From positions 1 to 33,902 of the forward strand of contig MNDR01000052.1 in assembly GCA_001915025.1 (NCBI GenBank): DNA of 33,902 bases, in the 5' to 3' direction. Shown here one piece after another: positions 1 through 33,902 of this stretch (position 1 is its first letter; each line of letters starts with the position of its first letter). The notes under the pieces were generated by a model, which searched no databases, had not been told where the DNA came from, and was given only the letters and a program-made list of their open reading frames with translations. The position numbers and the translations under genes are program-made. This stretch comes from Gemmatimonadetes bacterium 13_2_20CM_2_65_7. Lineage in GTDB: Bacteria; Gemmatimonadota; Gemmatimonadetes; Gemmatimonadales; GWC2-71-9.

Positions 1-1213
1 GCACGGGGCCGAAGATCTCGATCTGCGCGATCGTGGCGGCGGGAGAAACGTCGGTGAACAACGTCGGCGGATAGAAGTAACCATCCGTCGGACAGGCCCA
101 CGACGGCTGCCACATTTTCGCGCCTTCCTCGACGCCCTTCTCTACCAGTCCGCGAATGCGCTCGAGTTGCACTGGGGCGACGATGGCGCCCATGTCCACC
201 GCTTTGTCGAGCGGCGAGCCGACGCGGAGCTTCTCCATCCGGGCGCGCAGCTTCTGCGTCAGCCGATCGGCGATGCCTTCCTGGACGAGCAGCCGCGAGC
301 CCGCGCAGCAGACCTGGCCCTGGTTGAACCAGATCGCGTCCACCACACCTTCGACGACGCTGTCGAGGTCGGCGTCCTGGAACACGATGAACGGGCTTTT
401 CCCGCCCAGCTCGAGTGTCAGCTTCTTGCCGGTTCCGGCCGTGGCCTTGCGAATGATGCGTCCGACTTCGGTCGATCCGGTGAACGCGATTTTCTGAACG
501 CCGGGATGCTCGACCAAATGTTTCCCCGTTGTGCCATCGCCGGTCACCACGTTGAACACGCCCGCCGGCAATCCCGCGTCTCGCGCGATCTCAGCGAAGC
601 AGAGCGCGGTCAATGGAGTGAATTCGGCGGGCTTCAGGATCACGGTGTTTCCGGCGGCGAGCGCGGGCGCGACTTTCCACGCCACCATCAAGAGCGGAAA
701 ATTCCATGGGATGATTTGCCCGACGACACCAACCGGCACGTAGCCGGGGAATTCCGTATCGCGGAGCTGCGCCCACCCGGCGTGATGGTAGAAGTGGCGG
801 GCGACGAGGGGAATGTCGAGATCGCGGGTCTCGCGGATCGGCTTCCCGTTGTCCAGACTCTCGAGCACGGCCAGCAGCCGCGAGTGCCGCTGCACCTCCC
901 TTGCGAGCGCATAGAGGTAGCGCGCGCGGGCGTGCGGCTGGAGCGCCGCCCAACCCGGAGCGGCGGCGTTTCCCGCGGCGACGGCCGCGTCGATGTCCGT
1001 CTTGCTTCCCTGCGCGACCCGCGCCAGCACCGCCTTCGTTGCGGGATTGATCGTCTCGAAGTACGTGCCTTCAGAAGGGGACGCCCACACTCCATTAATG
1101 AAGTGGCCGAAGCGGCCGCTGTCGTGCTGCTTGATCCACTCGAGTGCGGGAGCGTCGCTTTCCGGCGCCGGTCCGTACTCCATCGTCTCGAACAGCTTGG
1201 CGACGGTCGTCAT
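1..1213 (-). CDS. Aldehyde dehydrogenase, NAD(P)-dependent (C-terminus outside window)
   Basis: Oxidises an aldehyde to its acid. The first 404 codons are present and the C-terminus lies beyond base 1. Visible landmarks are the Rossmann-region motif IIPWNFPLLM near residue 167, the NAD-binding FTGSTEVG near 244, the general-base Glu in LELGGKSP near 268 and the catalytic Cys in NQGQVCCAGSR near 302. These sit almost exactly where they do in class 1/2 ALDHs. The ATG at 1213 shares one base with the TGA of deoC (TGATG), so the two are translationally coupled. DeoC releases acetaldehyde, so acetaldehyde is the likely substrate; this is inferred from context. The family is certain, the substrate is not. 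Confidence 0.95.
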   Translation of the reverse strand, partial: MTTVAKLFETMEYGPAPESDAPALEWIKQHDSGRFGHFINGVWASPSEGTYFETINPATKAVLARVAQGSKTDIDAAVAAGNAAAPGWAALQPHARARYLYALAREVQRHSRLLAVLESLDNGKPIRETRDLDIPLVARHFYHHAGWAQLRDTEFPGYVPVGVVGQIIPWNFPLLMVAWKVAPALAAGNTVILKPAEFTPLTALCFAEIARDAGLPAGVFNVVTGDGTTGKHLVEHPGVQKIAFTGSTEVGRIIRKATAGTGKKLTLELGGKSPFIVFQDADLDSVVEGVVDAIWFNQGQVCCAGSRLLVQEGIADRLTQKLRARMEKLRVGSPLDKAVDMGAIVAPVQLERIRGLVEKGVEEGAKMWQPSWACPTDGYFYPPTLFTDVSPAATIAQIEIFGPV

Positions 1214-2214
1214 CACACCATCGGGTGGCGGTGCGCGGCGGCGTAGCGGCCCGTCACGAAATGTTCGAGCTGCCGTTCGATGTCGGTCAGGAGAGCGCTA
1301 GCCCCAAGTCGGAAGAGCGTAGGTCGGAGCCAGCGGTCGCCAAGCTCTTCCTTCATGAGGATCATCCAGTCGAGCGCCTGCTTGGCGGCTCGGATGCCGC
1401 CGGCCGGCTTGAAGCCGACCGCCGCACCGGTGCGCGTCTCGTACTCGCGGATCATGCGGGCCATGACGACGCCGACCGGCAGCACGGCGTTGATGGGCTC
1501 CTTGCCGGTCGACGTCTTGATGAAGTCCGCTCCGGCCATCATCGCGACCATGCTCGCGCGCGCGACGTTGGTCAGCGTGGCGAGCTCGCCGGTGCCGAGG
1601 ATCGCCTTCATGTGCGCCCGGCCGCAGGCGTCGCGGAAGGCGCGGACCTCGGCGTAGAGGGCCGGCCAATCGCCGGTGAGTACGTGGGCGCGGGTGATGA
1701 CGATGTCGATTTCCTGAGCGCCCGCCGCGACGGAGGCCTGCACCTCTTCGAGGCGTTGCGCGAACGGATTGAGACCGGCAGGAAATCCGGTCGACACAGC
1801 GGCAACCGGAATACCCGAGCCCTCGAGCGCGGCTACCGCCGTCGGTACGAGCGCGTGATACACGCATACCGCGCCCACTTTGATATCGAGGTGTCCGACG
1901 CCGAGGGCGTCGACGAGATCGGGGCGCAACGGGCGTCGAGCTTTGGCGCAGAGGCGCAGCACGTTCCCGGGCGTGTCGTCGCCCTGCAGCGTCGTGAGAT
2001 CCATGCAGGTGATCGCGCGGAGCAGCCAGGCCGCCTGCCATTCCTTCTTTACTGTGCGGCGCGTGGGGATGGTCGCGGCCCGGCGCTCGACGGCGCTGCG
2101 ATTCACTCGCAGCCCCGCGACGAGGTCGAGGTCGAGCGGGATGCCCGCATTGCGATCGTCTTTGAGAAAAGGACGAGCCGGTATGGCCCGCGGCCGGTCC
2201 GAGAGAGCCTTCAT
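1213..2214 (-). CDS. deoC: Deoxyribose-phosphate aldolase, long (animal-like) type
   Basis: Cleaves 2-deoxyribose-5-phosphate to glyceraldehyde-3-phosphate and acetaldehyde in deoxynucleoside catabolism. The 333-residue protein has the Schiff-base Lys in FIKTSTGKEP (about K233), the second active-site Lys in GFKPAGGIR (about K269) and the acidic EIDIVI. The segment RRTVKKEWQAAWLLRAIT, the FPAG loop and the C-terminal TGRYAAAH closely match, from memory, the long DERA found in animals and some bacteria rather than the roughly 259-residue E. coli enzyme. The frame stays open upstream, but that part overlaps the next gene. The ATG at 2214 gives the expected N-terminus, although no clear Shine-Dalgarno precedes it. 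It lies 31 bases after the upstream gene and overlaps the aldehyde dehydrogenase by one base. Confidence 0.95.
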   Translation of the reverse strand: MKALSDRPRAIPARPFLKDDRNAGIPLDLDLVAGLRVNRSAVERRAATIPTRRTVKKEWQAAWLLRAITCMDLTTLQGDDTPGNVLRLCAKARRPLRPDLVDALGVGHLDIKVGAVCVYHALVPTAVAALEGSGIPVAAVSTGFPAGLNPFAQRLEEVQASVAAGAQEIDIVITRAHVLTGDWPALYAEVRAFRDACGRAHMKAILGTGELATLTNVARASMVAMMAGADFIKTSTGKEPINAVLPVGVVMARMIREYETRTGAAVGFKPAGGIRAAKQALDWMILMKEELGDRWLRPTLFRLGASALLTDIERQLEHFVTGRYAAAHRHPMV

Positions 2215-2245
2215 GGCGGGACAATGCGAATCGCCGCCGGAAATG

Positions 2246-3430
2246 TCAACGCGCGACGGCCAACCCGGCGCCCAGACGGCACGCCTCCACCGCTTCGGGC
2301 GTTTGGGCACGCGTGCACTGCTCCTCTTTCTCCGGTGCCGCCGCGAGCAATGTGGCGATCTCCTCGCCCAGTGCGCGGTAGCACGTCGGCGCACCCGGCT
2401 CGCGCAGGACGATGCCGCAGAATGTGAAGGCGGCGTTCGTCGTTGCGGTCCAGTCAACGAGCGCCTTGACGGCCCCGAAGTAACACGAAGGGCGGTAGGC
2501 ATCCCGCGCTTGCGCGCAAAGATCGGCCGTTTTCTGAGGATCGCGTGCCGTATACGAGGTGATGTCGCGGCCCAGACTCTGGAAGCAGACAGGGCGCTGG
2601 GCTGCGGGTGCCCGCTCACAGGACTTCGCGGCAGCGGCGATGTCACCGTGATTCTCGTACAACATCACGGACGTCTGCATCTGATAACAGGCGTGCAGGT
2701 AGCGCTCCGCCACAATCGAGCAGGGGTAGAGCGGGTCCGCCGGGTCGATCGCTTTGAACGAGGACATCGCCATGTGATGATGGCCGTGCGCGGCCAGCTC
2801 CGTCGCGGGGTGATGCGGGGACGTCACGTTGATCACGTTTTCCATGAACGCGCCGCCATAACACGACTCGCGGTCCCAGCCATCCGAGAGGAGATCACAA
2901 TCGGTCAGCGCCTGCGGCAGATCGTGGCCGCGGAACATCGTGAGCCCGTGACCCATCCCGTGCACGCACTGAAACAACACCCAGCGGCTCGCGCTCGCGC
3001 TCCGGAACGGCTGGCACAGCGCCTCGACTTCAGGCTGCGTCACTTGCTCGCGCGACTCGAAATAGGCTTGAATGACGCCGTGGCGGCAGCCGGAGGAGAA
3101 GCCGTCGCCGCAGGCCGAGAACGTGGCGGCGATGTCGGGCGACGTGCTGTATGCCTCGATGCCGAGACCGTGCGCGTATTCGTGCGCGCGCTCGGCGACG
3201 TCGGGATCGGCCGCGGCGATGGCATCGAGCGTCGCCACCGCATCCGCGACCCCCTGATGAGTCAGATGGTCCGACAGCAGCTGCGAATAGCAGATGCGCT
3301 GCCGATCGCTGGACCCGTAACGACAGGTGGAGCCGACTGCGCGCGCTTGGGCGCGAGAGAACTGGTTCGCGGCCACGCCGACAACGACCAGCGCGGCGAC
3401 GACGATCATGGCTTTCACGGATTGCGACAT
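2246..3430 (-). CDS. Exported protein of unknown function with repeated Cys pairs
   Basis: I do not recognise a named family. The 394-residue protein starts with a hydrophobic signal or anchor segment (about residues 7-21), so the rest should lie in the periplasm. It has 18 cysteines, at 36/47, 107/115, 139/155, 178/190, 237/248, 271/282, 305/316, 338/350 and 372/384. Seven of the nine pairs are C-x10-11-C, six of them followed by Tyr or Phe. The last five pairs recur every 33-34 residues, which suggests disulfide-pinned helical-hairpin repeats. The central part is His/Gly-rich (HEYAHGLG at 83, CRHGVIQAYF at 115, CVHGMGHGL at 155, HGHHHM at 215) and may bind a metal. It is transcribed towards deoC and divergently from the phosphatase at 3484. 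Nothing in the context fixes its role. Confidence 0.85.
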   Translation of the reverse strand: MSQSVKAMIVVAALVVVGVAANQFSRAQARAVGSTCRYGSSDRQRICYSQLLSDHLTHQGVADAVATLDAIAAADPDVAERAHEYAHGLGIEAYSTSPDIAATFSACGDGFSSGCRHGVIQAYFESREQVTQPEVEALCQPFRSASASRWVLFQCVHGMGHGLTMFRGHDLPQALTDCDLLSDGWDRESCYGGAFMENVINVTSPHHPATELAAHGHHHMAMSSFKAIDPADPLYPCSIVAERYLHACYQMQTSVMLYENHGDIAAAAKSCERAPAAQRPVCFQSLGRDITSYTARDPQKTADLCAQARDAYRPSCYFGAVKALVDWTATTNAAFTFCGIVLREPGAPTCYRALGEEIATLLAAAPEKEEQCTRAQTPEAVEACRLGAGLAVAR

Positions 3431-3483
3431 GGGAGAACAGTAATGTGCTTGCGTGTGTGGTTCCAGGTTCCTAAGCTTGGGCC

Positions 3484-4248
3484 GTGTCGTCCCAAATCAC
3501 AGCGCCACGGGTCATCGTCGTGGCGGACGCGCACCTTGGGCAGGTGCCTGCCGCCGTCGGCACCGCATTCCACGCCTTCCTGGACGAAGTGCCCCAACCC
3601 GGTGATCACCTGGTGCTCACCGGCGACCTCTTCGACTTCTGGTTCGAGTACCCGACCGTCATCCCGCGCAAACATTTCCGCACCGTCGCGAAACTCCAGG
3701 CCGTACGGGCCCGCGGCATTCCGGTGACCTTCGTGGGCGGTAATCACGACCGCTGGGGCGGCACGTTCTTCACGCAGGATCTGGGGGTCGATTTCTTCGG
3801 CGGCGAGGCGGAGCTGGACCTGGCGGGGCGCCGCACGTTCATCGCACACGGCGACGGACTGACCGAGCAGCACTGGACCGGCGCCTTCATGCACCGTTTC
3901 ACGCGCCACCCGGTGACGATCGCCGTGTTTCGCGTGCTGCACCCCACGATCGGCTTCTGGATCGCCGACCTCTTCTCCCGTCACCTCGCCGACACCACGA
4001 AGGATCGCGCCGTGCTCGACCGCGCCGCTGCCGCGCAGCGTCGTTGGGCGGCGGACTTTCTCGCCAGGCGCCCCGATGTGTCGCTGGTGATCATGGCGCA
4101 CACCCACCGGCCGGTCGTGGACCGACTGCCCGATGGCCGGGCCTACCTGAATCCGGGTGCGTTTCTCGATGGAGGACGCTACGCCGTGATCACGCCGGCG
4201 GGCGTCGAGCTGAAACAGTTTACAACGGAACGACTTCGACCTGCTTGA
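3484..4248 (+). CDS. lpxH: UDP-2,3-diacylglucosamine pyrophosphatase-like metallophosphatase (LpxH family)
   Basis: A calcineurin-like metallophosphatase of 254 residues starting at GTG 3484. It has the full set of metal ligands: DAH (D15, H17), GDLFDFW (D48), GNHD (87-89), AHGDG near 120 and AHTHRP near 200. The GDLFDFWFE segment is typical of LpxH, which removes UMP from UDP-2,3-diacylglucosamine to give lipid X at the inner face of the cytoplasmic membrane during lipid A synthesis. The gene stands alone on the plus strand. Its 3' end overlaps the 3' end of murI by 29 bases, and no separate terminator fits between them. A related LpxH2-like phosphatase of unknown substrate cannot be excluded, so the symbol is provisional. 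Confidence 0.82.
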   Translation: MSSQITAPRVIVVADAHLGQVPAAVGTAFHAFLDEVPQPGDHLVLTGDLFDFWFEYPTVIPRKHFRTVAKLQAVRARGIPVTFVGGNHDRWGGTFFTQDLGVDFFGGEAELDLAGRRTFIAHGDGLTEQHWTGAFMHRFTRHPVTIAVFRVLHPTIGFWIADLFSRHLADTTKDRAVLDRAAAAQRRWAADFLARRPDVSLVIMAHTHRPVVDRLPDGRAYLNPGAFLDGGRYAVITPAGVELKQFTTERLRPA

Positions 4249-5020
4249 GCTTCTCCCCCAGGAACAGCGCTCCGACCTTTCTGAAATGCGGCTCGTCATC
4301 CGATACCACGAAGCGATGCTCGTGAGATCCACTGTTCGCCAGCAGATCGAGCCGCTCCAGCGCGCGCGCGACGGCCGTCGCGGTCTCTTCGGCTGAATCG
4401 ACAAGCGTTACGTCCGGTCCCATGACCCGCGCCAGCAACGGCTTCAGCAGCGGATAGTGGGTGCAGCCGAGGACCAGCACGTCGACCTTGGCGCGCTGCA
4501 GCGGCTCGAGATACTCGCGCGCGATCAGCTCCGCGGCGGGGTGCTCGAACCATCCTTCTTCGACAAGCGGTACGAACAGCGGGCACGGTTGTCCGTGCAC
4601 GTTCGCATCGGGTCGTAGCGCCTTGATGGCGCGATCGTATGCGCCACTGGCGATCGTTCCCGCCGTTCCGATGACACCGATGTTGCCGGTGCGCGTCGCC
4701 GCGACCGCCGCACGCGCGCCCGGCTCGATCACTCCGATGACAGGCACCGGCGACTTTTCCTGGAGCGAGCTGAGCGCATGCGCAGTGCTCGTGTTGCAAG
4801 CGATCACCACGGCCTTCACGCCGCGCCCCAAGAGATATGCGAGGATCTCGGCGCTGTAGCGCCGGACCGTGTCCGGGGACTTCGGCCCATACGGGACGCG
4901 GGCGGTGTCACCGAAGTAGATCACCGACTCTTTGGGCAAGCGCTCGAACAGCGCGCGCGCGACGGTGAGGCCGCCGATGCCCGAATCGAAGACGCCGAGC
5001 GGAGCGGGGGGGGCCTTCAC
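4220..5020 (-). CDS. murI: Glutamate racemase
   Basis: Interconverts L- and D-glutamate, supplying D-Glu for peptidoglycan. The 266-residue protein has the N-terminal FDSGIGGLTV (D12 of the active site), the catalytic Cys in ACNTSTAHA (C75) and the partner Cys in LGCTHYPLL (C186), as usual for a two-cysteine racemase. The frame is open far upstream, but the GTG at 5020 overlaps the stop of the preceding gene (GTGA) and places FDSGIGG at the normal distance from the N-terminus. It is the last gene of the long minus-strand block and converges on the LpxH-like gene with a 29-base overlap of coding ends. Confidence 0.96.
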   Translation of the reverse strand: MKAPPAPLGVFDSGIGGLTVARALFERLPKESVIYFGDTARVPYGPKSPDTVRRYSAEILAYLLGRGVKAVVIACNTSTAHALSSLQEKSPVPVIGVIEPGARAAVAATRTGNIGVIGTAGTIASGAYDRAIKALRPDANVHGQPCPLFVPLVEEGWFEHPAAELIAREYLEPLQRAKVDVLVLGCTHYPLLKPLLARVMGPDVTLVDSAEETATAVARALERLDLLANSGSHEHRFVVSDDEPHFRKVGALFLGEKLKQVEVVPL

Positions 5021-5502
5021 CGTAAGGGAATGCTGATGCTGATTCCTCTCCCGTTGGGGAGCGCCTGCATCTTCAAGTTCGGGGGAAAATCGCGCAGGTG
5101 CGCGGAGACGTACGCTTCCGCGCCGGAAAAGAGATGATTGAAAATCCACAGCACGAGCCAGTCCTGCACTTCCTGCCGTTTGAGCTTGAGACTCGTCGAG
5201 TGGATCTCCTTCAAGTAATTCGCCTCCTGTTGCGCCTTCAGCGTCATCATCGCCGTCACGCCCTCCCAAGCGACGAAGGCCGCGCCGGTGACGGGACGAT
5301 CGGTGACCGCCTGTCCCCAACCAGGCAATAAGAAGGATCGCCAGAACGCGCCCATGGGGCGGACGCCGCGGTGCATGGTATCGCCGGGGAAGACGATGTG
5401 GGAGGTGTCCTGGGCGGTTAGGTGGTTGAGCGGTTGGGCGGTTAGGAGAAGAACCACCGTGGCGCCAAACCGCCCACCCGCCCAGCCGCCCACCCGCCTC
5501 AT
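5017..5502 (-). CDS. DUF5683-like exported or membrane protein
   Basis: A 161-residue protein starting at ATG 5502, which overlaps the stop of the diacylglycerol-kinase-like gene (ATGA). The N-terminus is a hydrophobic signal-like stretch (about 12-21). It is followed by the FLLPGWGQ motif near residue 55 that marks DUF5683/PGPGW-type proteins and by a hydrophobic GAAFVAWEGVTAMM helix. The second half has KRQEVQDWLVLWIFNHLFSGAEAYV and DFPPNL, also typical of that group. The function is unknown; an envelope location is inferred. Its stop overlaps the murI start. The DNA encoding the first 40 residues is made of degenerate CGGTTGGG-like repeats (see the repeat entry), unlike the rest of the gene. 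Confidence 0.8.
   Translation of the reverse strand: MRRVGGWAGGRFGATVVLLLTAQPLNHLTAQDTSHIVFPGDTMHRGVRPMGAFWRSFLLPGWGQAVTDRPVTGAAFVAWEGVTAMMTLKAQQEANYLKEIHSTSLKLKRQEVQDWLVLWIFNHLFSGAEAYVSAHLRDFPPNLKMQALPNGRGISISIPLR
5411..5502. repeat. Degenerate GGCGG(T/G)T(T/A)GG repeats inside a signal-peptide coding region
   Basis: On the plus strand 5411-5445 reads as closely related units (GGGCGGTTAGG, TGGTTGAGCGG, TTGGGCGGTTAGG). A second block at 5468-5498 holds CCGCCCACCCG and CCGCCCAGCCG units. Together they encode most of the first 40 residues of the DUF5683-like protein. The units are not exact copies, and no mobile-element ends are visible. Confidence 0.7.
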
Positions 5503-6392
5503 CCCCCCACCAGCACGTTCAATCTCCCCCGCTCCAGCTCCACCGTGCATTCGTGCCCTCCAGACTCACGCAGCTCGCCATCGACGTGCATCACGAGCGG
5601 CTGTTCAGGCGAGCGGACTACCAGTTTGGCGGTCTTGATGAGCGCAACCTCCGGCATCGTGACGTGCGTGCCCCTCATGACGCGGGGAATGGCAAGCAGA
5701 AAGCGAGGCAACGAGACGCGTCGGATGAGACAGACATCCATTTTCCCATCACTTGGATCCGCATCGGGGGCGAACCGGTAGCTGCCGCCCGCCGTCGTGC
5801 CGTTGCACACCTCGACCATCATCATGTACCCCCGCTCGCGAAAGCCGGGTGCCGCGACATCGAAGAGCGGCGGCTCGAAGCGAAAGAATGTCTTTACGAC
5901 CGGCACGAGATACGAAAGAAAGCCGCGCAGCTTGGGCATGCTGTTGCGCATGCGAACCACCGCCGGACCGAACCCGAAGCCCACGCTGTTCACGAACCAC
6001 TCGCCCAACACGCGACCCGCGTCGAAGCGGCGCCAGCGCGCCGTCACCAGGCGGGCGACGGCGCGGACGGGATCGTGGCCGTACGTCCCCACCATTTTCG
6101 CGAAGTCGTTGCCCGAACCGATCGGCACGACTCCCAATGCCGTTTCGGCGTCGGCCCGGAGCAGCCCGTTCGCGACTTCGTGCACGGTCCCGTCGCCGCC
6201 CACGGCGATGACATGTCTCGCGCCCGCGCGCGCCGCCTCCGCCGCAAGCTCCTGGCCGTGGCCGGGCCGCTCGGTGCGGGCCATCTCGACCGCCCAGCCC
6301 TGACTTCGAAACGCCCGCGAGACGATGTCCGCGGCGCGCCTTGCGGCGCCACGTCCCGCAGCTGGATTGACGATCAGATGAGCGTGCAGCAC
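5499..6392 (-). CDS. Diacylglycerol kinase-like lipid kinase (YegS/BmrU type)
   Basis: Predicted ATP-dependent lipid kinase with a DAGK catalytic domain. The protein begins HAHLIVNPAAG and has the nucleotide-binding VGGDGTVHEV near residue 80, followed by PIGSGNDFAK near 105, both invariant in the family. The C-terminal half (CNGTTAGGSYRFAPDA, DGKMDVCLI, VDGEL) matches the β-sandwich domain of YegS/DgkB-type enzymes. Of the open frame, the GTG at 6392 gives a 297-residue protein of normal size; no good Shine-Dalgarno is visible for any start. The lipid substrate (diacylglycerol, phosphatidylglycerol or other) cannot be told from sequence. Its stop overlaps the start of the DUF5683-like gene. 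Confidence 0.9.
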   Translation of the reverse strand: MLHAHLIVNPAAGRGAARRAADIVSRAFRSQGWAVEMARTERPGHGQELAAEAARAGARHVIAVGGDGTVHEVANGLLRADAETALGVVPIGSGNDFAKMVGTYGHDPVRAVARLVTARWRRFDAGRVLGEWFVNSVGFGFGPAVVRMRNSMPKLRGFLSYLVPVVKTFFRFEPPLFDVAAPGFRERGYMMMVEVCNGTTAGGSYRFAPDADPSDGKMDVCLIRRVSLPRFLLAIPRVMRGTHVTMPEVALIKTAKLVVRSPEQPLVMHVDGELRESGGHECTVELERGRLNVLVGG

Positions 6393-6414
6393 GACGACGG
6401 GGAAAGATACAAGT

Positions 6415-6441
6415 CGCCCGCCCCGGGGGGTGGGGCGGGCG
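6415..6441 (-). terminator. Strong GC hairpin between zinc-ribbon gene 1 and the lipid kinase gene
   Basis: A perfect 10-bp inverted repeat (CGCCCGCCCC at 6415-6424, GGGGCGGGCG at 6432-6441) with a 7-base loop. It lies in the 80-base gap after the zinc-ribbon gene and 23 bases before the kinase start. On the minus strand only a weak T-rich stretch follows (ACTTGTATCTTT), so it may be a leaky terminator or a processing or stabilising hairpin. Confidence 0.45.
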
Positions 6442-6472
6442 TACCTGCAGGGGTTTACCGATGACCGCTCAA

Positions 6473-6817
6473 TTACGGCGCCAGATACTGCTCTTCCCAA
6501 TCGACGGCGAAATCGACCGCACAGCGCCCGCACAGCATCCGGCTGGGCCGGCCGCGTAACGGCACACGGTCACGGCACGACGGACAGACCGCGTAATGCT
6601 CGCCGACTTGCACCGAGCGCGGCACGTTCTGAGGGCGCGCAACAACGGTCCACTTGCGTGGAGGAGTATTCGACATCTGAAGGAAGGCTCGAACCACCGG
6701 GACCGGGGTCCCTTTTACGTCTACCACGGCGCCTAGGCCATCGGCTTTGATCAACCGGTACCAGGCGCCACGACGGAGGTTGCAATTCAAATCGGCTTGA
6801 AGACGCGCCCACACCAT
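6473..6817 (-). CDS. Small zinc-ribbon protein 1 (tandem paralogue)
   Basis: Function unknown. This 114-residue protein has an N-terminal part (ARLQADLNCNLRRGAWYRLI at 4-23, then VVDVKGTPVPVVRAFLQ) and a PPRKWTVVARP linker. The C-terminal zinc ribbon is CPSC (78-81), 14 residues, then CGRC (96-99), ending in FAVDWEE. It aligns along its whole length with the protein at 6911-7258, and its C-terminal half aligns with the product at 7329-7607. The N-terminal segment is about the size of a small β domain, but I cannot name it. No signal peptide is present, so it should be cytoplasmic. The ribbon suggests a nucleic-acid or protein contact; that is inference. Confidence 0.82.
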   Translation of the reverse strand: MVWARLQADLNCNLRRGAWYRLIKADGLGAVVDVKGTPVPVVRAFLQMSNTPPRKWTVVARPQNVPRSVQVGEHYAVCPSCRDRVPLRGRPSRMLCGRCAVDFAVDWEEQYLAP

Positions 6818-6898
6818 CGTGCACTCTCGCTGCGGCCTGAAGGGAGGACAACAGTGCGCTATTCGGGCGGCGACGTCAATGCGATATGACCGTTTCTA

Positions 6899-6916
6899 GA
6901 GTGACCGCAGTCACTC
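6899..6916. repeat. Perfect 7-bp palindrome at the 3' end of zinc-ribbon gene 2
   Basis: GAGTGAC-CGCA-GTCACTC spans the TGA stop (6913-6911) of the second zinc-ribbon gene. No T-run follows on either strand, so it is not a typical intrinsic terminator. It could be an mRNA 3'-end hairpin or a protein-binding palindrome. Confidence 0.5.
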
Positions 6917-7258
6917 GCCTCCGGCACCCCAATCGACTTCGAATTCCTGGCGGCAGCGCTTGCATGTAAGTGCGATGACGCGCTTGGGCAGCGGCACGCG
7001 CGAGCGGCAGCTCGGGCAGACGCCGTAGATCCCCCGAAGATGCGGCGGTGTTTTGCGAGTTGGTGCCGCCCCGTTGACCACGCTCCAGCGCAGCGGCGGG
7101 CGCGGGCGGATCTCGAGCCACGCGCGCAGCACGCCGACGGGCCGGCGGTTTACTTCGATAACAGCTTGTAAATCATTGAGATCGATGACGCGATACCACG
7201 CACCGCGGCGGAGCTTGAGGGGAACGTCCGCCTGAAGACGAGCGAACAGCATGGCCAT
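6911..7258 (-). CDS. Small zinc-ribbon protein 2 (tandem paralogue)
   Basis: Function unknown. This 115-residue paralogue is the best preserved of the three. It has ARLQADVPLKLRRGAWYRVI at 6-25, IEVNRRPVGVLRAWLEI, RPPLRWSVV, and the ribbon CPSC (81-84), 14 residues, CKRC (99-102), FEVDWG. The open frame runs 98 codons further upstream, but that part lies over the third paralogue. The ATG at 7258 has a good AGGAG six bases upstream and gives an N-terminus that aligns with protein 1, so I chose it. It is cytoplasmic by the lack of any signal. It is read in the same direction as selC and the fhs-ridA genes. Confidence 0.85.
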   Translation of the reverse strand: MAMLFARLQADVPLKLRRGAWYRVIDLNDLQAVIEVNRRPVGVLRAWLEIRPRPPLRWSVVNGAAPTRKTPPHLRGIYGVCPSCRSRVPLPKRVIALTCKRCRQEFEVDWGAGGE

Positions 7259-7328
7259 CACGGCTCCTGGTGACGGAGACGAAGATGGGCGCGGGCACAA
7301 TATAGTGATCAGCGCAAGCAGTTGCGGG

Positions 7329-7607
7329 TCAGGAGTGGTCCCAGCCGATGTCGAAATAGCCGTTGCATTTGGGACAGCGCATGCTGGCGGTGCGCTCTTC
7401 CAGCCGAGCGCGTTCCCGGCAGTTGGGACACACACCATAGCACGGCCCCCACGACGCGGGTAGACGAGCCGCACGGGAGGGCCGTGGCACGACGGTCCAG
7501 CGTATCGGACGGGCGGGTAGAATCTCGAGCGACGGACGCGGAACGGCGGCATGCTTCCTCCTCGGGTGAGCTTTGCTACGATTGTGTCCGGGGAGTCGGA
7601 AAGTCAA
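7329..7607 (-). CDS. Zinc-ribbon protein 3, N-terminally truncated paralogue with uncertain start
   Basis: The C-terminal half is clearly homologous to its two neighbours: PSLEILPARPIRWTVVPRP, then CPNC, 14 residues, CPKC, and FDIGWDHS. The N-terminal LRRGAWYR domain of the paralogues is missing. In this frame the only start clear of the upstream selC gene is TTG (7613 or 7607). A strong AGGAGGAAGC followed by ATG at 7552 lies in the right place for a start just before the conserved part. However, that ATG is out of frame with the zinc ribbon. A one-base indel in the CCGCCG run just after it would restore the frame. The gene may be a decayed copy, carry a sequencing error, or start at TTG. 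I give the TTG at 7607 as a nominal start. Confidence 0.55.
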   Translation of the reverse strand: MTFRLPGHNRSKAHPRRKHAAVPRPSLEILPARPIRWTVVPRPSRAARLPASWGPCYGVCPNCRERARLEERTASMRCPKCNGYFDIGWDHS

Positions 7608-7620
7608 CCGCAAGCAGCGG

Positions 7621-7715
7621 TGGCGGGAGCGTGTGGGAATCGAACCCACCGAGCCCTTTTCAGGGCGCATACAGTTTTGAAGACTGATCAGGCCACCAGA
7701 CCCAATCCGCTCCCG
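7621..7715 (-). tRNA. selC: tRNA-Sec (anticodon TCA)
   Basis: The minus strand folds as a bacterial selenocysteine tRNA. It has an 8-bp acceptor stem (CGGGAGCG with CGCTCCCG), a long D-stem around TGGGTC-TGGT-GGCCTG, the anticodon loop CTTCAAA with TCA, and a long variable arm (GCCC-TGAAAA-GGGC). The T-arm is GTGGG-TTCGATT-CCCAC and the CCA is encoded (7623-7621). The 95-nt length including CCA equals that of E. coli selC. The anticodon stem has four clean pairs plus a T-T closing mismatch. It lies only 9 bases after the ridA stop and may be co-transcribed with fhs-ridA. Its presence implies UGA is read as Sec somewhere in this genome. Confidence 0.93.
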
Positions 7716-7724
7716 TACTCCCGG

Positions 7725-8102
7725 TTACTGCTTTACGGCCACTACGTCGATCTCGACACGCGCTGCTTTCGGAAGACCGGCCGCCTGCACGGTCGAGCGC
7801 GCCGGCTTGTGCGTGCCGAAGTGCTTGGCATAGACCTCGTTCATCTGCGCGAAATCGGCCATGTCGGCGAGATACACGGTCGTCTTGACCACGTTTTGCA
7901 GCGACGTGCCCGCGGCGGCGAGCACGGCTTTCAAGTTCGCGAAAACCTGCTCGGTCTGATCCGCGGTGCTGCGGCCGATCAGATCGCCGGTCTTCGGATC
8001 GAGCGCGACCTGACCCGCCGTGAACACCAGGTTGTCGTTCACAATCGCCTGGCTGTAGGGGCCGATCGCCTTGGGGGCGGCATCGGTTGCGATGATACGC
8101 AT
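7725..8102 (-). CDS. ridA: RidA family enamine/imine deaminase
   Basis: Hydrolyses reactive enamine/imine intermediates made by PLP enzymes, protecting metabolism in the cytoplasm. The 125-residue length is usual. Family landmarks are APKAIGPYSQAI at 9-20, FTAGQVALDPKTG, the middle LKAVLAAAGTSLQNVVKTTVY, and the substrate-binding Arg in PARSTVQ near residue 101. The ATG at 8102 shares one base with the TAA of fhs (TAATG). The stop is 9 bases from selC. The link with formyltetrahydrofolate synthesis is positional only. Confidence 0.94.
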   Translation of the reverse strand: MRIIATDAAPKAIGPYSQAIVNDNLVFTAGQVALDPKTGDLIGRSTADQTEQVFANLKAVLAAAGTSLQNVVKTTVYLADMADFAQMNEVYAKHFGTHKPARSTVQAAGLPKAARVEIDVVAVKQ

Positions 8103-9784
8103 TAGAACAGACCCTCGATCGTACCGTCGGAATGGAGACGGATGCGCTCCGCCGCCGGGTTCTTGCCGAGTCCCGGCATGGTCATGATCTCACCGGCAAG
8201 CGCGACCACAAAACCGGCGCCCGCCGACGGCAGGATGTCGCGCACGTGCAGCGTGAAGCCGGTCGGCGCTCCGAGTTTCGTCGCATCGTCCGAGAGCGAG
8301 TACTGCGTCTTCGCCATGCACACGGGTGTCTCGCCCAAACCGAGCTTGGGCAGCAGCTCGAGTGCCCGTTCCGCCGACGGCGCGAACGCGACGCCCGCCG
8401 CGCCGTACATCTCACGCGCGATGGTCTCGATTTTCTCCCGAATGGGACGTCGCTCGTCGTAGAGTGGCTTGAAGGCGGCCTTGCCGGTCTTGAGTAGTCC
8501 CAACAACGACTCCGCGACGGCGATGCCTCCTTCCCCACCCTTCTCCCACACGTCGCAGCGCAGGACTTCGACACCTTCCGCTGACCCAACGGCGCGCACC
8601 GCCTCGAATTCTTCATCCGTATCGGTGATGAAGCGATTCAGAGCCACCAGGGCCGGCAGGCCGAATTTCTTCACGTTGCGAATGTGGCGTCGCAGGTTCT
8701 CAGCACCCCGCTGCACCGCGGCGGGGTCGGGCTTTCCCAGCTGATCCTTCTTCAGGCCGCCGTGCAGCTTCAGCGCGCGCACCGTCGCCACGATGATCGC
8801 CGCCTCGGGCTTGAGCCCGGCGAAGCGGCATTTGATATCCATGAACTTTTCCGCGCCGAGGTCCGCGCCGAAGCCGGATTCGGTGAGCACGATGTCGCCC
8901 AGCGCGAGACCGAGCTGCGTCGCGAGCACGGAATTGCAGCCGTGCGCGATGTTGCCGAACGGCCCGCAGTGCACGAGTGCGGGCCCGCCTTCGAGCGTCT
9001 GTACCAGATTCGGATTGATGGCGTCCTTGAGCAGCAGCGTCATCGCGCCGTGCGCCTTGAGGTCGCTGGCACGAACGGCGCTCTTGTCGCCATGCAGCCC
9101 GACGATGATCCGGGCCAGCCGCGCCTCGAGATCGTCGATGCCGGTCGCCAGGGCGAGAATCGCCATGATTTCCGAGCCGGGGACGATCACGAAGCGGTCT
9201 TCGCGGGTCGGGCCGCCATTCACGCCACCCAGCCCCACGATGATGCTGCGCAGCGCCCGGTCGTTCATGTCGATGGTGCGCGGCCAGATGACACGCCGCA
9301 CGTCGATGCCCAACGCGTTGCCATGGTGCAAATGCGCGTCCAGCATCGCCGAGAGCAGGTTGTGGGCACTGGTGACGGCGTGGAAGTCGCCGGTGAAATG
9401 AAGGTTGATGTCCTCCATCGGCACGACCTGCGAATAGCCGCCGCCCGCGGCACCCCCCTTCACCCCGAACACGGGGCCGAGCGACGGCTCGCGGATCGCG
9501 AGAATCGCGTTCTTGCCGAGCCGCCGCAGCGCCTGCGTGACGCCTACGGTCACCGTGGATTTACCTTCTCCCGCCGGCGTGGGGTTGATGCCAGTCACGA
9601 GGACGAGCCGCCCTTTTTGCGAGCGAGCCGCGAGAGCGCGGACCGAGATTTTTGCCTTGTACCTGCCGTACAGCTCGAACTCGTCCTCCTGAAGACCGAG
9701 CTCGACGGCGACGTCGCGAATGGGACGAAGCTTCGCTGCTTGAGCGATCGCGATGTCGGTCGGCACCGTCACGGTTGCGGTCAC
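8102..9784 (-). CDS. fhs: Formate-tetrahydrofolate ligase
   Basis: Makes 10-formyltetrahydrofolate from formate, ATP and tetrahydrofolate, feeding purine and formyl-Met synthesis. The 560-residue protein is full length. Visible motifs are the P-loop TPAGEGKST near residue 70, REPSLGPVFGVKGGAAGGG, NLHFTGDFHAV, GGPALVHCGPFGNIAHG and the C-terminal MTMPGLGKNP. Translation starts at GTG 9784 inside the TatD stop (GTGA) and ends one base into ridA. A neighbouring selC is suggestive, because formate dehydrogenases are common selenoproteins, but no such enzyme is in this window. Confidence 0.97.
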   Translation of the reverse strand: MTATVTVPTDIAIAQAAKLRPIRDVAVELGLQEDEFELYGRYKAKISVRALAARSQKGRLVLVTGINPTPAGEGKSTVTVGVTQALRRLGKNAILAIREPSLGPVFGVKGGAAGGGYSQVVPMEDINLHFTGDFHAVTSAHNLLSAMLDAHLHHGNALGIDVRRVIWPRTIDMNDRALRSIIVGLGGVNGGPTREDRFVIVPGSEIMAILALATGIDDLEARLARIIVGLHGDKSAVRASDLKAHGAMTLLLKDAINPNLVQTLEGGPALVHCGPFGNIAHGCNSVLATQLGLALGDIVLTESGFGADLGAEKFMDIKCRFAGLKPEAAIIVATVRALKLHGGLKKDQLGKPDPAAVQRGAENLRRHIRNVKKFGLPALVALNRFITDTDEEFEAVRAVGSAEGVEVLRCDVWEKGGEGGIAVAESLLGLLKTGKAAFKPLYDERRPIREKIETIAREMYGAAGVAFAPSAERALELLPKLGLGETPVCMAKTQYSLSDDATKLGAPTGFTLHVRDILPSAGAGFVVALAGEIMTMPGLGKNPAAERIRLHSDGTIEGLF

Positions 9785-10554
9785 AACGATGATTCGGTGC
9801 GCGGACCGAAACAGCGACGCGCGTTCTCGGTGGTCCGCGCTGCCAGAGCGTCCAGCGACTCGCTACGCAGCGCAGCCGCACGCTCGGCGACATCGCGGAC
9901 GAACCCCGGCTCGTTGCGCCGGCCGCGATGCGGCACCGGAGCGAGGTACGGAGCGTCGGTCTCCACGAGCAACCGCTCGGGCGGGCACTCGGCCAGACGG
10001 CCGGTCAGTGTCCAATTCTTGAAGGTGATCATGCCGCTGAACGAGAAATATGCACCGATGGCCATCCCTGCGTCCCAAACCGCGTCGCCCGATGAAAAAC
10101 TGTGTAGCACAACGACTGGAGGGCGCGGGCCCAGCGCGCGGAGCATTGCCGCGATGTCGGCGTCGGCATCGCGCGCGTGCACCACGACCGGCTTCTCGAG
10201 CTCCATCGCGAGTGCGAGCTGAGCTTCGAACGCGGTCCGCTGCGCGCCGCGTGGTGAATGCAGGTAATGGTAGTCGAGCCCAGTCTCGCCGACGGCTACG
10301 ACTTCAGGTGTCGTGAGGAGCTCGCGCACGCGCGCGGCCGCCTCCGAGGACCAGGTGTGCGCTTCGTGCGGATGGACGCCGGCGGTCGCCGAGAGACCCG
10401 GCCGAGCGCGCGCCAGCGTTGCCGCGCGTTCACTCCCCGCTGCTGATGCTCCGATCACGACGACGTGGGCGATGCCGGCGGCTGCGGCCCGAGCGAGCAC
10501 CGCATCACGGTCCGCGTCGAACGCCGCGTCGCCGAGGTGGCAGTGCGCGTCGAT
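9781..10554 (-). CDS. tatD: TatD family metal-dependent hydrolase with non-standard (ATC?) start
   Basis: A TatD/YcfH-type hydrolase (DNase/exonuclease-like, metal-dependent TIM barrel) of about 257 residues. Later motifs are AGVHPHE, VAVGETGLDYHY, VVVHARDADAD, VLHSFSSG and VETDAPYLAPVPHRG. The defining N-terminal metal motif DAHCHLGD (10551-10528) lies in the same open frame upstream of the first usual start, a GTG at 10500. No ATG, GTG or TTG exists further up before secF coding sequence. An ATC at 10554-10552 sits exactly where a start is expected, sharing its A with the secF TAA stop (TAATC), as TAATG does elsewhere in this block. I therefore extend the gene to 10554. A base error at this codon is the alternative. 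Confidence 0.85.
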   Translation of the reverse strand: MDAHCHLGDAAFDADRDAVLARAAAAGIAHVVVIGASAAGSERAATLARARPGLSATAGVHPHEAHTWSSEAAARVRELLTTPEVVAVGETGLDYHYLHSPRGAQRTAFEAQLALAMELEKPVVVHARDADADIAAMLRALGPRPPVVVLHSFSSGDAVWDAGMAIGAYFSFSGMITFKNWTLTGRLAECPPERLLVETDAPYLAPVPHRGRRNEPGFVRDVAERAAALRSESLDALAARTTENARRCFGPRTESSL

Positions 10555-11582
10555 TAGCGCGCTGGCTGCGGGGCGCGTGGCGACGAGGTCGCGGGAACCG
10601 GGCGCGTGGCGTCGGGCGAAGTTGCGCCTCCAGGCGCGCGCGCGCCGAAGGTGCGGGCGCCGCGCGCGTCCTGGCCGGGCCAGCGCTTTTCAATCCAGAG
10701 CAGCACGGGCGCCGCGATATAGATGGAAGAGAACGTGCCCGTGAAAATACCGAAGGACATCACCCAGGCGAACGGCCGGATCACCTCACCCGCGAGAATC
10801 AACAGCGCGAGCGTCGTGGCGATCGTCGTCCCGTGCGTCAGTACAGAACGTGGCAGCGTCTCGTTGATCGAGAGGTTCAGAATCTCGTAGAGATTCTGCC
10901 GCCGGTACTTGCGCAAGTTTTCGCGCACCCGGTCGAAGATGATGATCGTGTCGTTGAGGGAGTAGCCGACGACCGTGAGCACGGCGCCGACCACGATCAG
11001 GCTGACCTCGAGATGCATGGCGCTGATGAATGCGATGGTGGCGACGATATCGTGCGCGGTGGCGATCACCGCGGCGAGCCCGAAGCGCCACTCGAACCGC
11101 ACCGCCAGATAGATCAGCGTGACGACGAAGCTGAGCAGGATGGCGGCGAGCGCTTTGCCCTGGAGCTCCCGGCCCACCTTGGGACCTACCGCCTGGCGCT
11201 GCATGATCTGGTACCGCCGTGCCCCGACGCTCCGGTCGAGCGCGCGAGCAACGGCGTCGGCCACCGCCTGGGTACCCGCCTCACCCTGCGTCGCGTTCGC
11301 GCCGAGTCGCGCGCGCACCACGTACGACGTGTCGGAGCCGAAATTCTGAATGTCGGCGCCGCTTAGTCCGGCGTCATCGAGCGCGCTTCGGATACTGGCG
11401 GTCGGCACCTTATGGGCTACCTCGAACTGCACCAGCGTCCCGCCCGTGAACTCGATGCTGTAGTTGACGCCCCGAGTGACGAGGAAGATGAGACCGACGA
11501 GCATGATCGCGCCCGTGAGCGAGAACGCCCAGCGCCGCCACTTAATGAAATCGTAGTTCGCGTTAGCGAAGAGTCTGATCAT
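10554..11582 (-). CDS. secF: Protein translocase subunit SecF
   Basis: RND-type partner of SecD that helps pull exported proteins across the inner membrane using the proton-motive force. The 342-residue protein has TM1 (about 17-38), a periplasmic loop with NYSIEFTGGTLVQFEV, and a C-terminal block of five predicted TMs. That block contains VVGYSLNDTIIIFDRVREN and the NETLPRSVLTHGTT motif. The start ATG 11582 overlaps the secD TGA (TGATG); the open frame upstream is inside secD. The last 35 residues are a Pro/Ala/Arg/Thr-rich tail unlike the core and probably unstructured. Its TAA leads directly into tatD. Confidence 0.96.
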   Translation of the reverse strand: MIRLFANANYDFIKWRRWAFSLTGAIMLVGLIFLVTRGVNYSIEFTGGTLVQFEVAHKVPTASIRSALDDAGLSGADIQNFGSDTSYVVRARLGANATQGEAGTQAVADAVARALDRSVGARRYQIMQRQAVGPKVGRELQGKALAAILLSFVVTLIYLAVRFEWRFGLAAVIATAHDIVATIAFISAMHLEVSLIVVGAVLTVVGYSLNDTIIIFDRVRENLRKYRRQNLYEILNLSINETLPRSVLTHGTTIATTLALLILAGEVIRPFAWVMSFGIFTGTFSSIYIAAPVLLWIEKRWPGQDARGARTFGARAPGGATSPDATRPVPATSSPRAPQPAR

Positions 11583-13210
11583 CAGATGCTCAGGGTGACC
11601 ATGTTTGGTCGCCGGTTCAGCCATATGAGGAACAATGTCTTCACGACAAAGATCGCCGAGACCATCGAGGCGATGATTCCGATGATCAGCGTGATGGCAA
11701 AGCCCTGCACCGGGCCGGTGCCGACGGCGTAGAGAATCAGCGCGGTCAGAATGGTACTCACGTTCGAGTCGACGATGGCGTTCATCGCGTGCAGAAAGCC
11801 CTCATCCACGGCGAGCCGCAGCGACTTGCCGTGCACCAGCTCCTCCCGGATGCGCTCGAAGATCAGCACGTTGGCATCCACGGCGATGCCGATGGACAAC
11901 ACGAAACCGGCCATGCCCGGCAGCGTGAGTGTGAAGCCGAATGCGGCAAGTCCGGCGAGCGTGAACAAGCAGTAGAGCGTGAGTGCCGCGACCGCGAGCG
12001 CGCCCGCTATCCGGTAGTAACCGATCATGATCACGATCACGAGCAGCACACCGACGACCCCCGCGAGCACCCCGTCGTGGATGGAATCGGCACCCAGGCT
12101 TGCGCTGATCGCGCGCTCGTCGACGATCGTGAGGGGCGCGGGCAAGGCTCCGGCCCGCAGCACGAGCGCCAAATCACTCGCTTCCTGGAGCGGCTTGCTG
12201 CCGAGCTCGATCTGGCCGTTCGCCCCGATCTGGTTCTTAATGACCGGCGGCTCTCCCTGCACGCGGCCGTCGAGAATGATCGCCATGAAGTCGTTGATAT
12301 GGCGTCCCGTTTCCTGCGAGAAGATGCGAGCGCCGCGGCGGCTGAGCTGGAATGTGACGATCGACTGATTGGTGACTTGATCTCGGCGGGCCACCGCTTT
12401 GGTCAGCTCTTCGCCGGTGATGATGGGCCGCGATTCCACGGCATACAGGGGACGATAGGACCGCGCGCTGCGCGATTCGGCTTGCGCGCCCCAGCGCAGC
12501 TCGATGCTGCGCGGGATCTGTGCCCTGACGTCGGGCCGCTGAATGAGACTGTCGACGAGCGGCCATTGCTCCTCGGGAACGAGGAATTCCCCCGGCAGCT
12601 GACCCTGGAATAGCAGCGACGACAGCACACCGGGGGCGTTGGCGTCGCTCGTCGTGTCGCGTTTCGACTTCGACTTGCCCGTGTCGCCGCCGAACAGCTG
12701 CGCCACGGCCGACGGCGCGGCGTTCCGTGACTTGATCCCGGCCTTCCGCAGCGCGGCGTCGATCTGCGGCAACGCGTCCTTGAACTGACTCTTCATGTCG
12801 GTGATCCGGAATTCGAGGAAGGCGGTCCGCTGAATGACGCCCTTGGCGCGGCCCGGATCCTTTTCTCCCGCGAGCTCCACGATCAACCGGCAGCGGCCCT
12901 GAATCTGGACGACGGGCTCGGTCGTGCCGAACTCGTCGATGCGGGTGCGCACCACACGCTCAGCGCGCTGAATGGCGTCGGCGCAATCGGGTACGGGCCC
13001 CTTCGACTGATCGACTTCGAGCGCCAGGTGAATGCCGCCCTGGAGGTCGAGGCCGAGGTTGATCGGCAAGCGCCGCACGGTCGTGTCTTTGAGCCGCCCG
13101 GTCGACGGGTCGATTACGCGCTGCTTGGTGTTGCGCGGCACGAGCGAAATGATGCTCACGACTATCAGCGCGCCGATCACCCAGAGCCGACCACGAATTC
13201 GCTTGTCCAT
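11582..13210 (-). CDS. secD: Protein translocase subunit SecD
   Basis: Large RND-family component of SecDF, an inner-membrane protein with a big periplasmic P1 head. The 542-residue protein has TM1 (about 7-24), then NLGLDLQGGIHLALEVD, the P1 region (FLEFRIT, a 65-residue Ser/Lys-containing linker, and a SecD-specific IILDGRVQGEPPV), GAGALPAPL-type sequence and the final five TMs with AGFVLSIGIAVDANVLIFERIREE. Asp and Arg in that motif serve proton transfer in the family. The ATG at 13210 overlaps the ribF TGA by one base; a GTG one codon earlier is less likely. secF follows with a one-base overlap. Confidence 0.96.
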   Translation of the reverse strand: MDKRIRGRLWVIGALIVVSIISLVPRNTKQRVIDPSTGRLKDTTVRRLPINLGLDLQGGIHLALEVDQSKGPVPDCADAIQRAERVVRTRIDEFGTTEPVVQIQGRCRLIVELAGEKDPGRAKGVIQRTAFLEFRITDMKSQFKDALPQIDAALRKAGIKSRNAAPSAVAQLFGGDTGKSKSKRDTTSDANAPGVLSSLLFQGQLPGEFLVPEEQWPLVDSLIQRPDVRAQIPRSIELRWGAQAESRSARSYRPLYAVESRPIITGEELTKAVARRDQVTNQSIVTFQLSRRGARIFSQETGRHINDFMAIILDGRVQGEPPVIKNQIGANGQIELGSKPLQEASDLALVLRAGALPAPLTIVDERAISASLGADSIHDGVLAGVVGVLLVIVIMIGYYRIAGALAVAALTLYCLFTLAGLAAFGFTLTLPGMAGFVLSIGIAVDANVLIFERIREELVHGKSLRLAVDEGFLHAMNAIVDSNVSTILTALILYAVGTGPVQGFAITLIIGIIASMVSAIFVVKTLFLIWLNRRPNMVTLSI

Positions 13211-14106
13211 CACTCTCTCGATCGGTTGAGGGTCGCCCGCGCTGCCTGCCGGTCGCGCTCGAGCTGCGCCACCAACGCGTCGCGGGACGAGAACGCCTGC
13301 ACGTCACGCAGGCGGCGGACCCATTCGACTACCACGGTCTCCCCGTACAGCTCGTCATTGAAATCGAACAGATGAATCTCAAGTGTGCGAGCCTGCTCCC
13401 CAAACGTCGGGCGCGGCCCCTGATTCATCATGCCACCATACTGCCGCTTCCCGATTCGCACCGCCACGGCGTATACCCCATCGGGCGGAAGCAGCTTCTC
13501 CGGCTGCGGCGGCGCAAGGTTGATCGTCGGAATGCCGATCGTCCGACCCCGCCCAGCCCCCCGCACCACACGGCCCTGAATACTGTAGCGGCGTCCCAGC
13601 CAGCGTGCCGCCGCGTCTAGGTCCCCATGGGCGACCGCGGTCCGGATCAGCGTCGACGAGATCGGCTGGCCATTGTCTCGCACGGCGTCCACCACCGCAA
13701 CCGCAAATCCTTCAGCGCTGCCCAGCTCTTTCACCACCTGGACGTCGCCGGCGCGTCCGCGGCCGAACCCGTGATCATAGCCCATCACCAATTCCCGCAT
13801 TTCATACTCGTCGCGAAGGCGATGGCAGAACGCCGCTGCATCGAGCTGCGCGACTTCTTCCGTGAACGGCATCAGCACGTATTGTTCGATGCCCTGCGCC
13901 GTGACGAGCTGGCGCTTCTCCTCGGGCAGCGACAGCAGCTTCGGCGTCGCCGCTGGATTCACGACCGCCAGCGGATGCGGGTCGAACGTCACAAGCACGC
14001 TGGTCCGGCCGCTCGCCCCCGTCCGCCGGAGCACTTCCGCGAGGACCGCTTGATGGCCGCGGTGCACGCCATCGAACGTTCCCAGTGTGACGACTGCTCC
14101 CTGCAT
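13210..14106 (-). CDS. ribF: Bifunctional riboflavin kinase/FAD synthetase
   Basis: Makes FMN from riboflavin and then FAD. The 298-residue protein has the adenylyltransferase domain first (TLGTFDGVHRGHQAVL at 7-22, FDPHPL near 45, ISSTLIR near 155). The riboflavin-kinase domain follows (GAGRGRTIGIPTINL near 185, DGVYAV, GPRPTFGE, EIHLFDF). The start ATG at 14106 overlaps the truB stop (TGATG); an upstream open extension lies within truB. secD follows with a one-base overlap. Confidence 0.97.
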   Translation of the reverse strand: MQGAVVTLGTFDGVHRGHQAVLAEVLRRTGASGRTSVLVTFDPHPLAVVNPAATPKLLSLPEEKRQLVTAQGIEQYVLMPFTEEVAQLDAAAFCHRLRDEYEMRELVMGYDHGFGRGRAGDVQVVKELGSAEGFAVAVVDAVRDNGQPISSTLIRTAVAHGDLDAAARWLGRRYSIQGRVVRGAGRGRTIGIPTINLAPPQPEKLLPPDGVYAVAVRIGKRQYGGMMNQGPRPTFGEQARTLEIHLFDFNDELYGETVVVEWVRRLRDVQAFSSRDALVAQLERDRQAARATLNRSRE

Positions 14107-14960
14107 CACTCCTCTGCCACCACGACGCGCGGCTTCAAGACCTCGCCGACGCATTCGGCCACGCCGAGCAACTCATCGTCGGCGAAAAGAGCAACACGTC
14201 CTTGCGCTCCCCCCGACGTCCGCGCGAGTGGCCGCCCATGCACGACCGCGTCCCGTTCAGTCCGATTGACATTCCGGCGCGGCAAGTCTGCCACCAAGAT
14301 CGAAGCGTCGCGAACGGCCGCGGGGGTTACGGCCTCCGGCGCAACGGCTTCCTCGAGCCGGAATGGACCCACCGCCGTCCGTCGGAGCGCCGAAAGATGC
14401 GCCCCGCATCCAAGCGCGGCGCCGATGTCGCGCGCGAGGGACCGCAGATACGTTCCGCCACTCACCGTCGCCCGAAACTCGAGATCGGGCACGGCCGCCT
14501 CGACGATCTCGAGCTCGCGAATCTCGACCGGGCGCGCGGCCGGCTCGACGGTCTCACCCCGTCGCGCGCGGCGGTACGCGCGCTCGCCCTCGATCTTCAC
14601 CGCCGAATACGCCGGCGGCCGCTGCTCGTATCGGCCCCGAAACTTGCCGATCACCTCGGCGAGCTGTGACGGGGTGATTGCCGTCCAGGGAGCCGTCGCC
14701 ACGACAGAGCCGGTCACATCATCGGTGTCGGTCGTGACGCCGAGCCGAATGACTCCGTCATATGACTTCGGCCACTCCGTCGCGAAGGTCGCGAGTCGGG
14801 TGGCCCGCCCCACCACGAGCACCAGCAATCCCTTGGCGAACGGATCCAGCGTTCCCAGGTGGCCGACGCGCTGCTCGCCCAGCGTGCGGCGCACGATATC
14901 GACGACATCATGAGACGTCGGGCCGGCCGGCTTCGCGACCAGCACGATGCCACCGATCAG
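14106..14960 (-). CDS. truB: tRNA pseudouridine-55 synthase (possible CTG start)
   Basis: Isomerises U55 in the T-loop of tRNAs. The protein has KPAGPTSHDVV, the catalytic Asp in GHLGTLDPFAKGLL, the RPPAYSAVKIEGERAY segment and SGGTYLRSLARDIG. Two starts compete. GTG 14945 gives LVAKPAG right at the N-terminus. CTG 14960 overlaps the rbfA stop as CTGA, exactly like the ATGA/GTGA junctions around it, and adds IGGIV, which fits the usual G-(I/V)-L-x-x-x-K-P beginning of TruB. I report the longer form (284 residues) with the shorter one (279) as the alternative. It is followed by ribF with a one-base overlap. Confidence 0.93.
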   Translation of the reverse strand: MIGGIVLVAKPAGPTSHDVVDIVRRTLGEQRVGHLGTLDPFAKGLLVLVVGRATRLATFATEWPKSYDGVIRLGVTTDTDDVTGSVVATAPWTAITPSQLAEVIGKFRGRYEQRPPAYSAVKIEGERAYRRARRGETVEPAARPVEIRELEIVEAAVPDLEFRATVSGGTYLRSLARDIGAALGCGAHLSALRRTAVGPFRLEEAVAPEAVTPAAVRDASILVADLPRRNVNRTERDAVVHGRPLARTSGGAQGRVALFADDELLGVAECVGEVLKPRVVVAEE

Positions 14961-15313
14961 TCTTCCGGCTCCTTGAGCTCCTTCAGGACCCGATCGATGC
15001 GCTGCGCGTGCTCGATCCCACGGTCGAGCCGAAAATGCAGCTCGGGACTCGTCCGCAGATGGAGCTCGCTCGAAAGCTGGGCGCGCAGATACCGCGCGGC
15101 GCTCTCCAATCCCTCGAGTGACTTCGCCTTCTCCTCTTCCGTCCCCATCACGCTCACGCGCACGTTGGCGTGCGATAGATCGGCCGAAACGTCGACGCCG
15201 ATCACCGTCACGAATCCGATGCGGGGATCGCGGACGTCGGCGGTCAGAAACGCGCCCACGGCGTGCCGGATCAGCTCGCTAAGGCGCTCGGGACGGTGGC
15301 TCGCGCGTCTCAT
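14957..15313 (-). CDS. rbfA: 30S ribosome-binding factor A
   Basis: Cold-shock/ribosome maturation protein that binds immature 30S subunits near 16S helix 45. The 118-residue protein has the KH-like pattern: RPERLSELIRHAVGAFL at 8-24, RDPRIGFVTVIGVDVSADLSHANVRVSV in the centre, and the C-terminal LRTSPELHFRLDRGIEHAQRI. The start ATG 15313 overlaps the stop of ylxP (TGATG); a longer open frame upstream belongs to ylxP. It is part of the nusA-infB-rbfA-truB ribosome-assembly set. Confidence 0.96.
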   Translation of the reverse strand: MRRASHRPERLSELIRHAVGAFLTADVRDPRIGFVTVIGVDVSADLSHANVRVSVMGTEEEKAKSLEGLESAARYLRAQLSSELHLRTSPELHFRLDRGIEHAQRIDRVLKELKEPED

Positions 15314-15594
15314 CAGAGATAGCTCGTGCTCGTGTCCACGATGCGCGCGCCATCGGCGCCGGCAACCAGTTGGTCCGCCTCCCGCAACACACTCTCGGCG
15401 TGGCGCCGGTCGGTGCTGACGACCGCGGCCGTCAGCTCGGCGCGCTGCCACAAATCCTGATGGCCCGTCTCGGCGACCGACACGTTAAACCGGTTGTGCA
15501 TGCGATCCTTCAAGCTCTTCACGATCGAGCGCTTGTCCTTGAGCGACTGGCACGCCGGCAAGTGTAACTCCCACACCATCACACCGACGATCAC
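15313..15594 (-). CDS. ylxP: DUF503 family protein (YlxP)
   Basis: A 93-residue YlxP/DUF503 protein. It shows the family pattern: VGVMVWELHLPACQSLKDKR at the N-terminus, VKSLKDRMHNRFNVSVAETG, and LWQRAELTAAVVSTD. The biochemical function is not established; it is commonly encoded between infB and rbfA, as here, and a ribosome-related role is assumed from that. Translation starts at GTG 15594 within the infB stop (GTGA). Confidence 0.93.
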   Translation of the reverse strand: MIVGVMVWELHLPACQSLKDKRSIVKSLKDRMHNRFNVSVAETGHQDLWQRAELTAAVVSTDRRHAESVLREADQLVAGADGARIVDTSTSYL

Positions 15595-18236
15595 GACTCA
15601 GCGGCGCTGAGGGAGCGCGCGACCTCCTCGATGCGGTACGATTCGATCAAATCGCCCACTTTGACGTCGTTGAAATTCTCGATGCCGATGCCGCACTCGA
15701 AGCCTTCGCGCACCTCGCGGACGTCATCCTTGAACCGCTTCAATGACGCCAGGGTCCCGTCGTACACCTCGACGCCGTTGCGGATCACGCGCGCCCGTCC
15801 GGTCCGCGGAATCACGCCGCTGCGCACGAAGCACCCGGCGATCGTGCCGATCTTGGCGATCTTGAAGATCTGCCGCACCTCCGCCTCGCCGAGCACCACT
15901 TCCTTCTTTTCGGGGGCGAGCAGGCCTTCCATCGCCAGCTTCACCTCTTCCACCGCCTCGTAGATGATGCGGTAGGTGCGGATCTCCACCCGCTCGCGAT
16001 CCGCCGCGGCGCGGGCATTGGAATCGGGCCGCACATGGAAGCCCACGATGATCGCCCCGGACGCACGCGCGAGCAGCACGTCCGACTCGGTGATCGCGCC
16101 GACGCCGCGATGCACGACCTCGACCTTCACTTCCGCGGTCGACAGCTGCGCCAGCGCGTCGGCGAGCGCTTCGGCCGGTCCGCCCTGATCCGCTTTGATG
16201 ATGAGGCGCAGCGTGGCGACACCGCCCGCCGCGGCTTCGGCCATGAAATCTTCGAGCGTCTTCACGCGGCCGGAGCGACGATGTTGCGCCTCGCGCTCGA
16301 GCCGCTGGCGCTTCTGCGCGATCTCGCGGGCCGCGCCCGCGTCGTCCATCGCCAGGAAAGTGTCGCCCGCCTCGGGCACACCCTCGAAGCCGAGGATCTG
16401 GACCGGCGTGGACGGGCCGGCGTCGTTCTCGGTGCCGCCGCGCTCGTCGTACATCGCGCGCACGCGACCCGAGTACTGGCCGCAAATGAAATCGTCACCG
16501 ACGCGCAGCGTGCCGTTCTGCACGAGAATCGTGGCGAGCGCGCCCTTGCCCGGATCGAGCGATGCCTCGAGCACCGAGCCCTGCGCTTTGCGGTCCGGAT
16601 TCGCCTTGAGATCCAGCAGCTCGGCCTGGAGCAGGATCTGTTCCAGCAGCTCGTCGATGTTCGTGCCCTTCTTGGCGGAGATCGGCGTCGCCAACGTCGT
16701 GCCACCAAACTCCTCGAGCACGACGCCGTGCGACAGCAGATCCTGTTTCACCTTCTGCACGTTGGCCGTGGGAAGGTCGATCTTGTTGATCGCGACGACG
16801 AGGGGCACGCCGGCGTTCTTGGCGTGCGAGATCGCCTCGATCGTCTGCGGCATGATCGCGTCATCGGCCGCGACCACCAGGACGACGATGTCGGTGACCT
16901 GCGCGCCGCGGGCGCGCATCGCCGTGAAGGCTTCGTGACCGGGCGTGTCGAGGAACGTGATCTTGCGCCCGTCCTTCAGCGTGACCTGATACGCGCCGAT
17001 ATGCTGGGTGATGCCGCCGGCTTCGCCCGCGACGACGTTGGTCTTGCGGACGTAGTCGAGCAACGACGTTTTCCCGTGGTCGACGTGGCCCATGATCGTC
17101 ACGATCGGCGGCCGGGGCTTCAGCGTCTCGACGGCGTCGGCGGTCTCTTCGGTCTGAGTGGTCGCGTACTCTTCTTCGCGGACGGCCTGGAACCCGAACG
17201 CCGACGCGATCAATTCGATCATGTCGAAGTCGAGCCGCTGGTTGATCGTCACCATCTGGCCCAGCTCTTTGAAGGCGAACGTGACGATCTGCGTCGGCGG
17301 CACTTTGAGCGTGCTGGCAAGCTCGGAGACGGTCACGAACTCCGTCACGCGCACGAGCGTCTTCTCCCGCTCACGCTCCTCGCGACGCCGCTCTTCCTGG
17401 ACTTCGCGGAAGGTCGGGCCCTCTTCGCGACGGTGGACGCCCTTCTTGCCGACCGGCGCCTTCAGGGTCGCCAGGGTGCGGGAAATGTTCTGCGCGACCG
17501 CTTCCTGATCGACGAGGGACTTCTTGCCCTTCTTGCGCTTCTTGCCCTTCTCCCGACGGCGCTCATCGAGCGGCGGTGCACCCGGCGCCGCCGAGGCAAC
17601 GGGGCGTGGCGGCACGGATCCGCCCGGACCTGACGTCGTGCCGCGCACGACTGGGCGCGGGCGCACCGGCATAGGAATAAAGGGCCGAGGGGGCGGCTGG
17701 GTCGGCGGCTGCACGACGGGAGGAGGAAGCGGTGTGGCAGTCGTGGGAGCCTCTGCGACTTCGACGGCCGGAGACGGTGGCGCGAGGTCCTTGAACAACG
17801 CGGCGGCGCGCTCCTCGAGCGACGCGGCCGACCGCACTTCTTCCTGTTCACGCGCTGCCGTCTCGAGCGCCAAGCGCGCGACTTCGGCGGCAGCCGCTTC
17901 GGCCGCGGCGACTTCCGCGGCAGCGGCGTCGGCGGCGGCAACCTCCGCGGCGGTGCGGCGACGGCGCTTGGGCCGGCTGTCGGCCACCGCGACGGGCTCA
18001 GGAACCGATGCGGGTTCGACGGCCTTCGCGGCACGACGCCGTTTCGGCGGTGCGGATGGTTGCTTCTGCTTGCGCTTGTCGCGCTCCCAGCGCGCGCGCA
18101 TCAGCGACACCTGCTCGTCCTTGAGCGGTGTCAGGTGACTGCGCACGAAGATGTCCATCTCCTTGAGCATGCCCATCAGCTGCTCGCTGGAGATTCCGAA
18201 TTCCGCTGCCAGATCATGAATCCGCGTCGTTGTCAC
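15591..18236 (-). CDS. infB: Translation initiation factor IF-2
   Basis: GTPase that places fMet-tRNA on the 30S subunit. The 881-residue protein starts with an IF2-N helix-turn domain (RIHDLAAEFGISSEQLMGML). A long low-complexity Ala/Pro/Lys/Arg linker follows (about 55-250), then a second IF2-N domain. The G domain starts near residue 380 with GHVDHGKTSLL, DTPGHEAFTAMRARGAQ and AINKIDLP, and domains II-IV end in GFECGIGIENFNDVKVGD. Translation starts at GTG 18236. A GGAGGAG Shine-Dalgarno lies in the last codons of the preceding L7Ae gene, whose stop is only two bases away. Confidence 0.98.
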   Translation of the reverse strand: MTTTRIHDLAAEFGISSEQLMGMLKEMDIFVRSHLTPLKDEQVSLMRARWERDKRKQKQPSAPPKRRRAAKAVEPASVPEPVAVADSRPKRRRRTAAEVAAADAAAAEVAAAEAAAAEVARLALETAAREQEEVRSAASLEERAAALFKDLAPPSPAVEVAEAPTTATPLPPPVVQPPTQPPPRPFIPMPVRPRPVVRGTTSGPGGSVPPRPVASAAPGAPPLDERRREKGKKRKKGKKSLVDQEAVAQNISRTLATLKAPVGKKGVHRREEGPTFREVQEERRREEREREKTLVRVTEFVTVSELASTLKVPPTQIVTFAFKELGQMVTINQRLDFDMIELIASAFGFQAVREEEYATTQTEETADAVETLKPRPPIVTIMGHVDHGKTSLLDYVRKTNVVAGEAGGITQHIGAYQVTLKDGRKITFLDTPGHEAFTAMRARGAQVTDIVVLVVAADDAIMPQTIEAISHAKNAGVPLVVAINKIDLPTANVQKVKQDLLSHGVVLEEFGGTTLATPISAKKGTNIDELLEQILLQAELLDLKANPDRKAQGSVLEASLDPGKGALATILVQNGTLRVGDDFICGQYSGRVRAMYDERGGTENDAGPSTPVQILGFEGVPEAGDTFLAMDDAGAAREIAQKRQRLEREAQHRRSGRVKTLEDFMAEAAAGGVATLRLIIKADQGGPAEALADALAQLSTAEVKVEVVHRGVGAITESDVLLARASGAIIVGFHVRPDSNARAAADRERVEIRTYRIIYEAVEEVKLAMEGLLAPEKKEVVLGEAEVRQIFKIAKIGTIAGCFVRSGVIPRTGRARVIRNGVEVYDGTLASLKRFKDDVREVREGFECGIGIENFNDVKVGDLIESYRIEEVARSLSAAES
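17860..17960. repeat. Ala/Glu-rich coding repeat in the infB linker
   Basis: Within infB, degenerate units of about 18-24 bases encode EVAAADAAAAEVAAAEAAAA. They form an Ala-rich helix-prone stretch in the variable linker of IF-2. Such linkers differ freely between species, and this block is a place where repeat slippage could change length. Confidence 0.6.
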
Positions 18237-18238
18237 TC

Positions 18239-18538
18239 TTACTCCTCCACAGACATCAGCCCACGCGCAAGCGCCCGATCGGCGACGCCGACGGCCTGCA
18301 CCGGCGGCCGGCCGAGCGAACTGCCCAGCTCTTCCGCCGGCGGCCCGCGCAACACGGGAACGTCCCGCGCCTGCGCCAGCCGCGCCACTTTTTCAATGGT
18401 GCGTGGCCCGGCATCAGCCGCCAGCACCACGCAAACCACCTTGCCCCGCTGCAACCCCGCTCGAACACCAGCCACGCCTATGACGACATTTCCAGCCCGT
18501 ACGCCGAGGCCAAGCAGCCTCGTTATTCGCGCGCTCAC
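18239..18538 (-). CDS. L7Ae/L30e/S12e-family RNA-binding protein (YlxQ-like)
   Basis: A 99-residue L7Ae-fold protein. The pattern RITRLLGLGVRAGNVVIG, then GKVVCVVLAADAGPRTIEKV and PVLRGPPAEELGSSLGRP, matches YlxQ/RplGA-like proteins that lie between nusA and infB in many bacteria. They are thought to bind K-turn RNA. Translation starts at GTG 18538 inside the nusA TGA (GTGA); the longer open frame runs inside nusA. No separate ylxR (DUF448) gene is seen between nusA and this gene, although it is often found there. Confidence 0.88.
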   Translation of the reverse strand: MSARITRLLGLGVRAGNVVIGVAGVRAGLQRGKVVCVVLAADAGPRTIEKVARLAQARDVPVLRGPPAEELGSSLGRPPVQAVGVADRALARGLMSVEE

Positions 18539-19863
18539 GCGGTGGTCTTGGGAGCTTCTTCCTCTTCGCCGCCTTCCTCGGTCATCTCGTTCAGGAACGA
18601 CATCATCTTGTCCGCGAGGTCGGCGGTCATGCCGGGGATCTGATCGACGTCCTCGCGCTCCAGGTCCAGAATGTCCTGGAGCGTCTTTTTCCCGGCCTGC
18701 TCGAGGACTTGCACCAGCTCCGGCGACAAGCCTTTCATCTCTGTGAGTGCCACCTGCGTCACCGACTGGTCGGCCGGCGGCAACGGGGCGAACAGCGGAC
18801 CTTCCCCGCCGCGCTCCAGCCACTCGCGGCTCGAGTAGAGGTCGACTTTCCAGCCGGTCAGCTCGGACGCGAGCCGTACGTTCTGACCGTTGCGGCCGAT
18901 GGCGAGCGACAGCTGATCCTCGTCCACGATCGCCTGGATCGTTTTCGATTCCGGATCCGAGAACACGCGCGCGACGCGCGCGGGCGCGAGCGACAGTTTC
19001 GCGAAGCGCTCGGGGTCCGAAGACCACGGCACGATGTCGATGCGCTCCCCGTTCAGCTCATTCACGACCGCCTGCACGCGCGAGCCCTTGAGACCGACGC
19101 ATGCACCCACCGGATCGATGGAGTCGTCGCGCGACCAGACGGCGATCTTCGTGCGGCTGCCTGCCTCGCGCGCGGTGGCGCGAATCTCGACGATCTGCTG
19201 CTGAATCTCGGGGACTTCGAGCTTGAAGAGGGCTTTCACGAACAACGGATCGGCGCGCGAGAGAATCAGCCGCGGTCCCTTGGGCGTCTCTTCAATGCGC
19301 TTGAGAACGGCCCGGATCGTGTCGCCCTGATGAAAGTGCTCCCGGTGATTCTGATCGCGGTACGGAATGATGGCTTCCGCTTCGCGGAACTTGTTCAGCA
19401 TCACGACGATTTTGCCGCGCTCGATCTGTTGCACTTCGCCCGAGAGCAGCTCGCCGACCTTGCCGGAGAACTCTTCGCGGATGCGGCTGCGCTCGCCCTC
19501 ACGGACGCGCTGAATGATGCGCTGCTTGGCGGCCTGCACCGCGGTGCGACCGAATTGGTCGAAGGGAACCTCTTCCTCCAGGACGTCGCCCGGCTGGAAT
19601 TCTGGATCCTCATAGCGCGCTTCCTCGAGCGAGACCTGCGTGCCGGGATCCTCGACTGCCTCGACCACCGTCTTGAGCACGACGATGCGGATCGATCCCT
19701 TCAGCTCGTCGATGCCGATCTCGGCCCGCACGTTGGGGCCGTAGCGCTTCACCAGCGCCGCGTGCAGACCATCCTTGAGGAGATCGATCAATTCGCTCCG
19801 CTCGAGCTGTTTGGTATTGGTCAGCTCGCGGATTGCTGAGACGACGTCAGTTGTGTTGGCCAT
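18535..19863 (-). CDS. nusA: Transcription termination/antitermination factor NusA
   Basis: RNA-polymerase-associated factor controlling pausing, termination and antitermination. The 442-residue protein has the N-terminal RNAP-binding domain (1-125), and an S1 domain near 135-200 (GKVGELLSGEVQQIERGKIVV). Two KH domains follow (SRTKIAVWSRD, DPVGACVGLKGSRVQAVVNEL, DEDQLSLAIGRNGQNVRLA). The C-terminal helix-hairpin-helix-like repeat (LSPELVQVLEQAGKKTLQDIL) ends in an acidic tail. The start ATG 19863 has AAGGAAA upstream. It follows the broken rimP and overlaps the L7Ae gene. Confidence 0.98.
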   Translation of the reverse strand: MANTTDVVSAIRELTNTKQLERSELIDLLKDGLHAALVKRYGPNVRAEIGIDELKGSIRIVVLKTVVEAVEDPGTQVSLEEARYEDPEFQPGDVLEEEVPFDQFGRTAVQAAKQRIIQRVREGERSRIREEFSGKVGELLSGEVQQIERGKIVVMLNKFREAEAIIPYRDQNHREHFHQGDTIRAVLKRIEETPKGPRLILSRADPLFVKALFKLEVPEIQQQIVEIRATAREAGSRTKIAVWSRDDSIDPVGACVGLKGSRVQAVVNELNGERIDIVPWSSDPERFAKLSLAPARVARVFSDPESKTIQAIVDEDQLSLAIGRNGQNVRLASELTGWKVDLYSSREWLERGGEGPLFAPLPPADQSVTQVALTEMKGLSPELVQVLEQAGKKTLQDILDLEREDVDQIPGMTADLADKMMSFLNEMTEEGGEEEEAPKTTA

Positions 19864-19872
19864 CGGTTTCCT

Positions 19873-20203
19873 TTAGTCCTCATCCAATGCGAGTCGCGCA
19901 TCGCGCAGCTCGGCGAGGCGAAATGCCCGTTCCGAGCTGCCTCTCGGCTCGAGAATCACAGTGTCTTGATCCGGAACGGCCACGATCCGTGCGCGCACGC
20001 GGCCCATTCCTGCCAGCTTCACAGTGCTCCAGCGCTCGGCTGACCCTGCTGCAGTCCTCGACCGTGACCAGCCGTGGCGGACAGTCGATTCTGACTTGGA
20101 CGAGCGGCCGGTTCGGCGTACCGCCGATGCGAAGATCGGCCAGATCGAAGCCCATCGCCTCGAGCCGGCTGCGGAAGGCCTCGACGAGACTCTCAGTGAG
20201 CAT
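19873..20203 (-). pseudogene. rimP: Ribosome maturation factor RimP, internally deleted and frameshifted
   Basis: The frame from ATG 20203 encodes a good RimP N-terminal domain: LVEAFRSRLEAMGFDLADLRIG, PLVQVRID and VTVEDCSRVSRALE (about 59 residues). It then turns into sequence unlike RimP and stops at 19880. In another frame, 20028-19873 encodes the RimP C-terminal SH3-like part (VKLAGMGRVRARIVAVPDQD, ending LRDARLALDED, TAA at 19875-19873). The conserved centre containing LEVSSPGLDRPL is absent, so about 105-110 bases have been lost near 20020-20030 with a frame change. RimP normally has about 150 residues. The loss may be real or an assembly fault. The position upstream of nusA-infB confirms the identity. 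Confidence 0.88.
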
Positions 20204-20205
20204 GG

Positions 20206-20235
20206 AAAAAAAAGCGCGGGCCGAACTTCGCCCGC
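20206..20235 (-). terminator. Intrinsic terminator-like hairpin in the rimP leader
   Basis: On the minus strand a GCGGGC-(8 nt)-GCCCGC stem is followed after two bases by eight T residues, which end two bases before the rimP ATG. It can stop read-through from murA-ylmD. Because the promoter at 20275-20248 lies just upstream, it could also act as an attenuator of the rimP-nusA-infB operon. No Shine-Dalgarno fits between the T-run and the ATG. Confidence 0.75.
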
Positions 20236-20247
20236 ATCACGGTTGGG

Positions 20248-20275
20248 AATGTAGCCGGGGTGGAAACAGTGTCAA
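20248..20275 (-). promoter_or_regulatory. Sigma-70-type promoter for the rimP-nusA-infB block
   Basis: A perfect TTGACA (20275-20270) and TACATT (20253-20248) with a 16-base spacer; the -35 overlaps the ylmD stop codon. Transcription would start near 20241, giving a leader of about 38 nt that contains the terminator-like hairpin. Confidence 0.65.
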
Positions 20276-21066
20276 CCTATAGGGCGCCCCAGGTAGGCTA
20301 CCATACGGCCATCCCGCCCGCCCGATGCCCGGTGCGAGTAAAACCGCTCCCGGCCTTCCGCACTGCACCAGGGAGAAATCGACACCTCCTCGATTCCCAA
20401 GTCATGCGCCTGTTGCGCCAACGCGGCCCGGAGATCGAGTTGCACCGGACCCTTGCTGGACGGCATCCCGAACCGGACCGCGACCTCAGGCCCTACCTCA
20501 TAGCAGTCACCACAAATCCCCACGCCACAATGCATTACGATGTCGCTCGTTGTCGCGAAGCCGCGCCATTTGAGTAGGTCCACGCAACGAGCCAGCACGC
20601 CGCCCGCGGCGCCGCGCCAGCCGGCGTGAACGAGCGCGATCGCGCCTTTGTGGGGAACCGCGAGATAAACGGGGATGCAGTCGGCGACGGTAATCGTCAG
20701 GAGCACGCCCCGTTCGCTCGTCGCATGGCCGTCGATACCGTCCAGGACCAACCATCCCTCAGGGAGGGCCTCGTGCCAGCGCACCTCGGTTCCGTGGACC
20801 TGATGGCTCAGGACAATCGTCGGGAAGCGGCTCGCGAACGTCGATCGGAACGCGCGCCAACGGCCCATCACCTGCCCCACCGGCTCTTCGCTCCAGAGCC
20901 CGAGACTCAACGGCCGTAGCGTGATCCCCGCCACCAGCCCGTAACGCTCGGCCCACTCGGTGAGCTCGAGACGTGGGACGGCTGCGTCACCTACCGGAAC
21001 CTCACCCCCTGGCCCCCTCTCCGAAATCGGAGCGGGGGAACGAGGCTTAAGATCCCTGGCGCTCAA
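20272..21066 (-). CDS. pgeF: YlmD/YfiH family protein (PgeF, multicopper-oxidase-like fold)
   Basis: A 264-residue member of the YfiH/YlmD/LACC1 family. Members are reported as purine nucleoside-processing enzymes or peptidoglycan editing factors (PgeF). The metal-site motifs are present: VLSHQVHG (His), LLTITVADCIPV (Cys), ALVHAGWRGAAGG (His) and a C-terminal RFYSHRA. A TTG at 21066 is the only start that keeps the conserved LVAGIT beginning. It overlaps the murA 3' end by 20 bases and makes the first 20 residues come from a palindromic repeat sequence. A shorter start (GTG within LVAGIT) would remove conserved residues. The gene likely shares the murA transcript. Confidence 0.88.
   Translation of the reverse strand: MSARDLKPRSPAPISERGPGGEVPVGDAAVPRLELTEWAERYGLVAGITLRPLSLGLWSEEPVGQVMGRWRAFRSTFASRFPTIVLSHQVHGTEVRWHEALPEGWLVLDGIDGHATSERGVLLTITVADCIPVYLAVPHKGAIALVHAGWRGAAGGVLARCVDLLKWRGFATTSDIVMHCGVGICGDCYEVGPEVAVRFGMPSSKGPVQLDLRAALAQQAHDLGIEEVSISPWCSAEGRERFYSHRASGGRDGRMVAYLGRPIG
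21001..21038. repeat. CTCACCCCCTGGCCCCCTCTCC-type palindromic repeat
   Basis: 21013-21038 forms a hairpin of two 5-bp stems separated by one mismatch (CCCCC-T-CTCCG, AAAT loop, CGGAG-C-GGGGG). It is preceded by a CTCACCCCCTGG stretch that resembles a dispersed repeat I recall from other GC-rich genomes. It lies at the murA-pgeF junction and is translated as part of the PgeF N-terminus. Confidence 0.5.
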
Positions 21067-22327
21067 TCTGCGCTCCCAACGCGGTCAGCCGCGTATCGAT
21101 GCGTTCGTACCCGCGCTCGATCTGTCCGATGTTCTGAATGACGGAGTCTCCCTGCGCCGCGAGCGCCGCGAGCAGCATCGCCATGCCCGCGCGAATATCG
21201 GGACTCTCGACCACCTGACCCCGCAGGGGTGAGGGTCCCGCGATCACCGCGCGATGCGGATCGCACAACACGATGCGCGCGCCCATGCCAATCAGCTTGT
21301 CGACGAAGAAGAGCCGCGACTCGAACAGCTTTTCGAAAATGAGCAGCAAGCCCTCGCACTGCGTCGCTACGACGATCGCGATCGACATGAGATCGGCCGG
21401 AAATGCCGGCCACGGACCATCCTCGAGCTTCGGCACGTGCCCGCCGAGGTCGGGACGGATGCGGCGTTCCTGATCGGCGTCGACGATCAACTTCGTGCCG
21501 TCCAGCCGCGGCCGCACGCCCAGTCGCTCGAACGCGAGCAGCGTCGAGCGGAGATCGTCGGCGCGCACGCCGTCGATCGTGATCGCACCCCCGGTCACGG
21601 CGGCAAGTCCAATGAACGATCCAATCTCGATGTGATCGGGTCCGAGCGCGTGCGCCGCGGCTCGCAGTGGTTGCCCCCCATCGATCGTCATGGTGTTGGT
21701 GCCGATACCGTCGATGGACGCGCCCATCGCGACGAGAAAGCGGGCGAGATCCTGCACGTGTGGCTCCGACGCGACGTTGCGAAGCACGGTGGTGCCCTGT
21801 GCGCGCACCGCCGCCATCAGGGCGTTTTCGGTGCCTGTGACACTGGGCTCATCGAGAAAGATGTCGGCGCCACGCAGCTTGCCCTCGAGTTTATACGCGT
21901 CCCCGACCGACACGCTGGCGCCGAGGCGCTCAAGCGCGAGAAAATGCGTATCGACGCGCCGCCGTCCGATGACGTCGCCACCCGGCGGCGGCAGCGTCAC
22001 GCGACCGAACCGCGCCAACATCGGCCCGGCGAGCAGAATCGACGCACGAATCTCCTTGCAGAGCGCCGGATCGAGCGGCCGCGGTTCGGTGGCGCGCGTG
22101 TCCACCTCGACCGTGTTCGGACCATGCCACTCAACCGTTGCGCCAACGTGCTGCAGCAGTTGGAGCAGCGTCTCGACGTCGCGAATGCGGGGAACGTTGT
22201 CGATGCGACAGGGACCGTCGGCGAGCAAGGTCGCCGCGAGAATCGGAAGGGCCGCGTTCTTGTTGCCGGCGGGGCGGATCGTCCCCATCAGCGGACGTCC
22301 TCCCGTGACACGGAACGACGGTGGCAT
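21047..22327 (-). CDS. murA: UDP-N-acetylglucosamine 1-carboxyvinyltransferase with Asp at the catalytic Cys position
   Basis: Transfers enolpyruvate from PEP to UDP-GlcNAc, the first committed step of peptidoglycan synthesis. The 426-residue protein has the N-terminal RPAGNKNAALP (Lys23) and REPTGT-equivalent DEPSVTGTENALMAA, plus the C-terminal RAGMAMLLAALAAQG. At the position of E. coli Cys115 (GGCAIGARPVD) it reads GGDVIGRRRVD, with Asp118 (codon GAC). A Cys-to-Asp change here is known to make MurA insensitive to fosfomycin, as in mycobacteria and chlamydia. I chose ATG 22327; an upstream TTG at 22339 lies inside the predicted promoter. Confidence 0.97.
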   Translation of the reverse strand: MPPSFRVTGGRPLMGTIRPAGNKNAALPILAATLLADGPCRIDNVPRIRDVETLLQLLQHVGATVEWHGPNTVEVDTRATEPRPLDPALCKEIRASILLAGPMLARFGRVTLPPPGGDVIGRRRVDTHFLALERLGASVSVGDAYKLEGKLRGADIFLDEPSVTGTENALMAAVRAQGTTVLRNVASEPHVQDLARFLVAMGASIDGIGTNTMTIDGGQPLRAAAHALGPDHIEIGSFIGLAAVTGGAITIDGVRADDLRSTLLAFERLGVRPRLDGTKLIVDADQERRIRPDLGGHVPKLEDGPWPAFPADLMSIAIVVATQCEGLLLIFEKLFESRLFFVDKLIGMGARIVLCDPHRAVIAGPSPLRGQVVESPDIRAGMAMLLAALAAQGDSVIQNIGQIERGYERIDTRLTALGAQIERQGS

Positions 22328-22337
22328 AGGTCCGCCC

Positions 22338-22367
22338 AAGCTACGGGACCGCTTGCGCCTGCGTCAA
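22338..22367 (-). promoter_or_regulatory. Predicted murA promoter, near-leaderless
   Basis: TTGACG (22367-22362) and TAGCTT (22343-22338) with an 18-base spacer. The -10 ends only 10 bases before the murA ATG (22327), so transcription would begin about 4 bases upstream of the start codon. Confidence 0.45.
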
Positions 22368-22371
22368 GCGT

Positions 22372-23481
22372 TTGCGAACGTTGCCCCTCGTGCATCCTCT
22401 GCTCGCGCTGGCGCTGGTCTTGATCGCCGGAATCGGCGTGACGCGGCTGACACTTCCCGCACTCCACCATCCGCTGCTCGATGGCGTCATCGAAACCGGT
22501 GTGCCGTTCGTCTTGCTGGGTGCGCTGCTCGGCCCAGGACTCGGCATCCTCGACGGTCGGACGTTGCGCGTCCTGGACCCACTCACCGCTCTCGGCATCG
22601 GCTGGGTCGGGGCATCGTTCGGTGCGCGATTGGAATGGCGCATGCTGCGCCGCGTGTCAGGGCGGACCTGGCTCGTCGGTGCCGCGCTGGCCGTGCCGGT
22701 CCTCCTGACGACCGGCGCGACCGCGTGGGCGCTGGCTCGTTCCGTTCAGCCGCTCGGCGATGCCTGGGGCCGTCCCTTCCCCGCAGTCGCCCTCATCCTG
22801 GCGGGCGCGGCAACCACCGCGGCGAGCTGGCGTGGTCAGAAGCTCGGTCGCCGAAACGCGCTGCTCGATACCGCGTTCGGTACGGCCGCGGCGGCCGTGG
22901 GAGTCGCCTGGTACCACCCGCATCTCGCGCTTCGCAGCATCGCGCTCACCGTGCTTGCCGCCGCCGCACTCGGAGGACTGTTCGCGGGATTCGTGCGCTG
23001 GCAGGATGACCGCACCGATGTCGGCGTCGGAGTGGCGCTGACGGGCGTGATTGTTGCGGGCGCCGGGTTCACCTATGCGACGCAACTGTCGCCCTTCGTC
23101 GTCTGCGCGCTCATTGCGGCGCTTGGTGTCAGTTTCTCACCGGCCGCGGTTCGAGTGTCCGTGCAAAGGGCACTGCGACGTTGGGAAGTGCCGTTGTATG
23201 CGGCCTTCCTTATTATCGCCGGCGCGCTCCTACAGCGTTTCACGCCCTGGCTGCTGCCCGCGGCAGGGCTCCTGGCGGTCATCCGTGCCGCTGTGCGCTG
23301 GGTGACGGTGCGCTTTGGGCTCGACCAGATGGACCCGATCTGGAGGTCGCTGCCTTTTCCACCACCGCGTGAATTCGCGTTCCCCGTCATGCGGCAAGGC
23401 GCGGCGGCTGTCGCCCTGGCGGCGGGCTTCGACTTCGTGCGCGGTGGCGCCGGAGGGACCGGGGCGTCGTATCGGCGGTGA
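22372..23481 (+). CDS. Multi-spanning membrane protein, cation:proton antiporter-like
   Basis: A 369-residue, very hydrophobic protein with about ten predicted membrane helices. The arrangement GVPFVLLGALLGPGLGILD, LGIGWVGASFGARLEW, LILAGAATTAASWRGQ, and FVVCALIAALGVSFSPAAVRV resembles the Kef/CPA2 antiporter fold. I cannot point to a diagnostic cation-site Asp pair, so the assignment is a fold-level suggestion. Starts at TTG 22372, TTG 22381 and GTG 22390 are all possible; I list the first. It is divergent from murA (44 bases between starts) and its stop overlaps the DUF948-like start (GTGA). Confidence 0.72.
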   Translation: MRTLPLVHPLLALALVLIAGIGVTRLTLPALHHPLLDGVIETGVPFVLLGALLGPGLGILDGRTLRVLDPLTALGIGWVGASFGARLEWRMLRRVSGRTWLVGAALAVPVLLTTGATAWALARSVQPLGDAWGRPFPAVALILAGAATTAASWRGQKLGRRNALLDTAFGTAAAAVGVAWYHPHLALRSIALTVLAAAALGGLFAGFVRWQDDRTDVGVGVALTGVIVAGAGFTYATQLSPFVVCALIAALGVSFSPAAVRVSVQRALRRWEVPLYAAFLIIAGALLQRFTPWLLPAAGLLAVIRAAVRWVTVRFGLDQMDPIWRSLPFPPPREFAFPVMRQGAAAVALAAGFDFVRGGAGGTGASYRR

Positions 23482-23858
23482 GTCTCCTCGTCATCGCGGT
23501 CGCCGCTCTGGTCGGAGCGATCGCAATCAGCGCGGCGGCGTTGGATGTGCGGGCGGCGGTCAAGGCGCTACGGGGGGTTGCCGGACCTGCGATCACCGAT
23601 GTTCGCCAGCTCATCGCCTCCATTAAGATTGAAGCGGATGCGATCGTCGGAGCATCGCGAGAGGTGCGGCACCGCATCGTCAAGGCGGCTGACGCCGCCG
23701 AGGAGCGCCTGACGTCGCTCGACGCGTTGGCGGAAGTCATGCAGGAAGAGCTCGAGGAAACCGCGCTCGACGCGGCGGCCACCATGCGCGACGTGCGTCG
23801 CGGTCTCTCGGTCTGGCGGTGGAGCCGCAAATTGCTCAAGGGCAAGAAACGACGGTGA
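23478..23858 (+). CDS. DUF948-like small membrane-anchored protein
   Basis: A 126-residue protein with one N-terminal membrane helix (about 2-20), then a long amphipathic, coiled-coil-like helix (RAAVKALRGV, IASIKIEADAIVGASREVRH, AADAAEERLTSLDALAEVMQ) and a basic C-terminus (RKLLKGKKRR). The pattern resembles DUF948/YtxH-type envelope stress proteins. The function is unknown. The GTG at 23478 and the stop at 23858 both overlap neighbours by four bases, so it is coupled to the antiporter-like protein and the phospholipase. Confidence 0.7.
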   Translation: MSLLVIAVAALVGAIAISAAALDVRAAVKALRGVAGPAITDVRQLIASIKIEADAIVGASREVRHRIVKAADAAEERLTSLDALAEVMQEELEETALDAAATMRDVRRGLSVWRWSRKLLKGKKRR

Positions 23859-24778
23859 AGAAGCCCGCCGTCGCGCTGGGGCTCGCTGTGGTGGGGCTCG
23901 TGCTGTTCCCCGGGGTCGCGCACGCCTGGACGCCCGGCACGCACATCTTTCTGGGCGAGTCCGTGCTTGCCAATCTGCATCAGCTCCCGACACTCGTCGC
24001 CGATCTGCTGCGTGCGTTCCCGTACGATTTTTTGTACGGCAATATCGCCGCCGACACCTCGATGGCAAAGAAGTACGCGCCGGTGGGCCGTCACTGTCAT
24101 GCCTGGCACGTCGGGCAAGAGATCCTGGATCTCGCGCCCAGCGATCCGCTCCGCGCCTTCGGGCTGGGCTATCTGTCCCACCTCGCCGCCGACACCATCG
24201 CCCACAACTTCTTCGTGCCGCGCCAGCTCGTCTTGACGTCGAGCACCGTTGCGCTCGGGCACTCGTATTGGGAGAGCCGGTTCGAAACGCATCTCGGCGA
24301 CGCGTACGCGCGCGAGGCGCGTGACGTCATCATGAAGGATCATGGGGCGAGCGACGCCCACCTCGATGCGATTCTCTCACCCACGTTGTTCAGCGTGCGG
24401 ACCAACCGGCGCCTGTTTCGCGGCATGGTGCACCTCACCGAGAGTCAAAGCTGGCAGTGGGTGTTCCAGGTAATCGCCGGGACGAGCCGCTGGGATCTCG
24501 CCGACTCCGACATCGAGCGTCACATGGCGGTCGCATTCGAATACGTGATGGAGACGTTAGGGGCGGATGCGAAAGACGCCGCGGCGCGACGGCTCGATCC
24601 CGCGGGGGAGAAGGCATTGGGGATCGCGAAACGGATGCGCCGCCAGGCGCTGCGCGAGGGCGGGCGGCACGAGCCCGCGCGCGTCGCAGAGACCGCCCAG
24701 CAGCATTTCGGATTGCCGACGCCGTCGCTCGCGTACTGGAAGCAGTCGCGCGCGCAGCGTCCGTGGAAGGACAGCTAG
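23855..24778 (+). CDS. Exported zinc-dependent phospholipase C-like protein
   Basis: A 307-residue PF00882-type protein. The GTG at 23855 yields a signal peptide (1-24, ending GVAHA) whose predicted cleavage leaves Trp25 as the new N-terminus. In Bacillus phospholipase C the mature N-terminal Trp is itself a zinc ligand, and the following WTPGTHIFLGE fits. Other ligand candidates are NIAADTSM, RHCHAWHVG, LSHLAADTIAHNFF and HSYWESRFE. A role in hydrolysing phospholipids outside the inner membrane is likely, but substrate and export target are not proven. It overlaps the DUF948-like gene, and its TAG stop overlaps the gatB stop on the other strand (CTAG at 24775-24778). Confidence 0.88.
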   Translation: MKKPAVALGLAVVGLVLFPGVAHAWTPGTHIFLGESVLANLHQLPTLVADLLRAFPYDFLYGNIAADTSMAKKYAPVGRHCHAWHVGQEILDLAPSDPLRAFGLGYLSHLAADTIAHNFFVPRQLVLTSSTVALGHSYWESRFETHLGDAYAREARDVIMKDHGASDAHLDAILSPTLFSVRTNRRLFRGMVHLTESQSWQWVFQVIAGTSRWDLADSDIERHMAVAFEYVMETLGADAKDAAARRLDPAGEKALGIAKRMRRQALREGGRHEPARVAETAQQHFGLPTPSLAYWKQSRAQRPWKDS

Positions 24779-26085
24779 GAGGCGGAGGCCAGCTTTTCTT
24801 CCAGCACCCGCTGCGCCAGCTTCGGGTCCGCTTTTCCCTTCGACGCGCGCATCACCTGCCCCAGGAAAAACGCCATCAGCTTCGTTTCGCCATTCTTGTA
24901 ACGGCCCACTTCCGGCGCATGAGCACCTAAGACATCGGTGACCCACGCCGCGACAACGTTGCTATCCGCCACCTGAATGAGACCGAGCGACTCGGCGATG
25001 GTGCGAGGATCGCCGCCCTTGGCCGCGACTTCCGCGAACACGCGCTTCGCGGCTTGATGGCTGAGTGTACCGCCCTTCACGAGCGCGATGATCTGGGCGA
25101 GCCCCGCGGCCGGCACGCGCAGCTGATCCTGATGATCCTTGGCGTCGGCAAGGGCCTCCGTCATGATCCAATTGGCGGCGGCCTGATGCTCCGCGCCCGC
25201 GCGCACCACGTTTTCGTAATACTCCGCCACGCCGCGGCTCGCGGTCAGCACAGTCGCGTGCTCGCGGCTCAGCGCGTACTGTGCGGCGAAGCGATCGCGC
25301 TTGGCGGGGGGCAGCTCGGGCAGCTCGCTCTGCTCCTCGGCGACGAATTCAGGCGTCAACACCAGCGGCGGCAAGTCGGGCTCGGGGAAGTAGCGATAGT
25401 CGTGACTTTCTTCCTTGGAGCGCTGCGGACGCACCGTATTCTCGCGCGAGTCATACAGCATCGGCTGCTGCGTGACGCTCCCCCCGACGTTGGCGTCGAC
25501 ACGCAGACTGCCCTTCTCCATGTCGCAGTCGGAGATCCCGATGTACTCGAGCAGCTGCTTGAGCGTCTGCAGGTACGCGCGCGCTTCCGCCGGCGAGCGC
25601 AGATCCGGTCCGCCGACGATCTCGATGAGCGGCACTCCGGAGCGATTCAGATCGACGGCGGTGGCCTTCGGAAAGCGATCGTGGATCGACTTGCCGGCGT
25701 CCTCCTCGACGTGCAACCGGACGATGGTCGCGTTCACGATCCCGCGCTCGGGAGAGACGAACGACAGCGTGCCATTCGTCGCGAGCGGCTGATCGTGTTG
25801 TGAGATCTGATAGCCCTTCGGCAGGTCGGGATAGAAATAATTCTTGCGGGCGAAGATGCTCTTGGGGTGCACGGTGCAGCCCAACGCCAACGCGCCGCGG
25901 ACCGCGAGCCGGATCGCGGCGCCGTTCGGCACCGGCAACGCGCCGGGGAGTCCCAAACAGACCGGACACACCTGTGTGTTGGGCGGCGCGCCGAACGCCG
26001 TCGAGCAGCCGCAAAACATCTTCGACTTCGTGCGCAGCTGTAAGTGCGTTTCGAGCCCGATGACGGCTTCCCAACCGGCAGCCAT
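24775..26085 (-). CDS. gatB: Asp/Glu-tRNA amidotransferase subunit B with internal deletion
   Basis: tRNA-binding kinase-like subunit of GatCAB, which converts Glu-tRNA(Gln) and Asp-tRNA(Asn) to the amidated forms. The N-terminal VIGLETHLQL, the zinc-site Cys (CGC, CPVC at 25-43), FARKNYFYPDLPKGYQ, LHVEEDAGKS and EIVGGPDLRSP are normal, as is the C-terminal YqeY-like domain. Between RVDANV (195-200) and GGSVTQQ (201-207), however, about 42 residues are missing. The lost segment contains the family's TK-x-E-x-KN-x-NSF motif. The frame stays open, so the gene gives 436 residues instead of about 475. The junction is near 25486. Activity is doubtful if this is real. ATG 26085 overlaps the gatA stop (TGATG). 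Confidence 0.93.
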   Translation of the reverse strand: MAAGWEAVIGLETHLQLRTKSKMFCGCSTAFGAPPNTQVCPVCLGLPGALPVPNGAAIRLAVRGALALGCTVHPKSIFARKNYFYPDLPKGYQISQHDQPLATNGTLSFVSPERGIVNATIVRLHVEEDAGKSIHDRFPKATAVDLNRSGVPLIEIVGGPDLRSPAEARAYLQTLKQLLEYIGISDCDMEKGSLRVDANVGGSVTQQPMLYDSRENTVRPQRSKEESHDYRYFPEPDLPPLVLTPEFVAEEQSELPELPPAKRDRFAAQYALSREHATVLTASRGVAEYYENVVRAGAEHQAAANWIMTEALADAKDHQDQLRVPAAGLAQIIALVKGGTLSHQAAKRVFAEVAAKGGDPRTIAESLGLIQVADSNVVAAWVTDVLGAHAPEVGRYKNGETKLMAFFLGQVMRASKGKADPKLAQRVLEEKLASAS

Positions 26086-27452
26086 CAGGACTCGTCGGTC
26101 GCGGGCACGACCCGCTCCAATGCGTAGGCCGCTTCGAGCATTTCGTCCTCGAGAAACGCCTGCCCGATCAGCTGGCCACCGATGGGCAGTCCTTTCACGC
26201 GGCCGATCGGCAACGAGATCGCCGGCACGCCCGCGAGGTTCGCGGTCACCGTGAAGATGTCCGACATATACATGGCGATCGGATCGGACAGCTTCTCGCC
26301 CGCCTTGAAGGCTGGAGACGGCGTCGTCGGCGTGAACAGGAGATCGACGCCGCGATCGAACACGTTGCGGAAATCCTGAGCGATCAATGCCCGCATCTGC
26401 TGCGCGCGCCGGTAGTACGCGTCGTAAAAACCGGCGGACAGCACGTACGTCCCGACGAGAATGCGACGGCGAACCTCGGCTCCGAATCCTTGACCGCGTG
26501 TGGCGCGATACAGCCCGCGGAGATCGGCATGCCCGTCGAAGCGTGGGCCGTACCGCACGCCGTCGTAGCGCGCGAGGTTCGAGGACGCTTCCGCGGGCGC
26601 GATGACGTAGTACGTGGGAACGGCGTAGGCCGTATGCGGAAGCGACACCTCGCGAACCGCCGCCCCCAGGTCGCGCAGCAGTCGCACCGCGCGGTCACAG
26701 GCTCGCCGGACCGCCGGATCCAGCTCGGTGGGGAAATACTCGCGCGGTAAGCCGATCACGAATCCCTGGAGCGATTCCGGTACCGTCGGCAGCCGCAGCG
26801 GATCGCGGTCCTCACAGGTCGCGTCCCTGGGATCGCGGCCGCTGATTACCGAAAGCACACGCGCGGCGTCGTGCACGCTCCGCCCCAAGACGCCGATCTG
26901 ATCGAGTGAAGACCCGAACGCGACGAGGCCGTAACGGCTGACGCGGCCATAAGTTGGCTTTATGCCCACCACGCCGCAAAACGACGCCGGCTGGCGTACC
27001 GATCCGCCGGTCTCTGAGCCAAGGGCCGCGGGAAGGGCGCCGGCGCCGACGAGCGCCGCGGAGCCGCCGGAGGAGCCACCGGGGACGCGCGTCTTGTCGA
27101 GCGGATGCACGACGCGTCCGTACGCCGAGTGCTCGGTCGACGAACCCATCGCGAATTCGTCGCAATTCGTTTTTCCGGCGATCAGGGCACCGGCGGCTTT
27201 GAGTTTGGTGACCGCCGTGGCTTCATACGGCGAGCGGTAGCCCTCGAGAATCCGCGATCCACAAGTGGTGGTGAATTCGAGCGTGCAGATGTTGTCCTTG
27301 ACGGCGACGGGCATCCCGTAGAGCACGCCGGTCGGGCGCGCGGCGGCGGCCTGCGCCGTCAACGCGCTGCGCAGCTCCTTTGATGGAGTGAGGAGTGCGT
27401 TCAGTCGCTTCGATTTGACCAGGCGGTCGGCGACCGCTTTGGCGTCGCTCAC
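26085..27452 (-). CDS. gatA: Asp/Glu-tRNA amidotransferase subunit A
   Basis: Amidase-signature subunit that hydrolyses glutamine to supply ammonia for GatB. The 455-residue protein shows the Ser-cisSer-Lys triad: Lys in PVAVKDNI, Ser in VPGGSSGGSAA, Ser in GSETGGSVRQPASFCGVVG. GIKPTYGRVSRYGLVAF and YDGVRYGPR are also typical. The N-terminal helix region is about 20 residues shorter than usual. The GTG at 27452 overlaps the gatC stop (GTGA), so no longer start is available. Confidence 0.97.
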   Translation of the reverse strand: MSDAKAVADRLVKSKRLNALLTPSKELRSALTAQAAAARPTGVLYGMPVAVKDNICTLEFTTTCGSRILEGYRSPYEATAVTKLKAAGALIAGKTNCDEFAMGSSTEHSAYGRVVHPLDKTRVPGGSSGGSAALVGAGALPAALGSETGGSVRQPASFCGVVGIKPTYGRVSRYGLVAFGSSLDQIGVLGRSVHDAARVLSVISGRDPRDATCEDRDPLRLPTVPESLQGFVIGLPREYFPTELDPAVRRACDRAVRLLRDLGAAVREVSLPHTAYAVPTYYVIAPAEASSNLARYDGVRYGPRFDGHADLRGLYRATRGQGFGAEVRRRILVGTYVLSAGFYDAYYRRAQQMRALIAQDFRNVFDRGVDLLFTPTTPSPAFKAGEKLSDPIAMYMSDIFTVTANLAGVPAISLPIGRVKGLPIGGQLIGQAFLEDEMLEAAYALERVVPATDES

Positions 27453-27748
27453 TCGAACTGGCCGAGCTTCGGCACGACGAAAAAGCCTTCCTTGAAGGCG
27501 GGAGCGAACGCCGCGGGTCCGAACGCAAGTGGCCAGGGCGCTACTTCATCGGGGCGGAAGTGGATTGCATCGGGACCGGGGACGAATGTCTTCACGGTCC
27601 CGTTCGTGGGAGCGGGCATCGCGCTCAGCTGCGCGACATAGTCGAGAATGCGCGACATCTGCTCGGCCACATCGGGCAGCGCGTCCTCTTCCACGTCCAG
27701 CTCCGCGAGCTGCGCAATGCGCAGCACATCGTCCCGCGAAACGCTCAT
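27449..27748 (-). CDS. gatC: Asp/Glu-tRNA amidotransferase subunit C
   Basis: Small stabilising subunit of GatCAB. The 99-residue protein has VLRIAQLAELDVEED, LSRILDYVAQL-like EQMSRILDYVAQLSAM and the C-terminal FFVVPKLGQFE. The ATG at 27748 overlaps the uvrD stop (ATGA) and has a strong GGAGGAG about eight bases upstream, inside uvrD, which decides the start. gatA follows with a four-base overlap. Confidence 0.95.
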   Translation of the reverse strand: MSVSRDDVLRIAQLAELDVEEDALPDVAEQMSRILDYVAQLSAMPAPTNGTVKTFVPGPDAIHFRPDEVAPWPLAFGPAAFAPAFKEGFFVVPKLGQFE

Positions 27749-29991
27749 GCGCTCTCTCCTCCCCAATCACGCTCGAGACCGGCATAGGCGACGAGCAGTT
27801 GTTTCATGCCGATGTCCGGATCGTCGAAGTCGACGCTCACGCGCAGCTCGCGGCCTTCTCCCGACACGGCGCGCACGATGCCGCCGCCGAACTTGCGGTG
27901 ACGAACGCGCTCTCCTTTCACGTACCGCGGCGCGTCCTGCGACACCTCGTCGGGAAACTCGAGCTGCGGCAGTCGTCGCGCGGCGGCGCCACGTGGTCGC
28001 GACGGCTGCGGCGGCCGCATTGTCGGCGGGTGCCACGACGGCGTCGTGCTCCGTTCCTCGACGACCTGCGGCGGCAGCGCGTCGAGAAAGCGCGAGCGCT
28101 CCGCGAGCTCCAGCCGCCCGTTGCGATAGCGCGTGCGCGCCCATGAGAGATACAACCTTTCGCGCGCGCGCGTGAGACCCACGTAACACAGTCGTCGCTC
28201 CTCTTCGATGCCGCTGGGATCGTCGGCGGCGCGACTCAGCGGAAACAATCCGTCTTCCAGACCGGCGAGCGCGACGATCGGCCACTCCAGTCCCTTCGCC
28301 ATGTGCGCCGTGAGCAGCGTGACGCCCGGCACGTCGCGATCCTCATCCGCGGGCGTCACGAGCGCCGCCTGCGTGAGGTAGCGCTCCACGGGACTCCCCC
28401 CCGTCCCACCTTCGAACGTTTCCGGATCCTGCACCTCCGCCCAGGCGGCAGCGCCCGCCGCCAGCTCACGCACGTTTTCGATCCGCTCCATTCCCTCGGC
28501 GCCCTCTTCGGCCAGGTATTGCTCGTACCCTGTCGTCGCGAGCACCGTCTCGAGTGCCGTCGCCGGATCAGCCTGCCCTACCGCCTCCCGGAGCCGATCC
28601 ACCAGATCCGCGACGCCGGCCAGCGCTTGGCGCACGTTGGGCCGCAGATCGGTCATGCTGGCGGCGCCGCGCGCGGCGTCGAGCATGGGCTTCCGCCACG
28701 CCAGCGCCGTACGGCCGAGCACGGCCAGCGAGGCGTCCCCGATGCCGCGCCGCGGCACGTTGACGACCCGCAGGAAGGCCTCGTCGTCGGCGGGGTTGGC
28801 GATCAGTCGCAGATAGGCCAGGAGATCCTTGATCTCGCGGCGCTCATAGAAGCTCACCGCGCCGATGAGGCGATAAGGAATCCCGCGGAAGCGGAAGGCC
28901 TCTTCGAGGGGCCGTGACTGCGCGTTGGTGCGGTACAGGATGGCCATTTCGTCGTAGGGCACATCGCCGTCCGCCGCGCGTCTCGCGAACTCCGATGCCA
29001 GCCATTCGGCTTCATCCCGCTCGTCCGCTGCCGCCAGGAGGATCACCGGCGCACCGCCCTTCTTCTCCGTAAACAGCGTCTTTCCGAGGCGAGCGGTGTT
29101 CTCCGCGATCACACCGTTGGCAGCATCCAGGATCACCTGCGTGGACCGGTAGTTCTGCTCTAGGCGCACGAGCTTCGTGCCGGGAAAATCGTTTTGGAAG
29201 GCGAGCATGTGCCGGACGTCGGCCCCACGCCACCCATAGATCGCCTGATCGTCGTCTCCCACGACGCAGAGATTGCCGTGCCGCTTCGCCAGCTGCTGCA
29301 CGAGCAGGTATTGCGCGGGATTGGTATCCTGGAATTCGTCGACCAGCACGTGCTGAAACCGGTCTTGCCAGTACGCGAGACGCTCCGGGTGCTCGCGGAA
29401 CAGGGCGAGCGGATGGAGCAGGAGGTCATCGAAATCCATCGCGTTCGCCTGCTTGAGCGCGGGTCCTACCTCGGCGAAGATGTCCGCCGCGACCTTGACC
29501 AGGGGCGTATCGGCCCGGGCGCCGAGCTCCTCAGGCGTGAGCATGCGGTTCTTGGCGCTCGAGATGACCCCATGAACAGTCCGCGGCGGGTAGGCCTTCG
29601 GCGACAGCTGGCGCGCTTCCAGCAGCCGCTTGACGAGCGCCTCGGAGTCATCGGCATCGTAGATCGTGAAGTTCGGCCCGAAGCCCAGCAGCGGGGCCTC
29701 ACGCCTGAGCAGCCGCGCGGATAGAGAATGAAACGTGCCGATCCACAGCCCGCGCGGATCAGCGCCGAGGAGCTGGGCGATGCGCGTGCGCATCTCGCCG
29801 GCGGCCTTGTTGGTGAAGGTGACCGCGAAGATCCGCTGCGCGGCGACGCCGTGCTGCGTGATCAGATGCGCGATCCGGGCCGTCAGCACGCGCGTCTTGC
29901 CTGATCCAGCGCCCGCGAGCACAAGCAACGGTCCAGCGGGGTATTCGACCGCCTCGCGTTGGGCGGGATTGAGCGGGAGCGGCAACGTCAT
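27745..29991 (-). CDS. pcrA: UvrD/PcrA-like superfamily 1 DNA helicase
   Basis: ATP-dependent 3'-5' helicase for repair and removal of replication blocks. The 748-residue protein has the Q motif (LNPAQREAV), Walker A GAGSGKT near 27-33, VTFTNKAAGEMR, GTFHSLSARLLR and DEFQDTN. GDDDQAIYGWRGAD, LEQNYRST, the later VTLLTAHMAKGLEW and YVGLTRARERL follow. The C-terminus has a linker and a KGERVRHRKFGGGIV Tudor-like module, as in PcrA, where it contacts RNA polymerase. The ATG at 29991 overlaps the kinase stop (ATGA); an upstream open extension is antisense-like and not real. Confidence 0.96.
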   Translation of the reverse strand: MTLPLPLNPAQREAVEYPAGPLLVLAGAGSGKTRVLTARIAHLITQHGVAAQRIFAVTFTNKAAGEMRTRIAQLLGADPRGLWIGTFHSLSARLLRREAPLLGFGPNFTIYDADDSEALVKRLLEARQLSPKAYPPRTVHGVISSAKNRMLTPEELGARADTPLVKVAADIFAEVGPALKQANAMDFDDLLLHPLALFREHPERLAYWQDRFQHVLVDEFQDTNPAQYLLVQQLAKRHGNLCVVGDDDQAIYGWRGADVRHMLAFQNDFPGTKLVRLEQNYRSTQVILDAANGVIAENTARLGKTLFTEKKGGAPVILLAAADERDEAEWLASEFARRAADGDVPYDEMAILYRTNAQSRPLEEAFRFRGIPYRLIGAVSFYERREIKDLLAYLRLIANPADDEAFLRVVNVPRRGIGDASLAVLGRTALAWRKPMLDAARGAASMTDLRPNVRQALAGVADLVDRLREAVGQADPATALETVLATTGYEQYLAEEGAEGMERIENVRELAAGAAAWAEVQDPETFEGGTGGSPVERYLTQAALVTPADEDRDVPGVTLLTAHMAKGLEWPIVALAGLEDGLFPLSRAADDPSGIEEERRLCYVGLTRARERLYLSWARTRYRNGRLELAERSRFLDALPPQVVEERSTTPSWHPPTMRPPQPSRPRGAAARRLPQLEFPDEVSQDAPRYVKGERVRHRKFGGGIVRAVSGEGRELRVSVDFDDPDIGMKQLLVAYAGLERDWGGESA

Positions 29992-31169
29992 GAGACGCTG
30001 AGTGGGAACTCCAACACGAATACCGAGCCTTTGCCCTCTCCCGGGCGAAACGATACCCGGCCGCCGTGCTGCTGCTCGACAATGCGGCGCGCCAATGCCA
30101 GGCCGATCCCCCAGCCGCCGGTCTTGGTAGACACGCCGGGCTCGAACAGCTGCCGCTGCATGTCCGCGCCAACGCCAGGACCGTCGTCCCGCACGGTGAG
30201 GCGACCAACCGTACCGCTGCCCTCTACTTCCAGCTCGATACGTCCTCCCCGGCCACTTAACGCGTCGACGGCGTTCTTGACGATGACTTCGAGCGCCCAC
30301 TCGATGAGCACTGGATCACCCGTGGCCATCGGGCCGGCGCCCGACGACGTCAGCGTCATCGTGACCTGATGCGCGAGCGTCGGCAGCCGGGGCCTGAAGT
30401 AGGCGACGACTCGCTCGGCGACGCTCCCGAGTCCGACCGGCTCGCTGCGCGCCGGTCGGCCGATGCGCTCGAATCGTTTGGCCACGCGCTCGAGCCGATC
30501 GGCATCCGCCTGAAGATGACTGATGAGCTCGCTACCCGGCGTACCCGGATTCTCGCGCAGGTAATCAATCCAACCCGTGAGACTCATGAGCGGGGTGCCG
30601 AGCTGATGAGCCGACTCGCGCGCCATCGCCACCCATAACCGGTCGCGGGCGGCACTTACGCGCTCGCGCATCGCCCAGCCGGCGAGCAGCGCCAGGCAGA
30701 GGAACATCACGCCTTGCAACACCGCCAAGCCGGTGAACGCGCGCGCGGCTGGCAGCGCGCCGTAATGGATCGTGCCGACGTGCGGTTGGATCAGCGGCTG
30801 GTGGATCCGATCGAGCTCCGCGACCCACGCGCGGCGCTCGGTCTCGCTCGCTTCGGCGCCGAAGGGCGCGTTATCGAGCGCGGTGATGCGTCCCGCAGTA
30901 TCCGTGACCGCGATCGGGATACCGAGGTGCCGGACCTCGTCGGCGAGCGCCAGCAGGGCGTCTGCCGCCGCGCCTTCACGCGGATCGTTCAGACCGGCGA
31001 AGACGTGCCCCAGCAGCCGACTCGTCTCCCGCGCGTCGTTGCGGAGATGGCGCGCGACGATCCATGCATCGCCGACCGAAAGCACACCGAACAGCAGTGC
31101 CGCGGCGATGAGCGCGGGTGGCCCGAGCCGCCGGGACGGACCTCTACGCAAGGCGGTCAGTGCCGACAT
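29988..31169 (-). CDS. Membrane-bound sensor histidine kinase
   Basis: A 393-residue kinase with TM1 (about 18-39), a 100-residue extracytoplasmic sensor without a recognised fold, TM2 (about 144-166), and a HisKA-like region with the phospho-acceptor His188 in ARESAHQLGTPLMSL. HATPase_c follows, with N box EWALEVIVKNAVDAL, G1 DDGPGVG and G2 STKTGGWGIGLALARRIVE. No response regulator lies next to it; the nearest, at 33430, is on the other strand beyond serS and the lipoprotein. ATG 31169 overlaps the serS 3' end by 26 bases. Its stimulus is unknown. Its place between serS and uvrD is unusual. Confidence 0.93.
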   Translation of the reverse strand: MSALTALRRGPSRRLGPPALIAAALLFGVLSVGDAWIVARHLRNDARETSRLLGHVFAGLNDPREGAAADALLALADEVRHLGIPIAVTDTAGRITALDNAPFGAEASETERRAWVAELDRIHQPLIQPHVGTIHYGALPAARAFTGLAVLQGVMFLCLALLAGWAMRERVSAARDRLWVAMARESAHQLGTPLMSLTGWIDYLRENPGTPGSELISHLQADADRLERVAKRFERIGRPARSEPVGLGSVAERVVAYFRPRLPTLAHQVTMTLTSSGAGPMATGDPVLIEWALEVIVKNAVDALSGRGGRIELEVEGSGTVGRLTVRDDGPGVGADMQRQLFEPGVSTKTGGWGIGLALARRIVEQQHGGRVSFRPGEGKGSVFVLEFPLSVS

Positions 31170-32403
31170 AAGGCACTAACGCGGGCGGAATCGTCACGGA
31201 CCCATCGGGTTGCTGATGCGTCTCCAACAGCGCCGCGATCGTGCGCGGGAGCGCCACACCGGATGCGTTCAACGTGTGCACGAACTCCGGCTTCTCTCCG
31301 GGCCGCGGCCGGCAGCGGATGTTCGCCCGGCGCGCCTGATAGTCGGTGAAGGTGCTCGAGCTCGAGACCTCGAGCCACTGCCCGACGCCGGGCGCCCACG
31401 CCTCGAGGTCGTACGTTTTCGCGCCCGCAAATCCCAAGTCGTTGGCCGGCAGCACCACCACGCGATACGGCAGCTCGAGCTGCTGCAAAACCGTCTCGGC
31501 ATGACCGGTCAGCGTCTCGTGCTGCACGGGTGAATCGGAGGCGCGGCAGAAGCGCACCAGCTCGACCTTGTCGAACTGGTGGACGCGCAACAAGCCGCGC
31601 GTGTCCTTGCCGGCGGCGCCCGCTTCGCGCCGGAAGCAGGGCGTGTATGCGACGTAGCCCATCGGCAGCGTCCTGCCGTCGAGGATCTCGTCGCGATGCA
31701 GATTGGTGACCGGCACTTCCGCGGTCGGGACCAGAAACAAATCGTCGGTCGCGGTGCGATAGGCATCGTCTTCGAACTTCGGTAGCTGTCCTGTTCCAAT
31801 CATGACCTCGCGACGGACGAGCAATGGCGGCTCGACCTCGACGTATCCGTGTTCGCGGGTATGCAGCTCCAGCATGAAGTTGATCAGGCCGCGCGCCAGG
31901 CGCGCGCCCGCTCCCACCAGCACCGGGAATCCCGACCCCGAAAGCTTGGCACCACGCGGCAGATCGAGGATCCCGAGACGCTCGGCGATTTCCCAGTGCG
32001 GTTTCCCGCCTTTGGCGGCCGGTGTGCCCCAGCTGCGCAGAATCGTCGGCTCCTCCGGCACCTCGGGCAACGGCGGATTGGGGACGAACAGCGCCTTCGC
32101 TTCGAGCGTGGTCTCGATCTGCCGCAGCTCCGATTCGAGCGCGGTGATACGCTCGCCCAGCTTGCGGCGCGCGACCGCGGTCGCTTCCGGCAGTCCGCCC
32201 TGTGCTTTCGCGACGAGCGCGTCCGCTCGTGCGGCGTCGTTGCGCTCGGCCTTGAGCTGATCGAGCTGCGCGGTGAGCGTGCGGCGCTTCATGTCCAGCG
32301 CTTCAATCTCGTCGAGCAGTCTGGTGAGCGATGAATCGCCACGGCGCGCGAGCGCCGCCCGCACCTGAGCGGGCGAGGCGCGCAACAGCTTCAGATCGAT
32401 CAT
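31144..32403 (-). CDS. serS: Seryl-tRNA synthetase
   Basis: Charges tRNA-Ser (and, in bacteria with selC, the selenocysteine tRNA). The 419-residue protein has an N-terminal antiparallel coiled coil (about 30-105; RRTLTAQLDQLKAERNDAAR). The class II core has motif 2 CFRREAGAAGKDTRGLLRVHQFDKVE and motif 3 ALPRTIAALLETHQQPDGSV. The start ATG 32403 is three bases after the lipoprotein stop. Since selC is in this window, SerS would start the Sec pathway here, followed by SelA elsewhere in the genome. Confidence 0.97.
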   Translation of the reverse strand: MIDLKLLRASPAQVRAALARRGDSSLTRLLDEIEALDMKRRTLTAQLDQLKAERNDAARADALVAKAQGGLPEATAVARRKLGERITALESELRQIETTLEAKALFVPNPPLPEVPEEPTILRSWGTPAAKGGKPHWEIAERLGILDLPRGAKLSGSGFPVLVGAGARLARGLINFMLELHTREHGYVEVEPPLLVRREVMIGTGQLPKFEDDAYRTATDDLFLVPTAEVPVTNLHRDEILDGRTLPMGYVAYTPCFRREAGAAGKDTRGLLRVHQFDKVELVRFCRASDSPVQHETLTGHAETVLQQLELPYRVVVLPANDLGFAGAKTYDLEAWAPGVGQWLEVSSSSTFTDYQARRANIRCRPRPGEKPEFVHTLNASGVALPRTIAALLETHQQPDGSVTIPPALVPYVGTDRLA

Positions 32404-32406
32404 GGA

Positions 32407-32970
32407 TTAACTACGCGGCAAGCCTATCTGGAGCCCGCGAAAACCGCAATTCGTGTCGTCGAGGATTTCCATTTTGAGATGACGTCCGGTCGGAGCGGAT
32501 GTCGTGTCGATGCTCACAACGTGCAGCTTGGCATAGTAGGCGCCGGGTAATCCGTTGGGACAGGTAACGGGACGCGATTGCGCAATCGCGACGGTGTTGG
32601 AATCGACCACGACCGCGCTGTCCAGCTGATAGCGACCCGTCGGCGCGATGCGGATCGAATCGAATGGCACGGCACTGATCTGTAGCCCGGAGAGACGTCC
32701 GAGTTTCAAAGGACCCGTCGGCAGCAACAGGCCTCTGCCGGTGCTGTCGATATCAAACGCAAAGTCGAACGGAATAAATCCGTCCGTACGCACAACGATT
32801 CCCTGCGCCATGTAATAACCCGAGGGCGTCGCGACCGGGGTCTTACTGAGCGCGTAGATGGATACTGTGTCCACCTTGTTCGCAAAGCTGGCCGATAGGC
32901 CCAGGGAATCGCCGCAGGCGGCGATGAGTGCGAGCGCGAACAGCGGCAGGTACCGCGTGACGTAACGCAT
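32407..32970 (-). CDS. Putative lipoprotein of unknown function
   Basis: A 187-residue protein with a signal peptide and lipobox LIAAC (Cys19), so it should be lipid-anchored in the envelope. The rest is β-rich with several short repeats of polar and hydrophobic residues (VDTVSIYALSKTP, FAFDIDSTGRGLLLPTG) and two C-terminal cysteines (CPNG, TNCGF) that may form a disulfide. I do not recognise a family. Start ATG 32970 fits the predicted promoter at 32983-33010. It lies directly upstream of serS with a three-base gap, so it is probably first in the serS-kinase-uvrD-gatCAB transcript. Confidence 0.8.
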   Translation of the reverse strand: MRYVTRYLPLFALALIAACGDSLGLSASFANKVDTVSIYALSKTPVATPSGYYMAQGIVVRTDGFIPFDFAFDIDSTGRGLLLPTGPLKLGRLSGLQISAVPFDSIRIAPTGRYQLDSAVVVDSNTVAIAQSRPVTCPNGLPGAYYAKLHVVSIDTTSAPTGRHLKMEILDDTNCGFRGLQIGLPRS

Positions 32971-32982
32971 AGGGTGCTGGAG

Positions 32983-33010
32983 AACTTACGGCGCCGTTCG
33001 AGTGGGTCAA
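32983..33010 (-). promoter_or_regulatory. Predicted promoter of the lipoprotein-serS operon
   Basis: TTGACC (33010-33005) and TAAGTT (32988-32983) with a 16-base spacer. The start site would be near 32976, leaving about six bases before the ATG at 32970. Confidence 0.45.
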
Positions 33011-33024
33011 CCCATAGTCAATGC

Positions 33025-33053
33025 TTGACTTCGACTTCCCGGAAACCTAGGTT
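33025..33053 (+). promoter_or_regulatory. Predicted promoter of the roadblock/response-regulator genes
   Basis: TTGACT (33025-33030) and TAGGTT (33048-33053) with a 17-base spacer. Transcription would start near 33060, only about three bases before the ATG at 33063. It is divergent from the lipoprotein promoter, and the two -35 boxes are 14 bases apart. Confidence 0.45.
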
Positions 33054-33062
33054 GCCGCGCGT

Positions 33063-33416
33063 ATGGCGACCATCCGCGACGTGGTGGAAGCGCTCGGCCG
33101 CTCCGGCGGCGTGGACGCGGTAGTCGTGGTGGGCCGCGACGGGCTGCCCATCGATTCTCGCGTCGCGAATGGCGTGGATGCCGAAAGTGTCGCCGCGCTG
33201 CTGCCCTCCGCGATCAAGCATATGGCGGAGCTCGGCGACGCGGGTGGACGTGGCGATTTCAATACCGCCGTGATCGAGTTCGGGCGTGGCCTGGCGATCG
33301 TGGCTGTCCTCAACGTCGAAGCCCTCCTCGTCATGCTGGTGCAGCCCGCGACGAACGTGGGCGCCCTCCTGTTCGATCTCCGCCGTCATCGCACGGCCAT
33401 CGCCGGGCTGCTGTAA
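33063..33416 (+). CDS. Roadblock/LC7 domain protein
   Basis: A 117-residue single-domain roadblock/LC7 protein: ATIRDVVEALGRSGGVDAVVVVGRDGLPIDSR at the N-terminus, then AALLPSAIKHMAELGDAGGRG and NTAVIEFGRGLAIVAVLNVEALLVMLVQP. Such proteins (MglB in gliding bacteria) are often GAPs or scaffolds for small Ras-like GTPases; no GTPase is present here. The cytoplasmic location is inferred from the absence of a signal. The response regulator begins 13 bases downstream, so the two are probably co-transcribed. Confidence 0.88.
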   Translation: MATIRDVVEALGRSGGVDAVVVVGRDGLPIDSRVANGVDAESVAALLPSAIKHMAELGDAGGRGDFNTAVIEFGRGLAIVAVLNVEALLVMLVQPATNVGALLFDLRRHRTAIAGLL

Positions 33417-33429
33417 GCGGAGGTCCGCA

Positions 33430-33825
33430 GTGACCACCGCGCGACACCTTCTCGTAGTGGACGACGAGCCTCATATCGGGCTCGTCCTGCGACCGTACCT
33501 CGAGCAGCTCGGCTACCGCGTGAGCTTCGCGCGCACGCTGGACGAAGCGCGCACCGCGATGCGCGCCCTGCCTCCCGCCGATGCCCTGCTCCTCGATCTG
33601 CACCTGCCCGACGGCTCGGGTCTCGACTTCCTGCGCGATCTCCGTAAACAGGGCGGCACGGCGCGCCTGCCCGTTCTGGTGCTCACCGCGGAAGGAGAGG
33701 ACCGGATTCTGCGCGAAGCGCGTCGCCTCGGCGCCGCGCTCGTGACCAAGCCGTTCAGCCCGACCAAGCTGAGCCAGCGCATCGCCATGATGTTCGGCGA
33801 TATTAAGGAGGGCGAACCCGAGTGA
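33430..33825 (+). CDS. Single-domain response regulator (CheY-like receiver)
   Basis: A 131-residue receiver domain with the acidic pair in VVDDEPH (D11, D12), the phospho-acceptor Asp56 in LLLDLHLPDGSG, the Thr in VLVLTAEGED and the Lys in VTKPFSPTKL. No output domain follows, so it should act by protein contact. The GTG at 33430 has GGAGG upstream; the longer open frame runs inside the roadblock gene. No kinase is adjacent on this strand. It overlaps the next gene by GTGA. Confidence 0.92.
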   Translation: MTTARHLLVVDDEPHIGLVLRPYLEQLGYRVSFARTLDEARTAMRALPPADALLLDLHLPDGSGLDFLRDLRKQGGTARLPVLVLTAEGEDRILREARRLGAALVTKPFSPTKLSQRIAMMFGDIKEGEPE

Positions 33826-33902
33826 GCACGTGGGCCGCAATTCTCGCCGGGGGCTCGGGGACGCGTTTCTGGCCGCTCTCAACGCCGGAACGACCGAAGC
33901 AG
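33822..33902 (+). CDS. manC: Mannose-1-phosphate guanylyltransferase (N-terminus only)
   Basis: Only 27 codons are in the window: the start GTG 33822 and the nucleotidyltransferase signature AAILAGGSGTRFWPLS, ending PERPKQ. That signature, with FWPLS rather than LWPLS/LYPLT, is typical of GDP-mannose pyrophosphorylases, which make GDP-mannose for glycans. The start overlaps the response-regulator stop (GTGA). The symbol is provisional because the rest lies outside. Confidence 0.8.
   Translation, partial: MSTWAAILAGGSGTRFWPLSTPERPKQ

Follow-up and report, generated by a model that had tools for sequence, protein, structure and literature searches.

Background

Solenoids of α/α hairpins whose repeats carry disulfides have been described in bacteria and in mitochondria. 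In the Helicobacter Hcp proteins, disulfides join each repeat, at its end, to the beginning of the following one (PMC3851747), and five disulfides are predicted in COA7, a protein of Sel1 repeats from the intermembrane space of mitochondria, between Cys lying 9 or 11 residues apart (PMC6505684). A different kind of protein, the periplasmic, Met/His-rich CopM, binds Cu(I) (PMC4335983).

The gene examined here lies in a stretch of 33,902 nucleotides (the window) from an uncultured Gemmatimonadota soil bacterium, and its product is built from regularly spaced cysteine pairs. The initial annotation knew of no described family with this layout; that statement was too broad, as disulfide-stapled α/α solenoids are known from both Hcp (PMC3851747) and COA7 (PMC6505684). 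Like HcpB and HcpC, the protein is predicted to be an exported α/α solenoid with disulfide-carrying repeats (PMC3851747), and just as COA7 has stapled Sel1-type repeats in an oxidising compartment (PMC6505684), stapled repeats in such a compartment are predicted here.

There are also clear differences. COA7 is eukaryotic, the Cys-pair family has no Sel1 similarity at the Pfam level, and the C-x-HGxGH and GxFME motifs described below are not known from COA7. The repeat period is 33-34 residues, compared with 36-38 in Sel1-like repeats, and the cysteine spacing is mostly C-x10-11-C, compared with C-x7-C in Hcp proteins, for which neither a His cluster nor a His/Met linker has been described. The Sel1 model (PF08238) matched neither the protein at E≤10 nor any of 22 family members at E≤1, its own genome gave no Sel1 match, and neither HcpB nor HcpC ranked among the 50 best Foldseek matches in the PDB, whether the full model or the N-terminal half was used. 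Because these tests failed (Pfam model, repeat length and Foldseek ranking), we did not file the family under Sel1. With TPR and HEAT/ARM α-solenoids the protein shares the general stacking of helical hairpins, its Foldseek matches being generic, but its pervasive Cys pairs set it apart; the search for TPR models gave no significant match (TPR_14, E=0.41, 11.9 bits, under the 23.5 cut-off).

The gene and its cysteine pattern

The coding sequence occupies positions 2246..3430 on the minus strand, with the ATG at 3430 and the stop codon ending at 2246, and encodes 394 aa. Comparison with five close relatives gave a dN/dS of ~0.15, indicating purifying selection and therefore a reading frame that is a conserved gene. 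Its parts are as follows.

2246..3430, minus strand: Cys-pair repeat protein, predicted to be exported, 394 aa (open reading frame, translation, homologs, dN/dS)
3329..3424, minus strand: N-terminal hydrophobic helix, residues 3-34, candidate signal peptide or membrane anchor (hydrophobicity and lipobox scan; low-confidence AF2 helix)
3254..3325, minus strand: repeat unit C36/C47, residues 36-59 (5/68 relatives have neither Cys)
3143..3205, minus strand: helix 76-96, containing the invariant HxxxH pair His83 and His87 (both His in 68/68; within HEYAH, the Glu varies)
3056..3133, minus strand: hairpin C107/C115 with invariant His117, residues 100-125 (AF2, conservation; pair replaced in 8/68 by C82 plus a Cys near 112)
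2933..3037, minus strand: hairpin C139/C155 with the C-x-HGxGH motif (His157, His161), residues 132-166 (Cys and His161 in 68/68, His157 in 67/68)
2822..2920, minus strand: hairpin C178/C190 with the GxFME motif (Glu197), residues 171-203 (Cys, F195 and M196 in 68/68; E197 in 66/68, Gln in two)
2756..2818, minus strand: His/Met-rich linker of variable length, predicted to be disordered, residues 205-225, joining the two halves (pLDDT <50 at 206-224; composition; motif counts)
2270..2722, minus strand: predicted C-terminal solenoid of five units, 237/248, 271/282, 305/316, 338/350 and 372/384, residues 237-387 (first four pairs in 68/68, last in 59/68; AF2 helices)

The 18 cysteines (residues 36, 47, 107, 115, 139, 155, 178, 190, 237, 248, 271, 282, 305, 316, 338, 350, 372 and 384) fall into nine pairs, as the initial annotation stated, with within-pair spacings, from the N to the C terminus, of x10, x7, x15, x11, x10, x10, x10, x11 and x11. 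Other parts of that description also agreed with our recount: seven of the nine pairs have the spacing C-x10-11-C, the five C-terminal pairs start at residues 237, 271, 305, 338 and 372 with a period of 33-34, and the second Cys is followed by Tyr or Phe in six of the seven C-x10-11-C pairs, the exception being the Arg after C384. When 18 Cys were placed at random over residues 32-394, 0/200,000 placements gave seven x10-11 pairs and 0/200,000 gave four successive periods of 33-34. Cysteine makes up 4.6% of the protein, compared with 0.69% of the 22 other predicted proteins of the window. Similarity between units past the second Cys is modest (the mean of 21 unit pairs is 2.5 SD above random windows), and homology of the units to one another is therefore likely, although this falls short of proof.

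Family and distribution

Homologs were found in 67 of 298 Gemmatimonadota genomes, at one to three matches per genome, a patchy distribution within the phylum. A distant member is present in Gemmatirosa kalamazoonensis KBS708. All 20 loci with homologs in the genome collection are from Gemmatimonadota; one relative outside the phylum, annotated as hypothetical, is carried by Kitasatospora purpeofusca plasmid pKP058 (AP028456.1, L072:4878-5801), and the phages and viral contigs searched yielded none. The protein has no sequence relative in Pfam, PHROG or the PDB and no NCBIfam match above cut-off, the family alignment has no Pfam or PDB relative, and eight diverged members likewise have no Pfam match and no NCBIfam match above cut-off. 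As judged from these comparisons, the protein is a member of an undescribed, putatively exported family.

Three weak database matches were discounted. The NCBIfam pectinesterase inhibitor match (E 1.8e-4, 20.9 bits) falls far short of its 35.95-bit cut-off and is probably due to the spacing of the Cys, while geranyl diphosphate synthase (PDB sequence match, E 0.071) and a phytase (PDB match by profile, E 0.013) gave short matches that were judged to be chance. Family copies occasionally occur side by side: L015 and L046 show a tandem pair, and at L067:5447-7518 (genome G180) two copies adjoin, the second consisting of the C-terminal repeats only, at the contig end.

Cysteines are kept or lost as pairs

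A set of 41 relatives, reaching down to ~35% identity, keeps every one of the 18 Cys, and six of the nine pairs are never lost in 68 more diverse relatives. The remaining three are retained or lost almost exclusively as units. Pair 36/47 is complete in 63 relatives and wholly absent from five, pair 107/115 is complete in 60 and wholly absent from eight, and neither is ever represented by a single Cys; pair 372/384 is complete in 59 and absent from eight, and the one relative with a single Cys (L057) is an apparent exception that arises from displacement of an adjacent Cys in the alignment. Total Cys number 14, 16 or 18 in 67/68 relatives, and 19 in the other. Further, all eight relatives without 107/115 (seven of subfamily 2 and the Kitasatospora copy) have both C82 and a Cys near 112. 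On the tree, these losses amount to one or two events per pair and about five in all, too few for a formal test, and we therefore treat them as consistent evidence and not as a significance test; where the Kitasatospora, L057 and L059 rows belong on it is uncertain owing to long branches.

One variant (L104:4203-5246, genome G081) is without the stretch corresponding to the three hairpins 107-197; the remaining Cys pairs are retained. Taken together, the loss of whole pairs, the exchange of one pair for another in the 68 relatives and the clean deletion in L104 support disulfides between cysteines that are neighbours in the sequence, the pairing originally proposed. As a separate observation, L104 has a Met-rich MAGMAGMEGMDHG linker directly after the site of the missing middle hairpins.

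Predicted structure

Run with 22 relatives, AF2 returned an all-helical model (mean pLDDT 83.7, pTM 0.77) whose low confidence is found mainly at the N-terminal helix and residues 206-224; the N-terminal half modelled alone reached a pLDDT of 92.2 and a pTM of 0.88. The expectation of α/α-hairpin repeats is supported, with predicted helix pairs at 100-106/112-125, 132-138/149-166 and 171-178/187-203 in the N-terminal half and at 264-272/276-293, 298-305/310-328, 332-340/347-361 and 365-372/378-387 in the C-terminal part. Seven of the nine pairs have their first Cys modelled at or next to the end of the short helix and their second inside the longer helix that follows, while C36 and C237 stand before their helices. 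From the model and the pattern of conservation, most Cys pairs are very probably disulfides within helical hairpins.

Foldseek comparison with the PDB gave no match at E≤0.001, either for the full model (best E 0.017; TM≤0.26 in the 50 best, generic solenoids) or for the N-terminal half (best E 0.49; TM≤0.37 among the matches listed), and the viral models gave no match.

A conserved histidine cluster and a variable linker

The HG motifs in the central part, CRHG (115-118) and CVHGMGHG (155-162), are present as described in the initial annotation and almost invariant in relatives, and the conservation of the His in and around them favours its suggestion of a metal or cofactor site. His83, His87, His117 and His161 occur in 68/68 sequences, His157 in 67 and Glu197 in 66, the other two having Gln; apart from Asp179 and, less strictly, Asp75, these are the only near-invariant non-Cys candidate ligands. 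The Kitasatospora relative, at 26% identity, keeps all five His, with Gln in place of Glu197 and Ser in place of Asp179. As a point against a metal site, the L104 variant is without four of the six His/Glu residues (His117, His157, His161 and Glu197). Counted from the Cys that opens each B helix, the longer helix of a unit (C82 in subfamily 2, C115, C155 and C190), the offsets of these residues are +1/+5, +2, +2/+6 and +7, and from this we infer that in a regular solenoid they would lie close to one common end of four neighbouring helices. The HEYAH stretch at 83-87 was considered as a zincin (HExxH) motif and rejected, because residue 84 is Glu in only 10/68 sequences and Val in 31.

The five near-invariant His look like a metal site, a prediction for which we put the chances at slightly better than even; copper, as the metal of this putative site, is a tentative assignment in which our confidence is clearly below even. 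The same residues may be read in other ways. One is a metal-dependent enzyme (e.g., an oxidase, oxygenase or hydrolase) with a mono- or dinuclear His5Glu site in the helical N-terminal half, which would suit the run of four long helices that bear, in turn, HxxxH, H, HxxxH and E, as well as the high conservation of Q121 and W150 in the main subfamily; this we find quite unlikely, as no known enzyme is matched by sequence or fold and no pathway neighbours recur. Another is a scaffold, stapled by disulfides, to which proteins or peptides would bind, a role that has been suggested for Hcp and further proteins with Sel1-like repeats; His and Gly would then be structural, at helix starts and in tight packing, and no metal would be bound. 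The predicted architecture class is shared with Hcp (PMC3851747), the Foldseek matches listed for the full model are all generic solenoid scaffolds, and the presence of conserved Gly next to the His hints at constraints from packing. Such a scaffold is nonetheless unlikely in our estimation, although a serious competitor: the five near-invariant His and the Glu are confined to one half of a protein in which most other non-Cys, non-Gly positions vary, and the His/Met-rich linker would have no role.

That linker (residues ~205-230) ranges from 12 to 86 residues in relatives. It contains 13.4% His and 5.6% Met, compared with 3.2% and 2.4% elsewhere, and is enriched in both MxM/MxxM (1.4 per 100 aa vs 0.04 elsewhere) and HxH/HH (4.3 vs 0.22); as a further point against the metal reading, subfamily 2 and some other members have short, His-poor linkers, with a minimum H+M count of 0. 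It is in the linker only that the protein resembles CopM, DUF305 and other Met/His-rich periplasmic copper binders (PMC4335983), as there is no homology, no Cys-pair solenoid on their side and no DUF305 match in Pfam scans of the protein and 22 members.

Export and gene surroundings

A hydrophobic N-terminal stretch is present in 66/68 relatives, followed in 11 of the 66 by a lipobox-like motif; of the two relatives without it, one is cut at a contig end. The export proposed earlier is thus backed by a feature common to nearly all family members, as predicted from their sequences. Elsewhere in the same genome, a VKOR-family gene adjoins a Thioredoxin_4 gene (contig 46, C46:1543-2510; L105/L107), a likely disulfide-forming pair of the host bacterium.

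Within the genus, a gene for a calcineurin-like phosphoesterase lies divergently upstream and one for a DeoC-family aldolase downstream. Across Gemmatimonadota lineages no gene neighbourhood recurs, neighbours being shared only by close relatives, and no conserved neighbour of the Gemmatimonadota copies points to copper, which is a further point for the scaffold discussed above. The Kitasatospora copy adjoins a Caa3_CtaG gene and an M56 peptidase/BlaI-MecI-CopY gene pair, with a CcsB gene nearby, neighbours that, in this one case, hint at cytochrome oxidase or copper handling. In Gemmatimonadota, Caa3_CtaG is near-ubiquitous (234/298 genomes); its co-occurrence there is therefore uninformative, and was ruled out as a functional clue.

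Proximity to the CtaG and ccsB genes in Kitasatospora would also fit a COA7-like heme-binding assembly factor, a disulfide-stapled solenoid whose heme would have two His ligands. COA7 is itself a disulfide-rich Sel1-repeat protein with Cys 9 or 11 residues apart (PMC6505684), and it is cited as heme-binding in a title among the references of PMC12224909. However, the family has no sequence relation to Sel1 and no heme or cytochrome gene adjoins the Gemmatimonadota copies, and we regard a heme factor of this kind as very improbable. The c-type cytochrome heme motif CxxCH is absent from the protein sequence.

Elsewhere in the window, three small overlapping or adjacent ORFs lie on the minus strand at 6473-7670 (6473-6817, 6911-7552 and 7329-7670). 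They share a C-terminal CxxC...CxxC zinc-ribbon-like part, as if tandem duplicates, and two of the three have an RRGAWYR stretch; Pfam matches are absent or weak.

A proposed role and its implications

The reading we prefer, at a level of confidence just short of even, is an exported, disulfide-stapled solenoid that would bind a transition metal, most likely copper, and serve in periplasmic metal binding or delivery. On this proposal, drawn from the sequences and the model, the exported protein would be membrane- or lipid-anchored and folded as an α/α-hairpin solenoid. Each unit would combine a short helix A, with Cys at its end, and a longer helix B that has the partner Cys near its start, so that one disulfide would staple each hairpin, as covariation and AF2 suggest. 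The B helices of successive N-terminal units would bring His83/His87, His117, His157/His161 and Glu197 close to the same end of adjoining helices, where the five His and Glu197 may together make up a single metal site, with copper as the likeliest metal, assisted by the flexible His/Met-rich linker that joins the site to the C-terminal repeats. It is possible, if somewhat doubtful, that the family represents a new metalloprotein fold extending beyond Gemmatimonadota, with a staple on nearly every hairpin and a His5Glu site to which three to four repeats in a row each contribute their B helix, and with a role at the cell surface in the handling of copper or heme.

That Cys pairs are lost or exchanged as wholes offers a simple sequence test for disulfide connectivity. 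As a conserved, probably exported family with no Pfam model, solved relative or significant PDB fold match, the Cys-pair proteins are a clear structural target, and next to Hcp/COA7 they would be a second, apparently separate, case of α/α solenoids stapled by disulfides. Should copper or heme bind at the His site, the family would reveal a class of metal-handling proteins in an abundant, poorly studied soil phylum.
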